Below are positions 1 to 64,000 of a stretch of 64,000 nucleotides of DNA, one piece after another. A model generated the notes under the pieces. It was not told the DNA's origin. It worked only from the letters and a program-made list of their open reading frames with translations, and did no database searches. Location: positions 4,588,001 through 4,652,000 of the forward strand of contig NZ_CP043568.1 of the NCBI RefSeq assembly GCF_014076415.1, written 5' to 3'. Position 1 is the stretch's first letter, and every line of letters begins with the position of its first letter. The translations under genes and the position numbers were made by a program. The DNA comes from Comamonas testosteroni. GTDB taxonomy: Bacteria; Pseudomonadota; Gammaproteobacteria; Burkholderiales; Burkholderiaceae_C.

Positions 1-477
1 GTCCACCAGCGCATGCGGGTCATCGCCAAGCAGCACGCAGCACACGCCCTTGTCGGTGCTGGCCACCAGCAGGCTGCCCAGCGAGCATTCGGCAAGCGCA
101 AAGCGGATACGCTGGTTCTGCCCGCGCTTGCGATAGGACTGCGGCGCCATGCCCAGCATGGCCGGTGCGTCCTTGTAGAAGCTGCTGCTGGCTTCATAAC
201 CGCTCAGATAGGCCGCATCGGTGACCGACTCGCTGGCCTCCTGCGCCAGCGCGGCACGCACATGCCTGCCGCGATAGGCCTTGGCATAGGCCTTGGGCGT
301 GAGCCCCGTGGCGCGCTTGAAGTTGCGGTGCAACTGCCAGGGACTGAGCCCCAGGCGCTGCGCCAGTTCTTCCAGAGCGGGCATGGGCTCCTCGCTCTCC
401 AGCCAGCGGCAGCACTGGATCATGCGCTCATCGGTTTGCGAATTTGCAGCGGCGGTGGAAGGCAGAGGACTGGGCAT
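1..477 (-). CDS. ada: Ada-type bifunctional regulator / O6-methylguanine-DNA methyltransferase, N-terminal part (cut by window edge)
   Basis: Only the first 159 codons are in the window; the 3' end lies beyond base 1. After about 20 residues comes an AraC-type helix-turn-helix (residues about 20-110, with LAQRLGLSPWQLHRNFKRA and the second helix around YLSGYEASSSFYK). The start of the methyltransferase domain follows (IRFALAECSLGSLLVAST, then LLGDDP), which is the typical Ada junction. The family repairs O6-alkylguanine by transferring the alkyl group to a cysteine, which is outside the window here. An in-frame TGA lies 33 nt upstream of the ATG at 477, so the protein cannot extend further: the N-terminal zinc-binding methylphosphotriester domain of E. 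coli Ada is absent. Such two-domain forms exist in other proteobacteria. It is divergent from kynA. Whether it activates transcription without the phosphotriester sensor is unclear. Confidence 0.85.
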   Translation of the reverse strand, partial: MPSPLPSTAAANSQTDERMIQCCRWLESEEPMPALEELAQRLGLSPWQLHRNFKRATGLTPKAYAKAYRGRHVRAALAQEASESVTDAAYLSGYEASSSFYKDAPAMLGMAPQSYRKRGQNQRIRFALAECSLGSLLVASTDKGVCCVLLGDDPHALVD

Positions 478-632
478 GGCGTGAATCTCGGCGGAGTGCG
501 TTTTCTGTCATCGGTCTGTGTCTGGCCTGACTTTACGCAAAGCTATGGCAGCTTGCATCCACGTTCTTGCAGGCTTTGTGTGCCCGGATTCGGTTACGCT
601 GCGCGCACCTGTCCATCAACAATGACTTCACC

Positions 633-1508
633 ATGACGAATGAATCCTCCGGCTGCCCTATGCATGGCGGCGCCGCCATCGTCCGCGACGAGAAAGCCCA
701 GCTCGACTTCAGCCGTGACATGAGCTATGGCGACTATCTGCATCTGGACCAGATTCTCACGGCCCAGCACCCGCTGTCGCCTGCCCATGACGAGATGCTG
801 TTCATCGTGCAGCACCAGACCAGCGAGCTGTGGATGAAGCTGATGCTGCACGAGGTGCGCGCGGCTACGGCAGCCATTGCCAATGCCTCGGGCGAGACCA
901 AGCCCGATGCCTTCAAGATGCTGGCTCGCGTCTCGCGCATCATGGAACAGCTGGTCAGCGCCTGGACCGTGCTGTCCACCATGACGCCGCCCGAGTACTC
1001 GGCCATGCGTCCCTATCTGGCCAACTCCAGCGGCTTTCAGAGCTACCAGTACCGCTGTATCGAGTTTGCGCTGGGCAACAAGAATGCGGCCATGCTCCAG
1101 CCCCACGCACATCGCTCGGACCTGCTGGCCCAGGTACAGGCTGCCTACGAATCGCCGTCGCTGTACGACGTGGCCCTGCAGTTGCTGGCGCGCGAAGGCA
1201 TCGCCGTGCCTGCCGACCGCCTGCAGCGCGACTGGACCCAGCCCTATGAAGCCAGCGAGGGCGTGAAACAGGCCTGGATCACCGTCTACCGCGACCCGCA
1301 CAAGTATTGGGATCTGTACCAGTTGGGCGAAAAGCTGGCCGATATCGAAGATGCCTTCCGTCTCTGGCGCTTCCGCCACCTGACCACGGTGGAGCGCGTC
1401 ATCGGCTTCAAGCGCGGCACGGGCGGCACCGGTGGAGTGAGCTACCTCAAGAAGATGCTGGACGTGGTGCTGTTCCCCGAGATCTGGAGCCTGCGCACCG
1501 AGCTCTAA
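633..1508 (+). CDS. kynA: Tryptophan 2,3-dioxygenase
   Basis: A 291-residue heme enzyme that opens the indole ring of L-tryptophan to N-formylkynurenine, the first step of the kynurenine route. The diagnostic block [16 protein letters not shown] (residues about 50-65) carries the Phe and His that line the active site, and conserved stretches such as SGFQSYQYR and the C-terminal [13 protein letters not shown] loop match bacterial TDO. Length is normal for the family (about 280-300). I chose the ATG at 633 ([13 protein letters not shown]); the open frame extends upstream, but that extension has no family similarity. The other kynurenine genes (kynB, kynU) are not in the window, so it is isolated. 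It is followed after about 115 bp by an MFS gene that may be co-transcribed. The kynurenine link to NAD made from aspartate (nadAB nearby) is probably coincidental. Confidence 0.95.
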
Positions 1509-1622
1509 GCCGGCCATCAAGGCCATCGCCATTCAGGCTGCCCCTGCTGCTCTTTCGTGACAGCGCGGGCAGCCTGAATTCTTTAGGCTCCGTGCAAAAC
1601 CTAACATCGCAACCAACTGCCC

Positions 1623-2888
1623 ATGCCCTCCGATCACAGCGCCGTCCCGCCAGGGCCGAACACCAGTCCAAAACCCGACTCTTCCGCCTGGGCCATGCTG
1701 GTCTGCCTGCTCACGGGCTTTGCGCTGAGCCAGGCCTTCAGAACGGTCACCTCCGTCATCGCCGATGGTCTGCGCACGGACTTTGGCCTCTCCGCGCAGT
1801 CGCTGGGCTCGTTTGCCGGGCTGTTTGCGCTGTCCTTCGGCGTGGCCCAGCTGCTCATGGGCATAGGCATGGATATCTACGGCTTGCGCCGTACCGTGCT
1901 GCTGGCCTTTCCGCTGTCGATTGCGGGCGCCGCACTGTCCGCACTCGCACCCAGCTACTCCTGGCTGATGCTGGGCCAGCTGCTGATCGGCGTGGGCTGC
2001 TCGCCCGCCTTTCTGGCCAGCACCATGTTTATCGCGCGCCACTTTCCGGCCGACAAATTTGCCTACCTCTCGGGCATAGGCCTTGGCCTGGGTGGACTGG
2101 GCCTGCTGTTTACCGGCACGCCCATGGCCTGGCTGGTTCAGCATATGGGCTGGCGCGCCGGCTTTGCGCTGCTGGCGGTGCTGAGTGCGCTGTCCTGGCT
2201 GCTGATTTTCTTCAAGGTGCACGAGCCCGCGCTTCCCGGGGACTCCCAGCCCAAGCCCGGCTTCATGCAGGCACTGCAAGGTTTTGGCAGCCTGCTGCTG
2301 CTGCCCCATACCTGGGGCATTGTGCTGCTGGGCATGGTCAGCTATGCCTCGTTTCTCACCGTACGCGGCCTCTGGCTCAGTCCCATGCTGATGGACCGCT
2401 ACCAGTTTTCATTGGTCACGACCGGCAATGTGGCACTGGCCTGCTCCGTCATTTCGCTGTTCGTGCCTTCCATGTTCGGCCGGCTGGACCCCGGTCCGGC
2501 CAGGCGCCGCCAGCGCATTGCACGCTTTGCGCTGCTCATGGCCGCCGTTTTTGTAGCACTGGCCCTGGTCCATCAATCCGTAGGCAGCGTGCTGCTGCTG
2601 CTGGTCATGAGTGTGCTTTCAGGCTATGGCACGCTGATCTATGCCGATGTGCGCTCCTCCTACCCACCGGCCACGACGGGACGCGCGCTGTCCATCTTCA
2701 CCATGGCCATGTTTCTCGGAGCCGCGCTCATGCAGTGGCTGTCCGGCCTGGTTGCAGGCGTTGCGGAACGCCAGAATGCCGACATCTATCAGGCCGTGAT
2801 GCTGATGATTGCCGCCATGCTGGGCAGCGGTGTGCTGGCTTACCAGCTCATCAAGCCTTCGCCGCTGCTGCTCAAGGCCAGCCACTGA
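1623..2888 (+). CDS. MFS transporter, 12-helix type
   Basis: A 421-residue inner-membrane carrier of the major facilitator superfamily. About 25 N-terminal residues precede the first helix (WAMLVCLLTGFALSQAF). Glycine-rich helices follow, with the family loop motif between helices 2 and 3 recognisable around GIGMDIYGLRRTVLL, and a central hydrophilic loop at about residues 195-215. The second half ends with helices at SGYGTLIYADV and AAMLGSGVLAYQL. The substrate cannot be read from the sequence. It lies downstream of kynA on the same strand and convergent with a flavin monooxygenase, so an aromatic acid or tryptophan metabolite is possible, but this is only context. No terminator is obvious between kynA and this gene. 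Confidence 0.85.
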   Translation: MPSDHSAVPPGPNTSPKPDSSAWAMLVCLLTGFALSQAFRTVTSVIADGLRTDFGLSAQSLGSFAGLFALSFGVAQLLMGIGMDIYGLRRTVLLAFPLSIAGAALSALAPSYSWLMLGQLLIGVGCSPAFLASTMFIARHFPADKFAYLSGIGLGLGGLGLLFTGTPMAWLVQHMGWRAGFALLAVLSALSWLLIFFKVHEPALPGDSQPKPGFMQALQGFGSLLLLPHTWGIVLLGMVSYASFLTVRGLWLSPMLMDRYQFSLVTTGNVALACSVISLFVPSMFGRLDPGPARRRQRIARFALLMAAVFVALALVHQSVGSVLLLLVMSVLSGYGTLIYADVRSSYPPATTGRALSIFTMAMFLGAALMQWLSGLVAGVAERQNADIYQAVMLMIAAMLGSGVLAYQLIKPSPLLLKASH

Positions 2889-2949
2889 AGCAATCTATCT
2901 GACAGGCAGGCACCGGCGCGAAGACCATCCCGGTTATGGTGACCTGTCG

Positions 2950-4140
2950 CTAGAGCGCGCCCTCATACAGCCAGGGCACATCCATGATGCGCCCGCCCAG
3001 GGCGCGCAGCGACAGATCGCGACCCCAGCGAATAGGCCCTGTCGCATGGAAGATCCGGCCATTGCGCAGCGAGCGTTCCTGCACCCTGGCATTGCGCTGC
3101 CAGCGATTCAACGCATAGCGGCGCAGCCGCAGACTGACATCCAGATCATGCATGGACAGAGCGCCCTGCAACTCGGCTGCATCCTCGATGGCCATGCCCG
3201 CACCCTGCGCCAGATAGGGACGCATGGGATGGGCCGCATCGCCCAGCAGGGCTACAAGGCCCTGCGCCATCTGGGTCTCTGACGACACCGGCTGCCGGTC
3301 GGCCACCGGCCACAAACGCCATTCACCACCCACATCGGGAACATGTTGAACCAGATCCTGCAGGTAACCACATGCGCCCTGAAGATGCTGCAGCAGATCG
3401 GGCAGATTGGCCGAGTGATCCCAGTTGTCCAGATCCTCGGGGGCCGGCCCCTGCACAATGACCACCAGATTCTGCAGCTCGCCCCGGCGCACGGGGTACT
3501 GAATGGCATGCAATTGCGGCCCCATCCAGGCCGTGACCTCGCTGGTGCGCAAGCGCTTGGGCAGATTGGCCTGATGCACCAGGGCACGGTAGGCCAGATG
3601 TCCGGTCACACGCGGCGGGCCATCGCCCAGCATCTGTGCACGCACGGCGCTGCGCACGCCATCGGCGCCGATCAGGGCATCGCCCTCGATGAGCTTGCCG
3701 GCACTGGTACGAATAGTGACCACACCGTCCTGCTGGCTATAGCTGCTGACGCACTGGTCGAGGTTGAGGTGAGCCTCTGGCAGAGCCTGCAAGGCCTCCA
3801 GCAGAATCTGGTGCAGGTCGGCGCGATGAATGGTGAGGTAGCTGGCCCCATAGCGCTGCACCATGTCTGCGCCCAAGGGCAATCGCCCCAGCTCTTGCCC
3901 CGTCACGGCATTGCAGGCTCGCAAGGACAAAGGGCAGGCCACGACCTGCTGCAACGATCGCTGCAGCCCCCATGCCTGAAGACAGCGCACCACATTGGGT
4001 CCCAGCTGAATACCGGCTCCAACTTCGGAAAACTGCGCCGCACGCTCGAACAGGCGCACATCCCAGTCAGCCCGCACCGCCGCAATGGCTGCTGCCAGAC
4101 CGCCAATACCGCCACCCGCAATCAACACCTGCTTGTTCAT
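2950..4140 (-). CDS. FAD-dependent aromatic monooxygenase (group A, salicylate/3-hydroxybenzoate hydroxylase-like)
   Basis: A 396-residue flavoprotein hydroxylase expected to use NAD(P)H and O2 to hydroxylate an aromatic ring. The N-terminal dinucleotide fold GGGIGGLAAAIAA (residues 8-20) binds FAD. DALIGADGVRSAVR (about 155-168) is the DG motif contacting FAD and NAD(P)H, and GDAAHPMRPYLAQGAGMAIED (about 295-315; GD motif plus conserved Pro) binds the flavin ribityl chain. There is no signal peptide, so it is cytosolic. It stands alone: convergent with the MFS gene and separated from the upstream hns gene by a terminator. The substrate is unknown; 3-hydroxybenzoate 6-hydroxylase and salicylate 1-monooxygenase share this architecture. 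No LysR regulator adjoins it. Confidence 0.85.
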   Translation of the reverse strand: MNKQVLIAGGGIGGLAAAIAAVRADWDVRLFERAAQFSEVGAGIQLGPNVVRCLQAWGLQRSLQQVVACPLSLRACNAVTGQELGRLPLGADMVQRYGASYLTIHRADLHQILLEALQALPEAHLNLDQCVSSYSQQDGVVTIRTSAGKLIEGDALIGADGVRSAVRAQMLGDGPPRVTGHLAYRALVHQANLPKRLRTSEVTAWMGPQLHAIQYPVRRGELQNLVVIVQGPAPEDLDNWDHSANLPDLLQHLQGACGYLQDLVQHVPDVGGEWRLWPVADRQPVSSETQMAQGLVALLGDAAHPMRPYLAQGAGMAIEDAAELQGALSMHDLDVSLRLRRYALNRWQRNARVQERSLRNGRIFHATGPIRWGRDLSLRALGGRIMDVPWLYEGAL

Positions 4141-4216
4141 GGACTCTTATTGTGCCGCTTAGTCGCCAGCATCGAGGAGAACTTTGGTTTGCGCTGCCGC
4201 AAACCTTGCAGCCATG

Positions 4217-4239
4217 AAAAAAGCCCGCCAAGGCGGGCT
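4217..4239 (-). terminator. Rho-independent terminator of the H-NS gene
   Basis: On the minus strand an 8-bp GC stem (AGCCCGCC paired with GGCGGGCT) is followed by six T residues, 25 nt beyond the hns stop codon. Confidence 0.85.
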
Positions 4240-4263
4240 CTTTCAACGTGCGCAAACAGCAGA

Positions 4264-4554
4264 TCAAATAGCGAACTTTTCGCGATCCTGGTCTGCAATC
4301 CACTTTGGCGGCTTGCCACGACCGGTCCAAGTCTGACCCGTTGCAGGATCACGATACTTGGGGGCCACCTTGGCGCCCGCATTGGCGGAAGAGCGCGCAC
4401 GAGCAGGAGGAAAGACATCTTCAGCAGTCAAGCCGTACTCGGCAATCAGGCTGCGAACCTTGCTCACAGCTTCAGCCAGTTCACGCGAACGAGCTTCGTT
4501 GATTTGCTGTTCCAGCTCTTCTCTCTGCTTCAGGAGTTCCTTGTAAGTGCTCAT
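4264..4554 (-). CDS. H-NS family nucleoid-associated protein
   Basis: A 96-residue histone-like silencer. Residues 1-45 form the coiled-coil oligomerisation segment (YKELLKQREELEQQINEAR). A linker follows, and residues about 65-90 are the DNA-binding module with YRDPATGQTWTGRGKPPKWI. The TGRGKPP loop is the minor-groove AT-hook-like element typical of the H-NS/BpH3/HvrA type. Length fits single-domain betaproteobacterial homologues, which often occur in several copies per genome, so this need not be the main H-NS. It is monocistronic with its own terminator. The adjacent upstream DNA (about 4560-5990) is AT-richer than the rest and holds an eroded pseudogene. Confidence 0.93.
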   Translation of the reverse strand: MSTYKELLKQREELEQQINEARSRELAEAVSKVRSLIAEYGLTAEDVFPPARARSSANAGAKVAPKYRDPATGQTWTGRGKPPKWIADQDREKFAI

Positions 4555-4652
4555 GATTTGCGCTTCTTGGTTGATTAAAGTGACTTCATTATAAATGCCG
4601 GAATTTCAAATTCATGATTTTCCGAGTAAGCAAAAACCACAATTCAGAATAT

Positions 4653-5990
4653 TTATAAAATGCAACTACGTGTTAATAAATAGCTATACCGCCTCCGGAA
4701 CCGCCAATATCTTGGCGATCCGCTTTCATCCAGATCAACCGCCTCGAATATCCAGCCGCCACACAAGACCTTCTCGCCCAGAACGGACCAATGACTGCCT
4801 GGGCGGAGAATAAACCGGCCAACGTGTTATGGATCTCCCCAGCCTTCGTCTCGCAATACTCCAATAGTCAGCCTGGCCTTCAATTCAGGAATAGCCAGCA
4901 GACCCTCAAGCAGCCAGAATCCGTCTTCTCTGCGAGTTGCACAGGCCTCAGCCTCCTCCAAGGAGCAAAGCTCTCCGGCACCGATTTAGAGCCAGTCACG
5001 CGGTGTGGTGATGCTCTGCAGCACCTCATATTTCTCGATGACAAACACCACGCCCAACTTTGGCGCTCAGCTGATCAAGCCATGCCATCCCGCACAGAGT
5101 TTCAGGCAAAAATTTCGAAGCCAGCACCTGCTACCACTGCAGGTCCTGCAATTTCTTACCGGCTACCTGCTTCCTGGGCAAGCCGATGATGCCTGTATCT
5201 CGTCCGGCGAGCCGCGGGTTACATGAACCAGGAAGGTCTTCTCATCTCTCCATCCGGGCACCGTCAGGCACGGGCCTGCAGAACCCGAAATATCGCCATT
5301 TCGCCACCAATGCCATACATATCGACAAAACAGACATCAAATATGCCATATAAATAACGTCCAAATGAAATATGCTTGTGCTACCTGATGTCCATGCGCT
5401 TCCTTCAAACCCACTTCCCCCTTGCTCCAAACCAGCTGCGATTTCTTGCTCGGTCATTGCTGGGCAGGCGAACTCATTAATCCGTAGAAAAGTCAATATG
5501 ACATGCGTTGAAAATGACAACAAACGCACAAAGGGCTTTGCGATAGATGCAACCCAGACCACGGAGCGTCTTGCTATGCCGAAACCAGCTCCCGACAGGG
5601 CAGCCCGAAACGCTTTTGAGCCCGTACCCGGAAGATAATCGTTATAAATGTAATAGCATTTACGACGACAGTCGTTGCCGAAATGTCTGCTGTCTTTTCC
5701 TATATTCCCGGAGATATCAGCCAAACGGCCAATCCATCGCTGATCGCAACACCACCCAAATACCGTTGGGCGCCCGATGGAGGTAATTCCCAACTGTACG
5801 AAAGACAGAAACTGTGTGGACTCTCAAGCAACTCCACCACAGCTTGGGCCCCCTTGCTCACGAGCTTTGCCAAAGCCGGCAATCTTGCCCTGCAACCGCA
5901 AGGCCAGTGCCAATTTCGACGCCACATACACCCCGCCTAGCGGTGTCAGCAATGCAAACAGCAGAAAATCCCTGACTCGTCCACCAGAAA
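4653..5990 (-). pseudogene. Decayed TlyC/HlyC-family (DUF21 - CBS pair - CorC_HlyC) membrane protein gene
   Basis: No intact gene fills this 1.4-kb stretch, but the minus strand contains ordered fragments of one protein in shifting frames. At about 5870-5975 is a first membrane helix (DFLLFALLTPLGGVYVASKL). Then come GAQAVVELLESPHSF, LSFVQLGITSIG, ITFITIIF..QKRFG and AKPFVRLLSFST, which match DUF21 in order. MTEQEIAAGLEQG and IFHLD mark the linker and first CBS domain (about 5360-5460). LGVVFVIEKYEVLQSI (about 5005-5060) matches the second CBS domain. DGFWLLEGLLAIPELKARL and CGGWIFEAVDLDESG (about 4720-4920) match the C-terminal CorC_HlyC domain. Several frameshifts and in-frame TAA codons (4986-4988, 4827-4829) disable it. 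The family comprises membrane proteins linked to magnesium/cobalt efflux and historically called hemolysins. Recognition was by eye from family patterns. Confidence 0.85.
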
Positions 5991-5997
5991 GAAGACC

Positions 5998-6852
5998 ATG
6001 GCACTTTACTGTATCGGAGACATCCAGGGCTGCGATGACGCCTTCGAGCGCTTATTGCAAACCGTGGATTTTTCCGCAAGTCGGGACACACTTTACGTGC
6101 TCGGCGACCTTGTCAATCGCGGCCCCAAATCCGCCGAAGTATTGCGCCGCTGCATGCAGGCCGGCGATGCCATTCGCCCTCTGCTCGGCAATCACGACCT
6201 GCACCTGCTGGCTGCAGCCCGAGGCCTTCGCCGTCAAAGCAAGCGCGACACTCTGGCCCAGGTTCTGAGCGCACCCGATTGCGATACCCTGCTGCACTGG
6301 CTGCGCCTGCAGCCTCTGGCCCGCTTGCACACCAATGCGCTGGGTGAGAACCTTCTCATGGTGCATGCCGGCGTACTTCCTCAATGGGGTGTGCAGGATG
6401 CAATGGCCTTGAGCACCGAAGTTCAGACCGTGCTCCAGCATGCCGACCATGTGCACTTTTTGCAGAATATGTATGGCAACCAGCCCGATCGCTGGTCCGC
6501 CGACCTGCAAGGCGATGACAGACTGCGATGCATCGTCAACGCCTTCACCCGTCTGCGTTTTTGCAGTGCTGACGGCGTCATGGACTTCGAGAGCGCTGAA
6601 TCCGCCGATCACGCGCCCGAAGGACTGATGCCCTGGTTCGATGCGCCGGGCCGGCTCACTGCCGATACGCCCATGGCTTTTGGCCACTGGTCCACGCTGG
6701 GCCATATCAACCGGCCCGATCTGATGGCCATGGACACCGGTTGCGTCTGGGGCGGCTGCCTCAGCATGATGAGAATCGGCGAGCGCATGGACGAACGAGA
6801 ACTGATACAGCTGCAGTGCCCGCAGGCTCAGGTACCTGGCGCCAAAGGCTGA
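5998..6852 (+). CDS. apaH: Symmetrical bis(5'-nucleosyl)-tetraphosphatase (Ap4A hydrolase)
   Basis: A 284-residue metallophosphatase that splits diadenosine tetraphosphate into two ADP and also acts on Np4-capped RNA in enterobacteria. The calcineurin-like metal-binding motifs are all present: GDIQG (residues 7-11), GDLVNRG (36-42) and GNHDLHLL (64-71), followed by HAG (about 122) and a C-terminal GHWSTLGH and DTGCVWGG. Length matches E. coli ApaH (280). The start ATG at 5998 lies inside a CCATGG, directly beside the decayed TlyC gene on the other strand. It is monocistronic and ends in a shared terminator with rhlE. The usual enterobacterial ksgA-apaG-apaH linkage is absent. Confidence 0.95.
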   Translation: MALYCIGDIQGCDDAFERLLQTVDFSASRDTLYVLGDLVNRGPKSAEVLRRCMQAGDAIRPLLGNHDLHLLAAARGLRRQSKRDTLAQVLSAPDCDTLLHWLRLQPLARLHTNALGENLLMVHAGVLPQWGVQDAMALSTEVQTVLQHADHVHFLQNMYGNQPDRWSADLQGDDRLRCIVNAFTRLRFCSADGVMDFESAESADHAPEGLMPWFDAPGRLTADTPMAFGHWSTLGHINRPDLMAMDTGCVWGGCLSMMRIGERMDERELIQLQCPQAQVPGAKG

Positions 6853-6863
6853 AGCTTCAAAAA

Positions 6864-6890
6864 AGAAACGCCTGCATCCGCAGGCGTTTT
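6864..6890. terminator. Bidirectional terminator between apaH and rhlE
   Basis: An 8-bp stem ACGCCTGC/GCAGGCGT with an ATCC loop has A-rich sequence before it and T residues after it. It sits between two convergent genes and can serve both. Confidence 0.85.
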
Positions 6891-6912
6891 CTGTGGCGCG
6901 ACGACCCGGTGT

Positions 6913-8334
6913 TCAGGAAGCCACTACAGGTGCTCTGAACAAGGCAGCGACCTTGCGCTTGGGCTTGATGCTCGCGCTCTTGACCGGGGCGGCATGCTTA
7001 CTGTCCCAGGATGCGGTCTCGGCCACGCTGCTGGCCTCGTAGGGCTTGTCAAAGAAGGGATCCACGTTGCCAGGACGCTGAGCCATGCGCGAAGGACGAT
7101 GCGCATAGCCGCCACGGGGCGCTGCATCGAACTCGCGTTCGCGACGAGGACGATATTCCTCATCGCTGCGGCTGCGGCGTGCCGGACGGAAGTCCTGCAT
7201 GGGCGCGGGTTCTACTTCAATCTTCTTCTTGATGAGCTTTTCGATGTCGGCCACATTGCGGCTGTCATGGTCGGTCACCAGAGTCACGGCCAGACCCGAT
7301 GCACCGGCGCGACCGGTACGGCCGATGCGGTGCACATAGTCTTCGGCGTTGAAAGGCACGTCGTAGTTGAACACGGCGGGCACGTCCTTGATGTCCAGTC
7401 CGCGCGCGGCCACATCGGTACAGACCAGCAGATCCACCTCACCGGCCTTGAAGGCCTCCAGTGCCTTCAGACGCTCGTCCTGGCTCTTGTCTCCATGCAG
7501 TGCGGCGGCACGCAGTCCGTCACGCTCCAGGGCACGCGTCAGACGCGCACAACCCAGCTTGCTGTTGGAGAAGATGAAGGCCTGGCGAATGTCGCGCTCC
7601 TTGAGCACGGAGCGAATCGCGTACCGCTTGTCGTCATCCGTGACCTTGTAGAAGCGCTGCTCCACCGTGGACGCCGTCTCGTTGGGACGAGCCACCTCGA
7701 TGGTCACGGGGTCCTGCAGATAGCTGCCGGCCAGACGCTTGATCTCGGGCGAGAACGTGGCCGAGAACAGCAGCGTGGTGCGGCTCTTGGGCAGATAGGA
7801 GAGGATACGCTGCAGATCGGGCAGAAAGCCGATATCCAGCATGCGGTCGGCCTCGTCCAGCACCACATATTCCACCTGATTGAGCACCACATTCTTGGCC
7901 TCGATGTGGTCCAGCAGACGACCGGGCGTGGCCACCAGCACCTCGACGCCTTTTTTCAGCTCGATGGTCTGAGGCTTCATATCCATGCCGCCAAACACCA
8001 CGGTGCTGCGCAGCTTGGTGTGCTTGGCATACAAGGCAATCTGTTGCGCCACCTGGTCGGCCAGCTCACGCGTGGGCAGCAGCACCAGGGCACGCACCGG
8101 ATGGCGGGCAGGCGATGCCGAGGCGTTTTCATGGCGCATCAGGCGCTGCAGCAGGGGCAGGGAGAACGCCGCCGTCTTGCCTGTGCCGGTCTGGGCTGCG
8201 CCCATGACGTCCTTGCCGGTCAATACCACCGGAATGGCCTGCGCCTGAATCGGAGTCATGGACTCATAGCCCATGTCGGCCACTGCGCGTGCCAGGGGCT
8301 CAGCCAAGTGAAGATTGGAGAAAGAGCTTGTCAT
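6913..8334 (-). CDS. rhlE: DEAD-box ATP-dependent RNA helicase, RhlE type
   Basis: A 473-residue RNA helicase. The order of motifs is complete: Q motif (F..GYESMTPIQAQAIP), Walker A AQTGTGKTAAF (about residue 47), PTRELADQ, TPGRLLDH, DEAD (VLDEADRMLDIGF), SAT (LFSATFS), then domain 2 with FIFSNSKLGC, ARGLDIKDV and HRIGRTGRAG. A basic, low-complexity tail from about residue 380 (RPARRSRSDEEYRPRRERE and a KPKRKVAALF end) is typical of RhlE proteins and binds RNA non-specifically. Upstream open frame exists, but the conserved start is the ATG at 8334. Likely role: ribosome assembly or mRNA turnover, often cold-induced. Monocistronic. Confidence 0.93.
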   Translation of the reverse strand: MTSSFSNLHLAEPLARAVADMGYESMTPIQAQAIPVVLTGKDVMGAAQTGTGKTAAFSLPLLQRLMRHENASASPARHPVRALVLLPTRELADQVAQQIALYAKHTKLRSTVVFGGMDMKPQTIELKKGVEVLVATPGRLLDHIEAKNVVLNQVEYVVLDEADRMLDIGFLPDLQRILSYLPKSRTTLLFSATFSPEIKRLAGSYLQDPVTIEVARPNETASTVEQRFYKVTDDDKRYAIRSVLKERDIRQAFIFSNSKLGCARLTRALERDGLRAAALHGDKSQDERLKALEAFKAGEVDLLVCTDVAARGLDIKDVPAVFNYDVPFNAEDYVHRIGRTGRAGASGLAVTLVTDHDSRNVADIEKLIKKKIEVEPAPMQDFRPARRSRSDEEYRPRREREFDAAPRGGYAHRPSRMAQRPGNVDPFFDKPYEASSVAETASWDSKHAAPVKSASIKPKRKVAALFRAPVVAS

Positions 8335-8545
8335 TGAGGGCGTTATTGTCGCACCGAGTGGGTTTTTCGCGTTGGCTTTGTGATTTTCTGCAGACGAAAA
8401 GCCTTCGTCCCCTCTGTTTTCGCGCGTAAGAAGCCTTGCCAATATCCCGTGCAATCTATCGGGATAACCCGGATTTCCACATTCTGCAGCTCCAAAAACA
8501 AAGGCGTGTGACAGTGCGCACGCCTGACTCAAACCCGCTTGTGGC

Positions 8546-9418
8546 TCAAAGCGACTGAGCTGCGAAGGTGTCGCAGGCCTTGACGCTGCCGGTCTTGTAG
8601 CCCTGGGTGAACCAGCGCACACGCTGGGCGCTGGAGCCGTGGGTAAAGCTGTCGGGGCGCACCGTACCCGTGGCTTCACGCTGCAGCTTGTCGTCGCCGA
8701 TCTGCTGTGCGGCATTCATCGCCGACTCGATATCGCCCTGCTCCAGCCAGCTCTTGGCCTGCTGCGACTTGTTGGCCCAGATGCCGGCCAGACAGTCGGC
8801 CTGCAGCTCCAGGCGCACGGACATGGCATTTTGCTCGCGCTCGCTGACACGGCCCCGCATGCTGTCCACCTTGCCCGAGATGCCGAGCAGGTTCTGCACA
8901 TGGTGGCCGACCTCGTGGGCCACCACATAGGCGCGCGCGAACTCACCGGGAGCGCCAAGCTGGCGGCTCATGGTGTTGAAGAAATCCATGTCCAGATAGA
9001 CCTTGTAGTCACCCGGGCAGTAAAACGGCCCCATGGCCGACTGCCCCGTGCCGCAGGCCGTGCGCGTCACGCCGGTGAACAGCACCAGCTTGGGGTTCTG
9101 ATACTGAGCACCGCCTTCACGGAAGATCTGAGTCCAGACATCCTCGGTTGAAGCCAGCACCGTGGAGACAAACCTGGCCCCCTGGTCATCGCCAGCCGGG
9201 CGATGCGCCGGAGCCTGCTGCACCTGGGGCGAGCCACCACCGGAGAGAACGCCAATCGTGGTCAGCGGGTTGATGCCGAATACGCCCCAACCAATCAGCG
9301 CCAGCACCACGGTGCCGATGCCGATGCTGCGACCACCAATGGGGAAACCACCGCCGCCACCACCCTCTCCACGGCGATCCTCGACGTTGTCCGACTCGCG
9401 GTTACCTTCCCATCTCAT
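8546..9418 (-). CDS. ypfJ: Neutral zinc metallopeptidase, YpfJ family (KPN_02809-like)
   Basis: A 290-residue membrane-anchored protein. The N-terminus MRWEGNRESDNVEDRR and a glycine run (GGGGGG) precede a single membrane helix (residues about 30-50, IGIGTVVLALIGWGVFGI). The large C-terminal part would be periplasmic and has the zinc motif HEVGHH (HExxH, about residue 180) in VVAHEVGHHVQNLLG, with conserved QADCLAG and CDTF further on. The ATG at 9418 is preceded by AAGGAG at good spacing and matches the family start. The substrate is unknown; the family is widespread in proteobacteria and lies here between rhlE and a small membrane protein, all on the minus strand with gaps of 140-210 bp. 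Confidence 0.88.
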   Translation of the reverse strand: MRWEGNRESDNVEDRRGEGGGGGGFPIGGRSIGIGTVVLALIGWGVFGINPLTTIGVLSGGGSPQVQQAPAHRPAGDDQGARFVSTVLASTEDVWTQIFREGGAQYQNPKLVLFTGVTRTACGTGQSAMGPFYCPGDYKVYLDMDFFNTMSRQLGAPGEFARAYVVAHEVGHHVQNLLGISGKVDSMRGRVSEREQNAMSVRLELQADCLAGIWANKSQQAKSWLEQGDIESAMNAAQQIGDDKLQREATGTVRPDSFTHGSSAQRVRWFTQGYKTGSVKACDTFAAQSL

Positions 9419-9561
9419 GGTGCTTACTCCTTTGCTGTGTTGCACACGGCCTGCGCCGGGTGGCGATATTAAGGGTTGCGGCCTCGACTGGAGGTATCAA
9501 GCTGTGCTTTTGCCGCCCCAGTCAAGCTGCAGCGCAGCATTGTTGACGTTTGGACTGGTGT

Positions 9562-9858
9562 TCAGCGGCCGGCAGGCGTGGACTGAGGCTGGTTGCGGGC
9601 CACCTGCTCCTCCACCACATCGACCATGCTCAGAAACAGAAAGGCCACGGCCAGCAGACCCACCACCGCCAGGACGGCCGATGCCCAGAATTTGACCGAA
9701 GAGGATTTGCGCGGTGCAGCTGCCTGCTGCTGGCTGGGCTCATAGCTCGCAGCCGAGCCGCCATCCCGCCAGACAGGCTCGACATGACCACGGCTGGAAG
9801 GCGCTTGTGTCCAGGTAGGGTCCTTACGTTGCCCGGAGCGGGGAAAAAAGCCAAACAT
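9562..9858 (-). CDS. Small single-helix membrane protein of unknown function
   Basis: A 98-residue protein that I do not recognise. A hydrophilic N-terminal half (rich in Ser, Gln, Pro and Arg) is followed by one clear membrane helix at about residues 56-80 (FWASAVLAVVGLLAVAFLF) and a short polar tail, so the orientation is probably N-in with a short periplasmic tail. The ATG at 9858 was chosen because the composition above it is not protein-like. It is divergent from the ornithine cyclodeaminase-family gene and upstream of ypfJ on the same strand (143 bp). Composition and codon usage look genuine, but the gene call rests on the single helix and the coding pattern. Confidence 0.55.
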   Translation of the reverse strand: MFGFFPRSGQRKDPTWTQAPSSRGHVEPVWRDGGSAASYEPSQQQAAAPRKSSSVKFWASAVLAVVGLLAVAFLFLSMVDVVEEQVARNQPQSTPAGR

Positions 9859-10015
9859 GTGTACGACAGAATCGATGGATAAGACAGTGGCTATTGTGCG
9901 CGCAGGCAGCCTTCGCCAGAAGCGTTCGTGCAGCGACATTCTGTCGGTCAACATCGGGCCGGGCTTGCAATTCTGTAAGCTCAGAGGCTTGTCCGCTGCC
10001 TCTATACGACTGCCC

Positions 10016-10975
10016 ATGAATGCCCAGACCCAGCCCTCGACAGCGTCTCTGGACGCCCGCGCCACTGCCGCACTGCTGCCATGGTCCGCCCTGGCCGATG
10101 AGATCGAAGCACTTTTGCGCCAGCTGCAAAACAGTTGCAATGTCTCGGTCCCACCACGCATCGTCATGCCGACAGCTGCGGGCAATTGCCTGTTCTGCAT
10201 GCCGGCCACCGATGGCCAGGTAGTCATGACCAAGCTCATCAGTTTCACGCCAGGCAATGCCCAGGCGGGCAGACCTACCATTCAGGGCGACATCGTGGTT
10301 TTTGATGCATCAACAGGAGTGCGTCAGCTGATTCTGGACGGCCCCACCGTCACGGCCAGACGCACTGCAGCCGTATCGCTGCTGGCAGCGCGCCGCCTGG
10401 CCCCCAGGCCTCAAGGCGCGCTGCTCATCGTCGGCGCCGGCGTGCAGGGCAGCGCCCATATGCAGGCTTTTGCCCAGGGCCTCGGCACGCAGGAGGTCTG
10501 GATTCACTCGCGCAGTGCCAGCAGCGCGCAGCGGCTTGCAGACGAGGCCCGCGACCTGGGTCTGCATGCGCGCATCACCGACGACCTGGAGGAGGCCGCC
10601 CGGCACTGCCCGCTGATTGTGACCTGCACGCCCGCGCAGGCCGTGGTGCTGCATGAGGCGGCAAGACCCGATGCCTTTGTCTGCGCCGTCGGAGCCTTCA
10701 CGCCGCAAATGGCGGAGCTGGATCCCGAGTTGTGCCGGCGCTTTCTGCACCAGGGCCAGATCGTCGTCGACACCGTCGATGCCGCGCACGAGGCCGGCGA
10801 CCTGCTGCAGGCCGGCATTGAGGTGAGCACCCTGCCCACGCTGGCCACCGTGGTGCATCAGGACTGGTCGCGCTCCACGAAGCCTGTGCTCTTCAAATCC
10901 TGTGGCTGGGGCGGCTGGGATCTGGCCGCTACCCGCCTGGCCCTGCGCCAACACCTGCTCAGGCAGCCCACCTGA
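10016..10975 (+). CDS. Ornithine cyclodeaminase / delta-1-pyrroline-2-carboxylate reductase family protein
   Basis: A 319-residue NAD(P)-binding enzyme of the OCD/mu-crystallin family. The Rossmann motif LLIVGAGVQGSAHMQAF lies at about residues 140-156. The N-terminal domain shows PRIVMPT..GNCLFCMPA and VVMTKLISF, where the Lys belongs to the active site. The C-terminal VCAVGAFTPQMAELD replaces the ornithine-specific region with one more like pyrroline-2-carboxylate/piperideine-2-carboxylate reductases, so reduction of a cyclic imino acid (hydroxyproline, lysine or proline catabolism) is more likely than true ornithine cyclodeamination. Start at the ATG at 10016 (MNAQTQPS). There is no partner gene; nadA follows after 211 bp with its own promoter. 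Confidence 0.8.
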   Translation: MNAQTQPSTASLDARATAALLPWSALADEIEALLRQLQNSCNVSVPPRIVMPTAAGNCLFCMPATDGQVVMTKLISFTPGNAQAGRPTIQGDIVVFDASTGVRQLILDGPTVTARRTAAVSLLAARRLAPRPQGALLIVGAGVQGSAHMQAFAQGLGTQEVWIHSRSASSAQRLADEARDLGLHARITDDLEEAARHCPLIVTCTPAQAVVLHEAARPDAFVCAVGAFTPQMAELDPELCRRFLHQGQIVVDTVDAAHEAGDLLQAGIEVSTLPTLATVVHQDWSRSTKPVLFKSCGWGGWDLAATRLALRQHLLRQPT

Positions 10976-11023
10976 ACATCCTCCATTTGCTCATTTTTCA
11001 GAAGCATCAAGCCATTGATGAAT

Positions 11024-11052
11024 AAGCAATCCATCCATTCCCAGGATTGCTT
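11024..11052. terminator. Possible terminator hairpin after the ornithine cyclodeaminase-family gene
   Basis: Nine-base arms AAGCAATCC and GGATTGCTT with an 11-nt loop lie about 50 nt after the stop codon. The T tract is short (TTT), so termination may be weak. Confidence 0.45.
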
Positions 11053-11137
11053 TCCCGAGCACTGACTGCGCTGAAAGCGACACCTTCCTGCCGAATTTGT
11101 CTCCCTGGTGACAAATCCCAAAAAAGCGGTTTTAATA

Positions 11138-11154
11138 ATACTCATATTGAGTAT
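11138..11154. promoter_or_regulatory. Inverted repeat upstream of nadA (candidate repressor operator)
   Basis: ATACTCA-TAT-TGAGTAT, a perfect 7-3-7 palindrome in AT-rich DNA, 33 nt upstream of the nadA start. The geometry suits a dimeric repressor. De novo NAD genes in proteobacteria are often controlled by NadQ or NrtR; assignment to NadQ is a guess from the motif shape. Confidence 0.6.
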
Positions 11155-11187
11155 AAATATTTAACAGCACAACTCAGGATGGAGACG

Positions 11188-12321
11188 ATGACGATCAAAA
11201 CCGTGGAATTCGACCAGCCCGCCCCAGGCAGCAGCGCCCAGTGCAGCCCAGGCCAGGCCTGGGCCAGGGTGCTGCCGCAGCAGGACAGACAGCAGCAGCG
11301 CGAGACGGCGCAGCGCATCAAGGCTCTTCTCAAGGAACGCAATGCCGTCATGGTTGCCCACTACTATGTGGACGGTGCGCTGCAGGATCTGGCACGCGAT
11401 ACCGGCGGCTGCGTGGGCGACTCGCTGGAGATGGCGCGCTTTGGTGCCAACCATCCCGCCAAGACCTTGATCGTGGCCGGCGTGCGCTTCATGGGCGAGA
11501 CTGCAAAAATCCTCAGCCCCGAAAAGACCGTGCTCATGCCCGACGGCGATGCCACCTGCTCGCTGGACCTGGGCTGCCCGGTCGACGAGTTCAGCCGCTT
11601 CTGCGACGCTCATCCGGACCGCACCGTGGTCGTCTATGCCAACACCAGCGCTGCCGTGAAAGCCCGGGCCGACTGGGTGGTCACCTCGTCGGTAGGGCAG
11701 GACATCGTGGCCGCCCTGCACGCACGCGGCGAAAAAATCCTCTGGGCACCCGACCGCCACCTGGGCAGCCACATCCAGCAGCAGACCGGCGCCGACATGC
11801 TGCTGTGGCAGGGCAGCTGCGTGGTCCATGACGAATTCAAGGCAGACGAGCTGCAAGCCCTGGCCAACGCCCACCCCGAGGCCGCGATTCTGGTTCACCC
11901 AGAATCGCCGGCGGCCGTCACTGCGCTGGCCGATGTGGTGGGCTCCACCACCCAGCTGATTGCCGCCGTGGGCAAGCTGCCCACCGACACCTTCATCGTG
12001 GCCACCGATCAAGGCATTCTTCACGACATGCGCCAGCGCTATCCGGGCAAGCGCTTTCTGGCTGCCCCGACAGCGGGCACGGGCGGCAGCTGCAAAAGTT
12101 GTGCCTTCTGCCCCTGGATGGCCATGAACAGCCTGCCGGGCGTGGAGCGGACCCTGCTGCAAGGCAGCGGTGCCATCGAGCTTGATGCGATGCTGGGCCT
12201 GGCCGCCCGCAGGCCCATACAGCGCATGCTGGATTTTGCCGCTGCCCAGCGCCAGCCGATACGCGCCAGCGGCGAGCTGGAACGCGACGCGGCCCTGTTC
12301 CAGAACTTCGGTCCAGCCTGA
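11188..12321 (+). CDS. nadA: Quinolinate synthase
   Basis: A 377-residue 4Fe-4S enzyme that condenses iminoaspartate (from NadB) with dihydroxyacetone phosphate to quinolinate, the NAD precursor. Visible conserved features are [16 protein letters not shown] (substrate pocket), [23 protein letters not shown], and the three cluster cysteines in [22 protein letters not shown] and [13 protein letters not shown]. The ATG at 11188 is preceded by AGGA eight bases upstream; an in-frame ATG at 11179 is possible. nadB follows after 15 bp, so the two form an operon matching the enzyme pair. nadC is not next to them. The palindrome at 11138-11154 suggests repression by NAD status. Confidence 0.95.
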
Positions 12322-12336
12322 GAAAGGACAAGCACC

Positions 12337-13863
12337 ATGCCTCAATCTCAGACTTGCAGCGATGTTCTCATCATCGGCTCTGGACTGGCCGGCCTGACGC
12401 TGGCGCTCAGCCTGCCCAGCAAACTGCGCATCACCGTGCTCAGCAAAAGCAGCGCCGACGAATGCGCCAGCGCCTGGGCCCAAGGCGGCGTTGCTGCCGT
12501 GCTGGATCCCGCCGACAGCCTGGAAGCCCATGTTCAGGACACGCTGATCGCCGGCGCCGGCCTCTGCGACGAAGGCGCCGTGCGCCGCATTCTGGAGCAG
12601 GGCCCTCAGGCGATCGCCTGGCTGCAGGCCCTGGGTGTACCCTTCAGCACCGATGCAGACGGCCGCCTGCACCTGACGCGCGAAGGCGGCCACAGCGCTC
12701 GGCGCATTGTGCATGCGGCCGACCGCACCGGGCAGGCCGTACACCAGACCTTGCTGCAGGCCTGCCGAGGTCTGAAGCACATCACCTTGCTGCAGCATTG
12801 CACTGCCATGGAACTGCTGCAGGACGTGCAGCAGCGCTGCGTGGGTGCCAGCGTGCGCAATGCCGATGGCCAGCTGCAGCCTATGCTGGCCAGCCATACC
12901 GTGCTGGCCACGGGCGGCATGGGCCAGATCTACCCCAGCACCACCAATCCGGCCACGGCGACCGGCGACGGCATTGCCATGGCCTGGCATGCGGGCTGTG
13001 TCGTGCGCGACCTGGAGTTCATGCAGTTCCACCCCACGGCCTTGCAGGTGGGCGGCCGGTCCGTGGGCCTGGTCTCGGAAGCGCTGCGCGGTGAAGGAGC
13101 CCTGCTGTGCCTGCCAGACCGGCAAGGCGGGCCCGGCGAGCGCTTCATGCTGCGCCACGACTCGCGTGCCGAATTGGCGCCGCGCGACATCGTGGCCCGC
13201 GCCATCGATGGCGAGATGCGGGCACACCAGTTGCCCCATGTGCTGCTGGACATCACACACCGCAGCCGCGACTGGCTGGCCCGGCATTTCCCCGGCGTCA
13301 TGGCACTGTGCGCGGCGCACGGCATAGACATTGCCACCCAGCCCATCCCCGTAGCTCCCTGTGCCCACTATGCCTGCGGCGGCGTGCAGGCTCACGTGGA
13401 CGGTCGCACCGCCGTGGCCGGGCTATGGGCAATTGGCGAGGTGGCCCGCACCGGCCTGCATGGCGCCAACCGTCTGGCCAGCAACTCGTTGATGGAGTGC
13501 GTGGTCATGGGCAGGTCTGCCGCGCTGCGCATGGCCGAACAGCCCCTGCACAAACCTGCTGCCATTCATGACAGGCCGCACAAGCCCGGCAAGAACCTGA
13601 GCGCTGAAAGCCAGCAGGAGATGCGGCAGTCGCTGCAGCAGCTGATGCTGCACAACGTGGGCATTGTGCGCAGCAACCACAGCCTGATTGCGGCGGCCAA
13701 GCAACTGGTGCTGTGGCGTTCCCAGTGGCGCGGCGCCGACCCAGCACTGCGCAACCAGCTGGCCCTGTGCAGCCTGATGGTGGACGCTGCGCTGCAGCGC
13801 CATGCCAGCGTGGGCGCGCACTGCAATCTGGACTGGCCGGCGCTCGAAGCGGCAGCCGCCTGA
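12337..13863 (+). CDS. nadB: L-aspartate oxidase
   Basis: A 508-residue FAD enzyme of the succinate dehydrogenase/fumarate reductase flavoprotein family that oxidises L-aspartate to iminoaspartate for NadA. The FAD-binding motif VLIIGSGLAGLTLAL is at residues 10-24. SASAWAQGGVAAV, the substrate-binding EGGHSARRIVH (about 110), ATGGMGQIYPSTTNP (about 190-204), EFMQFHPTAL (about 228) and the late PVAPCAHYACGGV and GLHGANRLASNSLMEC are all conserved. Length is close to the usual 500-540. It is the second gene of nadAB and ends in a terminator shared with dcd. Confidence 0.95.
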   Translation: MPQSQTCSDVLIIGSGLAGLTLALSLPSKLRITVLSKSSADECASAWAQGGVAAVLDPADSLEAHVQDTLIAGAGLCDEGAVRRILEQGPQAIAWLQALGVPFSTDADGRLHLTREGGHSARRIVHAADRTGQAVHQTLLQACRGLKHITLLQHCTAMELLQDVQQRCVGASVRNADGQLQPMLASHTVLATGGMGQIYPSTTNPATATGDGIAMAWHAGCVVRDLEFMQFHPTALQVGGRSVGLVSEALRGEGALLCLPDRQGGPGERFMLRHDSRAELAPRDIVARAIDGEMRAHQLPHVLLDITHRSRDWLARHFPGVMALCAAHGIDIATQPIPVAPCAHYACGGVQAHVDGRTAVAGLWAIGEVARTGLHGANRLASNSLMECVVMGRSAALRMAEQPLHKPAAIHDRPHKPGKNLSAESQQEMRQSLQQLMLHNVGIVRSNHSLIAAAKQLVLWRSQWRGADPALRNQLALCSLMVDAALQRHASVGAHCNLDWPALEAAAA

Positions 13864-13892
13864 TCTCGCCCAGCCGCCTCCCGGGAAAGCAA

Positions 13893-13920
13893 AAAGCCCG
13901 CTGTATCCGCAGCGGGCTTT
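13893..13920. terminator. Bidirectional terminator between nadB and dcd
   Basis: AAAGCCCGCTG and CAGCGGGCTTT form an 11-bp stem with a 6-nt loop, A-rich before and T-rich after, between convergent genes. Confidence 0.88.
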
Positions 13921-13938
13921 CTGGCGCAGCAGCAGGCT

Positions 13939-14505
13939 TCAGGCCTTGGGCAGGGTCACGCCATGCTGGCCCTGGTACTTGCCGTTGCGGTCCTTGTAGC
14001 TGACTTCGCATTGCTCGTCGCCCTGGAAGAACAGCACCTGGGCACAGCCTTCACCCGCATAGATCTTGGCCGGCAGCGGCGTGGTGTTGGAGAACTCCAG
14101 CGTCACATAGCCCTCCCACTCGGGCTCGAAGGGCGTCACGTTGACGATGATGCCGCAGCGCGCATAAGTGCTCTTGCCCAGGCAGACGGTCAGCACGTCG
14201 CGGGGAATGCGGAAGTACTCCACCGTGCGGGCCAGTGCAAAGCTGTTGGGCGGGATGATGCAATAGTCGCCCTCGAAGTCGACAAAGCTCTTCTCGTCAA
14301 AATTCTTGGGGTCCACCACCGTGCTGTGGATATTCGTGAAGACCTTGAATTCGCGGGCGCAGCGGATGTCGTAGCCATAGCTCGAGGTGCCGTAGCTGAT
14401 GATCTTCTTGCCGTCGACCTGGCGCACCTGGCCAGGCTCGAAAGGCTCGATCATGCCGTGCTGCTCCGCCATCTGACGGATCCATTTGTCGCTCTTGATG
14501 CTCAT
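13939..14505 (-). CDS. dcd: dCTP deaminase
   Basis: A 188-residue trimeric enzyme that deaminates dCTP to dUTP, feeding dTMP synthesis. The start [18 protein letters not shown] is characteristic, the nucleotide-binding [12 protein letters not shown] lies at about residues 105-116, [19 protein letters not shown] carries the catalytic Glu, and the tail [12 protein letters not shown] folds over the active site. The family length is 188-193. The start at 14505 has AGGA upstream. guaD lies 63 bp upstream on the same strand, with a palindromic repeat between them. Confidence 0.95.
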
Positions 14506-14519
14506 TAGAAGTCCTGTAT

Positions 14520-14572
14520 CGCTTGATTTTTCATAGCGTTGTGCGCTCACAAATCAAGCGCAAGACCGCTAT
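14520..14572. repeat. Palindromic repeat between guaD and dcd
   Basis: Two nested inverted repeats share this interval. CGCTTGATTT (14520-14529) is perfectly repeated inverted at 14551-14560. ATAGCG (14533-14538) pairs with CGCTAT (14567-14572), with further TGCGCT/AGCGCA pairing inside. The element overlaps the guaD stop codon. It resembles the hairpin at 19878-19926 (shared GCGCTTGAT core), suggesting a dispersed palindromic repeat that may act as a terminator or attenuator. Confidence 0.6.
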
Positions 14573-15861
14573 TTTGCTTGAGAAACAATGGTTTGCTCAA
14601 TCAGGCGGTCATCTCCGAGGATGATCATGGCAAACAGCAGCTCGTCCAGATTGCGTGCCTGGGCCGTCTTGCGCGCCAGCAGCGGCGTGCAGCCGGGGTT
14701 GATGACGACCAGGTCGGCCTCGCAGCCGGGTTGCAGATTGCCGATGACGCCCTGCAGGCCCAGTGCACGCGCAGCGCCTGCCGTGTGCTGCCACCACAGG
14801 TGTTGCGGCGACAGGCTCTGGCCCTGCTTGGCATGGCCCTCGCGCCCCACCACATAGGCGGCCTGCATGGTGCGAAACGGCGAGAAGCTCATGCCGCCGC
14901 CCACATCGCTGGCCAGGCCATAGAGCATGCCGGCCTGGTCGGCCTTGAGGTAGTCGAAATAGCCGCTGGCCAGAAACTGGTTGCTGGTCGGGCTGATGGC
15001 CGCCGCAGAGCGTGTGTCATGCATGAGCTGGCGGTCGGTTTCATCGAGCCAGATGCTGTGCGCATAGACGGCGCGCTCGCGCATCAGGCCGAAGTCGTCG
15101 TAGACCGCCAGATAGCTGCGCGCGGCGGGGAACAGCTCCTTGACCCAGGCAATCTCGTCGAGGTTCTCGGCCACATGGGACTGGATCCAGACATCGCCAT
15201 ACCTGGCTGCCAGTTCGCCCGCACCGCGCAGCTGCTCGGGCGTGCTGGTGGGCGCGAAGCGCGGCGTGATCGCATAACCCAGGCGGTCCACGCCATGCCA
15301 GCGCTGGATCAGGGTTTCGGTGTCGATCAGGCCTTGCTCGGTGTCGTCACGCACGCCTTCGGGGCTGTTGCGGTCCTGCAGCACCTTGCCGGCAATCATG
15401 CGCATGCTGCGCTTTTGCGCTGCCGTCATGATGGCATCCACCGATGCCGGATGCGAGGTTGCAAACGCCAGCGCCGTGGTCACACCGTTGCGCAGCAACT
15501 CGTTGATGAAGAAATCGGCCACGCCATCGGCATATTCGCGATCGTGGAAGCGCGACTCGTGCGGGAAGGTGTAGTTCTCCAGCCAGGGCAGCAGACCCGG
15601 GGCCGGTGCGCCGATCACATCGGTCTGCGGGTAGTGGATATGCAGGTCGACAAAGCCCGGTGCCAGCAGCTTGCCGGGCAGGTGAATGACTTGCACGCCT
15701 TCGCGCTCAAGATACTGGTCGGCCAGCGCCTGCCAGCTGCCCGCAGCCACCACACGCTGCACGCCCGCGGCATCGGGAGCAATCGCCAGCAAGGCGTCGG
15801 AGTCATAAACCGCTTGGCCGTCATCGGCGAAGCGCAGCAGGGCACTACGATAGATTTTCAT
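14569..15861 (-). CDS. guaD: Guanine deaminase
   Basis: A 430-residue amidohydrolase converting guanine to xanthine and ammonia. Metal-binding motifs are DLHIHYPQTD (HxH plus the guanine-deaminase-specific YPQTD, about residue 75), IQSHVAEN (about 233), YAHSIWL (about 275) and the Asp in LASDVGGGMSFSP (about 325). PRFAPTSTPEQL and the long ENYTFPHESRF stretch are specific to GuaD rather than cytosine or hydantoin hydrolases. The start at 15861 (MKIYRSALLRF) is the conserved one; the frame continues upstream without similarity. It gives xanthine, so it belongs with the purine genes at 26-35 and 55-64 kb. No regulator is adjacent except the LysR gene ending 240 bp upstream. Confidence 0.95.
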   Translation of the reverse strand: MKIYRSALLRFADDGQAVYDSDALLAIAPDAAGVQRVVAAGSWQALADQYLEREGVQVIHLPGKLLAPGFVDLHIHYPQTDVIGAPAPGLLPWLENYTFPHESRFHDREYADGVADFFINELLRNGVTTALAFATSHPASVDAIMTAAQKRSMRMIAGKVLQDRNSPEGVRDDTEQGLIDTETLIQRWHGVDRLGYAITPRFAPTSTPEQLRGAGELAARYGDVWIQSHVAENLDEIAWVKELFPAARSYLAVYDDFGLMRERAVYAHSIWLDETDRQLMHDTRSAAAISPTSNQFLASGYFDYLKADQAGMLYGLASDVGGGMSFSPFRTMQAAYVVGREGHAKQGQSLSPQHLWWQHTAGAARALGLQGVIGNLQPGCEADLVVINPGCTPLLARKTAQARNLDELLFAMIILGDDRLIEQTIVSQAK

Positions 15862-16103
15862 GGACCAGAGCTTACGCGCCCAATCTCGCCTGCGGAACAC
15901 GGCAGCGCTTATAGAGGCTATACGGCTGCGCACAGGCCAGGGCTAGCGCTATCAATAACAAAGCTGGTTTCGCCTGCAGTGCATTGAATTCCTTGCAATT
16001 CAAATCCAAAAACCAATATCAGTAATCGATAGCAGCTATTGTTTTAGGCAGTTCAACATCCTGAACCCTGCGCTGCAACACCGCCCTGCCCGCAGCCGTG
16101 TAA

Positions 16104-17000
16104 CTAGGCGGCGCAGCTTCTGGCCACGGCCAGAAAGGCGCGCACCGCAGGCGAGTTCTCGCGCTCGCGGTAGGCCAGCGCCATGTGCACGTTTTCCTTG
16201 AAGTCGCGCAGCGCCCTGAAGGCCACGCCCGGCTGATTAAGCAGGCGGTTCGACTCGGGCAGCACCACAATGCCGTAGCCAGCAGCAGCCAGGCTAGTCG
16301 CCGTGACGAAGTCGTTGACGCGATAGGCCTCGCGTGCCGAAAACCCGGCCGTCTCGGCCAGCCGCGCCAGCACCTCGGCAAAGCCTTCGCTTTCGTTGAT
16401 GAACTGCGGCGCAATAAAGGTCTGGCCGCGCAGATCGGCCACGCTGATGGATTCATGGCGTGCCAGCGGGTGGTTCTCGGCCAGCGCCACCATGAAGGGC
16501 TCGCTGTGCACGATGACCGCCTTGACTCCCTCGGGGTAGCGACGGCGTGGCCGCAGCAGACCGGCATCGATCTCGCCCTGCTGCAGCGCCTGCAGCTGGC
16601 GCGGCGTCTCCATGGCCAACACCTGCATATGCACCTGCTCATGGCCGGGGCGGAACTGCGTGAGCATGCGCGCCAGCACCCCCGAGGTCACGGACGAGGA
16701 GATATAGCCCAGCTTGACATGGCCGCTCATGCCCTGGGCCGCCAGTTGCCCGATCTGCTGGGCCCGCTCCATATGGCGCAGCACGGCCACGGCCTCTTCG
16801 TAGAGCAGCTCGCCCGCATCGGTCAGCGTGATGGGTTTGCGCTTGTTGCGCTGCAGCAGGCGCACGCCCAGTTGCTGTTCCAGCTGCTGCACCTGCACGC
16901 TGACGGCGGACTGGGCCACGCCCAGCTTGTCGGCGGCACGTGAGAAATGCAGCTCCTGGGCCACGGTGACGAAGTGCTCGAGTTGGCGGTAGCTGAGCAT
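16104..17000 (-). CDS. LysR-type transcriptional regulator (divergent from the glutarate hydroxylase gene)
   Basis: A 298-residue LTTR. An N-terminal winged HTH (residues 1-60: LSYRQLEHFVTVAQELHFSRAADKLG, then AQSAVSVQVQQLEQQLG) is followed by a ligand-binding domain from about residue 90 (VKLGYISSSVTSGVL). It is transcribed divergently from glaH, the usual LTTR arrangement, and shares a 104-bp AT-rich intergenic region containing an 8-9-8 inverted repeat. Expected role: activation of the glaH/hydroxyacid dehydrogenase genes by a ligand such as glutarate or a lysine catabolite. In Pseudomonas the equivalent gene is controlled by the GntR protein CsiR, so a LysR would be a different arrangement. 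The ligand is inferred from position only; guaD downstream is an alternative target. Confidence 0.9.
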   Translation of the reverse strand: MLSYRQLEHFVTVAQELHFSRAADKLGVAQSAVSVQVQQLEQQLGVRLLQRNKRKPITLTDAGELLYEEAVAVLRHMERAQQIGQLAAQGMSGHVKLGYISSSVTSGVLARMLTQFRPGHEQVHMQVLAMETPRQLQALQQGEIDAGLLRPRRRYPEGVKAVIVHSEPFMVALAENHPLARHESISVADLRGQTFIAPQFINESEGFAEVLARLAETAGFSAREAYRVNDFVTATSLAAAGYGIVVLPESNRLLNQPGVAFRALRDFKENVHMALAYRERENSPAVRAFLAVARSCAA

Positions 17001-17066
17001 GGATTTAATCTGAAATTCTTATTAAAAAATGCATTTAACCCTGTAGATCGTATCAAACAAGAAGTG

Positions 17067-17091
17067 TTCAATCACACCATTCCTGATTGAA
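17067..17091. promoter_or_regulatory. 8-9-8 inverted repeat directly upstream of glaH
   Basis: TTCAATCA and TGATTGAA flank a 9-nt spacer, ending 13 nt before the ATG. It may be an operator for the divergent LysR, or an mRNA hairpin over the start region. No clear Shine-Dalgarno sequence lies between it and the ATG. Confidence 0.5.
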
Positions 17092-17104
17092 GTACCCACC
17101 CACC

Positions 17105-18028
17105 ATGAACGCTACGACCCCCCAGCAACTGATCCAGCCTGCCGCCTACGAGATCAGCACTCATCCCGAGCATCCTCGTTTGCTGAAACTGACGCTGAAC
17201 GCTGAAGCCCTGAACGCCTTCCTGGCCGATGTGCGCGATATCGACGTGCAGAACCTCGAATACGTGCCCTTCATGCGCTTTCACCTGGCGCGCCGCCTGA
17301 AGGCCCACATGGGCGCCGACTTTGGCAAGACGCTGGTGAACATCATCAAGGACCGCAGGCATGGCGGCTTTGTGCTGGGTCTGGAAGGCGTGAGCCAGGA
17401 TAGCGACGACTACGTGAAGTTCGGCACCGCCATCGGCCATATCCTTGGCCCGGCCAACCACGACTCCATGTCCAACAAGTACTACGCGCGCTTTCTGGTC
17501 AAGCACACCGACGCCAGCGACTCCTATCTGCGCCAGGCCTATCGATTGTTCACCATGCACACCGACGGCACCTTCGTGACCGAAGCCACCGACTGGCTGC
17601 TGATGATGAAATTCGACGAGCAGAACGCCGTGGGCGGTGAGTCGCGCTTTCTGCACCTGGACGACTGGAGCGAGCTGGACCGCTTCGTGCAAGACCCGCT
17701 GGGCGCCAGGCCCCTGCTGTACAAGGCTCCGGGCTCCAAGAACGTGAACGAACGCGTGGAACGCCCCGTGTTCTTCCACGGCGAGTTCGGCCTGTCGATC
17801 TCCTTCATCGACCAGTTCGTGCAGCCCGCCAACGACGCCGAAGCCGAATACCTGCAGAATCTGTCGGAATCGATGGAAAATTCGCCCGGCACCCGCACCG
17901 TCAGCCTGCCCGCTGGCGACCTGGTGGTTCTGAACAACTACTTCTATGTGCACGGCCGCGCACCGTTCGAGCGCAACGAGCAACTGCACCGCGAGCTGAT
18001 GCGTCAGCGCGGTACATTCGCTCAGTAA
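17105..18028 (+). CDS. glaH: Glutarate 2-hydroxylase, CsiD/GlaH family
   Basis: A 307-residue non-heme Fe(II)/2-oxoglutarate dioxygenase. It resembles E. coli CsiD along its length: HPRLLKLTLN, SNKYYARFLVKHTDASDSYLRQ, MMKFDEQNAVGGESR, LHLDDWSELD, APGSKNV, SFIDQFVQP and the C-terminal RELMRQRGTFA. The iron ligands are in MHTDGTFV (H-x-D) and YVHGR (distal His), with Arg in the last block binding 2-oxoglutarate. Known CsiD proteins convert glutarate to L-2-hydroxyglutarate with release of succinate, in lysine breakdown. I chose the ATG at 17105; a TTG at 17087 is also in frame. The gene 100 bp downstream encodes an FMN alpha-hydroxyacid dehydrogenase that could oxidise the product. The standard partner LhgO, an FAD enzyme, is not here. 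Confidence 0.9.
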   Translation: MNATTPQQLIQPAAYEISTHPEHPRLLKLTLNAEALNAFLADVRDIDVQNLEYVPFMRFHLARRLKAHMGADFGKTLVNIIKDRRHGGFVLGLEGVSQDSDDYVKFGTAIGHILGPANHDSMSNKYYARFLVKHTDASDSYLRQAYRLFTMHTDGTFVTEATDWLLMMKFDEQNAVGGESRFLHLDDWSELDRFVQDPLGARPLLYKAPGSKNVNERVERPVFFHGEFGLSISFIDQFVQPANDAEAEYLQNLSESMENSPGTRTVSLPAGDLVVLNNYFYVHGRAPFERNEQLHRELMRQRGTFAQ

Positions 18029-18053
18029 ACCTTGAACACCTGATGTTTCTGTC

Positions 18054-18086
18054 ACGCCCCCGTGCACCGCAAGTGTGCGGGGGCGT
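18054..18086. other. GC-rich hairpin between glaH and the hydroxyacid dehydrogenase gene
   Basis: ACGCCCCCG pairs with CGGGGGCGT around an inner GC-rich loop. No T tract follows, so it is more likely an attenuating or mRNA-stabilising hairpin than a full terminator. Confidence 0.5.
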
Positions 18087-18128
18087 AGCCAGTCAAACCC
18101 CTGAATTTCGCTCCCGAGGCGCCCTACC

Positions 18129-19370
18129 ATGGCATCGTCACAAGCCCCTGCTGCAAACGCAGCCTCCGCCCCCAAGGCGCAAGCCGCCTACGGCCAACGC
18201 GCGGGGCTTCCCCGTCATCTGCAGAACATCTTGTCGCTGCATGACTTCGAGGCCGCCGCACGCAGGCACCTGCCCCGCCCTCTGTTTGGCTATGTCTGCG
18301 GCGCGGCCGAAGACTGCGTCTCGCTGCAGGCCAACCGTGACAGCTTCCAGCAATACGGCTTCAGCTCCAAGGTCATGGTGGACGTGTCCAAGCGCAACCA
18401 GAAGGTCGAGCTGTTCGGCCAGACCTGGGACTCGCCGTTTGGCGTGGCCCCGGTGGGCATCAGCGCCATCTCGGCCTACCGTGGCGATCTGGTGCTGGCT
18501 CGGACTGCTGCAGCGAATCGCATTCCGGCCATCATGAGCGGCACCTCGCTGATCCCCATGGAAGATGTAGCCAAGGCTGCACCGTCGACCTGGTTCCAGG
18601 CCTATCTGCCCGGCGACACCACGCGCATCGACGGCCTGATCGAGCGCATCGAAGCCGCAGGCTTCGGCACCCTGGTCATCACCGTGGACATTCCCGTCTG
18701 GGCCAACCGCGAAAACAATGTGCGCACCGGTTTCTCGATGCCGCTGCGCCCCTCGCTGCGCCTGGCCTATGACGGCATCACCCGCCCGCGCTGGATGGTG
18801 GGCACCATGCTGCGCACGCTGATCAACCACGGCATGCCGCACTTCGAGAACTCGTTTGCCACGCGCGGCGCGCCTTTGCTGTCGGGCACCGCCATCCGCG
18901 ACACCTCGGGCCGCGACCACCTGAACTGGAAGAACATCGAACGCATTCGCCAGCGCTGGAAGGGCAACCTCATCATCAAGGGCATCCTCAACGAAGACGA
19001 TGCCGTGATGGCCACCGATATCGGCGCGCAAGGCATCGTGGTCTCCAACCACGGCGGCCGTCAGCTCGATGGCGTGGTCGCTCCGCTGCAGATGCTTCCC
19101 TATGTGGTGGACCGCGTGGGCCACCGCACGGCCGTGATGATGGACAGCGGCATACGCCGCGGCAGCGATGTGCTCAAGGCCGTGGCCCTGGGCGCGCGCA
19201 TGGTGTTTCTGGGCCGCCCCTTCATGTACGCCGCCGCAGTTGGCGGTGCACAGGGCGTTCATCACGCCATCACCTTGCTGCGTGACGAAGTGGACCGCAA
19301 TATGGCCATGCTGGGCGCGACATCCATGGCAGAAATCACCAAGGACTGCCTGCGCGCGACGCCGCGCTGA
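18129..19370 (+). CDS. FMN-dependent alpha-hydroxy-acid dehydrogenase (LldD/glycolate oxidase family)
   Basis: A 413-residue flavoprotein with a TIM barrel that oxidises an L-2-hydroxy acid to the 2-oxo acid. An Ala-rich N-terminal stretch of about 30 residues precedes HDFEAAARRHLPRPLFGYV. FMN contacts include APVGISAISAYRGD. The catalytic histidine lies in VVSNHGGRQLDG (about residue 300), and the phosphate loop is MMDSGIRRGSDV, then GRPFMYA. L-lactate or glycolate would be the default substrate, but its location 100 bp after glaH suggests L-2-hydroxyglutarate as a physiological substrate. A GC hairpin lies between the two genes. There is no signal peptide; electrons would go to the quinone pool or to O2, as in other members. 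Confidence 0.88.
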   Translation: MASSQAPAANAASAPKAQAAYGQRAGLPRHLQNILSLHDFEAAARRHLPRPLFGYVCGAAEDCVSLQANRDSFQQYGFSSKVMVDVSKRNQKVELFGQTWDSPFGVAPVGISAISAYRGDLVLARTAAANRIPAIMSGTSLIPMEDVAKAAPSTWFQAYLPGDTTRIDGLIERIEAAGFGTLVITVDIPVWANRENNVRTGFSMPLRPSLRLAYDGITRPRWMVGTMLRTLINHGMPHFENSFATRGAPLLSGTAIRDTSGRDHLNWKNIERIRQRWKGNLIIKGILNEDDAVMATDIGAQGIVVSNHGGRQLDGVVAPLQMLPYVVDRVGHRTAVMMDSGIRRGSDVLKAVALGARMVFLGRPFMYAAAVGGAQGVHHAITLLRDEVDRNMAMLGATSMAEITKDCLRATPR

Positions 19371-19422
19371 TTTGCGGCTGGGCCTAAGATAGAACGCTTG
19401 AACCATAAAAAAGGAGAGCGTC

Positions 19423-19863
19423 ATGCCCATGTTTGTAGACCACTCGCCCCCCGGCGAGTGCATTTTCTGCAAGCTCGTCAAAGGGGAGATTCCATCGGCC
19501 AAGGTCTATGAGGACGATTTGACCATTGCCTTCATGGACATCGGCCAGGCCACGCGAGGCCATGTGCTGGTTGCCAGCAAGCGCCATGCCGTCAATCTGC
19601 TGGAGCTGACGCCCGAGGAAGCCGGCGCCGTGATGCAGACGGCCCAGCGCGTGGCGGCCGCGGTGAACAAGGCTTTCGATCCCGACGGAATCAACATCTT
19701 CCAGGCCAATGGCGCGCCAGCGGGGCAGACGGTGTTTCACTTTCACCTGCATGTGCTGCCGCGCTTCGAGGGCGATGGCCTGTCCGTGGTCTGGCAGCGC
19801 GAGGAACCGGGCTTTGCCGTGCTGGGCGAGCTGGCCGAGAAAATCAAAGCCGAATTCGCCTGA
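19423..19863 (+). CDS. HIT family nucleotide-binding hydrolase
   Basis: A 146-residue histidine-triad protein. CIFCKLVKGEIPSAKVYEDD at the N-terminus carries the C-x-x-C-type metal pair partly seen in HinT relatives. FMDIGQATRGHVLV is the nucleotide-binding segment, and the triad HFHLHVLPR (H-x-H-x-H-x-x) is complete at about residues 106-114. These enzymes hydrolyse adenosine phosphoramidates or dinucleoside polyphosphates. An in-line promoter is plausible (52-bp gap to the previous gene). The gene ends in a long palindromic terminator. The physiological substrate is unknown. Confidence 0.9.
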   Translation: MPMFVDHSPPGECIFCKLVKGEIPSAKVYEDDLTIAFMDIGQATRGHVLVASKRHAVNLLELTPEEAGAVMQTAQRVAAAVNKAFDPDGINIFQANGAPAGQTVFHFHLHVLPRFEGDGLSVVWQREEPGFAVLGELAEKIKAEFA

Positions 19864-19877
19864 ATCGAATCACTATT

Positions 19878-19926
19878 AAAAAAAGAGCTGCCAGCGCTTG
19901 ATGGATAAGCACTGACAGCTCTTTTT
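19878..19926. terminator. Long palindromic bidirectional terminator, repeat-like
   Basis: AAAAGAGCTGCCAGCGCTT pairs with AAGCACTGACAGCTCTTTT (two G-U positions) around a 7-nt loop, giving a stem of about 19 bp between convergent HIT and cytochrome genes. The core resembles the repeat at 14520-14572. Confidence 0.85.
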
Positions 19927-19940
19927 ACTTGAAACCGCTA

Positions 19941-21236
19941 TCAATGTGATTCGGCGGTCCTGATGACATCGGCTACTTGCGCCGGCGTCACATCGCCCTT
20001 CTGACGACCCCAGCGCAGGCGCATGTAGTTCACCAGATCGGCCATGTCTTCGTGGCTGAGCTGATCGGCAAAGCCGGGCATGGCCTGCATGCGCTCGCCA
20101 TGGGCCAGATCGCGCTCGGGCAGGCCTTCGCGGATCACGCGCACCAGATTCAGCGGCGTGGGGAACATGGCCGTGGTGTTGGTGTCGAGGCGCAGCGAGG
20201 AATGCGGCTGACCCTGACCATCGACGCCGTGGCAGCCTGCGCACAGACCGACGTAGATGCGTTCGCCATTGGCCGAGGTCGGGGTCTGAGGCGCTCCGGC
20301 CGCTAGCTTTACTGCGGGCTTCTCCCCCTGCATCAGATAGGCGGCCATGGCCTTGAGGTCGGCTTCCTCCATATGCGCACCCGAATGCTGGAGCACGGGG
20401 AACATGCCCATGGTCATCACACCCTGGGGCGAGAGACCGGTGCGCAGAAACTGCAGCAGATCCTGCTCGCTCCAGCCGCGCTCGGCCATGGCCTTGGGGC
20501 GCAGGTCGGGGGCGTAGGCGCCTTCGATCACATTGCCGGCGAGCGACTGCCTGAGGTCCATGGCAAAGCTGCTGGTGCGCGGTGTATGGCATTCGCCGCA
20601 GTGGCCCAGGGTGTTGACCAGATAGGCGCCACGTTCCAGGGAGTTGCTGGCCTCGGGGGCCGGCGCCCCCGCAGGACGCTCCAGCGCATTCCACAGTGCG
20701 AGGCCGGGGCGGATGCTGAACGGGAAGTGCATCTCCGGCTGGCGGTTGGCCACTTCCACCGCAGGTTGGGCCTGCAGCCAGACCCAGAGCGCATCGACAT
20801 CGGCGCGCGTGATGTCGTGGTAGCTGGCATAAGGCATGGCGGGGTACAGGTTCTTGCGCCCCGGTGCCATGCCGCGCGCCACGGCGCGGTACAGGTCGTC
20901 GGCCGACCACTGGCCTATGCCATGCTCCTTGGAAGGCGAAATATTCGTGCCGTACAGCGTGCCCATGGGCGTGACCATGGCCATGCCTCCGGCCAGCTCG
21001 GCGCCCGTGGTGGGCGAGCTGTGGCAGGCCGCGCAGTCGGCAGCGCGAAACACCTGCAGGCCGCGGTCGAACAATTTCTGCTTTTGCTCGGCACTGATGT
21101 TGGCAAAGTCCACCGTGGCAGGCGGCACGCTGCCGCTTGCACTGCCCGCGATATACATGCCGCCCAGCACCACCACGGCTGCGGCGGCAAGGCCTGCGGC
21201 GATCTTGGTGAACTTGCTGCGTTGAGCTTTATCCAT
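19941..21236 (-). CDS. Membrane-anchored triheme cytochrome c subunit of a molybdenum hydroxylase
   Basis: A 431-residue cytochrome. An N-terminal uncleaved or signal helix (residues about 10-33, IAAGLAAAAVVVLGGMYIAG) is followed by three c-type heme sites: CAACH (about residue 69), CGECH (about 215) and CAGCH (about 330), each in its own domain with downstream Met ligands such as PMGTLYGTNISP. This is the architecture of the cytochrome subunits of alcohol and gluconate dehydrogenases and of Ior-type hydroxylases. Its start overlaps the end of the 2Fe-2S subunit gene by 8 nt, so the three genes form one translationally coupled operon. It would pass electrons from the periplasmic enzyme to quinone or a terminal oxidase. 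Confidence 0.93.
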   Translation of the reverse strand: MDKAQRSKFTKIAAGLAAAAVVVLGGMYIAGSASGSVPPATVDFANISAEQKQKLFDRGLQVFRAADCAACHSSPTTGAELAGGMAMVTPMGTLYGTNISPSKEHGIGQWSADDLYRAVARGMAPGRKNLYPAMPYASYHDITRADVDALWVWLQAQPAVEVANRQPEMHFPFSIRPGLALWNALERPAGAPAPEASNSLERGAYLVNTLGHCGECHTPRTSSFAMDLRQSLAGNVIEGAYAPDLRPKAMAERGWSEQDLLQFLRTGLSPQGVMTMGMFPVLQHSGAHMEEADLKAMAAYLMQGEKPAVKLAAGAPQTPTSANGERIYVGLCAGCHGVDGQGQPHSSLRLDTNTTAMFPTPLNLVRVIREGLPERDLAHGERMQAMPGFADQLSHEDMADLVNYMRLRWGRQKGDVTPAQVADVIRTAESH

Positions 21237-21798
21237 GACGGCTGACCTCCCGCGTGCGCTGGCCCGTGGTCAGGCCTGGCGTGACCAGAATCAGGTCGCG
21301 CACGGCGTGGTAGTAGCGCACATAGCCGGTACAGCGACAGATATGCTTGTCCAGCGCGGCTTCCACGGCTTCTTCCACGGCGTTGGCATCCACGGGCCTG
21401 GCCTGCAGCTGCTCCATCAGCACGGTGGCCGAGTTCACAAAACCCGGTGTGCAGTAGCCGCACTGGAACGAGAAATGCTCCAGAAACGCTTTTTGCACGG
21501 CAGAGGCCGTGATCTGGCCCTGCTCATCGCTGCGGGCCGCGCCTTCGATGGTGCGCAGGCTTTTGCCATTGAGCCAGGCCACGCCGGTCACGCAGGCGGG
21601 CACGGTGTGCGGGCCCTTGCCGGGCTCGTCCACGATGATGGTGCAGGCGCGGCACACACCCTGGCCGCAGCCAAGGCGCGTACCGTTCATGCCCGCATAT
21701 TCCTGCAGGAACTCGATCATCATCAGGTCCTTGGGCAGCTCATGCGGGCCGGTCTTTTGACCGTTGATGGTGGCGGAAAACTGGATACGTTGCTGCAT
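21229..21798 (-). CDS. 2Fe-2S subunit of a periplasmic xanthine-oxidase-family dehydrogenase (IorA-like)
   Basis: A 189-residue iron-sulfur protein with two [2Fe-2S] clusters. The plant-type ferredoxin domain has CGQGVCRAC (about residues 44-52) plus Cys in HTVPACVT. The all-helical second domain has FQCGYCTPGF (about 112) and HICRCTGYVRY (about 152). It is the small subunit of isoquinoline 1-oxidoreductase, nicotinate dehydrogenase and related aldehyde dehydrogenases. It has no signal peptide and probably rides through the Tat system with the large subunit. Its ATG shares one base with the stop of the large-subunit gene. Confidence 0.93.
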   Translation of the reverse strand: MQQRIQFSATINGQKTGPHELPKDLMMIEFLQEYAGMNGTRLGCGQGVCRACTIIVDEPGKGPHTVPACVTGVAWLNGKSLRTIEGAARSDEQGQITASAVQKAFLEHFSFQCGYCTPGFVNSATVLMEQLQARPVDANAVEEAVEAALDKHICRCTGYVRYYHAVRDLILVTPGLTTGQRTREVSRHG

Positions 21799-24608
21799 CA
21801 CAATGCCTTCTTGATTCGCTCCGCGCTCAGCGGCAGTTGATAGAAGCGCTTGCCGGTGGCGTGGGCCACGGCGTTGGCGCAGGCAGCGACGACGGGGATC
21901 ATCACCACCTCGGCCATGCCCTTGGGCGGGTCGGTGCGCGAGACCGGAGGCAGCACATGGCCCTCGGCCGTCCACACGGCCAGCTCGCTGGCGCGCGGCA
22001 GGTGGTAGCGGTTGAAGTTCCAGCTGCCGTTGCCGGGGCCGCTCGGCCCCAGGGGCAGCTCTTCGTACAGAGCGTGGCCGATACCCATGGCCACGCCGCC
22101 CTGCAACTGGCCCGAGACCAGCTCGGGTACGATCTGCGAGCCGCATTCCAGCCAGGTCTTGTGCCCCAGCAGCGTGACCTTGCCGGTGCCCGTGGATACG
22201 GCCAGTTCCACCAGCGTGGCGCAAGGCGCGTAGTACACCGCGCCCGCCGCCAGACGGTGCACCGGCGGATAGCTGATCTTGACGCGAGGCTGGAAGGCGT
22301 AGCCGGCACTGTCCATCGCGGCCTTTTTGGCGGCATCGGCACCATTGCCAAAGCGCAGGGACAGGGCATCGATCTCGGCAGCAAAGCGCTTGCCGCCCAG
22401 CTCGAACTCGGCACTGGCCCAGGAGCGGCGATTGAAGGTGTGGACGCAGACACCGGTGACCAGACCCAGCTCATGGGCGCGTGCGGCCAGACGCTCCAGC
22501 GTCAAGGGCTCCATGGCGCCGGCCACCAGCTTGCCGTCCTTCCACTCGGCCTCGTCGAGCGAGACCGGCATGCCTTGCAATGGACCGCCAAACGGATTGC
22601 CCCAGATGGACAGGGCTGCCGGCCACAGACCATGGGCCAGCAGCAGCTTGGCGGCCTGGCGCGTGGTGTGGGTGAAGTAGTAGGCAGAATTGGAGGCCGA
22701 TTGCGGCGAAGTGAAGCTGGGCACCCAGTACGGGTCCTGGGACAGGCGATCCTCTTCGGCCTGGGGCGTGGAGTTGGGCTGCTCCTGCGTGTGCAAGGGC
22801 ATCTCGGGCCATTTCTGGGCCGAAAACTCCACCTCGTCCACAGGGCGACCGAGAAAAGGCTCTGCCGCCAGCATCTGGGCCGTGGTGGTGCCGGTGCCGA
22901 TTTCCGCCGTGATGTGCTTCATCTTGAGCTTGCCCTCGGGCGATAGCTCGATCAATGCCAGCGCGGCTTCGCCGGCGGTACCAAAGCTTTTTTGCACCGA
23001 GGCAAAACCCACGCCGTAGCGCATGCCGGGATTGGCGGCTTCGTACTCGGCCTTGCGTTGGACACGGTTCACCCACACCGGGTCCTTGGCGGCCAGGGCC
23101 AGAATCTCGCCGATGCGCAACTGGCCCGCAGGCACGGCGCCCTGGGTGTTGCGCAAGCCTGTGCGCAGCATATTCTTCTGGCGCAGGGCGATGGCGTCCA
23201 TGCCGATCTGCTCGGCAATCTCATCGACCAGCATCTCGGTGGGGGCCATGGACTGCAGCGTGCCGTAGCCGCGCACCGATCCCGCAGTGACTTCGCTGCT
23301 GGGGAAGACGGCCACCGACAGATCGCTCTTGGGAAAGTAGTACACCGACTGCGAGGAAGCGACACCGAGCGTGCCCACCGAAGGGCTGAAGTTCATGGTG
23401 CCGCCGCCGTCGCCGCGCATGTCCACCGAGAAGGCCTGGAACTGTCCTTCGGCATCCACGGCAATCGTGGTCTTGAGGTCAAAGGGATGGCGCTTGAGCG
23501 CGAACTGGAAATGCTGCCAGCGGTCCAGCGCCAGCCGCACCGGGCGACCTTGCGCATACAGCGCCGCCAGACCCACGTAGAACGGGAAGGAGTGGTGCTC
23601 CTTCTGCCCGTAGCCCACGGTGTAGGCGCTCAGATAATCCATTTCCTTGAGCGCAAAGCGGCTGGCCTTGACCATGCCGACCACATGGCCTGCCGTGGCG
23701 TAGGGCGCCTGGGTGGCGCCCACCATATGCATCACGCCCCTGCTCTCTTCATACCAGGCCAGGCCGTTTTCAGGCTCCAGCGCGGCAGGCTCCATGGACT
23801 GGCTGTGGTAGTCGCGCGAGAAGACCTGGGTACCCTCGGGCGGCTGCTTGAGCAGTTGCTGGATCTGGGCCGAGTACTGCATGGCCTTGCCATGCTTGGC
23901 ATCGTCCACGCCGGGCCATTGCAGCTCGGGGCCGGTCAGCTGCGGGCGCACGATGCCGTGGTACAGCGGCGCATGCAGATCGGGCTCGTCATGCCTGTCA
24001 GCTCCCATGCGCACATAGCGCGCGGCCACATAGGGCTTGCGTTTGGGCGGCGTGGCGGCTGCGCCCCACCGGAAGATGCCCTCGTTGAAGCGCAGCAGGC
24101 GCACGGCTTCGCGGTAGCGCTCGTAGTCGTGCCAGATGCCCAAGGCCACGGGCTGGCCCAGCATGGGTGAGACCTGGCCCTTGGGCAAGAAGTAGCTGCC
24201 GTAAAAACCGGGCTCGGGCATGTGCACGCCGTCGGCAGCGGCACGCTCGGCGTCCACCAGCACGTCAGGGGCAAAGTCCTTGCCCAGCACGGACAGGTCC
24301 AGACCTTCGTAGATACGGTCGGCACGCGGAACCATGATCAAAAGCGCATGGGACTGCTTGTCGGGCCAGCCCGCCATGTCGCGCGCGCGCAGATCGATGG
24401 CAAACAGCTTCTGGCCCATGACCTTGGCCATGCCGTCGCGGCGGTAGCGCAGCCGGCCGCCGTCCATCCAGCCAGCGTCCTGACCGTTTGCCGGCTCGAC
24501 CATCTGCGCCAGCGCCTGCTCCAGCGGGCGCACTCCGGCAACCACCCCCAGGGCGGCCGCAGCCTTCAAAAAGCTGCGCCGGCTCAAATCCGATTTGGGC
24601 ACATTCAT
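21798..24608 (-). CDS. Molybdopterin-binding large subunit, periplasmic xanthine-oxidase family (IorB/nicotinate dehydrogenase-like)
   Basis: A 936-residue catalytic subunit. The N-terminus has a Tat signal (SRRSFLKAAAALGVVAGV, residues about 8-25), so the enzyme is exported folded with its cofactor. Conserved segments include GSYFLP, DYHSQSMEPAALEPENGLAW, a molybdenum-cofactor loop around VRGYGTLQSMAPTEML, GTGTTTAQMLAAEP, GVAMGIGHALYEELP and the C-terminal GMAEVVMIPVVAACANAVAHATGKRFYQLP, where the Glu is the expected catalytic base. Start at 24608 because the Tat signal begins there. It is first in a three-gene operon with the 2Fe-2S and cytochrome subunits, divergent from a LacI gene. Substrates of relatives include isoquinoline, nicotinate and aldehydes; the actual one is not readable. 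A purine is possible given the neighbouring genes, but unproven. Confidence 0.9.
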   Translation of the reverse strand: MNVPKSDLSRRSFLKAAAALGVVAGVRPLEQALAQMVEPANGQDAGWMDGGRLRYRRDGMAKVMGQKLFAIDLRARDMAGWPDKQSHALLIMVPRADRIYEGLDLSVLGKDFAPDVLVDAERAAADGVHMPEPGFYGSYFLPKGQVSPMLGQPVALGIWHDYERYREAVRLLRFNEGIFRWGAAATPPKRKPYVAARYVRMGADRHDEPDLHAPLYHGIVRPQLTGPELQWPGVDDAKHGKAMQYSAQIQQLLKQPPEGTQVFSRDYHSQSMEPAALEPENGLAWYEESRGVMHMVGATQAPYATAGHVVGMVKASRFALKEMDYLSAYTVGYGQKEHHSFPFYVGLAALYAQGRPVRLALDRWQHFQFALKRHPFDLKTTIAVDAEGQFQAFSVDMRGDGGGTMNFSPSVGTLGVASSQSVYYFPKSDLSVAVFPSSEVTAGSVRGYGTLQSMAPTEMLVDEIAEQIGMDAIALRQKNMLRTGLRNTQGAVPAGQLRIGEILALAAKDPVWVNRVQRKAEYEAANPGMRYGVGFASVQKSFGTAGEAALALIELSPEGKLKMKHITAEIGTGTTTAQMLAAEPFLGRPVDEVEFSAQKWPEMPLHTQEQPNSTPQAEEDRLSQDPYWVPSFTSPQSASNSAYYFTHTTRQAAKLLLAHGLWPAALSIWGNPFGGPLQGMPVSLDEAEWKDGKLVAGAMEPLTLERLAARAHELGLVTGVCVHTFNRRSWASAEFELGGKRFAAEIDALSLRFGNGADAAKKAAMDSAGYAFQPRVKISYPPVHRLAAGAVYYAPCATLVELAVSTGTGKVTLLGHKTWLECGSQIVPELVSGQLQGGVAMGIGHALYEELPLGPSGPGNGSWNFNRYHLPRASELAVWTAEGHVLPPVSRTDPPKGMAEVVMIPVVAACANAVAHATGKRFYQLPLSAERIKKAL

Positions 24609-24755
24609 TCTCCAGTGAGCAAACCGAAGCGGCGGCAGGCCAGCACTCCGGTCGCAATTGACTCGCAGCGCTACCCCGCAACCGGGGCAGCGCTCGGATA
24701 TCTGCACGTCGGCCGGCACTGCGACCGGCCGTCAAGGCGATATCGTTTCCAAAAA

Positions 24756-24769
24756 GAAAATCGATTTGG
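24756..24769. promoter_or_regulatory. Candidate LacI-family operator 1
   Basis: GAAAATCGATTTGG, a near copy of the perfect palindrome at 24823-24836, with the central CG typical of LacI/GalR sites. It lies in the divergent promoter region, 67 bp from the other site, closer to the dehydrogenase operon start. Confidence 0.6.
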
Positions 24770-24822
24770 CACTTGAATTTCATCAATCTCATTTATGAAT
24801 AATTGATGCAATTCCAAATTAA

Positions 24823-24836
24823 CCAAATCGATTTGG
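24823..24836. promoter_or_regulatory. Candidate LacI-family operator 2
   Basis: CCAAATCGATTTGG, a perfect 14-bp palindrome with a central CG, 79 bp before the LacI start codon and 215 bp before the dehydrogenase operon start. A third, imperfect copy (CAAATCCGATTTGG) occurs at about 24585-24598 inside the large-subunit reading frame. Confidence 0.7.
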
Positions 24837-24914
24837 GCAAAGTAAAGTATACAAAAACTTCTGCAATGCCTGCCGTGCGTTTCGCAATGACCGCCCGCAC
24901 TCTTGAGGAATTCC

Positions 24915-25946
24915 ATGGCCGACACGCCCAGCCAACGCATCACCATCTCCGACGTGGCTCGCGAGGCCGGTGTTTCACGCACCACGGTCTCCCACGCGCT
25001 CAATGGCCGCGGTCAGGTCGACCCGGCCACACGCCTGAAGGTGGAGGAAGCTGCTCGCAGCCTTGGCTACCGGCCCAATCGCCATGCGCAGCGCCTGCGC
25101 ACAGGCGGCGCCAGCATGATTGCGCTGATGTCGTCCATGCCGTTCACGGTCTCGGGCGGGCCGTCGCGTTTGGGGTTCTTCATGGAAGTGGCTGCTGTCG
25201 CTGCCTCGTCGGCGCTTGAGCGCGGCCTGGTCATGGCGCTGGTTCCGCCCCACAAGCCCGGCCAGACCTCGCTGAACCTGCTCGATATCGACGGCGCCCT
25301 GGTCATAGAGCCGCAGGCCGGCGACCCCCAGCTGGCAGAGCTGCTGCAGCAGGGCCTGCCCGTGGTATCCATCGGCCGCCCGGGCGGCGACCATGTCAAC
25401 GTGCCCTATGTCGATCTGCTGTCGGGTCCGGCTACGCAGATGCTGCTCACGCATATGCTGGCGGCCGGAGCCAGGCAGATAGGGCTGGTGGTCGGCGCCT
25501 CGGAGCGCACCTCCTACAGCCAGGCCGAGCAGGCCTATGCAGCCATGGCAGCCGGTCATGGCATGCAGCCTGTGGTGTTGCGCATGGACGAGGCCGAGGG
25601 CGAGGACGGCGGCCATGCCGCAGCCCAGCAACTGCTGGGCGAACACCCAGAGCTCGATGCCCTGCTGGTCATGGTCGATGCCTTTGCCGTGGGCGCGGCC
25701 CGCTACGCCCAGCAGGCAGGCCTGCGCATTCCCGAAGATCTGATGCTGGCCACGCGCTACGATGGTCTGCGTGCGCGCAGCTGCGAGCCGCCGCTGACGG
25801 CACTGGACCTGCATCTGGAAGACATCGCACAGCTGGCGGTCGATCTGCTGTTCGAGCATCTGCGCGGCGACACCACTAGACGCATGGCCACCGGACCTTT
25901 GCCGACCCTGGCACTGCGCCGCTCCACGCAAAGAAAGCCCGGCTGA
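24915..25946 (+). CDS. LacI/GalR-family transcriptional regulator
   Basis: A 343-residue repressor. The N-terminal HTH and hinge helix ITISDVAREAGVSRTTVSHALNGRG (residues 9-33) then DPATRLKVEEAARSLGYRPNRHAQRL are classical. A periplasmic-binding-protein-like effector domain follows (GALVIEPQAGDP, VNVPYVDLLSG, ALLVMVDAFAVGAARYAQQ). A GAGGA sequence precedes the ATG at 24915. It faces the periplasmic molybdenum hydroxylase operon across about 300 bp containing two matching palindromes, so it most likely represses that operon and itself until an inducer (the enzyme's substrate or product) binds. The effector is unknown. A terminator overlaps its stop codon. Confidence 0.93.
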   Translation: MADTPSQRITISDVAREAGVSRTTVSHALNGRGQVDPATRLKVEEAARSLGYRPNRHAQRLRTGGASMIALMSSMPFTVSGGPSRLGFFMEVAAVAASSALERGLVMALVPPHKPGQTSLNLLDIDGALVIEPQAGDPQLAELLQQGLPVVSIGRPGGDHVNVPYVDLLSGPATQMLLTHMLAAGARQIGLVVGASERTSYSQAEQAYAAMAAGHGMQPVVLRMDEAEGEDGGHAAAQQLLGEHPELDALLVMVDAFAVGAARYAQQAGLRIPEDLMLATRYDGLRARSCEPPLTALDLHLEDIAQLAVDLLFEHLRGDTTRRMATGPLPTLALRRSTQRKPG

Positions 25947-25966
25947 ACCGCTTCAACCGGGCTTTC
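25933..25966. terminator. Bidirectional terminator between the LacI gene and adenine deaminase
   Basis: AAAGCCCGG and CCGGGCTTT plus inner TGAA/TTCA pairing form a long stem; the LacI stop codon lies inside it. The flanking genes are convergent. Confidence 0.75.
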
Positions 25967-26032
25967 AATCACCGGACCCCAGGCTATCGGCGCTTGTGAA
26001 GACGGCCGCTGCGCCGCTCAGCAGTCACTTCG

Positions 26033-27265
<1,233 letters not shown>

Positions 27266-28240
27266 TCAGCAGGTTCCGAAGGCGATCTCCTGAGCCTTCA
27301 GGAAACGGCGATAGGCCGACGACATGCGGTCGGCCGCCGAGTGCATTTCTGCGCGCGGATCCAGCGGCAGGGCCTTGGGCAGCTGCGACTCCAGCACCGG
27401 CTGGTCCTGCACAAAGATGGTGTGCTGGAAGGTCTGCAACTGCTCATCGGTCGATTCGAAGTCCGCGACCGCCAGACGGAACCAGACGCGACTGGTTTCG
27501 GGCGTGACAGGGCAGATGAACAGGCCGATCTGCTCGCGCCAGCCCTGTTTGGAAGTGCCCTCTTCGGGAATCTTGGTCAGCACGGCGGTGTAGGCAGCAG
27601 TCACCTCGTAGGTGTATTCCACCTCGGCCGCCTGGGTGGAGTGCAGATTAGACTGGGGCTGCACGGCCTTGCAGCCTGTCGCCAGCACGCCGGTGGAGGT
27701 GCTCTCCACCTTGTAGGCGGCAATGGCCGTGGCTTCACGGCTGCCCAGCCAGCCTTCGTGCACAAAGCCGAAGTGGGACATGTCGAGGAAGTTCTCGATG
27801 ATGCGCGGCGCACTGGCCGCCACATCGTAAGGCCCGCAGTTCACCTTGCGAAGATGCTCGTCCGTCTCTGCCGCGAACACCGGCAGCTGGCTGTCGGAAG
27901 ACTCCAGGCGCACCCAGATCAGTCCGTAGGCTTCCTGCACCTCGAAAGCCTGCACGCGCTGCGATGCAGGGGGTGTGAAATCTGGCACGGCGGGCACCTT
28001 CACGCACTGGCCCCCGGAAGAGAATTGCCAGCCGTGATAGGGGCATTCCAGATGCCCGTTCTCCACACGGCCCATGGACAGGCGTGCACCGCGATGCGGG
28101 CAGCGGTCCACAAAGGACTGCACCAGCCCCTCGGCATTGCGCCACAGCACCAGCGGCTGTTCCAGCAGCCGCACGGAAAACGGCGCGCTCACCACATCGG
28201 AGGATTGGGCAACAGGATGCCAGAGGGTACGTTCAGTCAT
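27266..28240 (-). CDS. Rieske-type oxygenase, HpxD/NdmA-like, probable purine oxygenase
   Basis: A 324-residue ring-hydroxylating oxygenase alpha subunit. The Rieske [2Fe-2S] site is CPHRGARLS...CPYHGWQF (C-x-H and C-x2-H, residues about 41-63), and the mononuclear iron site is NFLDMSHFGFVH (D-x2-H-x4-H, about 145-156). The C-terminus QDQPVLESQLPK and the SAYRRFLK end resemble the NdmA/NdmB methylxanthine N-demethylases and HpxD, a Klebsiella Rieske protein required for hypoxanthine use. Beside adenine deaminase and a purine importer, oxidation of hypoxanthine to xanthine is the most economical guess. No reductase partner (HpxE/NdmD) is adjacent. The start is uncertain: ATG at 28240 (MTERTLWHP) or 28255. 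Other oxygenases of this subgroup attack different aromatics. Confidence 0.8.
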   Translation of the reverse strand: MTERTLWHPVAQSSDVVSAPFSVRLLEQPLVLWRNAEGLVQSFVDRCPHRGARLSMGRVENGHLECPYHGWQFSSGGQCVKVPAVPDFTPPASQRVQAFEVQEAYGLIWVRLESSDSQLPVFAAETDEHLRKVNCGPYDVAASAPRIIENFLDMSHFGFVHEGWLGSREATAIAAYKVESTSTGVLATGCKAVQPQSNLHSTQAAEVEYTYEVTAAYTAVLTKIPEEGTSKQGWREQIGLFICPVTPETSRVWFRLAVADFESTDEQLQTFQHTIFVQDQPVLESQLPKALPLDPRAEMHSAADRMSSAYRRFLKAQEIAFGTC

Positions 28241-28268
28241 GGGGATACTCGTCATTATCGAAATACAA

Positions 28269-28290
28269 AGGGCCGCTCTGCGGCGGCCCT
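28269..28290 (-). terminator. Possible terminator after the first BMP lipoprotein gene
   Basis: AGGGCCGC and GCGGCCCT form an 8-bp stem with a 6-nt loop. On the minus strand it is followed by TTTGTATTT, a weak T-rich tail. It separates the binding-protein gene from the Rieske gene. Confidence 0.5.
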
Positions 28291-28421
28291 GTCGCTGCAA
28301 GTCGTGTCTGCACAACTGCTAACAGCCAACACTACCCGGCAAACCCCGGGGTCTGCCTGAAGACATGCGCCACAGGCCGCAATCGGTGCGACGAGGCGGC
28401 GCCATGCCTGACCAGCAGTGC

Positions 28422-29579
28422 TTACTTGGCGTCGCCACCTGGCACTTTGCCTTCAACGCCCTTGACGTAGAAATTGATGCCTTTGAGGAAGCCGTCATCG
28501 GCAACCTTGTCGGCAGCGATCAGTTCCTTGCCGTCCTGGCCGGTGATAGGGCCCTTCCAGATGGTGAATGTACCTTCCTTCAATCCCTTTTTCACATCCT
28601 CAACCTTTGCCTTGAGTTCGGCAGGAATGTCGTCAGCCAGTGAAACGATGTCGATCACGCCCTCCTTGACGCCCCACCAGGTCTGACGGCTGGTCCACTT
28701 TCCTTCCAGCGCGTTGCGGGTGGAATCGATGTAGTAAGGCGCCCAGTTGATGATGGACGAGCCCAGGTGAGCCTTGGGACCGTAGGCTGTCATGTCCGAA
28801 TCCCAGCCGAAGGCACGCTTGCCCTTTTCCTCGGCCGTCTTCAGCACTGCAGGCGAATCGGTGTTCTGGAACAGGATGTCGGCGCCGCCGTTGATCAGGC
28901 TGGTCGCAGCTTCGGTCTCCTTGGGAGGGCTGAACCATTCGTTGACCCAGACCACCTTGGTCTTGATCTTGGGATTCACGGACTGGGCGCCCAGGGTGAA
29001 GCTGTTGATATTGCGGATCACTTCGGGAATAGGCACAGAGCCCACCACGCCCAGGGTGTTGGACTTGGTCATGCCACCGGCAATGATGCCGGCCAGATAG
29101 GCACCTTCGTAAGTGCGGCTGTCATAGGTGCTGACATTGGCGGCGGTCTTGTAGCCGGTGGCGTGTTCCCACTTCACATCGGCGAACTCGGGGGCCAGCT
29201 TCTGGATCACGTCCATATAGCCGAAGGTGGTACCGAACACCAGCTTGTTGCCCTGCGAAGCCATGTCGCGCAGCACGCGCTCGGCATCGGCACCTTCGGG
29301 CACGCTCTCCACATAGCTGGTCTTGATCTTGTCACCGAACTCTTTTTCCAGGGCTTTGCGGGCCTGGTCATGGGCAAAGGACCAACCACCGTCGCCCACC
29401 GGGCCGACATACGCAAAAGCAATCTTCAGAGGCTCCGGAGCAGCGGCCGCAGGAGCGGCAGCGGGGGCTGCTGCCGGCGCAGGTGCTTCTTCCTTCTTGC
29501 CGCAGCCTACGAGAGCGGCCGAGGCCACAGCCGTCAGTGCGGCGACCTTGATCAATGAACGCTTGTGCAAATCAGTCAT
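28422..29579 (-). CDS. BMP-family purine/nucleoside-binding lipoprotein (first copy)
   Basis: A 385-residue periplasmic binding lipoprotein of an ABC importer. The lipobox is AALVGC (Cys at about 26). An Ala/Pro-rich linker precedes the folded domain, which begins at LKIAFAYVGPVGDGGWSFAHD. Typical BMP blocks are GNKLVFGTTFGYMD, YEGAYLAGIIAGGMTKSNTLGVVG, PIPEVIRNINSFTLGAQSVNP and WVNEWFSPPKETEAATSLINGGADI. The family binds purine bases or nucleosides. AAGGAAA precedes the ATG at 29579. It is a tandem paralogue of the next gene, separated by a terminator, so it may be expressed on its own and could differ in ligand. Confidence 0.92.
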   Translation of the reverse strand: MTDLHKRSLIKVAALTAVASAALVGCGKKEEAPAPAAAPAAAPAAAAPEPLKIAFAYVGPVGDGGWSFAHDQARKALEKEFGDKIKTSYVESVPEGADAERVLRDMASQGNKLVFGTTFGYMDVIQKLAPEFADVKWEHATGYKTAANVSTYDSRTYEGAYLAGIIAGGMTKSNTLGVVGSVPIPEVIRNINSFTLGAQSVNPKIKTKVVWVNEWFSPPKETEAATSLINGGADILFQNTDSPAVLKTAEEKGKRAFGWDSDMTAYGPKAHLGSSIINWAPYYIDSTRNALEGKWTSRQTWWGVKEGVIDIVSLADDIPAELKAKVEDVKKGLKEGTFTIWKGPITGQDGKELIAADKVADDGFLKGINFYVKGVEGKVPGGDAK

Positions 29580-29713
29580 TAAAGTTTCCTTGGAACAAAG
29601 AGTGAGGTTTGAAACCGATAGGAGCGCAAGCCCATGGATACCGGTTACACCTTGGGCAATATATGCATAAACTGCGCCAAATTGCAGATAGGTATCCTGA
29701 AAACGACAGCGCA

Positions 29714-29738
29714 AAAAGAAAGGCCCCTCGGGGCCTTT
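29714..29738 (-). terminator. Terminator between the two BMP lipoprotein genes
   Basis: AAAGGCCCC pairs with GGGGCCTTT, followed on the minus strand by CTTTTTGC. It lies 35 nt after the second BMP gene's stop codon and limits read-through into the first copy. Confidence 0.75.
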
Positions 29739-29773
29739 GATCGGACGCTGGTCAGACGTCCCGCAAACAGTGC

Positions 29774-30919
29774 TTATTCGGCACCAGGCACCTTGCCTTC
29801 GATGCCGTTCACATAGAAGTTGATGCTGCGCAGCCAGGCATCATCGGCAACCTTGCCAGCTTCCAGCAGTTCCTTGCCGGTATTGTCCTTGATGGGACCT
29901 GTCCAGACGGCGAAGGAGCCGTCCTTCAGGCCGGCGCGGGCCTTATCCACCTTGTCCTTGATTTCCTGGGGCACGTCGTCAGCGATCTTCTTCAGGTCGA
30001 TGGCGCCTTCCTTCACACCCCACCAGAAGTTGCCGGTCTGCCACTTGCCTGCCAGCGTGTCTTCCACCACCTTGCTGTAGTAGGGAGTCCAGTCGATCAC
30101 GGCAGAGCCCAGATGAGCCTTGGGCGCGAAGCCGCTCATGTCGCCGTCCTTGCCGAAGGCACGGGCACCGCGCTCCTCGGCCGTCTTCAGCACGGCGGGA
30201 GAATTGGTGTTCTGGTACATCACGTCCACGCCGCCGTTGATCAGGCTGTTGGCGGCTTCGGATTCCTTGGGAGGAGCAAACCACTCGTTCACCCAGACCA
30301 CCTTGGCCTTGATCGATGGGTCTATGCTCTGAGCGCCCAGCACAAAGCTGTTGATGTTGCGCACCACTTCGGGGATTGGCACCGAAGCCACCACGCCCAC
30401 GGTCTTGGTCTTGGTCATGGCACCCGCCACGATGCCGGCCAGATAAGCGCCTTCAAAGGTCTTGGTGTCGTACACGGCTGCGTTGTCGGCCGTCTTGTAG
30501 CCGGTGGCGTGCTCGAACTTCACATCCTTGGCATCGGCGGCGACCTTTTGCACAAAGTCCTGATAGCCGAAGCTGGTGGCAAAGACCAGCTTGTTGCCCT
30601 GGCCGATCATGTCGCGCATCACGCGCTCGGCGTCGGCAGACTCGGGCACGCTCTCGACCATGGAAGTCTCGATCTTGTCGCCGAACTTCTCCTGGATGGC
30701 CTTGCGGCCCAGCTCGTGCTGGTAGGTCCAGCCGCCGTCGCCGATGGGGCTCACATACATGAAGCCGATCTTGAGCTTGTCGGCAGCAGGAGCAGCCGCA
30801 GGTGCGACGGCAGGAGCCGCTGGTGCCTCCTCCTTCTTGCCGCAAGCGGTCAGCACAGCCATGGAAACAGCCGACAGGCCGATCATCTTGATCAGAGCGC
30901 GTTTGCCCAGAGTTGTCAT
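29774..30919 (-). CDS. BMP-family purine/nucleoside-binding lipoprotein (second copy)
   Basis: A 381-residue lipoprotein closely similar along its length to the neighbouring copy. Lipobox VLTAC (Cys about 26), linker APAAPAVAPAAAPA, then LKIGFMYVSPIGDGGWTYQHELGRKA. Conserved blocks are GNKLVFATSFGYQDF, FEGAYLAGIVAGAMTKTKTVGVV and WVNEWFAPPKESEAANSLINGGVDVMYQNT. GAGG precedes the ATG at 30919. It is 52 bp downstream of the permease gene and probably belongs to the transporter operon (ATPase, permease, permease, binding protein), making it the main binding component. The divergence of ligand-side residues between the two copies suggests different purines. Confidence 0.93.
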   Translation of the reverse strand: MTTLGKRALIKMIGLSAVSMAVLTACGKKEEAPAAPAVAPAAAPAADKLKIGFMYVSPIGDGGWTYQHELGRKAIQEKFGDKIETSMVESVPESADAERVMRDMIGQGNKLVFATSFGYQDFVQKVAADAKDVKFEHATGYKTADNAAVYDTKTFEGAYLAGIVAGAMTKTKTVGVVASVPIPEVVRNINSFVLGAQSIDPSIKAKVVWVNEWFAPPKESEAANSLINGGVDVMYQNTNSPAVLKTAEERGARAFGKDGDMSGFAPKAHLGSAVIDWTPYYSKVVEDTLAGKWQTGNFWWGVKEGAIDLKKIADDVPQEIKDKVDKARAGLKDGSFAVWTGPIKDNTGKELLEAGKVADDAWLRSINFYVNGIEGKVPGAE

Positions 30920-30971
30920 TGGAGTTGTCCTCTCGTTATTTTTGAAAAGCGGATTGCACCACATTTGGGCA

Positions 30972-31892
30972 TCACGCTCCAGGGTAGAAGGGTTTTCCCA
31001 GGGAGGCCGGCATATTGGCCCGAATCCAGGTCGGATTGCGCGAGATCAGCACCAGCACCACGATGGTGGCCAGATACGGCAGCATGGACAGAATCTGGCT
31101 GGGCACCTGAACTCCGGTGGCCTGCAGATGGAACTGCAACATGGTCACGCCGCCAAACAGATAGGCGCCCAGCAGGACGCGGGCTGGTCGCCAGGTCGCA
31201 AAAGTCGTCAGCGCCAACGCGATCCAGCCTCGACCCGAAACCATGTTTTCCACCCACAGCGGCGTGTAGACCACCGAGATGAAGGCACCCGCCAGACCGC
31301 ACATGGCACCGCCAAACATCACGGCCATCAGACGGATGCGGCGCACAGGATAGCCCAGGGCATGGGCTGACGAGGGCGACTCGCCGACCGAACGCAACAC
31401 CAGGCCCGCACGCGTGCGGTAGAGAAACCAGACCATCAAGGCGGCCAGCACGATGGCGCCATATACCAGCGGGTGCAGCGTGAACAAGGCCGGGCCCACG
31501 AGCGGCAGATCTGCCAGGCCCGGGATGGAGTACTTGGGTAGCTCAGGCAGCTTGGCCTGTACATAGCCCAGGCCCACGAAAGCCGAGAAGCCAGCGCCGA
31601 ACAGCGAAAGCGCAAGACCGGTTGCATACTGATTGGTGTTGAACCAGATCACCAGTCCCCCGAAGATGGCGGCCAGCAAGGCCCCTGCCAGCATGCCCGC
31701 ACCAAAGCCCATCCAGGTGTTGCCGGTGTGTACGGTAGCGGCAAAACCCGCAATGGCAGCGCAGAGCATCATGCCCTCGGCACCGAGATTGACGATGCCC
31801 GATTTTTCATTGATCAACAGGCCCAGGGCCGCCAGCGCCAGAACAGTGCCGGCGCTGAGGGTGGAGCCCAGCAGCAGTGCATAGGATTCCAT
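30972..31892 (-). CDS. ABC importer permease, purine/nucleoside type (BPD_transp_2)
   Basis: A 306-residue inner-membrane permease with about 8-9 helices. The N-terminal LLLGSTLSAGTVLALAALGLLINEKSGIVNLGAEGMM is the signature of this permease type, and AVGESPSSAHALGYPV-like SVGESPSSAHALGYPVRR (about 170) is the EAA-like loop that contacts the ATPase. It ends SRNPTWIRANMP. Partner of the permease gene immediately upstream (3 bp gap) and of the double ATPase. It is of the NupPQ/YufPQ type, used for nucleosides and purines in other bacteria. Confidence 0.93.
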   Translation of the reverse strand: MESYALLLGSTLSAGTVLALAALGLLINEKSGIVNLGAEGMMLCAAIAGFAATVHTGNTWMGFGAGMLAGALLAAIFGGLVIWFNTNQYATGLALSLFGAGFSAFVGLGYVQAKLPELPKYSIPGLADLPLVGPALFTLHPLVYGAIVLAALMVWFLYRTRAGLVLRSVGESPSSAHALGYPVRRIRLMAVMFGGAMCGLAGAFISVVYTPLWVENMVSGRGWIALALTTFATWRPARVLLGAYLFGGVTMLQFHLQATGVQVPSQILSMLPYLATIVVLVLISRNPTWIRANMPASLGKPFYPGA

Positions 31893-31895
31893 GGA

Positions 31896-32990
31896 TCAGG
31901 CTCCCTTCACTGCAGAAATGACGCTACTGGCTTTTTTCGCCGCCCAGCGGATGCGGTAGGCCACCAGCGTGTCGCAGGCCAGCAGCGCGAACAGCAGCAG
32001 ACCCTGGAAGACGCCTGTCAGCGCCTTGGGCAGGCCCAGGCGCGACTGCGCCAGCTCGCCACCGATATAAAACATGCTCATGAGAATGGCCGAAAAAATC
32101 ATGCCCACAGGATGCAGGCGCCCCACAAAGGCCACGATGATGGCCGCAAAGCCGTAGCCGGCGGGCACATAGGGCGTGAGCTGACCCAGAGGGCCAGCGA
32201 CTTCCAGCGCTCCCGCCAGACCGGCTGTGGCGCCGGAAATCAGCAGCGCCGTCCACAGTGCCTTGCGCGAGGAAAAACCGGCATAGCGTGCCGCCGATGG
32301 CGCCAGGCCGCCGACTTGCAAGGCGAAACCCGCACGCGTGCGAAACAGGAACGCCCACAGCAGACCAGCTCCCACCAACGAGATGATGACGCCGATATTC
32401 ATGCGCATGCCCTGCACCAGCCGAGGAATCTGGGTAACACGCTCAAAGCTCTTGGTCTGCGGAAAGTTGTATCCCATGGGGTCCTTCCAGGGACCATAGA
32501 CCAGATAGCCCAGCACCAGCGTGCCCACATAGACCAGCATCAGGCTGACCAGAATTTCGTTGGCGTTGAAGCGGTCGCGCAGCAAGGCCACGATGCCCGC
32601 CCAGAGCATGCCGCCCAGCATGCCGGCGATCAGAATGGCTGGCACGATCCAGGGACCTGTGGTCTTGTCGGCCAGCAAGGCAATGCCGCCTGCAGCCACC
32701 GCCCCGATGACGAACTGACCTTCGGCACCAATATTCCAGACATTGGAGCGAAAGCATACGGCCAGCCCCAGTGCAATCAGCAACAAGGGCGTGGCCTTGA
32801 CAGCCAACTCGCCCAAGGCATAGCCCGATTTGATGGGTTCCCAGAAAAAGGCCTGCAAGCCCTTGACCGGATCCTTGCCCAGCAGGGCGAACAGGCAGAC
32901 CCCGACCAGCACGGTGATCAGCAACGCCAGAATCGGCGAGCCATAGGTCCAGAACTTGGACGCCTGGGGACGTGGTTCCAGCTTAAGCAT
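31896..32990 (-). CDS. ABC importer permease, purine/nucleoside type (larger subunit)
   Basis: A 364-residue permease of the same family, longer than its partner. The first helix is at about residues 15-37 (ILALLITVLVGVCLFALLG). The block LLLIALGLAVCFRSNVWNIGAEGQFVIGA is the family signature, and GGLAPSAARYAGFSSRKALW is the coupling loop. GGAGGT precedes the ATG at 32990. Its first 8 bases overlap the end of the ATPase gene, which indicates translational coupling. It forms the heterodimeric channel with the 306-residue permease. Confidence 0.93.
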   Translation of the reverse strand: MLKLEPRPQASKFWTYGSPILALLITVLVGVCLFALLGKDPVKGLQAFFWEPIKSGYALGELAVKATPLLLIALGLAVCFRSNVWNIGAEGQFVIGAVAAGGIALLADKTTGPWIVPAILIAGMLGGMLWAGIVALLRDRFNANEILVSLMLVYVGTLVLGYLVYGPWKDPMGYNFPQTKSFERVTQIPRLVQGMRMNIGVIISLVGAGLLWAFLFRTRAGFALQVGGLAPSAARYAGFSSRKALWTALLISGATAGLAGALEVAGPLGQLTPYVPAGYGFAAIIVAFVGRLHPVGMIFSAILMSMFYIGGELAQSRLGLPKALTGVFQGLLLFALLACDTLVAYRIRWAAKKASSVISAVKGA

Positions 32991-34542
32991 GGGCACCTCC
33001 CTGCACGACCGCCGCATCCCACAGGCCGCTCATCCATTCACCTATCTGCTGCACCGTGGCAGCCGCTCTATCCACCGATGGACTCAGGCGGCCCTTGGCC
33101 ACCACATGCAGGCGGTCACAAATCTCAAACAACTCGTCCAACTCCTCACTGACCACCAGCACGGCGCAACCCTGGTCGCGCAGCTTGAGAATCTCGCCCC
33201 GAATCTGCGCAGCAGCTCCCACATCCACCCCCCAGGTGGGCTGAGAGATGATGAGCAGACGTGGTTTGGCATCAATTTCACGGCCCACGATGAACTTCTG
33301 CAGATTGCCTCCCGACAGCGACTGCGCGGCCGAATTCGGGCCGCCGGCCTTGACGTTGAAGCGACCGATGATGTCCCGCGCCTGCGCCTGCAGAGCCGCC
33401 ATGCGAATCCAGCCGCCCTTGCCAACTGCGGTCTTGCGCGTCAGCAACAGGTTGTGGGCCAGACCCATGCTGGGCACGGCTCCACGCCCCAGGCGCTCCT
33501 CTGGCACAAAGTGCAGACCCATGCCACGGCGCCTGCCCGGGCCCATACGCCCCACGCCTTTGCCCAGCAACTGCACGGCCTCTGCCTCGGAACGCGTGTC
33601 CTCGCCGGACAGCGCATACATCAGCTCTTTCTGGCCGTTGCCGGAGACGCCCGCAATACCGACGACTTCGCCCGCACGCACCTGCAGCGCAATGCTCTGC
33701 AGATCGACACCGAAAGGGTCCTGGCTTTTGAGCGACAGGCCCTGCACACGCAGCACGGTATCGCCGGTATTTGCACTGCGGTGCTCCAGCTCCGGCGGCT
33801 CCGAGCCGATCATCATGCGCGACAGAGAAGCATTGGTCTCGTTGGCCGGGTTGCACTCCCCCGTCACCACACCACCTCGCAACACCGTACAGGCCGTGCA
33901 CAGCGAGCGGATTTCATGCAGCTTGTGGCTGATGTAGAGGATGGAGCAGCCTTCCGCGGCCAGGCGGCGCAACACCACAAACAGCATTTCCACGGCCTGG
34001 GGCGTGAGCACCGAGGTGGGCTCGTCCAGAATCAGCACGCGGGGATTGGTCAGCAGGGCACGGATGATTTCCACGCGCTGCATTTCGCCGACGGAAAGCG
34101 TGTGTACAGGACGATGCGGGTCCACCTCCAGCCCGTAATCACGGGCCGTGGCCTGAATGTTCTCGATCACCCTGGCCAGTGCAATGCTCTTGTCCAGGCC
34201 CAGCCAGACGTTCTCGGCCACGGTCAGCGTGTCGAACAGGCTGAAATGCTGGAACACCATGGCAATGCCCAGTGCCCGGGCTTCCTGCGGATTGCGGATC
34301 TGCACCGGCTTGCCGTCGACCAGGATGGCTCCCTCGTCAGGCTTGACCGCACCATAGATGATCTTCATCAGCGTGGACTTGCCAGCGCCGTTTTCGCCCA
34401 GAATGGCGTGGATCTCGCCGGGCTTAACTTTCAGCGATACCTTGCTGTTTGCAACCACAGCCGGGTACCGCTTGGTAATACCCTCCAGCTGCAAACGCGC
34501 AGGCGCACTCGCAGATGGGGAATGTGTCGGGGGGGGATTCAT
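32983..34542 (-). CDS. ABC importer double ATP-binding protein, purine/nucleoside type
   Basis: A 519-residue protein with two fused nucleotide-binding domains, as in RbsA and YufO. The N-terminal half has Walker A GENGAGKST (about residue 51), signature LSVGEMQRVEI and Walker B VLILDEPTSVLT. The C-terminal half has a degenerate Walker A region GVSGNGQKEL, the signature LSGGNLQKFIVGREI and RLLIISQPTWGVDVGA instead of a normal Walker B, so only the first site is expected to hydrolyse ATP efficiently. The start MNPPPTHS at 34542 was chosen for lack of a better upstream codon. It heads the import operon; a LysR gene ends 76 bp upstream on the same strand. Confidence 0.93.
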   Translation of the reverse strand: MNPPPTHSPSASAPARLQLEGITKRYPAVVANSKVSLKVKPGEIHAILGENGAGKSTLMKIIYGAVKPDEGAILVDGKPVQIRNPQEARALGIAMVFQHFSLFDTLTVAENVWLGLDKSIALARVIENIQATARDYGLEVDPHRPVHTLSVGEMQRVEIIRALLTNPRVLILDEPTSVLTPQAVEMLFVVLRRLAAEGCSILYISHKLHEIRSLCTACTVLRGGVVTGECNPANETNASLSRMMIGSEPPELEHRSANTGDTVLRVQGLSLKSQDPFGVDLQSIALQVRAGEVVGIAGVSGNGQKELMYALSGEDTRSEAEAVQLLGKGVGRMGPGRRRGMGLHFVPEERLGRGAVPSMGLAHNLLLTRKTAVGKGGWIRMAALQAQARDIIGRFNVKAGGPNSAAQSLSGGNLQKFIVGREIDAKPRLLIISQPTWGVDVGAAAQIRGEILKLRDQGCAVLVVSEELDELFEICDRLHVVAKGRLSPSVDRAAATVQQIGEWMSGLWDAAVVQGGAHA

Positions 34543-34618
34543 CGCTGGATTGTCTCTCAATTCAAATAACAAATTGACTCAAACAGGCTCTACGCGCTGA
34601 ACAGGAATACGATACAAG

Positions 34619-35551
34619 CTATTGATTTCGCAGCGTTAGTGCAACGTTGCGAACCACCTCTCGCAGCCAGCGTGTGGCGGCTCCGGCATGCGAACGCGCA
34701 TGCCAGAGCTGGTAATAGACCAGCGGAGGGAATTCCACAGGGCAAGGCAGTATGGCCAGGGACAGACGTTCGCTGAAACGCTCACAGAACAATCTGCCCG
34801 AGGTCATGACAAGCAAGCTTGATGCCACCATGTCGGGAATCAGACTGAAATGCGCGCAGCGTGCCACCACCTGGCGGCTCAAACCCATGCCTGCCAACTG
34901 TTCGTCTATCACGCCCAGGGCACCGGGATAGGCCGGGGTCGGCGCAATATGCTCGGCCTGCAGCCATTGCTGTACATCCCAGCCCCTGCGCACTGCCGGA
35001 TGCTTGGGACTGACCAGACAGACCACCTCGTCCTCGAACAGCTTGGCCATGTGCAGGCCTTCCGGTGGCTGCGGCCAGTTTCCGATGACGACGTCGATCT
35101 CGCCATCGGCCAGTTGTCCCTCGTAATGCGCCTCGGCGCTCAGCGGCAGAAAGTCCACCGGGCAATGCGGGGCCTGCGCCTTCATGGCCGACATCAGCCG
35201 CGGCAGGAACTGGGGATCCAGATAGTCGCTGGCCGCAATGCGGAAGGTACGAGTCGAGGTGCGCGGATCAAACTGCCGTGCATCGCTGAACAGCCCTTCG
35301 GCTGCACGCAGAATGTCTGCCGAGGGTTGCACCATGCGCAGCCCCACATCGGTAGGCTGCATCTGTGCCCCGGAACGCACCAGCAAAGGGTCGCCAGCGA
35401 GCTCGCGCAGACGCCGCAGTGCGGCAGACACCGCCGGCTGGTGCATGCCCAGTCGCAGCGCTGCCCTGGAGACGCTGCGCTCCGTCAGCACCGTGTGCAG
35501 CACCCTGATCAGGTGCAAATCTATCTTGTCGAACAAGGTCTGGTCACGCAT
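34619..35551 (-). CDS. LysR-type regulator upstream of the purine importer
   Basis: A 310-residue LTTR with HTH residues about 10-68 (DLHLIRVLHTVLTERSVSRAALRLGMHQPAVSAALRRLREL) and a ligand domain beginning RTFRIAASDYLDPQFLP. It reads in the same direction as the purine ABC operon (76 bp before the ATPase gene) and may be its first gene or its local regulator. A TTTGTATACAAA palindrome lies about 45 bp upstream of its start. LTTRs usually act on divergent genes; the divergent side here holds only the 3' end of a diguanylate cyclase gene, so control of the importer is more likely. Effector unknown. Confidence 0.9.
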   Translation of the reverse strand: MRDQTLFDKIDLHLIRVLHTVLTERSVSRAALRLGMHQPAVSAALRRLRELAGDPLLVRSGAQMQPTDVGLRMVQPSADILRAAEGLFSDARQFDPRTSTRTFRIAASDYLDPQFLPRLMSAMKAQAPHCPVDFLPLSAEAHYEGQLADGEIDVVIGNWPQPPEGLHMAKLFEDEVVCLVSPKHPAVRRGWDVQQWLQAEHIAPTPAYPGALGVIDEQLAGMGLSRQVVARCAHFSLIPDMVASSLLVMTSGRLFCERFSERLSLAILPCPVEFPPLVYYQLWHARSHAGAATRWLREVVRNVALTLRNQ

Positions 35552-35596
35552 AGGTCACGGCCATCCGGGCGCTTTGGCACGGCCAGCCTCATCCAT

Positions 35597-35608
35597 TTTG
35601 TATACAAA
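35597..35608. promoter_or_regulatory. TTTGTATACAAA palindrome upstream of LysR / purine importer
   Basis: A perfect 12-bp palindrome about 45 bp before the LysR start. Related TGTATACA-like sequences occur near other purine genes (24846-24853, 57050-57057, 60782-60789), so it may be a regulator site, possibly of GntR type. Confidence 0.45.
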
Positions 35609-35706
35609 GCAGCCGCAGAGCGTAACTCAGTCAGCCCCTTTGAGCAGCCAAGGGATTGCCCTCTAGGCTGTCATATCTGCCCTGAATTCAGCATGCGCAA
35701 TCCGGC

Positions 35707-37896
35707 TCAGACCGCCGCAGTCATCACTTCCACGCGGTTGCGCCCTTTGCGCTTGGCTGCGTAGCAGGCCATATCGGCCCCCTTGAAGGCGCTGGCCGCC
35801 GTGTGGTAGCTGGCGTCCAGCAACAGCATGCCGATGCTGGCACTCAACATATAGCGCTGCCCCTGATAGGAGCCCTCCCAGTCCTGTATGGCCATGCACA
35901 GCAGTTGCGCATGGCGCATTCCCTCCTCACGGCTGATTCCGGCCATGAGAATCGCAAACTCATCGCCCCCAACCCTGGCCACCCAGCCATGAGGGCGTAC
36001 TGTTGATTCGATCAACCGGGCGATATGGCCGAGCACCTCGTCACCCACTTCACGCCCGCCCTGGCGATTGACCTGAGAGAAGTGGTCCAGATCCACATAC
36101 AGCACGATGCCATGCGCCTTGGGCTCGCTCTGCGATCGGGCGATGACATTCGCGCCTCCCAGGTTCTCCAGATAGTCGGGAGTCGTATATTCGCGCAGCC
36201 ATTCCTTGAGCCGCAGAGCAAACGCCGTTCGGTTGGGCAGGCGGGTCAAGGGATCGTGCATGGCTTTCCAGCTCGATTGCTCGCGCAACTGCCGCTGCGT
36301 GGTCACATCCTCCAGCTCCCAGACCAGGTATTGACCATCCAGCGCCTTGCCCGACTGCTCCCAGGCCCTGTGCATGCGCTGCATGCTCTGACCATGAATT
36401 CGCACCCATATCGGCCTTGCATCCTTGCGTACCAGGCAGACTTCGCTATCAAACTGTCCATAAGTATCCAGAGCCCGCCGAATCCGCCCCATCAGATCCT
36501 CGTAGTCGGCATCGCTGGCACACAGATCACGCACAGCCAGGCCCTGCATTTCCTGAGGCTGATAGCCAAGTACTCTGGCTGCCTGCATGCCCACACGCTG
36601 CACCTTCGAGCCATGCGTCACGATCAAACCTACGGGGGCATAGTCCATCAAGGTCTGCAACTGCATCTGCAAATCACGCTCCAGCTCGCCATGCGCCTCA
36701 TATCCACCACCCAGGGCCTGCAAGGCAGTGCGCAGGGTCTGAGCCTCTCCCCAGTCGTGATCGGACAGGCCATGCCACCAGTTGCCCCCCCGGCTGCCTA
36801 AGTCCACTTCCAGCATCAGCCCGTGTCGAGAAGCCTGCTCTGCAGAGCGGAACAAGGCCGTCAGCGGATAGGCGATCAGGCAAAGCACCGCTCCAAGCAG
36901 TCCAGCCAGTACCAGCAGGGCCGTGGCCAGCCAGCCCATCATCTTGGCCGAGACTCCCGGCACCCATTCCTGAACGTTGCTGACCTTCAGCAGAGTCCAT
37001 TGCGCCCAAGGCAGCGGCATGGCGCTCCAGAGCTGGCTATTTCTCTGCTCACTGACCGCACCGGTCTGGGCCGTCTTGAGCCAAGCTTGATCCAGCCCTC
37101 GAGGTAGCGCAGCATCGCCCAAGGCTGGGGGCAATTGCCACTGCCCTTTGCTGCTGAGGGCCAGCGGACGCAGGTCACGGTCGATCAGCAGCAGCTGGCT
37201 ACCCGCTTCGGCAGAGGCGACTTCCAGCGAAAACAACACCGACAAAGGCGTCCGGTAGCTGCCACCAAGAACGCCCTGCAACTTGCCTTGCAGATCACGC
37301 ACCGGCACGACATTCTGAAACTCCAGCTGCAGGCCCGCTTCACCGGGACGCACCCAGGCTTGGGTGATAGGCTTGCCCTCTGCCAACGAACGCTTGAGCA
37401 CTTCGCGCAGCGGCTCTTCAAGCTGTTCTGCGGCCAGCGCCTGCTCCTGATGCAGATTGACCAGCAACTGCCCTTTTCCATCAGCCAGTTGAAGTTGCTC
37501 ATACTGCTGTGCCATGGATGTGGGCTGCTTGAGCATGGCCTCCAGTGACTCCTGAGAATCATGCATATGGCCCGCCAGCACAGAGGACAGACTATGCAGG
37601 GGCTTTTGCTGCTGCTCGACTCTGAAGGCCAGCGAACGAGCCGCGTATTCCAACGCCTTGGTCTGCGCCGGCAGCGCTCCGTCCATGACCGCCCGACGCA
37701 GGGAATAAGCCACCCAGCCCGCAGCGCCAGCTCCTGCCAGCAGCACTGCAATCATGGCAACAAGCACCATGCTGCGCAGCATGGGGCCTGGGCCTCTGCG
37801 TATCCGCCCAGACTGTGGCGCGGCAGCTACCTCCTCTGGCTGCGACGGCGCAACCCATGGCGGCTCTGCTTGCAGGGAGAAGACAGCATCTGACAT
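35707..37896 (-). CDS. Membrane-bound diguanylate cyclase with periplasmic sensor, PAS and GGDEF domains
   Basis: A 729-residue signalling protein. TM1 is at about residues 43-66 (LVAMIAVLLAGAGAAGWVAY), a periplasmic sensing region follows to about 315, and TM2 is at about 320-345 (ATALLVLAGLLGAVLCLIAYP). A PAS domain follows (LQTLMDYAPVGLIVTHGSKV, about 415-530), then GGDEF from about 560 (HDPLTRLPNRTAF and active site ARVGGDEFAIL). The product c-di-GMP controls surface attachment and motility. The feedback I-site (R-x-x-D five residues before GGDEF) reads RPHG, so product inhibition is probably lost. No EAL domain is present. Convergence with neither neighbour; it sits alone between LysR and Crp genes. 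Confidence 0.92.
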   Translation of the reverse strand: MSDAVFSLQAEPPWVAPSQPEEVAAAPQSGRIRRGPGPMLRSMVLVAMIAVLLAGAGAAGWVAYSLRRAVMDGALPAQTKALEYAARSLAFRVEQQQKPLHSLSSVLAGHMHDSQESLEAMLKQPTSMAQQYEQLQLADGKGQLLVNLHQEQALAAEQLEEPLREVLKRSLAEGKPITQAWVRPGEAGLQLEFQNVVPVRDLQGKLQGVLGGSYRTPLSVLFSLEVASAEAGSQLLLIDRDLRPLALSSKGQWQLPPALGDAALPRGLDQAWLKTAQTGAVSEQRNSQLWSAMPLPWAQWTLLKVSNVQEWVPGVSAKMMGWLATALLVLAGLLGAVLCLIAYPLTALFRSAEQASRHGLMLEVDLGSRGGNWWHGLSDHDWGEAQTLRTALQALGGGYEAHGELERDLQMQLQTLMDYAPVGLIVTHGSKVQRVGMQAARVLGYQPQEMQGLAVRDLCASDADYEDLMGRIRRALDTYGQFDSEVCLVRKDARPIWVRIHGQSMQRMHRAWEQSGKALDGQYLVWELEDVTTQRQLREQSSWKAMHDPLTRLPNRTAFALRLKEWLREYTTPDYLENLGGANVIARSQSEPKAHGIVLYVDLDHFSQVNRQGGREVGDEVLGHIARLIESTVRPHGWVARVGGDEFAILMAGISREEGMRHAQLLCMAIQDWEGSYQGQRYMLSASIGMLLLDASYHTAASAFKGADMACYAAKRKGRNRVEVMTAAV

Positions 37897-38030
37897 GGGC
37901 CTCAATATAGAGAGCCGATGTCTGCAACCCAACGAGAGGAAACCCCGGAGATTGTCGACAAATGCTACGCCGCAAGCTCCTTCTCAGAGCAAAAGCCAAG
38001 CGCTGCATGGCCTGCAACCCGGCCCGGTAT

Positions 38031-38660
38031 TTACCCGAGCGCCAGCACCTCCAGTGCGCCAGGCTTGGGTAATTCAATCACATTGCCTCGCCCGGCAATC
38101 AGCCCATGCTCTCGCAACTGCCTGAGCACGCGCGAGAATGTTTCCGGCGCAATACCCAGTTGCGCTGCAATCAGACGTTTGCGTGCCTTGAGGGTGACAT
38201 GCAGGGCATTGCCATTTCCTCCCGGGCTCGCATGGTTCAGCAGCCACTGGGCGCAGCGAGCTTCGGCGTCCTGAGCCAGGCGACTGACCGCCAGCTCGGT
38301 CTGCGAGCAATAGGCCCTGGCCAGATCTTTGAGCAAGTGCTGCACGGCGGGTGCAAGCTCCGCCACAGAGCCTAGAAAGCGCGCCAGAGGAATGATGTAG
38401 ATGCGCCCAGCCGTCTGCGCCTGCATATCGAGGCAGGAAGGACGCTCCTGCAGCGCAAAAGCGGCATCCAGCCAGGTCGGCCCTTCCACCTGCCCCAGTT
38501 GATGGCGCATGGCCGAATCCTGCCCGACTCCGAGCATCACGCTGCCGCTTTCCAGATACAGCACCGAATCGAGGGGTTGGCGACGTTGCCTGAGCCAAGA
38601 GCCTGGAGCAAAGCTCTCAGGCTGCCCAAACGTGGAAGCGATTTGCGACATGGAGGGCAT
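38031..38660 (-). CDS. Crp/Fnr-family transcriptional regulator
   Basis: A 209-residue regulator. The N-terminal cNMP-binding-like beta-roll (PLDSVLYLESGSVMLG) is followed by a long dimerisation helix and a winged HTH near the end (LIAAQLGIAPETFSRVLRQLREHGLIA, about residues 160-186). There is no N-terminal cysteine cluster, so it is not an Fnr-type oxygen sensor; the effector is unknown. Start codon uncertain: ATG at 38651, 38660 or 38669. No clear ribosome-binding site distinguishes them. It is monocistronic; downstream is only the diguanylate cyclase, 134 bp away. Confidence 0.85.
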   Translation of the reverse strand: MPSMSQIASTFGQPESFAPGSWLRQRRQPLDSVLYLESGSVMLGVGQDSAMRHQLGQVEGPTWLDAAFALQERPSCLDMQAQTAGRIYIIPLARFLGSVAELAPAVQHLLKDLARAYCSQTELAVSRLAQDAEARCAQWLLNHASPGGNGNALHVTLKARKRLIAAQLGIAPETFSRVLRQLREHGLIAGRGNVIELPKPGALEVLALG

Positions 38661-38738
38661 GGTGAACATGCACCACACTGTGCCGGGCTTTGCCCCGGAT
38701 CATATTGAGCCAAGTCAACAAGCCAGACCGACCAGCAA

Positions 38739-38768
38739 AAAGGGCCGCAGTCGAAACTGCGGCCCTTT
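38739..38768. terminator. Terminator upstream of the Crp/Fnr gene
   Basis: AAAGGGCCGCAGT and ACTGCGGCCCTTT form a perfect 13-bp stem with a CGAA loop and a run of T on the minus strand. It probably ends transcription coming from the FecA-like receptor gene about 300 bp upstream. Confidence 0.85.
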
Positions 38769-39066
38769 GGACCTAACAAGTCGATATTCCAGATCGACAA
38801 GGTCGTAAACACAACCCAGCCCCCGGAAACAGACTCGTCCAGGCGCCTCCTATCGCAGCATCTTTTTGCCCGTCGACCAAGGATTGCCGATAGCTGTCAT
38901 TCCTTACCGGACGCAGCAAGCCAGCTTAAGGCAGCAGCTCCTCAGGGAGCGCTGATCGAAATATGGCAGCAGTAGCCGCAGTGCCCCTACGTCAAGACAG
39001 CCCAATCAGATCAGGCACTGCTGTCCAAAGCACCGCCATTCTTCGATCGGCTGGTATGACGCGCAT
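38769..39066. other. Non-coding gap downstream of the FecA-like receptor
   Basis: About 300 bp with no open frame resembling a protein on either strand and no clear hairpin apart from the terminator at its lower end. It is probably a 3' untranslated region of the receptor transcript. I see nothing else in it. Confidence 0.5.
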
Positions 39067-41607
39067 CTACCAAGTGTGTGCATAGCTGACTCGCAATACC
39101 GCGCCCGCTGCAGGCAGGCGGCTGGTGTTGTTGCTATTGCGAAGCAACTGGCTGTATAGCGGGAAGTAGCTGCGGTTGAGCAGGTTTTCCACACCGAGCG
39201 ATACGCGGTTCTTGGAATCGATTTTCCATTGGCTGATCAAGTCCACTGTGGTGTAGCCTCTGGTGTCATGGCGCCCAAAGCTGGTCTTGCCATCCAGGCG
39301 GTAATCCTTGGAGGCATATGTGCTTGCCTGGATGCGGTGGCTCCAGCTGGCATTGGGGCGGTATTCCACATAGGCAGTCAGTTTGAGGGGCGGAATACGA
39401 TAGCCCGTCATGTCCTGATAAAGGCTTGAGCCCTGCGGGAGTTCACGACCCTTCATCCAGGTAATGCTCCCACCGCTGCTCCAGCGGTCATCGTCGCTGA
39501 AGTAGTCGAGGCCACCTTCGATACCCCGGATTTTTTCTTTGGTTCGCAGCAGCGTGAGTCCGTTGTTGAAGCTCTGCACGGCGCCGAGGTCGGAGCTCGA
39601 TTGAAAGGCTCCCAGGCTGGCAATGGCGTTGGAAAACTTCCCGCGCCAACCGACTTCCACGGTATCTGTTTTGACTGCATGCAGGTTGGAGTTGCCGATG
39701 TTGAAGCCCGCTGTGGCATTGCGTACCACGACCCCGATATCCGGCAGCTCAAAGCCCTGGCTGTAGGACGCATAGAACTCGTGTCCCTTGACAGGTGCAA
39801 AAACCGTGCCCAGGTTGTAAGACCATGAGCCATATTTAACGGTACCGCCAGAGACGGACTGGGGACTGGGCAATTTCGATTGCGACAAAGGGGTGAAGTC
39901 GTTGAAGCTGGCCTGAGCCCGGTCGTAGCGCGCCCCGCCCTCCACAGACCACTGATCGCTGAATTTGTGTTGCAACTGGGCAAAAGCGCCAATGCTCCTG
40001 GTCGTGACCTGAGGCATATAGATCAAGCGGCCAATCTTGTTGAACACCAGACCTCCACTGGCGTCATAGGCCTTGGGATCAAAGATATCGATCGGCATGT
40101 CGGTGCGCTCGTGATTGAAGTCCGCTCCCCAGATCAGCAAGGTGTTCTTCTCTTGTCCTAGAGGTGTTTTGATGGTCAGGCGACCACCAAACACATCGGA
40201 GTTCTGCATGGACTGATCGACGTTGGCGCCTCGCACGGGAACGGCGCGTGCGTCGAAGGGCGCAAAGCGCGTATAGAAATCCCGGTAATAGAGTTGAGCT
40301 GCCACGGCGCTGCCTGCGAGATCGCGGTTCTCATAGTCAAGACCCAGCATGGTGTTCTTGATCTGGTTTTGATCTGCAAGTACCAAGCCCTTGATAGGCC
40401 TGGCTGCAGCCGTACCTGCGGGCAAGCGGGCCACGGAGGGATCGGATGCATAGTCGGTGTCCTGGCTGGCGTTGTAGTGGCTCGCGGAGAATTGAAGCCG
40501 TTGATTTTCGTCCAGCTTGAAGCCGATCTTGGCGGACGCGTTGTAAATATCGGAGTCGAACAAGTCTCCCTGGCTGGGCTCGGGTGCAATGCGGCGCCCC
40601 TTGGCATCGAATGAGCCTCCGACATGCTTGGCGCCCAGGCTGACGGAATAGTCGACCACATCGCCGCCGCCAGAAAGATAGTGCTGGACTTCGGCTCCAA
40701 GTCCGGCGCCTCTGAGTCTGGACAGCGGTGCAGATCCCGTCACTATGGTCTCTGCTTTGGTCTCGCCCGAGGGACGTTTGGTACGCACAGAGATGATGCC
40801 GCCTGCTGCGCCGCTGCCGTAGATGGCACTGCTGCCGCGAAGCACCTCGATCTGCTCGATGTCCGCAGGATTGATGTTGGCAAGGTTTCTGGATGAGTCG
40901 CGATTGGTGTTCAGTGGAACCCCGTCCACAAGGATAAGCATGTTCCGGCCGCGCAGAGTCTGCCCATAGTCGGTGATTGTGTGGCTGGAATCTGCCATCC
41001 CTGGGACGACTTTGCTGAGCATGGTTGCCAGACTGTCGGAGCCTTGCCGAAGTTGCTGAACTTCTTCGGCTTCGAGAATACTGACCTGCCGGGACGGTGC
41101 AACGAGATTATTCTGGGTACGTGCCGTCACCGTAACGGCGGCCAGCTCCGGAGAGCCTTGGCCACTGGCGGGCACGGAAGCACTGCTCTTTTGTTCGATG
41201 GATGCCTTGGTGGTCCCCGGGACTTCCAGTGCATAGTTGCCTTCACCTAGACGACGCGCACTCAGTCCCGAGCTTTCCAGCAAATGTGCAAAACCGCCAT
41301 CGACGGTGTGGAAACCGGACAGGCCGGGGGTACGCTTGTCCTTGAGCTTGCTCAGATCCATGCCCAGATTGATGCCCGCCTGAGCTGCAAAGTCCATCAG
41401 CGCGGGACCGAGTGGGCCAGCGGCCACCTGATAGGACTTCTGCGCGGGACTGGTAACTGTATCTGCAGCAAAAGCCGCTGGCATGTGCAAACCGATTGCG
41501 GCTGTGCCGACGATGGCAACAAGAATTCCTCCGACTGCCGTTGCGACCGGGCGCACTCGCGTCGCTTTGTCGTTCCTGTTGAGTTTCCGGACGTACTTTT
41601 CGGGCAT
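39067..41607 (-). CDS. FecA-like TonB-dependent receptor with STN signalling domain
   Basis: An 846-residue outer-membrane receptor. A signal helix (about residues 20-45, VGGILVAIVGTAAIGLHMPAAFA) is followed by an STN domain (about 60-130, YQVAAGPLGPALMDFAAQAGINL), then a plug with LAAVTVTARTQ (TonB box region) and LRGRNMLILVDGVPLN, and a 22-strand beta barrel ending in VSYAHTW with a C-terminal aromatic residue. The STN domain means it both transports a ligand and signals through FecR and FecI. The ligand is unknown; TonB receptors of this plug type carry siderophores, heme or cobalamin. The start at 41607 has AGAGGA upstream. It follows fecR (143-bp gap), which may carry the ECF promoter. 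Confidence 0.93.
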   Translation of the reverse strand: MPEKYVRKLNRNDKATRVRPVATAVGGILVAIVGTAAIGLHMPAAFAADTVTSPAQKSYQVAAGPLGPALMDFAAQAGINLGMDLSKLKDKRTPGLSGFHTVDGGFAHLLESSGLSARRLGEGNYALEVPGTTKASIEQKSSASVPASGQGSPELAAVTVTARTQNNLVAPSRQVSILEAEEVQQLRQGSDSLATMLSKVVPGMADSSHTITDYGQTLRGRNMLILVDGVPLNTNRDSSRNLANINPADIEQIEVLRGSSAIYGSGAAGGIISVRTKRPSGETKAETIVTGSAPLSRLRGAGLGAEVQHYLSGGGDVVDYSVSLGAKHVGGSFDAKGRRIAPEPSQGDLFDSDIYNASAKIGFKLDENQRLQFSASHYNASQDTDYASDPSVARLPAGTAAARPIKGLVLADQNQIKNTMLGLDYENRDLAGSAVAAQLYYRDFYTRFAPFDARAVPVRGANVDQSMQNSDVFGGRLTIKTPLGQEKNTLLIWGADFNHERTDMPIDIFDPKAYDASGGLVFNKIGRLIYMPQVTTRSIGAFAQLQHKFSDQWSVEGGARYDRAQASFNDFTPLSQSKLPSPQSVSGGTVKYGSWSYNLGTVFAPVKGHEFYASYSQGFELPDIGVVVRNATAGFNIGNSNLHAVKTDTVEVGWRGKFSNAIASLGAFQSSSDLGAVQSFNNGLTLLRTKEKIRGIEGGLDYFSDDDRWSSGGSITWMKGRELPQGSSLYQDMTGYRIPPLKLTAYVEYRPNASWSHRIQASTYASKDYRLDGKTSFGRHDTRGYTTVDLISQWKIDSKNRVSLGVENLLNRSYFPLYSQLLRNSNNTSRLPAAGAVLRVSYAHTW

Positions 41608-41750
41608 TTGCTCAATCCTCTTGGCTGTCAATAAACGGGTCTTGATGCACTTGACAGGCGAGATTGAAAAACAGGACAGCAATTTAAAAGAGTCATCGCT
41701 CCGGCCTGAATTTCGGAGGACGGCATGCGAGAACCTGACACTGAAAAACT

Positions 41751-42704
41751 TCAGGAACGCGTGACGGTTATCCAGTAACGGGTGCGCTGCTGCCTATGGA
41801 TTGGCAGGGTCCGAGCCAGCAACTCGAGAATGCGATCTGTATCGCGCAAATGGAATGTGCCGGACACGAGCAGCTCAGCAGCACTGGGATCGCAGCGCAG
41901 GATTCCTTCGCGATAGCGCTGCAACTCCTCCAGGAAATCAGCCAAACGCATGTTCTCGGCATACAGCACCCCCTGAGTCCAGGCATCGGCGTGGGATGGC
42001 AGCGCGGTGAGAGCCCCCACCTTGTGAGCATCGAAGCTCACTTGCTCGCCAGCCTGCACGACAAGGGATTGCCTGGAATCCGCAGGCATTACCTGCACCG
42101 CTCCTTGCAGCACTGACAGCGTCGTGCTCCGTGCATGCTTTCGAACGATGAATTTGGTGCCCAGTGCCTGCAGCCGCCCATCGGCAGTCTGGACGACAAA
42201 GGGCAAAGTCCTGTATTCGCTCAGGTGTGCGGTTTCCACCAGAATCTCACCTGCAAGATGCTGGATCAGACGTTCTATGCCATCGAACTGAACGCTTATT
42301 GCGGAAGCTGTATTCAGCAGCACCTGACTGTTGTCAGCCAATGTCAGTTCGCGTCTTTCGCCTGTTGCTGTTCTGAAGTCCGCATTCCAGGTGCGCCATG
42401 GCAGATAGCGGTAGGAGAACCAGCCAAGCATTGGAGTTGCCAGAGCGAGTGCCGATGCACGCAGAATCTGCCGGCGATTTCCTGCAGCACGTGGACGATC
42501 CAGAACAGCCATGCCAACTGCCGAGGGAACACTATCCATTCGGAATTTCAGTTGCTCTATGCGTTGCCAGATTTCCTCGTGAGTTGCACTGAGGCTGCGC
42601 CATCGGGCAAGCTCCGCCTGCTCTGCTTCGCTGAAGTCCGATGCATGCCGGCGAGCCAGCCATTGAGCGGCCTCATCGAGAATGCTTGCATCGATGGCAC
42701 TCAT
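41751..42704 (-). CDS. FecR-family anti-sigma factor/signal transducer
   Basis: A 317-residue inner-membrane regulator. The N-terminal cytoplasmic DUF4880 segment (residues about 5-55, ILDEAAQWLARRHASDFS and RWRSLSATHEEIWQRIEQL) binds the sigma factor. One membrane helix follows (about 80-100, LRASALALATPMLGWFSY), then the periplasmic FecR domain with RTATGERRELTLADNSQVLLNTASAI and VQTADGRLQALGTKFIV. The C-terminal part would contact the receptor's STN domain. Its ATG begins 1 nt after the sigma stop codon; a GTG at 42713 would overlap. Same transcription unit as the sigma gene, upstream of the receptor. Confidence 0.93.
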   Translation of the reverse strand: MSAIDASILDEAAQWLARRHASDFSEAEQAELARWRSLSATHEEIWQRIEQLKFRMDSVPSAVGMAVLDRPRAAGNRRQILRASALALATPMLGWFSYRYLPWRTWNADFRTATGERRELTLADNSQVLLNTASAISVQFDGIERLIQHLAGEILVETAHLSEYRTLPFVVQTADGRLQALGTKFIVRKHARSTTLSVLQGAVQVMPADSRQSLVVQAGEQVSFDAHKVGALTALPSHADAWTQGVLYAENMRLADFLEELQRYREGILRCDPSAAELLVSGTFHLRDTDRILELLARTLPIHRQQRTRYWITVTRS

Positions 42705-42705
42705 T

Positions 42706-43230
42706 TCAGGCACCCAGCATCACGCGCAGACATTGCCGAAAGCCCTGTGCCATATAGCGGGTGACCGTACGCACGCTTACCTGCATCTGCGTGGCGATCT
42801 CCTCATAAGCAAGCCCTTCGAGCTGTGAAAGTAGGAATGCAGTGCGAACTTTCGCTGGAAGCGCTCCCAGCAATGCATCCAGCTCCTCCAGGGTCTCCCG
42901 CAAGATGGCTCGAGCCTCTGCGGAGAGCGCGGTGGCTTCAGGCAATAGCTGCAAGGAGGCAAGATATGCCTGTTCGAGCGAGCGGCGTTCCAGGTGATTG
43001 ATCATCAATCGCCTGGCAACGGTTGTCAGATAAGCCCTGGGTTCTCTGATGTCTTCGATTGCTTGCGTTCTGGCAGTTGTCCAAATGCGCGTGAATGTGT
43101 CCTGCGCGATGTCTGCCGCATCATAGCGGTTACCAAGCTTGCGCTGCAGCCAGGAGATCAGCCAGCGGTTGTGCAGTGTGTACATGCTGTCAAGTGCTTC
43201 ACTGGCGATGCTGTTGGCGTGAGTAGGCAC
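42706..43230 (-). CDS. FecI-like extracytoplasmic-function sigma factor
   Basis: A 174-residue sigma factor. Region 2 (residues about 15-80) carries YDAADIAQDTFTRIW and the DNA-melting part EPRAYLTTVARRLMINHLERR. Region 4 (about 115-170) carries LPAKVRTAFLLSQLEGLAYEEIATQMQVSVRTVTRYM, with the HTH that reads the -35 element. It has no region 3 and is of normal length. First of fecI-fecR-fecA in the order typical of iron surface signalling, with a Fur-box-like sequence 40-60 bp upstream. Expected behaviour: made under iron starvation, activated when the receptor binds its ligand, then transcribing the receptor gene. Confidence 0.94.
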   Translation of the reverse strand: MPTHANSIASEALDSMYTLHNRWLISWLQRKLGNRYDAADIAQDTFTRIWTTARTQAIEDIREPRAYLTTVARRLMINHLERRSLEQAYLASLQLLPEATALSAEARAILRETLEELDALLGALPAKVRTAFLLSQLEGLAYEEIATQMQVSVRTVTRYMAQGFRQCLRVMLGA

Positions 43231-43270
43231 CGAAGTCTCTCGTGCATTGGAAATGCAACGATTCTACATA

Positions 43271-43290
43271 AATGATACCCATTCTCACTT
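43271..43290 (-). promoter_or_regulatory. Fur-box-like site upstream of the FecI-like gene
   Basis: The minus strand reads AAGTGAGAATGGGTATCATT, matching the GAGAAT/ATCATT pattern of Fur sites. It lies 40-60 bp before the sigma factor ATG, where it would block the promoter. Confidence 0.65.
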
Positions 43291-43477
43291 ATTGAAAACC
43301 CCGCTGCCCTCCGCCCGGCCCGGCCAAGCGTCATTGCAGCCATGAAAAGCGGTCGCGCAGATGCATCAACTGCGCAGCCGCCGTCAAAGGATCTCGGATC
43401 CATCTCTGCTCGGAATTAGCTGGAGCGTCGTCGACCTGGAGGCCAGAGACCTGCCTGCGAACTCCAGCACACCCGCG

Positions 43478-45682
43478 TCAGAAGTCAATCGTTGCCGACA
43501 GCGCAAGCGTGCGTGGCGCCCCCAGTGCCAAGCTGGACAGCAGTGGCATGCCCCAATAGGCCTTGTTGGAAACGTTCAGCAGCGTCGCGCGAAACGTGAC
43601 AGGGTTGCCGGCAACCTTGGCTGCATAGCGTGCACCGAGGTCGTAGGTCACACGACCTGCCGCCCAAAGGCTGTTGTCCGCACTGATATATTGCTTGGAC
43701 ACCGCCGTTGCATTACCCGTCACAGTCAGCCCCGGAATGGCAGGAACATCCCATTCAGCACCCAATTTTCCCTGCAGCTTGGGGACACCCGTGGCGACTT
43801 TGCCCTGATTGACGCCGCCTGCGGTCTGCGTCAGCTTGGGGGCGGTATAGGCAATCCCGCCCATCATGCGTACGCCACGCAGCGGTGATCCCCAGAAACC
43901 CCATTCGATGCCTCGATTGCGCTGCTCTCCGCCGAACGAGAAGATATTGGTGACCGGGTCCGTATAGCTGCTGGGACGTGTGATCTCGAACAGACTGAGC
44001 GTGTGCGCGAATTCCCCAAGATCAAGTTTGACACCCACTTCTTTCTGCTTGGTCTTGTAAGGCGCAAATACTTCGCCCGCATTCGCCGCAGTCATTGGCG
44101 CGGTTGCGCCCTGACTCAGGCCTTCGATGTAATTGGCATAGGCCGAAACATGTTCTGTCGCCCTGAACAGCAATGCAGCAGCAGGCGATGTCGCGCTCTG
44201 GTCATAACGCGAGGTGCGCGCCCCCGTGCCGATGTTGAAGGCGTCGCTGACCACTTGCTGGCGGCGCATACCCAGGGTGAGTTGCACGCGACCTCCGGCA
44301 AATGACATGGTGTCCGCCAGACCGTAGCTGGCCAGGCGCACCTCGGTGTGCGAGATATGCGGTGCAACAAAGGGCGCTTCCGGCCCCCAGACCGGGTTGT
44401 AGAGGTTTGTGGTCCAGTCTGCGCCCGGCACGCTGCGGCGACCATAGTCGTCCTGCTTGTGAGCATAGTGCGTTGCATTGAGCGCCCATTCATGCTTGAT
44501 GGCTCCGGTTTGGAGCCTTCCCTTGAGACCAATTTCGGCCGAACGCTTTTTCTGCTCAAAGGCCAGTTGTCCCATGGCTGTCTTGAAATCGCCCGCCGCG
44601 TTGAACACCTGAGCCGACGTCGCCCCGTTGTATTCATAGTCGGTTTTGCTGACGCCGAAGGCCACATAGGCCATTACCTGATCGCTCACATCGAATTCAC
44701 CGCGCACCATCGCAGCCTTGTCCTGGTTGTGCACATGTGACCAGTTGGGGTTCAGCAAGGTCTCAGGCTTGGGTGGCCTTGGAACGGCCACACCCGGAGC
44801 CAGATTGATGCCGCGTATCACGCCGTTCACGCGGTCATCGCTGGAGTAGAGGTCGGCGGAAATCCGGGCTCGGTCGCCGCGCCAGTCAAGGCCCAGCGAT
44901 GCCAGCCTGGATTTCTTGTCCTGCTGGTTTACCGCCCCTTCACCTCCACGGTAAACACCATTGAAGCGGATGCCGAACTGCTTGTCTGCGCCAAACCTGC
45001 GTCCCAGATCAATATGGCCGCCAAACTGCGAATCCGACATATAGGTAGTGGTCAGCCGCGTGATGGGGTCGCTGGCAGCGCGTTTGGGAACCAGGTTGAC
45101 GGAGCCCCCTACCGATCCTCCAGGGGGCATGCCATTGAGCAATGCGGACGGTCCTTTGAGCACTTCGATGCGCTCGAACATCTCTGGCGTGGTGCGGTAG
45201 TAGGGAGCCATGCCATAGAGACCGCCCAGCGTCATGTCGGAGCTGCCGGAAGAGAAGCCGCGAATCGAGTAATTCTCGCTCCATGACGCTGCAACCCCAT
45301 TGCTGAACACCGTGGGATCGGTGGCAGAGATCACGTCGGTAATGGTCTGCGCCTGACGATCCTGCGTGAACTTATCGGTATAGCTGATCGTGTTGAAGGG
45401 CGTCTCCATGAAGTCCTTGTCCCCCAACAGGCCGACACGACCGCCGGAATTGACCTGGCCTCCCGCATAGGGAGCAGTGACGGGAGCAATTTTTTCTTGC
45501 ACGATGACCTGTGGCAGCGTGGCCTCGGCCTCGCTGGTCTGCACTTGGGCATGCGCCGCTCCCGCCAGCTGACTGCCCATGGCCAGTCCCAGCAGCACAT
45601 AGGGGCACATCACGCTGCGTCGGCACGCAAATGGAGGAGTCGTCAGAGAGTTGAGTGAAAGTAGACCTGGGTTCTTGGGCAT
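43478..45682 (-). CDS. TonB-dependent siderophore receptor (ferrichrome-iron type)
   Basis: A 734-residue outer-membrane receptor without STN domain. Signal peptide at about residues 20-45 (CPYVLLGLAMGSQLAGAAHA), TonB-box region LPQVIVQEK, plug with YSIRGFSSGSSDMTLGG, ERIEVLKGPSALLNGMPPGGSVGGSVNLVPKRA, and a barrel ending in ALSATIDF with terminal Phe. The plug sequence resembles the FhuA/FoxA/FcuA group for hydroxamate or mixed siderophores. It is the last gene of the seven-gene transport operon, 98 bp after the binding-protein gene. The exact siderophore is unknown. Confidence 0.92.
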   Translation of the reverse strand: MPKNPGLLSLNSLTTPPFACRRSVMCPYVLLGLAMGSQLAGAAHAQVQTSEAEATLPQVIVQEKIAPVTAPYAGGQVNSGGRVGLLGDKDFMETPFNTISYTDKFTQDRQAQTITDVISATDPTVFSNGVAASWSENYSIRGFSSGSSDMTLGGLYGMAPYYRTTPEMFERIEVLKGPSALLNGMPPGGSVGGSVNLVPKRAASDPITRLTTTYMSDSQFGGHIDLGRRFGADKQFGIRFNGVYRGGEGAVNQQDKKSRLASLGLDWRGDRARISADLYSSDDRVNGVIRGINLAPGVAVPRPPKPETLLNPNWSHVHNQDKAAMVRGEFDVSDQVMAYVAFGVSKTDYEYNGATSAQVFNAAGDFKTAMGQLAFEQKKRSAEIGLKGRLQTGAIKHEWALNATHYAHKQDDYGRRSVPGADWTTNLYNPVWGPEAPFVAPHISHTEVRLASYGLADTMSFAGGRVQLTLGMRRQQVVSDAFNIGTGARTSRYDQSATSPAAALLFRATEHVSAYANYIEGLSQGATAPMTAANAGEVFAPYKTKQKEVGVKLDLGEFAHTLSLFEITRPSSYTDPVTNIFSFGGEQRNRGIEWGFWGSPLRGVRMMGGIAYTAPKLTQTAGGVNQGKVATGVPKLQGKLGAEWDVPAIPGLTVTGNATAVSKQYISADNSLWAAGRVTYDLGARYAAKVAGNPVTFRATLLNVSNKAYWGMPLLSSLALGAPRTLALSATIDF

Positions 45683-45780
45683 ACCCGATTCCTGTCGATA
45701 TATGCATGGCGTTTGTGCGCCGCATGCTGAATAGAACTGCTGGCTGGGTATGAACCTGGCTACGACAAAGAGAGAAGCAA

Positions 45781-46722
45781 TCAGCGCGAATAGCCCTTGA
45801 GCACATCGCTAAACAACAGCTTCAGTGAGCTTGGGCTGGCGCCCGTGGTGTACCAGGCATCTGCATCGACAAACACCACGCGCCCGTTCTTCCAGGCCTT
45901 GGTCTGGCGCAGCAAGGGATTGGCAATGCCATCGGCATTGATGACGGGGCGGCGCTCCATCACCGCGGTGCGATCCACCACATACAGGATCTCCGGATCC
46001 GCCTGCTGGATGAATTCGCTGGAGATGGGTTGCCCATGCAGACTGGTTTCCAGCGCAGAGCTTGCGGGCTTCACACCCAGCGCGCTGAACACAAAGCCGT
46101 AACGCGATTGCAGACCGAAGGAGCTGAACGCTCCGTTGTTGTGCAACACGATCATGGCCCGCTCTGGTCGACCTTGCGTGATGCGCCGCACCTGCTGAAC
46201 CTGTGCATCCAGCTCGGCAGCCTTGGCGCTGGCAAGCCCTTCCCTTTTGAATATTCGGCCCAGGGTCAGCAGATGATTCTTGACGACTTCGATATGTCCC
46301 TTCTCGCTGTTCTTGAAGTCCACCTCGTAGTACAAGGCAGGAGCAATTTCAGCCAGTTCCTCGTATTTGCCGGCCTGCAGCGATGTCATCAGGATGAGAT
46401 CCGGCCGCAGCGCGTGCACACGCTCCAGATTGGGCTGTACGATGGCGCCGAGATCCTGCACCTTGGCGTCGCCCTTGTATTTGGCAAGGAAATGGGGAAC
46501 GTAGTCCTTCACCATTCCCGCAACGGGCACGCCAAGCTGATCGAGGAAGTCCACCTCGTTCATCTCCAGTGCCGCCACACGCTGCGGCAGACGCTTGATA
46601 AGCGTGGTACCCAGCTTGTGGTGGATGGAAATAGGTTCATAGGCGTGAGCCATGCGGGGCGCGGAGGACAAAGCCGCCATGCCGCAAGCAGAGAGCAGGA
46701 GTTGCCTGCGCAACGAATTCAT
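45781..46722 (-). CDS. Periplasmic iron-siderophore-binding protein
   Basis: A 313-residue FhuD/FepB-like binding protein. The N-terminal signal (RRQLLLSACGMAALSSAPRMAHA) has an RR pair that could be Tat-like. The mature domain has VAALEMNEVDFLDQLGVPVAGMVKDYVP, AIVQPNLERVHALRPDLILMTS and VDADAWYTTGASPSSLKLLFSDV, typical of class III binding proteins. Its ATG overlaps the ATPase stop by 4 nt, so it is translated from the same message. It delivers the ferric siderophore to the FecCD-type permeases. Confidence 0.93.
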   Translation of the reverse strand: MNSLRRQLLLSACGMAALSSAPRMAHAYEPISIHHKLGTTLIKRLPQRVAALEMNEVDFLDQLGVPVAGMVKDYVPHFLAKYKGDAKVQDLGAIVQPNLERVHALRPDLILMTSLQAGKYEELAEIAPALYYEVDFKNSEKGHIEVVKNHLLTLGRIFKREGLASAKAAELDAQVQQVRRITQGRPERAMIVLHNNGAFSSFGLQSRYGFVFSALGVKPASSALETSLHGQPISSEFIQQADPEILYVVDRTAVMERRPVINADGIANPLLRQTKAWKNGRVVFVDADAWYTTGASPSSLKLLFSDVLKGYSR

Positions 46723-47495
46723 GGGTGATCCTCCCTGGATGTGAAGTAATTGCAGAAACAGCCACGCTGATTGCGCGTGATCTCGAAATCCAGCTCGTAC
46801 AGATCGGCCATGCGGGTCTCGGTCACCACGTCCCGAGCGGGGCCGCAAAAGCGCAGTGCTCCGTTCTTGAGCGCGACTATGTGGTCCGAGTAATTGACCG
46901 CAAAGTTGATGTCGTGAATCACCAGAATCACGGTGCGGCCCTGTTCGTCGCAGAGACGACGCAGCGCGCGCATGATCTGTACGGCATGCCTCATGTCGAG
47001 GTTGTTGAGTGGCTCGTCAAGCAGCAGCACATCTGTCTGCTGCGCAATCGTCATTGCGAGAAATGCCATCTGCCGCTGGCCGCCACTGATCTCATCGATG
47101 AAAGCGTGACGCAGCGGCTCCAAAGACAGAAAGGCGATTGCCTCATCCATGGCTCGGCGATCCTGAACAGTCAGCGCGCCACGGCTATGCGGGAAACGCC
47201 CAAAAGCGACCAGCTCTTCCACAGTCAGGCGCATATTGAAGCCGGGGGCCTGACGCAGCGTGGCAACATGCCGTGCGTATTCGGCAACGGGAATTCGGCT
47301 GACCTCACGGGCCTGCCACTGAATCTCACCGCTGCTGGGCTCCAGCAAGCGCGCCATCAGCATGAGCAGCGTGGACTTCCCCGCACCATTGGGTCCGATC
47401 AGCGATGTGACGCGCTGAGCAGGAAACTCCACGCTCACGTCTGACAACACCGCCCTGCCGCCATATTGTTTGCAAAGATGGTTGACACCTATCAT
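46719..47495 (-). CDS. ATP-binding protein of the siderophore importer
   Basis: A 258-residue FecE/FhuC-like ATPase. Walker A GPNGAGKST (about residues 33-41), the Q-loop TLRQAPGFNM, signature ISGGQRQMAFLAM (about 136) and Walker B VLLLDEPLNNLDMRH (about 155-169) with the H-loop VIHDINFA are all intact. ATGA overlap with the upstream permease gene. It energises import of the siderophore together with the two permeases. Confidence 0.94.
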   Translation of the reverse strand: MIGVNHLCKQYGGRAVLSDVSVEFPAQRVTSLIGPNGAGKSTLLMLMARLLEPSSGEIQWQAREVSRIPVAEYARHVATLRQAPGFNMRLTVEELVAFGRFPHSRGALTVQDRRAMDEAIAFLSLEPLRHAFIDEISGGQRQMAFLAMTIAQQTDVLLLDEPLNNLDMRHAVQIMRALRRLCDEQGRTVILVIHDINFAVNYSDHIVALKNGALRFCGPARDVVTETRMADLYELDFEITRNQRGCFCNYFTSREDHP

Positions 47496-48448
47496 GCTGC
47501 ACCCCGCTTGCGCACAATCAGTGCCAGGAAATACACACCGCACACCAGATTCACCAGAATGCTGACGGTGGTCTTGTAGTTGAAAACATGCTCCACCAGC
47601 AGTTGAGCGACAAGAAAAATGGCAATGGCAACCGCACACCCCAGCGGCAGCGTGACGCGGTGGCGTGCATGCGGCACCAGGGCATAGACGATGTTGGCCA
47701 CAAAGATGCCCATGAAGGCCGTGGGCCCAACAAGGCTGGTGGACAACGCCACCAAAATGGCGATCAACGCCAGGTAGAGCTGCAAATACCTGCCATGCGG
47801 CACGCCCAGAGAAATGGCCTGCTCACGCCCCAGGGCCAGCACATCCAGCACCGGCAACGTCTTGCGGACCACGACGCAGGCGACCGCCACTGCAATGGCG
47901 GCATAGAGCAAAGTCTCTGGCTTGGCACGATTGAAGGATGTGTAGCTCACGCCCTGAAACACTGCAAACTCACCGGGGCTGATGCGCAACTGCACAAACT
48001 GGGTGAACGTACCGATCACCATGGTCAGCACCAGACCGAGCAGCAGCAGCACATAGACATCATTGCGTCCGCGGCGCAACAGCCACCATTGAAGTGCCCA
48101 GGAGTAGGTCAGCATCAACAGCACGGAGACGAGGAAATTCCCGTGTACGCCAGGCATGCTCAAGCCATGTGTACCCAGCAGCAACAGCAGCATGGCTTGC
48201 CACAGCAGATACACGGCCTCGTAACCCATGATGGAGGGCGTCAGAATGCGGTTGTTCACCAGCGCCTGAAACACTATGGCCGACACAGCCACGCAGATGC
48301 CGCCAATGACAATCGACGCAAGGCGTACAAGGCGCTTGGGGATCACATAATCCATATCCAGTCCGGAGCCCAGCAGCACAAAAGCAAGCGCCAGGAGCGC
48401 AATCGACAGCGCTGCGAGCCAGCAGGTCTTGGTCGACGATATGCGCAT
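47492..48448 (-). CDS. FecCD-family siderophore permease (second)
   Basis: A 318-residue inner-membrane permease with about 10 helices. RLVRLASIVIGGICVAVSAIVFQALVNNRILTPSIMGYEAVY is the conserved N-terminal block. ALGREQAISLGVPHGRYL is the ATPase-contact loop, and STSLVGPTAFMGIFVANIVYALVPHARHRVTLPL the late conserved block (family LVGFVGLIVPHIAR). Partner of the permease encoded directly upstream with a 1-nt overlap. Ends VRKRGAA. Confidence 0.93.
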   Translation of the reverse strand: MRISSTKTCWLAALSIALLALAFVLLGSGLDMDYVIPKRLVRLASIVIGGICVAVSAIVFQALVNNRILTPSIMGYEAVYLLWQAMLLLLLGTHGLSMPGVHGNFLVSVLLMLTYSWALQWWLLRRGRNDVYVLLLLGLVLTMVIGTFTQFVQLRISPGEFAVFQGVSYTSFNRAKPETLLYAAIAVAVACVVVRKTLPVLDVLALGREQAISLGVPHGRYLQLYLALIAILVALSTSLVGPTAFMGIFVANIVYALVPHARHRVTLPLGCAVAIAIFLVAQLLVEHVFNYKTTVSILVNLVCGVYFLALIVRKRGAA

Positions 48449-49389
48449 CAGCGAAGACCCCGCACAATCAGCGCCAGGAACATCACACCGCCCACTGCAC
48501 CGGCAGTAAGGCCGATGGGCACCTCGAACGGGTACATCACCAAGCGGCCCGCGATGTCGCAGGCCAGCAGCAGGGATGCACCTCCCAAAGCCACCAGTGG
48601 CAATGTGCGTCGCAAGTTCTCACCACAGCGCATGGCAACCAGCTGGGGCACAACAAGGCCCACAAAAGGAATCGCCCCCACGGCAATCACCGTGGCAGAA
48701 ACCGTCAAGGCCACCAGCACCAAACCGACGATGGCCGTGGCTGCATAACCCAGGCCCAGACTCGTGGCCATGTCTTCACCCATGCCCAGCACAGTGAAGC
48801 GGTGCGCATATAGATAGGCCAGCATCACCACCGGCAAAATGATGTAGAGGATCTCGTAATGGCCTTGCACCACGCGGGAAAAGTCGCCCAGCAACCAGCC
48901 CTGCATGCTTTGCAGGATGTTGTGGCTGTATGCATAGAACTCGGCAATGGAGGTGAGCACGCTGCCGTACATCAGACCGACCACGGGCACCAGCACCAGA
49001 TTGCGAAACTGGATGCGCCGGATCACGGCGATGAACAGCAGGCTTGCCATCAGGCAGAACACCAGCGCAAACAGCATCCGGCTCATGGTGCCCGCAGCAG
49101 GCATCACGGTCAGCGCCACCAAGATACCGAGCTTGGCCGCATCCAGCCCCCCTGTGGTGCCCGGCTCCACAAACTTGTTGCGCACGATGTGCTGCAGGAT
49201 CACGCCGCACACCGACAGACCCGTCCCCGTAAGCACCAGCGCCGCCAAACGCGGCAAGCGGCTTGCAGTCAGGGTGAGCCAGGCATCACCGGAGAATGAA
49301 AGCAGATCCGACCACACCATCTGCCGCGCGCCCAGCAGAACGGACAGCACGCACAGCACAGCGAACACCAGCAACCAACGCTTGCGCAT
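48448..49389 (-). CDS. FecCD-family siderophore permease (first)
   Basis: A 313-residue permease. RLPRLAALVLTGTGLSVCGVILQHIVRNKFVEPGTTGG is the family N-terminal signature. MATSLGLGYAATA is the coupling region and VIAVGAIPFVGLVVPQLVAMRCGENLRRTLPL the FVGL-VP block. I chose the ATG at 49389, which overlaps the previous stop by one base; a GTG at 49392 is possible. It forms a heterodimeric channel with the following gene product. Confidence 0.93.
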   Translation of the reverse strand: MRKRWLLVFAVLCVLSVLLGARQMVWSDLLSFSGDAWLTLTASRLPRLAALVLTGTGLSVCGVILQHIVRNKFVEPGTTGGLDAAKLGILVALTVMPAAGTMSRMLFALVFCLMASLLFIAVIRRIQFRNLVLVPVVGLMYGSVLTSIAEFYAYSHNILQSMQGWLLGDFSRVVQGHYEILYIILPVVMLAYLYAHRFTVLGMGEDMATSLGLGYAATAIVGLVLVALTVSATVIAVGAIPFVGLVVPQLVAMRCGENLRRTLPLVALGGASLLLACDIAGRLVMYPFEVPIGLTAGAVGGVMFLALIVRGLR

Positions 49390-51158
49390 CACACGGCATC
49401 CCCGGACATCTGCACTGCGTCCATGCGCCAGCCTTTGGCAGCGCGGCTTCGTGCAAGAAACTGGGCATAGCGCCCCTGCCTTTCCTTTAGCTGCGCAGGT
49501 GCTCCGCTCTCTACAACGCCGCCACCTTCCAGCACCACAATCTGATCGGCCATGGCAATGGTGGAGAGCTGGTGTGCGATCACGATGAGCGTGCGCTGCC
49601 CCTTCAGCCGTGCAAGTGTTTGAGCGATGATGGACTGGTTTTCTGCGTCCAGCGCAGCAGTGGCTTCGTCCACCAGCAGGATGGGGGACTCCTTGATCAA
49701 GGCCCGGGCAATCGCTATGCGCTGGCGTTCGCCTCCGGAAAGACGTGCTCCGTTTTCGCCCACCATCGTCAGCACCCCGTCCGGCAATCGCGCAATGACT
49801 TCATCAAGTCCGGCCTGCTGCGCAGCTTGCAGAACTTGCGTATCGCTGGCGTCCGATTTGCCAATGCGGATGTTGTCGGCAATGCTGCCGCAAAGCAGAT
49901 AGCTTTCCTGAAAGATCTGACTGATTTGCCCGGCCAGTTGCGCATCACCAATGTCACGGACATCCACGCCTGCGATCAAGACCTCGCCCTGCGTGGTATC
50001 GAAGAAGCGGGCAATCAACCGCATCACCGTGGACTTGCCGGAACCAGATGCTCCTATCAGCGCCGTCATGCTGCGCGGCGGCACATGCAAGCTCACACCG
50101 TGCAGCACTTCATCTGCAGACCCGGGATATCGAAACCGCACATCACGCAACTCCACGGAAGAATCGCCGACAAGAGCTGCCTGCTTCGCTTGCGGCAACG
50201 GCTGCACGGCAAATAGCTCCTGCACTGCTTGCAGCTGCGAACCTGCACTCCTAAGCACTTCTGCATAGCCGGCAATTTCCTGCAAGGGCTCGATAAAACG
50301 CACCACAAGCAATAACGCAACCGTCAAGGCAATGATTCCCGCTGTGGACAAGGAGCCACCGGATGCTGCGTTCAAACCGGATATCGCGACCACCAGCAGC
50401 ACGGCAAAGATCAGCTGCACGGTCCATACACAGAATACGGAGGACAGCGATGACAACACCACCAGCCGCAGTCCGGATTGACGTTGCTCGGTGATGGCCT
50501 GCTCCAGAAAGCGCGCGCTGCGGCCATCGCCGCTGAACGCGCGCAGCACGGATTGGGCCTGTGCGAACTCCACCACACGCTGACTGGCTTGGGCAAAGTC
50601 ACGCTGGAAAGCTGTATTGGCGCGTGCCGACATGGACGATGTCAATGCGAACGATCCTGCAAGCAATGGCAGCGCAAACAGCGCGGTCAGCCCCAGGACC
50701 GGACTCACAACCAGAAGTGCAATCAACACGATCAAAGCCGTGGCCGCACCACTGATGAGTGGAGTGAAAACATGCGCTGGCAATTGCGCAATGCCCATCA
50801 TCCCCTGCGTCACCACATGGCCGATGCGCGCGGTATTTTTCGGCGTATACCAGCCTATGGGCAGGCTCGCCATATGGAGGCCCAGGCGATGGCGTCCGCT
50901 TTGCAGAACCGCCACGCCGACACGGATGCCCGCCTGCTCCACTACGCGTCTGGCAATCCATGACAGCAGCACCCCCACCAGCAGCGCGCATAGCCAGCCC
51001 ATGGCTGCACGCCAGTCACCTTGCAACCAATGCGTCAGCAACGGCTGCAGCGCCGCCATCGTCAGACCGCACAGCACACCGTAGGCAACAGCCATCCATG
51101 CGTAGCGGCGCAGCAGGCGTGCATCATCACCCAGCAACTTCAAAAAGGTCTTCAGCAT
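49389..51158 (-). CDS. ABC half-transporter, exporter fold (YbtQ/IrtB-like partner)
   Basis: A 589-residue fusion of six membrane helices (residues about 15-310) with a C-terminal ATPase. Walker A GASGSGKST (about 372), signature LSGGERQRIAIARAL (about 475), Walker B PILLVDEATAALD (about 497) and the H-loop IVIAHQLSTI. It overlaps the preceding half-transporter gene by 7 nt, so the pair forms a heterodimer. Such pairs within siderophore operons (YbtPQ in Yersinia, IrtAB in mycobacteria) have the fold of exporters but act in import of ferric siderophores; export is the alternative. It lies in front of a conventional FecCD importer, so two inner-membrane systems share one operon. Confidence 0.9.
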   Translation of the reverse strand: MLKTFLKLLGDDARLLRRYAWMAVAYGVLCGLTMAALQPLLTHWLQGDWRAAMGWLCALLVGVLLSWIARRVVEQAGIRVGVAVLQSGRHRLGLHMASLPIGWYTPKNTARIGHVVTQGMMGIAQLPAHVFTPLISGAATALIVLIALLVVSPVLGLTALFALPLLAGSFALTSSMSARANTAFQRDFAQASQRVVEFAQAQSVLRAFSGDGRSARFLEQAITEQRQSGLRLVVLSSLSSVFCVWTVQLIFAVLLVVAISGLNAASGGSLSTAGIIALTVALLLVVRFIEPLQEIAGYAEVLRSAGSQLQAVQELFAVQPLPQAKQAALVGDSSVELRDVRFRYPGSADEVLHGVSLHVPPRSMTALIGASGSGKSTVMRLIARFFDTTQGEVLIAGVDVRDIGDAQLAGQISQIFQESYLLCGSIADNIRIGKSDASDTQVLQAAQQAGLDEVIARLPDGVLTMVGENGARLSGGERQRIAIARALIKESPILLVDEATAALDAENQSIIAQTLARLKGQRTLIVIAHQLSTIAMADQIVVLEGGGVVESGAPAQLKERQGRYAQFLARSRAAKGWRMDAVQMSGDAV

Positions 51159-52930
51159 GGCAGCTCACCCTTTGGCATCGGGCCGGCATAAGCACCAAGC
51201 TGCCACAGCCGCGCATAGAGGCCGTCCTCAGCCAGCAGTTGCGCATGTCTGCCCTGCTCCACGATCTCTCCATCGCGCAGCACCAGAATGCGATCCGCAT
51301 GCACGATGGTGTCGAGCCTGTGTGCAATCACCAGCAAGGTGCGCCCGCGTGCAAAGCGCGAAAGTGCGTCCTGAATGAAGGCTTCGCTTTCCACGTCTGC
51401 AGATGCGGTAGCTTCATCCAGCACGAGAATGGGCGGATTCAGCAGCACTGCCCGGGCAATGCTCAGGCGCTGGCGTTCACCACCGGAGAGCTGCGCATCT
51501 TCGCCCACCACGGAGTCGTAGCCACGCGGCAGCGCCAGAATGCGATCGTGGATGTGGGCTGCGCGGGCTGCGGCCTCGATTTCCTCAATAGTGGCCGATG
51601 GACGGGCCAGCGCAATGTTCTCGCGCACACTGGCGTGAATCAGCTGCACTTCCTGCAGCACAAAGCCAATGCGTTGATACAGGGCGGTGCTGGTGATCTG
51701 CCGCAAATCGACTCCACCCAGAGTGATGCGCCCTTGTGCGGGATCGAAAAACCGCAGCAGCAAACGTGCCAGCGTGGATTTTCCGGAACCCGAAGGGCCG
51801 ACCACGGCCGTGACGGTGCCGGGCTGCATGTCGAAGCTGATCCCGGACAGCACCCGATGCTCTGCCGCATACGCATAACCCACTTGCTCGAAACGCACGG
51901 CATTGCCTTCAGGATGCGATGGCTGCCCCGGCGCCGGTTGCGGCAGCACAGGAGTGTCCAGCAATGCCAGCACGCGCTGGGCCGCACCGGTTGCACCCTG
52001 CAGGTCATGCAGCAAGGTATGCAACAGCAAAAGAGGTGCACAAATACCGGGCGCGACAAGTGCGAACGGCAATACATCAAGAGGCTGCATCCAGCCCATG
52101 GCGACAAACGCAGCGCCAGAAGCCAGCACCACACCGAGAACGGTCACAGGCGCAATCAATGCATGCGCACGGGCCATGGAGATCACCAGTGGGCGAGTGA
52201 AATCCGTAAAGGCACTGGCAAATCCATCCACGGCATCTCTGTAACCGGCGTGGACCGGACTCGCACCACCAAAAGCCTTGATGACCGGAATCCCGCCCGC
52301 GAACTCCACCGTAGCGCTGTTGATCCGCCCAAGCCGTGCAACGAACTCCTGCATGTGAGCATTGCTGGCTTTCATTGCGCGCTTGAGAAAAACGAAGAAT
52401 CCGGGAAATGGCAGCAGCGCAAAGATCGCCATGCGCCAATCCAGCACAAACAGATAAATCACTGCAATCACAATCGCCCCGGCCGCACGCCCCACGGCGG
52501 TATAGAAATGCGCGGTCAGGCTGTGCAGCGTCGCGATATCGTCCTGCAGTGCCTGCTTGACCTCCCCCGAGGCGCGGGCTGTGAACCAGCCCAGAGGCAC
52601 TTGCGATAGCCGCTTGATTACAGCAATGCGCAGATCGTAAGTGAGACGGTTGTCTGCCAGATGCGCGATCAGCTCGGCGACGATCACCAAACCCATGCCC
52701 ACGAACATGCACAGCACTCCGACAGCGATGCTGACCCATATGCCACCCAAGTCATCAAGCAAGGCTTGCTTGACGATATGCGCGATGACCGCCAGTGGCA
52801 CCAGCGTGAACATGGTGCCAACCGCAGCGCTCAGACCAGCGAGCATCAAGCGCCCGCGAACAGGCGCGAATATCCGAGCGATCGGCTGCGCGGGTCTGGC
52901 AGCAACTGCAAGCGATTCAGAGGTAGACAT
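51152..52930 (-). CDS. ABC half-transporter, exporter fold (YbtP/IrtA-like partner), first gene of the siderophore operon
   Basis: A 592-residue ABC protein: six membrane helices (about residues 25-310) and an ATPase with Walker A GPSGSGKSTLARLL (about 377), signature LSGGERQRLSIARAV, Walker B PILVLDEATASAD and the H-loop VIAHRLDTI. The N-terminus lacks the FAD-binding SIP domain that IrtA carries, so any reduction of the iron must come from another protein; the PNPOx-fold protein at 53798 is not an obvious candidate. Start at ATG 52930 (MSTSESLAV); a GTG at 52957 is possible. It is preceded by a Fur-like site at 52959-52976 and is divergent from the TetR gene. Confidence 0.9.
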   Translation of the reverse strand: MSTSESLAVAARPAQPIARIFAPVRGRLMLAGLSAAVGTMFTLVPLAVIAHIVKQALLDDLGGIWVSIAVGVLCMFVGMGLVIVAELIAHLADNRLTYDLRIAVIKRLSQVPLGWFTARASGEVKQALQDDIATLHSLTAHFYTAVGRAAGAIVIAVIYLFVLDWRMAIFALLPFPGFFVFLKRAMKASNAHMQEFVARLGRINSATVEFAGGIPVIKAFGGASPVHAGYRDAVDGFASAFTDFTRPLVISMARAHALIAPVTVLGVVLASGAAFVAMGWMQPLDVLPFALVAPGICAPLLLLHTLLHDLQGATGAAQRVLALLDTPVLPQPAPGQPSHPEGNAVRFEQVGYAYAAEHRVLSGISFDMQPGTVTAVVGPSGSGKSTLARLLLRFFDPAQGRITLGGVDLRQITSTALYQRIGFVLQEVQLIHASVRENIALARPSATIEEIEAAARAAHIHDRILALPRGYDSVVGEDAQLSGGERQRLSIARAVLLNPPILVLDEATASADVESEAFIQDALSRFARGRTLLVIAHRLDTIVHADRILVLRDGEIVEQGRHAQLLAEDGLYARLWQLGAYAGPMPKGELPC

Positions 52931-52958
52931 TCGATATGGAAGAAAGCTATCTCTCACA

Positions 52959-52976
52959 AAAATGCGAATGAGAAGC
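52959..52976. promoter_or_regulatory. Fur-box-like site upstream of the siderophore operon
   Basis: AAAATGCGAATGAGAAGC resembles bacterial Fur sites with the ATGCGAATGAGAA core, and the related ATGCGAATTAG follows about 20 bp on. It is just upstream of the first ABC half-transporter gene. Confidence 0.55.
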
Positions 52977-52983
52977 TAGATGC

Positions 52984-53012
52984 GAATTAGTTGCATGATG
53001 ATAAACTAATTC
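52984..53012. promoter_or_regulatory. Perfect 9-11-9 inverted repeat, candidate TetR operator
   Basis: GAATTAGTT and AACTAATTC are exact inverted copies with an 11-nt spacer, midway between the divergent TetR gene and the siderophore operon and directly beside the Fur-like site. Confidence 0.65.
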
Positions 53013-53089
53013 AAAACGATTCAAGCAATAGGTCTACGACAAGTGATGTGAATCACCGACAATCTCGCCCAGAGACTGAGAACAAGCGT

Positions 53090-53722
53090 ATGCCCCACAC
53101 ATCCAAGCCCTCGACTCGTGGGAGACCACGCTCCATCACCAGAGAGAAGATTGCAGACGCCGGAATTTCCATCGGCCTTCCTGGCATTACGTTTGTCGGC
53201 GTTGCCGCTGCACTGGGCGTCAGCCACATGGCGCTCTACAAGCATGTGCCAAGCCTGGAAGCACTCAAGCACCTGATTGCAGAAGAAATCTTCAAGCGCT
53301 GGGAGTTGCCGCAGGCAACAAGCCCTCAGCAGATCGGGCTGGAGGAATACCTCATGGGGTTCACTGCGTCCACACGACAGTTCGTAAAAGCGCACCCCGG
53401 CGTCACTCCCTTCGTGATTCGCCGCCTGGCGGCCACACCGGCCATGCTGGAGAAGATCAGCGCCCATCAGGCCCATATTGCACAGGCCTACGGCATCACC
53501 AAGGAACAATCACGCTGGCTGCTCTCCACCGTGACCTTCTTTTGCATCTCTGCCGCCGACACGGTGTATTCCGCAGCCCGTCTGGAGCCGCTTGACGAAG
53601 CGGACTGGCAACTGCAAGAGGCAGAAATGGAGGCAGAATTGCTGGAGGGAACCCATGCCTTGATAGCAGGGGCCCTGGGGTTACTCGAAAACAGGCCAGA
53701 CCCCAGATCGGCGCCCGCATAA
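53090..53722 (+). CDS. TetR-family regulator divergent from the siderophore operon
   Basis: A 210-residue regulator. After a basic tail (PSTRGRPRSITREKIADAG) an HTH occupies residues about 20-65 (ITFVGVAAALGVSHMALYKHVPSLEAL), the classical TetR pattern with a YKHVPS-type recognition helix. A helical C-terminal domain follows for the effector (TASTRQFVKAHPGVTPFVI, WLLSTVTFFCISAADTVYSAA). The ATG at 53090 was chosen; upstream frame has only a TTG start. Position and the 9-11-9 inverted repeat suggest control of the adjacent operon and autoregulation. Effector unknown, possibly the siderophore or its ligand. Confidence 0.9.
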   Translation: MPHTSKPSTRGRPRSITREKIADAGISIGLPGITFVGVAAALGVSHMALYKHVPSLEALKHLIAEEIFKRWELPQATSPQQIGLEEYLMGFTASTRQFVKAHPGVTPFVIRRLAATPAMLEKISAHQAHIAQAYGITKEQSRWLLSTVTFFCISAADTVYSAARLEPLDEADWQLQEAEMEAELLEGTHALIAGALGLLENRPDPRSAPA

Positions 53723-53797
53723 ACAAGAAATTCGAGTCCTGCGAGACCGGAGGGCAAGCGGCAGAGACGGACAGAGATAGAGCGAAGCTGTGACCGC

Positions 53798-54544
53798 TCA
53801 ATAAAGCTCAGTTCTTACGGCTCTTGAGTAGCGCTCATTTGCGTGAACGACCTGTTCTGATGTGAGCTGAGCGTCACCCTGCAATTGGGCCAAGCCAGCC
53901 ATCACCTCTCCGACCGTAGGTAGATGATTTGGGTCCAGATGACTTTCGCCACACCACAACCGGGCGCGATTGATGGCTCGTCCACAGTGGAACAACACTT
54001 CATCGATCCGAATCACTATTGCAGTTTTTGGCAGCTTGATCCCTTCTCGCAACTCTTGCATCAAGTCACCGTCTGATGAAACTCGACCACGTCCATTGAT
54101 TCGCAAAAAGGTTTCCAGACCTGGGAAGAGAAACAGCATCGCCAACCGGTCGTCATTCTGAAGATTGCGCAAGGAGGCAATGCGATTGTTGCCGGGCCAG
54201 TCCGCAAAAGCCAAGGTGCGTGCATCCAGTACCCGCACGAAACCGGGAGGACCTCCGCGTGGCGATGCATCCAAGCCATTCCCATCTCCCGTGGCAAGAC
54301 AGAAAAACGTAGCTTTTGCCAAATATTCCTTGTGGAAATCCATCAAATGATCGAGAACCGCGTTTTGAATTCGCTCCGTTGGGCGCGCGTATAGCCGATT
54401 CAGATCAACCATATCTGACCGACTGCTCTTCTGCAATCCTTGATCCGCCGAGTCTTTTGATGAAGGCACGTGAAACTCCTGTGTTTGAGGAAAGTTGCAA
54501 GCGTAGGCCTGGGTGATATGGCGGCTGTAGAATTTATCGGCCAT
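53798..54544 (-). CDS. Pyridoxamine-5'-phosphate-oxidase-fold (PNPOx-like, FMN-binding) protein
   Basis: A split-barrel flavoprotein-like protein. After a variable N-terminus the conserved part reads ATFFCLATGDGNGLDASPRGGPPGFVRVLDARTLAFADWPGNNRIASLRNL and LAMLFLFPGLETFLRINGRGRV, the pattern of the MSMEG_1061-type PNPOx-fold family whose members bind FMN or F420. No catalytic role can be fixed; relatives include oxidoreductases of unknown substrate. 248 residues if started at 54544; the family-like part begins at the ATG at 54412 (MVDLNRLYARP, 204 residues). Start uncertain. It is divergent from the AraC gene with only 19 bp (or less) between starts, suggesting shared control. Confidence 0.75.
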   Translation of the reverse strand: MADKFYSRHITQAYACNFPQTQEFHVPSSKDSADQGLQKSSRSDMVDLNRLYARPTERIQNAVLDHLMDFHKEYLAKATFFCLATGDGNGLDASPRGGPPGFVRVLDARTLAFADWPGNNRIASLRNLQNDDRLAMLFLFPGLETFLRINGRGRVSSDGDLMQELREGIKLPKTAIVIRIDEVLFHCGRAINRARLWCGESHLDPNHLPTVGEVMAGLAQLQGDAQLTSEQVVHANERYSRAVRTELY

Positions 54545-54563
54545 TAGATAACTCAAATCCGCC

Positions 54564-55361
54564 ATGTCCGATCTCATGCATCTGTTGGGCTCCTATATGG
54601 ACTCCCCTGATGGGCCCAGCGTTGTAGCAGACACTCGGATGCTGGAAAGCGAACTGTCTTCCGAGATGCATCAGCATGCACGCGGTCAATTGTTTGGCTC
54701 AATCAAAGGCTTGATCTCCGTGCAGGTCGATGGCGGTTTCTGGGTGGTGCCGGCCATACATGCCGTTTGGCTTCCTCCCCATCATGCTCACGCGGGGCGC
54801 TCTTTCGGCCCCTACCATGGCTGGAGTGCCTATGTGACAGAAGCCGCATGCGCCAACCTGCCGGCACAACCCTGCATCATCAGGGTATCGGGCCTGCTGC
54901 GCGAAGCGGTGCTGCGTATTGCCAGCTCCATGCCGCAAGCCTCCGATCTATCGAGTCAAGCACAAGCACATATATGCGCTGTGGTTCTGGACGAGATCAG
55001 AAGCCTGCCGATTGAGGAGTTTGGCCTGCCTATACCAGCAGATGCTCGTCTGCAGCGTATCGCCAGAGCGTTGATAGCCAATCCGGCCGACGAGCGCAAT
55101 ATCGATGACTGGGCAAGTTTCGGGGCCATCAGCTCGCGCACTCTCAGTCGCAGGTTTGTCAGCGAGACAGGCTTTAACTTCACTGCCTGGCGCCAGCGTG
55201 CACGACTATTGCGATCACTTGAGATGCTTGCCGAAGGCATAAGCATTACAGCCATTGCACTGGATCTCGGCTATGCGAGTATCAGTGCTTACATCAGCCT
55301 GTTTCGCCGGACCTTCGGTGAAACGCCGGCATGTTATCGATCACGCTTGAAAGCCGCTTAG
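54564..55361 (+). CDS. AraC-family transcriptional regulator
   Basis: A 265-residue regulator. The N-terminal cupin-like effector domain (HQHARGQLFGSIKGLISVQV, residues about 35-55, and WLPPHHAHA) is followed by the two-HTH C-terminal domain (about 165-260: DWASFGAISSRTLSRRFVSETGFNFTAWRQRARLLRSLEM and ITAIALDLGYASISAYISLFRRTFGETPACYR). The cupin HxH-like motif belongs to the AraC_binding_3-like group. It is divergent from the PNPOx-like gene and probably controls it; the effector is unknown. No siderophore link is evident. Confidence 0.92.
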   Translation: MSDLMHLLGSYMDSPDGPSVVADTRMLESELSSEMHQHARGQLFGSIKGLISVQVDGGFWVVPAIHAVWLPPHHAHAGRSFGPYHGWSAYVTEAACANLPAQPCIIRVSGLLREAVLRIASSMPQASDLSSQAQAHICAVVLDEIRSLPIEEFGLPIPADARLQRIARALIANPADERNIDDWASFGAISSRTLSRRFVSETGFNFTAWRQRARLLRSLEMLAEGISITAIALDLGYASISAYISLFRRTFGETPACYRSRLKAA

Positions 55362-55467
55362 CAGGGATAGATTGAGTCCTCAGCCCGAGGCTGACTTCGC
55401 ACTTTCATTTGCTGCAGTTGTCTCGCTCGACACTGCGTCACCGAGACTTGAGTGTTGAATTTCAATA

Positions 55468-55494
55468 AAAAAGCGCTCGCAAGGAGCGCTTTTT
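55468..55494. terminator. Bidirectional terminator between the AraC gene and puuD
   Basis: AAAAAGCGCTC and GAGCGCTTTTT form an 11-bp stem with a 5-nt loop, T-rich on both sides, about 105 bp after the AraC gene and facing the puuD end. Confidence 0.88.
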
Positions 55495-55600
55495 ACGAGG
55501 AGAAGGAGCCTAGTCTTTGCCGACGCAACCTGGCTCCACAAAAAGCCGCATGGATACCAGATCGCTGCCTACGACTTCAATTACCCCGAACAGCTGATGA

Positions 55601-56917
55601 TCAGTTCACGGCAGCGCCGGACTCATACCAGGTCTTGATCAGGTTGCGCTCGTCCTCGGACAGTGCGCCAGGATTGCCAAAAGGCATCTTCTTCAGCTGC
55701 ACCACCTGCTGGTAGATCTGCTGGGCGTGCGACTTCACCGCTTCGGGGGAGTCCAGACGAACCGCCTTTTGCTGGATGGCCGTGCCGTGACACACCACGC
55801 AGTGCTGCTGGAAAACGGCATTGACCTTGGCAAAGCCTTCTCCGCCAGCGGCTGCGGGTGCAGCAGCAGGTGACGCGGCTTCGGCTGCAGGAGTTGCGAC
55901 TTCAGCTGCAGGGGCCGCGGGAGTTGCAGCCTGCCCAGCTGCGGGTGCCGCAGGAGCAGCCGCCACCGGAGCAGTTGCAGCCACAGGAGCAGGCTTGAGC
56001 CAGACAAACACAGCCAGCAGAGCAGCTACGCCGACAGCAGCGTAAGGCCAGGGGTGGATGTTGCGACCCAGCTTGTAGCCGTGGCGCATCACGAAGAACT
56101 GGCGAATGGCAGCACCGGCAAACATCATGCCGATCAGCACCAGCCAGTTCAGCTTGTGGCTGTACAACCAGCCATAGTGATTGGACAGCATGGCGAACAG
56201 CACGGGCAGCGTGAAATAGGTGTTGTGCACGCTGCGCTGCTTGGCACGTTGACCGTGACGTGGGTCCACAGGCTCACCAGCCTTGAGCGAAGCCACCACC
56301 TTGCGCTGGCCAGGAATGATCCAGAAGAACACGTTGGCGCTCATGGATGTCGCGATCATCGCGCCCATCAGCAGGAAGGCGGCCTGGCCGGGAAAAATGT
56401 GGCAAGCCAGGTAGGCTGCGATACACACCAGAACCAGAACCATGGCACCGACGGTGGCGTCGCCATTCTTCTTCTGGCCGAAGGTGCGGCAGATGAAGTC
56501 ATACAGCAGCCAGAAAACCACCAGGAAGCCCAGAGCCGAAGCCACAGCGGCGCCGGTGCTCATGGCATTGGGGTCGCCGGGAGTGACCAGATAGATATTG
56601 GCGTTCCAGAGGTAGGAGACCGTCAGCAGGGCAAAACCGGACAGCCACGTGGTGTAGCTTTCCCAGTAGAACCAGTGCAGGTGATCCGGCATCTTGGGAG
56701 GAGACACATTGAACTTGACGGGGTGATAGAAACCGCCACCGTGCACAGCCCAGAGTTCGCCGTTAACGCCCTGTTTCTTCAGGTCGTCATCCACGGGCGG
56801 CGTCAAGCTGCTGTCCAGGAACACAAAGTAGAAGGAGGAACCGACCCAGGCGATCGCGGTAATGACGTGGAGCCACCGCAACAGCAGGCCGGCCCAGTCG
56901 AGAATGTAGCTTTCCAT
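55601..56917 (-). CDS. puuD: Membrane-bound urate oxidase (urate hydroxylase) with fused cytochrome c domain
   Basis: A 438-residue integral membrane protein. About eight helices in residues 1-330 start with DWAGLLLRWLHVITAIAWVGSSFYFVFLD; His residues in several helices are the expected heme/iron ligands (HPVKFNV, LHWFYWESYTTW, FPGQAAFLL, SVHNTYFTLPVLFAMLSNHYGW). After a long Ala/Pro-rich linker (about 330-375, many AATPAA repeats) a C-terminal cytochrome c domain carries CVVCH with a distal Met in KKMPFGNPG. This is the PuuD type, which oxidises urate to 5-hydroxyisourate without producing H2O2, passing electrons to a cytochrome. UraH encoded at 60239 takes the product. The start at 56917 (MESYILDW) is the conserved one. 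Confidence 0.92.
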   Translation of the reverse strand: MESYILDWAGLLLRWLHVITAIAWVGSSFYFVFLDSSLTPPVDDDLKKQGVNGELWAVHGGGFYHPVKFNVSPPKMPDHLHWFYWESYTTWLSGFALLTVSYLWNANIYLVTPGDPNAMSTGAAVASALGFLVVFWLLYDFICRTFGQKKNGDATVGAMVLVLVCIAAYLACHIFPGQAAFLLMGAMIATSMSANVFFWIIPGQRKVVASLKAGEPVDPRHGQRAKQRSVHNTYFTLPVLFAMLSNHYGWLYSHKLNWLVLIGMMFAGAAIRQFFVMRHGYKLGRNIHPWPYAAVGVAALLAVFVWLKPAPVAATAPVAAAPAAPAAGQAATPAAPAAEVATPAAEAASPAAAPAAAGGEGFAKVNAVFQQHCVVCHGTAIQQKAVRLDSPEAVKSHAQQIYQQVVQLKKMPFGNPGALSEDERNLIKTWYESGAAVN

Positions 56918-57208
56918 AGCTCTCAACCTTGGCAGCGTGGGGCTGCCGAACAACCTGCTCACCACTGCGGGCGCTCTGAGCAGAAGAAAAGGCCGCGCTC
57001 CCGGACGTTACACACGGGGCACCGCTGCGACCATTCTGTCGACCGAAAGTGTATGCAATTTTTGCTGCCACAACTCTCGAATCAGGGATAAACCATCCTA
57101 GAGATTTCCCTAATACAAGAGCGATATGCAAGGATCGGGCCTGATTTTTAGGGCAGGTAACAGCATGTTTGCGGCAACATGCACCAGATCAGGACATTCC
57201 TTGCACCA

Positions 57209-58039
57209 TCAGCTCGCAGGCAAGCGCTGCAGAAGCTGTGCAGCCACCGCCACAGCGATCACCTCGGGCTCCTTGCCGGTAATGCCCGGCACGCCGATCG
57301 GGCAGATGATGTGAGCCAACTCTGCATCGCTGAACCCTCGACTGCGCAAGCGGCTGCTGAAGCTGGCCCATTTGGTCTTGCTGCCAATCAGCCCCACAAA
57401 AGGCAGATCTCCTCGCTCGCGCTGGCGCAGCAGGCATTGCGCAACCACCTCCAGGTCTTCGGCATGGCTGAAGCTCATGATGAGCACCTGCGACTGCGGC
57501 GGCAGCTGTGCCACCGCAGCCTGCACCGGATCGGAATGCTCGCACTGCACCCCTATCTGCTCCTCCACGGGAAAGACTGCATCACGGCTGTCCACCCAGA
57601 TCACGCGGTACGGCAAGCTGCGCAAAATGCGCACCAGCGCATGCCCCACATGGCCCGCGCCGAACAAGGCCACATATTGCGACGGCTCGGGCATCAGGGC
57701 CCGCAGACGTTGGGCATCACGGGCATCAAACCATGCAAAGTGCAGCTCCAGCGCACCGCCGCAGCATTGACCCAGACTGGGGCCAAGCGCATACCGCTGG
57801 ATATGCTCGCGCAGCGCTGCAGGGTCTGCGTCCCACTGCGCCAGCAACTGGCGCGCCTGGGCAATGGCCTGCCACTCCAGATGACCACCGCCGATCGTCC
57901 CCATCACATCGTCGGCGAACACTGCCATCCAGGCCCCCTCCTCACGGGGCACGGAGCCACGAGTGGCCTGTACCTGCACCAAGCACAGCGGCTGCTGCAC
58001 CAGGCGGTTCAAGATTCCTTGCTGTGTTTCACTCCACAT
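57209..58039 (-). CDS. xdhC: Xanthine dehydrogenase accessory protein XdhC
   Basis: A 276-residue maturation factor that binds the molybdenum cofactor, promotes its sulfuration and inserts it into XdhB. The N-terminal XdhC/CoxI domain has VQATRGSVPREEGAWM and GTIGGGHLEWQAI (residues about 20-65), LGPSLGQCCGGALEL (about 95) with the conserved Cys pair, and a C-terminal Rossmann-like part with VALFGAGHVGHALVRIL and PFVGLIGSKTKWASF and the late ICPIGVPGITGKEPEVIAV motif. Start probably ATG 58039; ATG 58075 also in frame. Upstream of puuD on the same strand (291-bp gap). The xdhAB genes it should serve are outside the window, so urate is presumably made from xanthine elsewhere on the chromosome. 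Confidence 0.9.
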   Translation of the reverse strand: MWSETQQGILNRLVQQPLCLVQVQATRGSVPREEGAWMAVFADDVMGTIGGGHLEWQAIAQARQLLAQWDADPAALREHIQRYALGPSLGQCCGGALELHFAWFDARDAQRLRALMPEPSQYVALFGAGHVGHALVRILRSLPYRVIWVDSRDAVFPVEEQIGVQCEHSDPVQAAVAQLPPQSQVLIMSFSHAEDLEVVAQCLLRQRERGDLPFVGLIGSKTKWASFSSRLRSRGFSDAELAHIICPIGVPGITGKEPEVIAVAVAAQLLQRLPAS

Positions 58040-58235
58040 GACCGAACGCCGATTGCTTTGATGACCGATGTTCATGCATTTTGCGAGTCGCAATAGACAG
58101 ACAAGCGTATGAGCACATTAATCGGATGCATATCCGGACCGGATTTGACGAGTCGTTGCAGATTTTTCACGAGGAGGCGTCAGAATTGCGCCCCCAGGCA
58201 GCTGCCTCCGTCCATTTGCGGCTACGCTTGGCGGC

Positions 58236-58715
58236 ATGTCTGAAACCCACGACCCCACCCGCGCCACACCAGCCCGCAGCCCCCTGAACTGGCTGCGGAC
58301 CGGGATGATGGCTGCCGTTGCAGCGGTGCTGACCGCCTGTCAGATCGCACCTCAAAGCCCATCCATCGGCACGACGCCTGCCGACAAGGCCAGCCCCGGC
58401 TATCGCAAGCAGGCCGCCCAGCATCTGTATGAACGCAACTCCGGCCGCATCTACCAAGGCATGCTGCCGCCCATGCTGTATGCGATCGGCGTGCTCCAAG
58501 TTCAGCTTGACGGCCAGGGCCGCGTGAAAAACCTGCACTGGATGCGCAAGCCAAGCCATGCCCCCGAAGTGGTGGCCGAGATCGAGCGAGCCGTGCGCTC
58601 CGCTGCCCCCTTCCCTGCTGCGGGCCGCAGCGTGACCTATACCGACACCTGGCTGTGGGACAAGTCGGGACGCTTTCAGCTCGACACCCTGACCGAAGGT
58701 CAGTTGGGCCAGTAA
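58236..58715 (+). CDS. Small lipoprotein with a TonB-like C-terminal domain
   Basis: A 159-residue protein. A hydrophobic signal ending VLTAC gives a lipoprotein acylation site at Cys about 35. The rest forms a domain with LYAIGVLQVQLDGQGRVKNLHWMRKPSHAPEVVAEIERAVRSAAPFPA, the pattern of TonB C-terminal-like domains (V-x-G-x-V and A-PFP). No Pro-rich spanning stretch or inner-membrane anchor is present, so it is not a normal TonB. It sits between xdhC (divergent) and a lipoprotein-type YSC84 gene. Function unknown; envelope protein. Confidence 0.8.
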   Translation: MSETHDPTRATPARSPLNWLRTGMMAAVAAVLTACQIAPQSPSIGTTPADKASPGYRKQAAQHLYERNSGRIYQGMLPPMLYAIGVLQVQLDGQGRVKNLHWMRKPSHAPEVVAEIERAVRSAAPFPAAGRSVTYTDTWLWDKSGRFQLDTLTEGQLGQ

Positions 58716-58752
58716 ACGCATCACAGCGATGCAGCGAGCTGCATCGGACAAC

Positions 58753-58780
58753 AAAAAAACCGGCCAAGGCCGGTTTTTTT
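58753..58780. terminator. Bidirectional terminator between the TonB-like lipoprotein and YSC84-like gene
   Basis: AAAAAAACCGGCC pairs with GGCCGGTTTTTTT around AA, with strong A and T tails, between convergent genes. Confidence 0.92.
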
Positions 58781-58802
58781 GTTGCGAAAAGACAGGCGAG
58801 GC

Positions 58803-59387
58803 TTATTCGACCACTTTGGTGATCTTGGTGCCCTGCAGCGATACGCCCGCTTCCAGACCCGCGTTGGTCAGCACATAGCTGGTGACCGGAGCCTGGGCGG
58901 TCGTGGTGTCCACGCTGCCGTTGGCACCGATCTTGCCTGCGGCCACGGTGGCATCAGCCCCCACGGACCAGCCGTCGCTCTTGAGGAACTTGTCCAGTGC
59001 TTCCTGTGTGTTGAACACATAGATCACAGCCTTGGACTGACCACCGGCTTGCCATCCGATAGAGGCCGCTGTCGTGCTGTAGAAACCACGGTTGTGACCG
59101 CCCACGCGCAGCACGCCGCGACCATGCTCCACCCCGACCACAAAGCTGCCGCCAATCACCGACGGGAAGATCAGCACCCCCTTGGCGCGTTGCACCATCT
59201 CTTTGGATCCTGGTGCGGTCTGGTACAGGCGCTCCAGAGCTGCATTGGCACGGGTATTGACCGTTGTGGAATCGGCACGGGGAGCCGATGCCGTATCAGG
59301 CTTGGTCGTGGTGCAGGCCGTCATGGCCATGGCACCGGCAGCCAGTGCTGCAGCCATCGCAACAGAACGCAGAGAAATTTGACGCAT
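58803..59387 (-). CDS. YSC84/SYLF-domain lipid-binding lipoprotein
   Basis: A 194-residue envelope lipoprotein. Signal MRQISLRSVAMAAALAAGAM ends in a lipobox around MTACTT. The SYLF domain (about residues 45-190) has AKGVLIFPSVIGGSFVVGVEHGRGVL, GFYSTTAASIGWQAGGQSKAVIYVF and SVGADATVAAGKIGANGSVDT, the sequence pattern that binds phosphoinositides in eukaryotic homologues. The bacterial function is unknown. No partner; upstream is a 326-bp gap. Confidence 0.88.
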   Translation of the reverse strand: MRQISLRSVAMAAALAAGAMAMTACTTTKPDTASAPRADSTTVNTRANAALERLYQTAPGSKEMVQRAKGVLIFPSVIGGSFVVGVEHGRGVLRVGGHNRGFYSTTAASIGWQAGGQSKAVIYVFNTQEALDKFLKSDGWSVGADATVAAGKIGANGSVDTTTAQAPVTSYVLTNAGLEAGVSLQGTKITKVVE

Positions 59388-59713
59388 ACCTATATCCTTT
59401 CATGGGATGAATGTGTAGACACATTTCAGAGGTAGAAGGTCCTGCAGTCCGACATTGAGTCGCTTTTGCACATCCCCCCGATGCAAAGCTGTCAGAAACA
59501 GGGTTGGCACGATGCTAGTGCGCAGCGTTGCCGATAAAACTCAGCGGTTACAGCTTGCGCCATTGGCCTACAGAAGGCAAGCGCAGTTGTCGAAAAATAC
59601 CTACAACATGAACACAAGACAACACTTGGCCTCATCCATGGGCAATCAGACGAATTGTCTGAAACAGGCGCTAGCATTGTTGATATAAGCATCGCGCGGA
59701 CGACTGGAAATTC
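59388..59713. other. Intergenic region between YSC84-like gene and DoxX gene
   Basis: About 326 bp holding the divergent promoters of the lipoprotein and doxX genes. I see no further gene-like frame, hairpin or repeat in it. Confidence 0.5.
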
Positions 59714-60103
59714 ATGAAGTTCTGGAATTACTTTCACCACCCCAAGGCAGCTCTGGTTGTGCTGCGTGTCACCCTGGCCCTGCTCATGCTGCTGCACGGC
59801 TGGGCCAAGATTCGTTATGGCATAGGCAGCATCGAGGCGAAGATCGAGAGTCTGGGTGCACCGGGGTTTCTCGCCTATGCGGTCTATCTGGGCGAAGTGA
59901 TCGCGCCCTTGCTGTTGCTGGTGGGCCTGTGGGTGGTACCGGCCGCACTGGTGATTGCGGTGAATATGGTGGTGGCATTTGCGCTGATGCACACCCGGCA
60001 GATTCTGATGCTCAACAACACCGGCGGCTGGGCGCTGGAGCTGCAGGCCTTTTATTTCGTGAGCGCCCTGGTCGTGGCCATGGCCTATTCCAAGGGCAAA
60101 TAA
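59714..60103 (+). CDS. DoxX-family membrane protein
   Basis: A 129-residue protein with four predicted membrane helices: ALVVLRVTLALLMLLHGWAK (about 13-32), LAYAVYLGEVIAPLLLLVGLWV (about 52-73), ALVIAVNMVVAFALM and AFYFVSALVVAMA. The HGW motif and the E-x-x-A-P-L-L core are typical of DoxX/YphA members, which in some bacteria form a thiosulfate or redox-related complex. Function here is open. A strong inverted repeat lies directly after the stop. Confidence 0.85.
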   Translation: MKFWNYFHHPKAALVVLRVTLALLMLLHGWAKIRYGIGSIEAKIESLGAPGFLAYAVYLGEVIAPLLLLVGLWVVPAALVIAVNMVVAFALMHTRQILMLNNTGGWALELQAFYFVSALVVAMAYSKGK

Positions 60104-60109
60104 GTCCAC

Positions 60110-60203
60110 AAAAACAGGAGCGGCTTGCGCCTGTCATATCTTGGTTTCAATGCCTTTTCATGCTGAAACCTCGAAATAAAGTACGCAAGCCGCTCTTGTT
60201 TTT
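60110..60203. repeat. Long inverted repeat after doxX with nested hairpin
   Basis: AAAAACAGGAGCGGCTTGCG (60110-60129) is mirrored at 60184-60203 with one G-U position. Between the arms an inner pair GGTTTCA/TGAAACC is nested. It could be a bidirectional terminator (A/T tails both sides) or a cruciform repeat element. Confidence 0.65.
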
Positions 60204-60238
60204 GCCATGTCTCCCTGGTCGAGAGACCTGCGACCCGG

Positions 60239-60589
60239 TCAGGAGCCGCGATAGGTGGAGTAGCTCCAGGGGCTGACCAGCAGAGGCACATGGTAGTGCT
60301 GCTCCACATTGGCCACGCCGAAGTCCAGGCTCACCTTGTTCAGAAAGCTGGGCTCGGGCAGTTGCACGCCACGGGCCTTGAAGTAGGCCGCAACATCAAA
60401 GGTAAGGCGGTAAGTGCCGACCTTGAGCGTGTTGTTGTCGAACAGTGGCGCATCGGTGCGGCCGTCATGATTGAGCACCAGGCTCTTGATCAGCGTGGCC
60501 TTGTCGCCTTCGGTGGAAAACAGCTCGACGGCCATGCCTGCGGCGGGGCAGCCATTCATGGTGTCGAGAACGTGGGTGCTCAGGCCCAT
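60239..60589 (-). CDS. uraH: 5-hydroxyisourate hydrolase (transthyretin-like)
   Basis: A 116-residue tetrameric enzyme hydrolysing 5-hydroxyisourate to OHCU. The N-terminal STHVLDTMNGCPA and conserved His, the mid-segment LNHDGRTDAPL and the YRGS C-terminus are signature positions of HIU hydrolases (His9, Arg/His active site, YRGS tail). No signal peptide, so it is cytosolic. It acts on the product of PuuD at 55.6 kb. Convergent with doxX across a long inverted repeat. Confidence 0.95.
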   Translation of the reverse strand: MGLSTHVLDTMNGCPAAGMAVELFSTEGDKATLIKSLVLNHDGRTDAPLFDNNTLKVGTYRLTFDVAAYFKARGVQLPEPSFLNKVSLDFGVANVEQHYHVPLLVSPWSYSTYRGS

Positions 60590-60914
60590 TGAAATCTCCT
60601 CACAGGCAGTTTGCCACTGCCCTTGGTTGTATCAAACACACGACTTACGCAAAACGGGTTCAGGCAGGACGACTGCCTCAGAAGGCAGGCCGTTGTTGCA
60701 TTCCTGTTTGCGCAAGCCCTGAAACATCTATGCCATCACAAAGCCTTCCCGCGCGTGAGCGCAGCGCTTTGATCGCTAAAGTGTATACAGTTCTTGTACT
60801 CCATCAAAGGCTTTTCTGCCTTGACTTTCAGGCACATAGCCAGCTCTGTCCGGTTGGCTTCTTTATCAGCCTCTATACACTGGCCCGATTCATCAAGCGA
60901 ACAGGAGACAACGC
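60590..60914. promoter_or_regulatory. Intergenic region between uraH and ggt
   Basis: About 325 bp with a 77-bp repeat, and a TGTATACA sequence at 60782-60789. It carries the divergent promoters of uraH and ggt. No gene is seen. Confidence 0.5.
60642..60718. repeat. 77-bp palindromic repeat, copy 1
   Basis: GACTTACGCAAA at the left end and TTTGCGCAAGCC at the right end form imperfect terminal inverted repeats. An inner stem CTGCCT/AGGCAG with a 4-nt loop lies inside. A second copy of the same length is at 63788-63864. There is no coding frame; it could be a MITE- or REP-like element. Confidence 0.75.
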
Positions 60915-62744
60915 ATGCAATTGCGCAACACCGCCCTGGCAGCCAGCCTGCTCATCGCTCTGGCCGGCCTGAGCGCCTGCAGCAGCACGGCCACGCTAGA
61001 GCCCGCCAGCAACGAACGCGCGGCCATCCCTAACGATGCCGCTACCCAGGCTGCAGCACCGGCCGTCACCCAGACCGCCGCCGCCCAGGCAGCCGCTGCC
61101 GCATATGACTTCGAGCTGGATGTCTTTCACCCCGTCATCGCCAAGAACGGCATGGTGGCCTCGGAGCAGGAGCTGGCCACACAGATCGGCGTGGACATTC
61201 TCAAGGCCGGCGGCAATGCCGTCGATGCCGCCGTGGCCGTAGGCTTTGCGCTGGCCGTGGCCCTGCCCAATGCCGGCAATATCGGCGGCGGCGGCTTCAT
61301 GATGGTGCACGACGCCAAGAGCGGCAAGGACATTGCACTGGACTTCCGCGAAGTGGCCCCCAGGGGAGCGTCACGCAATATGTATCTGGATGCAGGCGGC
61401 AAGGTCATCGACGGCAAATCGCTCTACACCCACTACGCCGTGGGCGTGCCCGGCACCGTGGCAGGCATGACGCACGCGCTATCGCGCTGGGGCAGCATGC
61501 CTCTGGCCAGGGTCATGGCTCCGGCGATTGCACTGGCGGACAAGGGCTATCCTGTCAGCGTCACCCTGGCCAAGACTCTGGATCAGGAAAAAAAGAACAT
61601 GGGCCGCTGGCCGGCCACCCAGGCCGTTTTCTGGAGGAGCGGCGCGCCGCTGCAAACCGGCCAGAGGCTGGTGCAAAAGGATCTGGCGCAATCCCTGCGC
61701 CTGATCAGCCAGCAGGGCGCCAGGGCCTTCTATCAGGGCGCGATCGCGCAGAAGATCGCTGCTGAAATGGCTCCGCATGCCAATGCCATCACCCTGCAGG
61801 ACCTGCGCGACTACAAGGTGGCCGAACGCGAACCCGTTCGCGGCAGCTATCGCGGCTACCAGATCGTGACCATGCCCCCGCCCTCTTCGGGCGGCGCGCA
61901 CCTGATTCAGATCCTGAACATGATGGAGCGCTGGCCCATGAATCAATGGGGTGCCGACAGTGCGCAAAGCGTGCACTACATGACCGAGGCCATGAAGCTC
62001 GCCTATGCCGATCGCTCGGAGTACCTGGGCGACCCGGACTTCGTGAAGATTCCGCTCAAGGGACTGATCTCCAAGAGCTATGCGAGCGAACTGGCTGCAA
62101 GCATCAGGCCCCAGCAGGCCAGATCCGGCAAGGACATCCGGCCCGGCAGGCCCCAACCTTATGAAAGCGACCAGACCACCCATTACTCCGTGGTGGACAA
62201 AGCCGGCAATGCGGTGGCAGTGACCTACACGCTGAACACCAATTTCGGCAGCGGCATCGTCGCCAAGGGCACGGGGATCTTGCTCAACAACGAGATGGAC
62301 GATTTCTCGGCCAAGCCCGGTGTGGCCAATGCCTATGGCCTGGTGGGCGGCGATGCGAATGCCGTGCAGGCTGGCAAGCGGCCGCTGTCCTCCATGACGC
62401 CAACCCTGGTGCTCAAGGACGGCAAGCCGGTTCTGGTCACCGGCAGCCCGGGCGGAGCGCGCATCATCACCACGGTGCTGCAGCAAGTCGTCAATCACAT
62501 CGACTTCGGCATGAACCCGGCAGAAGCGGCAGCCACCCCGCGCTTTCACCACCAGTGGACGCCTGACGAGCTGCGCGTCGAAAAAGGCTTCAGCCCCGAT
62601 ACGCTGGCCCTGCTCAGGCAATGGGGCCACAAGGTGGCACTGAAGGCATCCATGGGCCGCACGCAGACCATCGAGATCCGTGACGGCCTGCTGCGCGGTG
62701 CCTCGGACCCGCGCAACCCTGACGGAAAGACCATGGGGTACTGA
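60915..62744 (+). CDS. ggt: Gamma-glutamyltransferase (lipoprotein-type signal)
   Basis: A 609-residue precursor of the periplasmic glutathione-cleaving Ntn-hydrolase. The N-terminal signal ends LAGLSACSS, suggesting lipid anchoring. Ala/Gln-rich stretch at about 40-65, then NGMVASEQELATQIG and GGNAVDAAVAVGFALAV typical of the large subunit. The autocatalytic Thr is in DQTTHYSVVDKAGNAVAVTYTLN (about residue 420), which starts the small subunit, followed by SMTPTLVLKDGKPVLVTGSPGGARI (substrate loop). It hydrolyses gamma-glutamyl bonds. A terminator follows. The gene is next to glxR (convergent) and its job in purine breakdown is not evident. Confidence 0.93.
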   Translation: MQLRNTALAASLLIALAGLSACSSTATLEPASNERAAIPNDAATQAAAPAVTQTAAAQAAAAAYDFELDVFHPVIAKNGMVASEQELATQIGVDILKAGGNAVDAAVAVGFALAVALPNAGNIGGGGFMMVHDAKSGKDIALDFREVAPRGASRNMYLDAGGKVIDGKSLYTHYAVGVPGTVAGMTHALSRWGSMPLARVMAPAIALADKGYPVSVTLAKTLDQEKKNMGRWPATQAVFWRSGAPLQTGQRLVQKDLAQSLRLISQQGARAFYQGAIAQKIAAEMAPHANAITLQDLRDYKVAEREPVRGSYRGYQIVTMPPPSSGGAHLIQILNMMERWPMNQWGADSAQSVHYMTEAMKLAYADRSEYLGDPDFVKIPLKGLISKSYASELAASIRPQQARSGKDIRPGRPQPYESDQTTHYSVVDKAGNAVAVTYTLNTNFGSGIVAKGTGILLNNEMDDFSAKPGVANAYGLVGGDANAVQAGKRPLSSMTPTLVLKDGKPVLVTGSPGGARIITTVLQQVVNHIDFGMNPAEAAATPRFHHQWTPDELRVEKGFSPDTLALLRQWGHKVALKASMGRTQTIEIRDGLLRGASDPRNPDGKTMGY

Positions 62745-62756
62745 CGCTGAACAAAA

Positions 62757-62784
62757 AAAGCCGCGCTCCCCCGAGCGCGGCTTT
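62757..62784. terminator. Bidirectional terminator between ggt and glxR
   Basis: AAAGCCGCGCTC pairs with GAGCGCGGCTTT around CCCC, with A-rich and T-rich flanks. Confidence 0.9.
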
Positions 62785-62841
62785 CACTTGAGGCGGCTGC
62801 TGGCCGTACGCTTGGCCAGTGGCCGCCCTCCCCACCTCTCT

Positions 62842-63753
62842 TTATTCAGCCTTCTGACCGATTTCGAAGTTGGCCTGGATTTCCAGGGCACGCACCATGC
62901 CCGAATGATCCCAGGCTGCGCCTCCGTGGGCCACGCAGCTGTTGAACAGTTCCTGTGCCTGAGCCGTGTTGGGCAGGGACACGCCCAACTGACGTGCGCT
63001 GGACAGGGCCAGGTTCAGGTCCTTCTGGTGCAGGGCAATGCGGAAGCCGGGATCGAAGGTACGCTTGATCATGCGTTCGGCATGCACTTCCAGGATCTTG
63101 GAAGAGGCAAAGCCGCCCAGCAGGGCTTCACGCACGCGGGCAGGATCTGCACCGGCGCGCGATGCGAACAGCAGGGCTTCGGCCACGGCTTCGATATTCA
63201 GTGCCACGATGATCTGGTTGGCCACCTTGGCTGTCTGGCCGTCGCCGTTGCCGCCCACCAGGGTGATGTTCTTGCCCATCTTGTCGAACAGGGGCTTGAC
63301 GCGCTCGAAAGCGGCATCGGGGCCGCCGACCATGATGGACAGGGTACCGTTCTTGGCACCGACTTCACCGCCGGAGACGGGAGCGTCCAGGTACTGGGCG
63401 CCAGCGGCTTCGATGCGCTTGGCAAAGTCCTTGGTGGCCATGGGCGAGATGGAGGACATGTCGACCACGATCTTGCCGGAGCTGCCCTTCAGGCCGGCTG
63501 CCACGCCGTCTTCACCGAACAGCACCTTCTCCACGTCGGGAGTATCGGGCACCATGATGAAGATGATGTCGGCGCGCTCGGCCACACCGCGAGCGGTGGT
63601 GCACTGGGTGGCGCTGGTTTCGGCGATGTTGGCAGGCACCTTGCCCACGGTGTTGACGAACAGCTGGTGGCCGGCCGCAATCAGGTGGCCGCACATGGGC
63701 GCGCCCATGATGCCCAGACCGATAAAGCCCAGCTTGAGAGACGATGCGTTCAT
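62842..63753 (-). CDS. glxR: Tartronate semialdehyde reductase (2-hydroxy-3-oxopropionate reductase)
   Basis: A 303-residue beta-hydroxyacid dehydrogenase. The N-terminal Rossmann motif LGFIGLGIMGAPMCGHLI (residues about 7-24) binds NAD(P)H, and DAPVSGGEVGAKNGTLSIMVGG (about 120-141) holds the substrate-binding Ser/Gly pair. The catalytic Lys lies in KVANQIIVALN (about 170), then ALHQKDLNLAL (about 240). It reduces tartronate semialdehyde to D-glycerate. It is downstream of hyi on the same strand with about 170 bp between them, the gcl-hyi-glxR order of glyoxylate use after purine breakdown. A 77-bp repeat lies in between. Confidence 0.94.
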   Translation of the reverse strand: MNASSLKLGFIGLGIMGAPMCGHLIAAGHQLFVNTVGKVPANIAETSATQCTTARGVAERADIIFIMVPDTPDVEKVLFGEDGVAAGLKGSSGKIVVDMSSISPMATKDFAKRIEAAGAQYLDAPVSGGEVGAKNGTLSIMVGGPDAAFERVKPLFDKMGKNITLVGGNGDGQTAKVANQIIVALNIEAVAEALLFASRAGADPARVREALLGGFASSKILEVHAERMIKRTFDPGFRIALHQKDLNLALSSARQLGVSLPNTAQAQELFNSCVAHGGAAWDHSGMVRALEIQANFEIGQKAE

Positions 63754-63787
63754 GGTTGTACTCCTCAGTTTTCTTGATACTCAACAC

Positions 63788-63864
63788 GACTTACGCAAAG
63801 CGGGTTCAGGCAAGACGACTGTCTCAGGAGACAGGCCGTTGTTGCATTCTTGTTTGCGTAAGTC
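63788..63864. repeat. 77-bp palindromic repeat, copy 2
   Basis: GACTTACGCAAA and TTTGCGTAAGTC are perfect 12-bp terminal inverted repeats. The inner stem CTGTCT/AGACAG carries compensatory changes relative to copy 1 at 60642-60718. It lies between hyi and glxR, in the same transcription unit. Confidence 0.8.
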
Positions 63865-63925
63865 CTACTCAAATTCGATGGCCGATGGCGCTTTGCGAGC
63901 GGGCGCCACAGGCCATTTCATCCGT

Positions 63926-64000
63926 TCAGGCAGCCACGGCGACCTTGCTCCAGCCGCCGATCTTCTGCAGCCAGCCCAGGCCGGACTCGGTGCCGTTGGC
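63926..64000 (-). CDS. hyi: Hydroxypyruvate isomerase, C-terminal end (cut by window edge)
   Basis: Only the last 24 codons are inside the window: TESGLGWLQKIGGWSKVAVAA and stop. The TE-(S/A)-GLGWL tail is the C-terminal signature of hydroxypyruvate isomerase, which interconverts hydroxypyruvate and tartronate semialdehyde. The position directly upstream of glxR supports it. The start is beyond the window edge, so only the end can be judged. Confidence 0.75.
   Translation of the reverse strand, partial: ANGTESGLGWLQKIGGWSKVAVAA

Follow-up and report, generated by a model that had tools for sequence, protein, structure and literature searches.

Why does a complete FecCD-type siderophore importer share an operon with a pair of ABC half-transporters that have the fold of exporters? 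The question is raised by a locus of Comamonas testosteroni that lies within a stretch of 64,000 nucleotides (the whole stretch analyzed, here called the window). Seven genes, all on the minus strand, were found at the coordinates and in the order of the original prediction, with neighbors overlapping by 1 to 7 bp and, as the sole exception, a last gap of exactly 98 bp before the receptor gene. A divergent TetR-type regulator gene, overlooked in that prediction, belongs to the set as well. Our preferred reading, to which we give a probability of roughly 55%, is that the locus is a TetR-controlled cassette for the uptake of a foreign siderophore of the acinetobactin class, in which the half-transporter pair, of IrtAB type, would be a second inward machine of the inner membrane. 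The features are as follows.

51152..52930, minus strand: IrtA-like half-transporter (A half), 593 aa from its ATG; assigned by TMD scores and by His99/His145/His150
49389..51158, minus strand: IrtB-like half-transporter (B half), 589 aa; assigned by TMD scores and tree
48448..49392, minus strand: FecCD permease 1, in the position of BauD; PF01032 and synteny; start at 49389 or 49392
47492..48448, minus strand: FecCD permease 2, in the position of BauC; PF01032 and synteny
46719..47495, minus strand: FecE/FhuC-type ATPase, in the position of BauE; a longer ORF runs from GTG 47639
45781..46722, minus strand: periplasmic siderophore-binding protein, BauB-like by its match to BauB; a longer ORF runs from TTG 46848
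43478..45682, minus strand: TonB-dependent receptor, BauA-like by its match to BauA and by ligand-contact residues
52991..53722, plus strand: divergent TetR/AcrR-type regulator, likely ATG start at 53087; assigned by identity to annotated relatives
52984..53012, no strand: predicted operator, an inverted repeat; arm motif found upstream of the pair in relatives

Kinship of the half-transporter pair

Both halves contain an ABC_membrane and an ABC_tran domain, so that each has its own ATPase, as predicted, and Walker A, LSGGE, Walker B with its glutamate, and the H-loop are intact in the two of them. The six helices of each half are assigned from family membership, since both AlphaFold models were of low confidence (mean pLDDT of 57.4 and 54.6). 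The A half, for which an upstream in-frame GTG at 52957 is an alternative start (601-aa form), is 97% identical to the A halves of two C. testosteroni strains.

IrtAB is an importer of mycobactin and carboxymycobactin. The kinship of the pair with IrtAB and YbtPQ that had been proposed was borne out by the TMD scores, the tree, the AU tests, and a three-histidine site. Over the full length, and with two-half proteins such as ABCB1 set aside in the ranking because they outscore half-size ones by summing both halves, the A half scored best with IrtA (411 bits), followed by YbtP (302) and MsbA (258), and the B half with IrtB (291 bits), followed by YbtQ (276) and MsbA (238). With the TMD alone, the A half gave 126 bits for IrtA, 63 for YbtP, and 45 for BmrA, and the B half gave 74 bits for IrtB, 45 for YbtQ, and 29 for the best other protein. 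In a tree of 35 rows, window-type B halves formed a clade with IrtB, BarB, YbtQ, and relatives (support of 100/96); the clade of A halves, including BarA and leaving out YbtP, had weak support (68/92). Placement among drug or lipid exporters had been named beforehand as the phylogenetic outcome that would speak against this kinship, and the result went against exporters: forcing window-type halves together with seven of them (MsbA, MdlA, MdlB, and four presumed exporters of the same genome) was rejected in AU tests for the A halves (p = 0.0007) as well as for the B halves (p = 3e-6).

His99, His145, and His150 of the A half (numbered in the 601-aa form) correspond to the metal-binding site of IrtA, reported as His356, His402, and His407 (PMC10246721), with the same spacing of 46 and 5 residues. 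The three histidines were found in 92 of 94 A-half records from the loci, a set that includes some places reached twice; the two exceptions were an ORF missing its N-terminal part and a YbtP-type protein. None of the 14 other half-transporters aligned (5 from E. coli and 9 from the genome of the window) has this site. Like IrtAB, the pair consists of an A and a B half, has the three-histidine site, and falls in the same clade; unlike mycobacterial IrtAB, in which IrtA has an N-terminal SIP reductase domain, it has no SIP domain, as predicted (a domain search found none in either half, and the A half, of 593 to 601 aa, consists of ABC domains only), and it is accompanied by a receptor, a binding protein, and FecCD partners. 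YbtPQ is likewise an A/B heterodimer of related halves, although it branches outside the IrtAB type, and YbtP has HHD at the three positions, with Asp in place of the third histidine, in agreement with what PMC10246721 reports.

Uptake genes, siderophore class, and regulation

BauA is the receptor of (pre)acinetobactin, and FemA is a mycobactin receptor. Compared with solved structures, the window receptor scored 872 bits with BauA and 556 with FemA, all others remaining below 81. The binding protein matched BauB with 460 bits (next best, 206) and shared 64.8% identity with its counterpart in Acinetobacter baumannii, and the importer genes follow the order D-C-E-B-A of the Bau transport system. 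At one of the related loci (L029), the operon adjoins biosynthesis genes of the acinetobactin/pseudomonine type. The neighbors encode an ECF sigma factor, a chorismate-binding enzyme, a condensation-adenylation NRPS, and two proteins with counterparts in the acinetobactin cluster of A. baumannii: a carrier-condensation protein with 46.5% identity to BasB and an N-monooxygenase with 67% identity to BasC, these Bas names being given by kinship and by the gene order in PMC10483418.

Preacinetobactin is listed as contacting 12 residues of BauA (PMC6300358), of which 11 are conserved in the window receptor; Y378 is replaced by Arg. Non-producers are here the genomes with no BasB-like protein (≥56% identity) in the assembly, drafts being possibly incomplete. 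Among non-producer receptors (50 named loci), 31 keep 9 to 11 contacts and 19 keep 3 to 6; among those of producers (21 loci), 7 keep 9 and 14 keep 0 or 1; another 19 receptors include 3 with 11 contacts, the rest having 6 or fewer. Because the contact residues are not shared throughout the operon family, the argument from them holds for the window receptor itself and not for every copy of the operon. This counts against our reading, as do three genomes in which a receptor of 69 to 71% identity occurs with a relative of the regulator and with no pair or FecCD genes nearby. Taken together, the BauA and BauB kinship, the receptor-site residues, and the biosynthesis neighbors at L029 point to the acinetobactin/pseudomonine/anguibactin type as the predicted siderophore class, that is, a catechol- or salicyl(phenol)-oxazoline-N-hydroxyhistamine.

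The regulator is 78.5% and 65% identical to genes publicly annotated as TetR/AcrR; its TetR name rests on this annotation of relatives, no Pfam family being matched at threshold. The inverted repeat between the regulator and the pair is of the AATTAGT...ACTAATT type, with two perfect 9-bp arms and an 11-bp spacer. Its arm motif precedes the pair in 32 of the 36 loci whose divergent regulator lies at ≤400 bp, versus 3 of 44 others, and both arms were present in 21 of those 36 versus 0 of 44. We therefore regard this conserved repeat as the predicted operator of the divergent TetR-type regulator. No convincing Fur box was seen before the pair (best, 12 of 19 matches, attained by 84 of 300 resampled sequences) or before the receptor (best, 10 of 19, attained by 217 of 300), and in relatives a Fur box at p < 0.05 was found in 12 of 80 (60 resamples each).

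Conservation of the operon and its presence in non-producers

An alignment of the A half retrieved 121 relatives, the best 80 of which are the named loci. All seven genes were present in 68 of these 80 (62 of the 68 in identical order by ORF start), at least five in 4, and the pair only in 8, one of which (L083) stops just past the pair at a contig end. The single operon with the FecCD importer, as originally described, is thus conserved, and because 68 of the 80 named loci carry all seven genes, the arrangement is beyond chance. These counts give no estimate of how often the importer occurs without the pair, since the loci were ascertained by the A half. In a reverse search with the binding protein (E ≤ 1e-75), matches were obtained in 3 of 399 Burkholderiales (the genome of the window, G006, and G1134), with the pair alongside in all three, and 321 sampled Gammaproteobacteria, searched without a positive control, gave 0 matches. 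Plasmid records contained 18 matches, of which 7 were inspected; 6 had the pair in the same cluster, and the seventh, from Novosphingobium, had only an A-half match, about 4 kb away. The complete eight-gene order of the window (TetR/AcrR, pair, two permeases, ATPase, binding protein, and receptor) was found on two plasmids, one of Azospirillum, which is typed as conjugative, and one of Diaphorobacter.

The pair-only loci show that the pair exists without FecCD genes nearby. At three of them, in Pseudomonas, its neighbors are ECF sigma and FecR-type genes, checked by Pfam in one case; in two Serratia it lies beside a receptor, and in Rhizobium and C. composti an AraC regulator adjoins it. Related pairs were also seen near a salicylate synthase gene in two Streptomyces and one Pantoea, as was a more distant one in Chroococcidiopsis. 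Unlike that of Pantoea, the Streptomyces and Chroococcidiopsis pairs have NRPS or adenylation-domain genes nearby too, within the neighborhoods displayed; the neighbors of the Pantoea pair are annotated as a substrate-binding protein, two permeases, and an ATPase, with no iron-chelate label.

At E ≤ 1e-20, the genome of the window has no match to a BasB-like protein. Such a protein is missing in 51 of the 72 named operon-bearing genomes, all of which keep the pair, and present in 21 (20 Pseudomonas and one Paucimonas MAG), where it is orthologous to the L029 condensation protein; other NRPS condensation domains, at ≤33% identity, were left uncounted. Two Serratia pair-only genomes have a relative at 45 to 47%. 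The 51 of 72 genomes favor the use of a foreign siderophore by the operon. This part of the original prediction is therefore probable, while its statement that biosynthesis genes are lacking stands genome-wide for BasB, the protein that the search covered. Both halves are full length (>540 aa) in 72 of 72 operon genomes, and a strict motif pattern was found in 65 of the 72 (18 of 21 producers and 47 of 51 others). Between the window and three Comamonas relatives, all three also without a BasB-like match, dN/dS was 0.11 to 0.16 for the pair and 0.07 to 0.19 for the other five genes; the pair is under purifying selection in Comamonas. Given these dN/dS values and the 51 of 72 genomes without a BasB-like protein, the pair is retained in genomes that are not expected to secrete such a siderophore of their own. 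A genome of this sort, with pair and FecCD genes kept, would allow the direction of the pair and the division of labor to be tested free of self-made siderophore.

Direction of the pair and known systems

Starting from gene content, kinship, conservation, the missing BasB-like protein, the tree position, and the metal-site residues, all read from sequence, we infer a substrate, a direction of the pair, a division of labor with FecCD, and regulation by the siderophore. The BauA-like receptor would bring the ferric complex into the periplasm, where the BauB-like protein would bind it, and transport through the inner membrane would fall to the FecCD/ATPase importer. The IrtAB-type pair would work inward and assimilate iron, taking either the ferric siderophore without the binding protein or a form of it, or iron, that FecCD does not handle. 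The analogy is with PchHI of Pseudomonas aeruginosa, a pair with the exporter fold that serves one siderophore together with other transporters of the inner membrane: PchHI, FptX, and FepBCDG are reported to interact and to contribute jointly to the uptake of pyochelin iron (PMC10846271). Compared by description, PchHI differs in being reported as separate genes and not as one operon with FecCD. Two points speak against an inward pair here, namely, that the deletion of pchHI alone had no growth effect, in a growth test with PQS-iron (PMC10846271), and that, next to a complete FecCD importer, a second one looks redundant. If the pair does work inward, the operon would let an exporter-fold importer be compared with a conventional importer of the same substrate.

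It is possible, though we think it unlikely, that FecCD imports the ferric siderophore and that the exporter-fold pair expels the iron-free foreign siderophore, either for recycling or to avoid chelation of cytoplasmic iron. Such a role fits the fold and the "efflux" annotation of BarAB and AsuF-J, and it would also account for the retention of the pair in non-producers. The published data on barA and barB mutants are mixed as to direction. Among eight transport mutants in low iron, these two had the lowest growth rates, whereas a bauA deletion, in a strain that also makes other siderophores, had no growth defect (PMC8524058); an uptake-only role through BauA does not explain this. An older barA/barB double mutant, in work cited in the same paper, reportedly releases 60% less acinetobactin, but a barB single mutant still secretes it (PMC8524058). 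Expulsion is also at odds with the reported function of YbtPQ and IrtAB, which is import (PMC10967856 and PMC10246721), and with the grouping of the window pair with importers, its joining to seven other half-transporters having been rejected.

We consider it improbable that complexes dissociate in the periplasm and that the pair then takes in the iron, or a form that has been stripped or reduced, with FecCD importing intact complexes. An involvement of PchHI in the siderophore-free uptake of iron via pyochelin has been described (PMC10846271), metal ligands are available at the histidine site, and domain searches found no reductase among the operon proteins; YbtPQ, however, was solved with its substrate bound (PMC10967856). 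An accidental neighborhood of an iron operon and a pair that exports drugs or lipids is very hard to credit, for although the fold and generic NCBIfam matches to MsbA-like models (those listed all below cut-offs) would suit it, the tree and AU tests, the seven genes kept together in most of the best 80 of 121 loci, and the absence of the three-histidine site from the other half-transporters checked all argue to the contrary.

The gene set that we read as an uptake cassette is already known from Tn6553 and, by gene names, from the acinetobactin transport operon of Aeromonas salmonicida. The iron-uptake region of Tn6553, in Acinetobacter soli/baumannii, consists of tetR, irtAB, and bauDCEBA, and its function is putative (PMC9605922). 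By name, the set is identical to that of the window, tetR included, and its description mentions no biosynthesis genes; it differs in lying on a Tn7-family transposon that carries a fur gene. Its paper found no relative outside Acinetobacter, whereas here the set, compared by gene names, occurs in Comamonas and many other Proteobacteria. In A. salmonicida, asuIFJDCEB-fstB are transcribed together (PMC10253897) and, judged by the published gene names, match the window operon in how pair, permeases, ATPase, binding protein, and receptor follow one another. The differences are the ECF sigma factor AsbI, the biosynthesis genes alongside, and the label of AsuF-J as a putative exporter (PMC10253897), which is a further point against an inward pair. 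The papers on A. baumannii and A. salmonicida both label the exporter-fold pair as efflux, and in such producers defects in secretion and uptake are confounded; if the pair works inward, the labels of BarAB and AsuF-J would need correcting.

The A. baumannii system (barAB plus bauDCEBA) resembles the window operon in its receptor, binding protein, importer order, and BarA three-histidine site. The locus is unannotated, in a chromosome-sized record filed among plasmids, and its genes were named by similarity and by their order in PMC10483418. BarA and BarB are not orthologues of the window pair: with about 530 aa they are shorter, they are 28 to 31% identical to it, and they form separate branches; their genes adjoin biosynthesis genes, and bauB is about 11 kb away. 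For each half, this further branch comprises the A. baumannii proteins, the pair of the anguibactin cluster, a Shewanella plasmid pair, and a pair from G1134, and all four A halves have HHH. Joining BarA to the seven exporters was weakly rejected (AU p = 0.035), and joining BarB to them was not (p = 0.168), so that BarAB tends to fall with the importers; no text placing it there was found in the portion of the open-access literature searched. We put forward, tentatively and with some doubt, that BarAB and its counterparts for acinetobactin, anguibactin, and pseudomonine are IrtAB-type inward machines and not exporters, in which case two lineages of pairs, BarAB and the window type, would have been combined with the BauDCEBA importer. 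If BarAB works inward, this siderophore class would need two cooperating inner-membrane ABC machines for iron delivery. In G1134, listed as 100% complete and without a match to A. baumannii BasB, a BarAB-type pair adjoins a BauDCEBA-type set.

Receptor and regulator in three gammaproteobacterial genomes

At the loci of three gammaproteobacterial genomes (L103, L104, and L105), we found a receptor 69 to 71% identical to the BauA-like TonB receptor of the window, together with a relative of the divergent TetR/AcrR-type regulator. In the locus neighborhood checked, neither the ABC pair nor FecCD was found near this receptor in any of them. The 12 residues at the positions that contact preacinetobactin in BauA were the same as in the window receptor (3/3 genomes).

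Genes flanking the operon

Upstream of the operon lie two genes:

53798-55361: PPOX-type FMN protein and AraC regulator

Among the fetched locus records, relatives of the PPOX gene appeared in three, all of them Comamonas. The AraC regulator may be connected to the siderophore-uptake system, since its relatives immediately precede pair-only loci, i.e., with no FecCD nearby, in Rhizobium (L052) and C. composti (L063). Directly downstream (3') of the operon is another gene set, which may represent a separate signaling receptor system:

39067-43230, minus strand: whole set
42706-43230, minus strand: ECF sigma factor
41751-42713, minus strand: FecR-type anti-sigma
within 39067-43230, minus strand: second TonB receptor, 871 aa

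Other arrangements of exporter-fold pairs

The window's own genome carries a second exporter-fold ABC pair (L084, C1:2418000-2437900), divergent from a FecCD pair, an ATPase, and a TonB receptor; its first half aligns with HEH at the metal-site columns. A same-genus genome (L099, 9412-15308) has a YbtPQ-type pair with HHD at this site, adjoining a TonB receptor-like ORF (weak match). In genome G1134 (L118, 4153-13519), a BarAB-type pair lies downstream of the receptor and not upstream of the permeases. Nitratireductor (L079, 3995-7381) contains a second IrtA-like ORF of 1,129 aa, perhaps with an extra domain. Among the plasmid-collection matches, three Acinetobacter baumannii records of 3.7 to 4.1 Mb resemble whole chromosomes.
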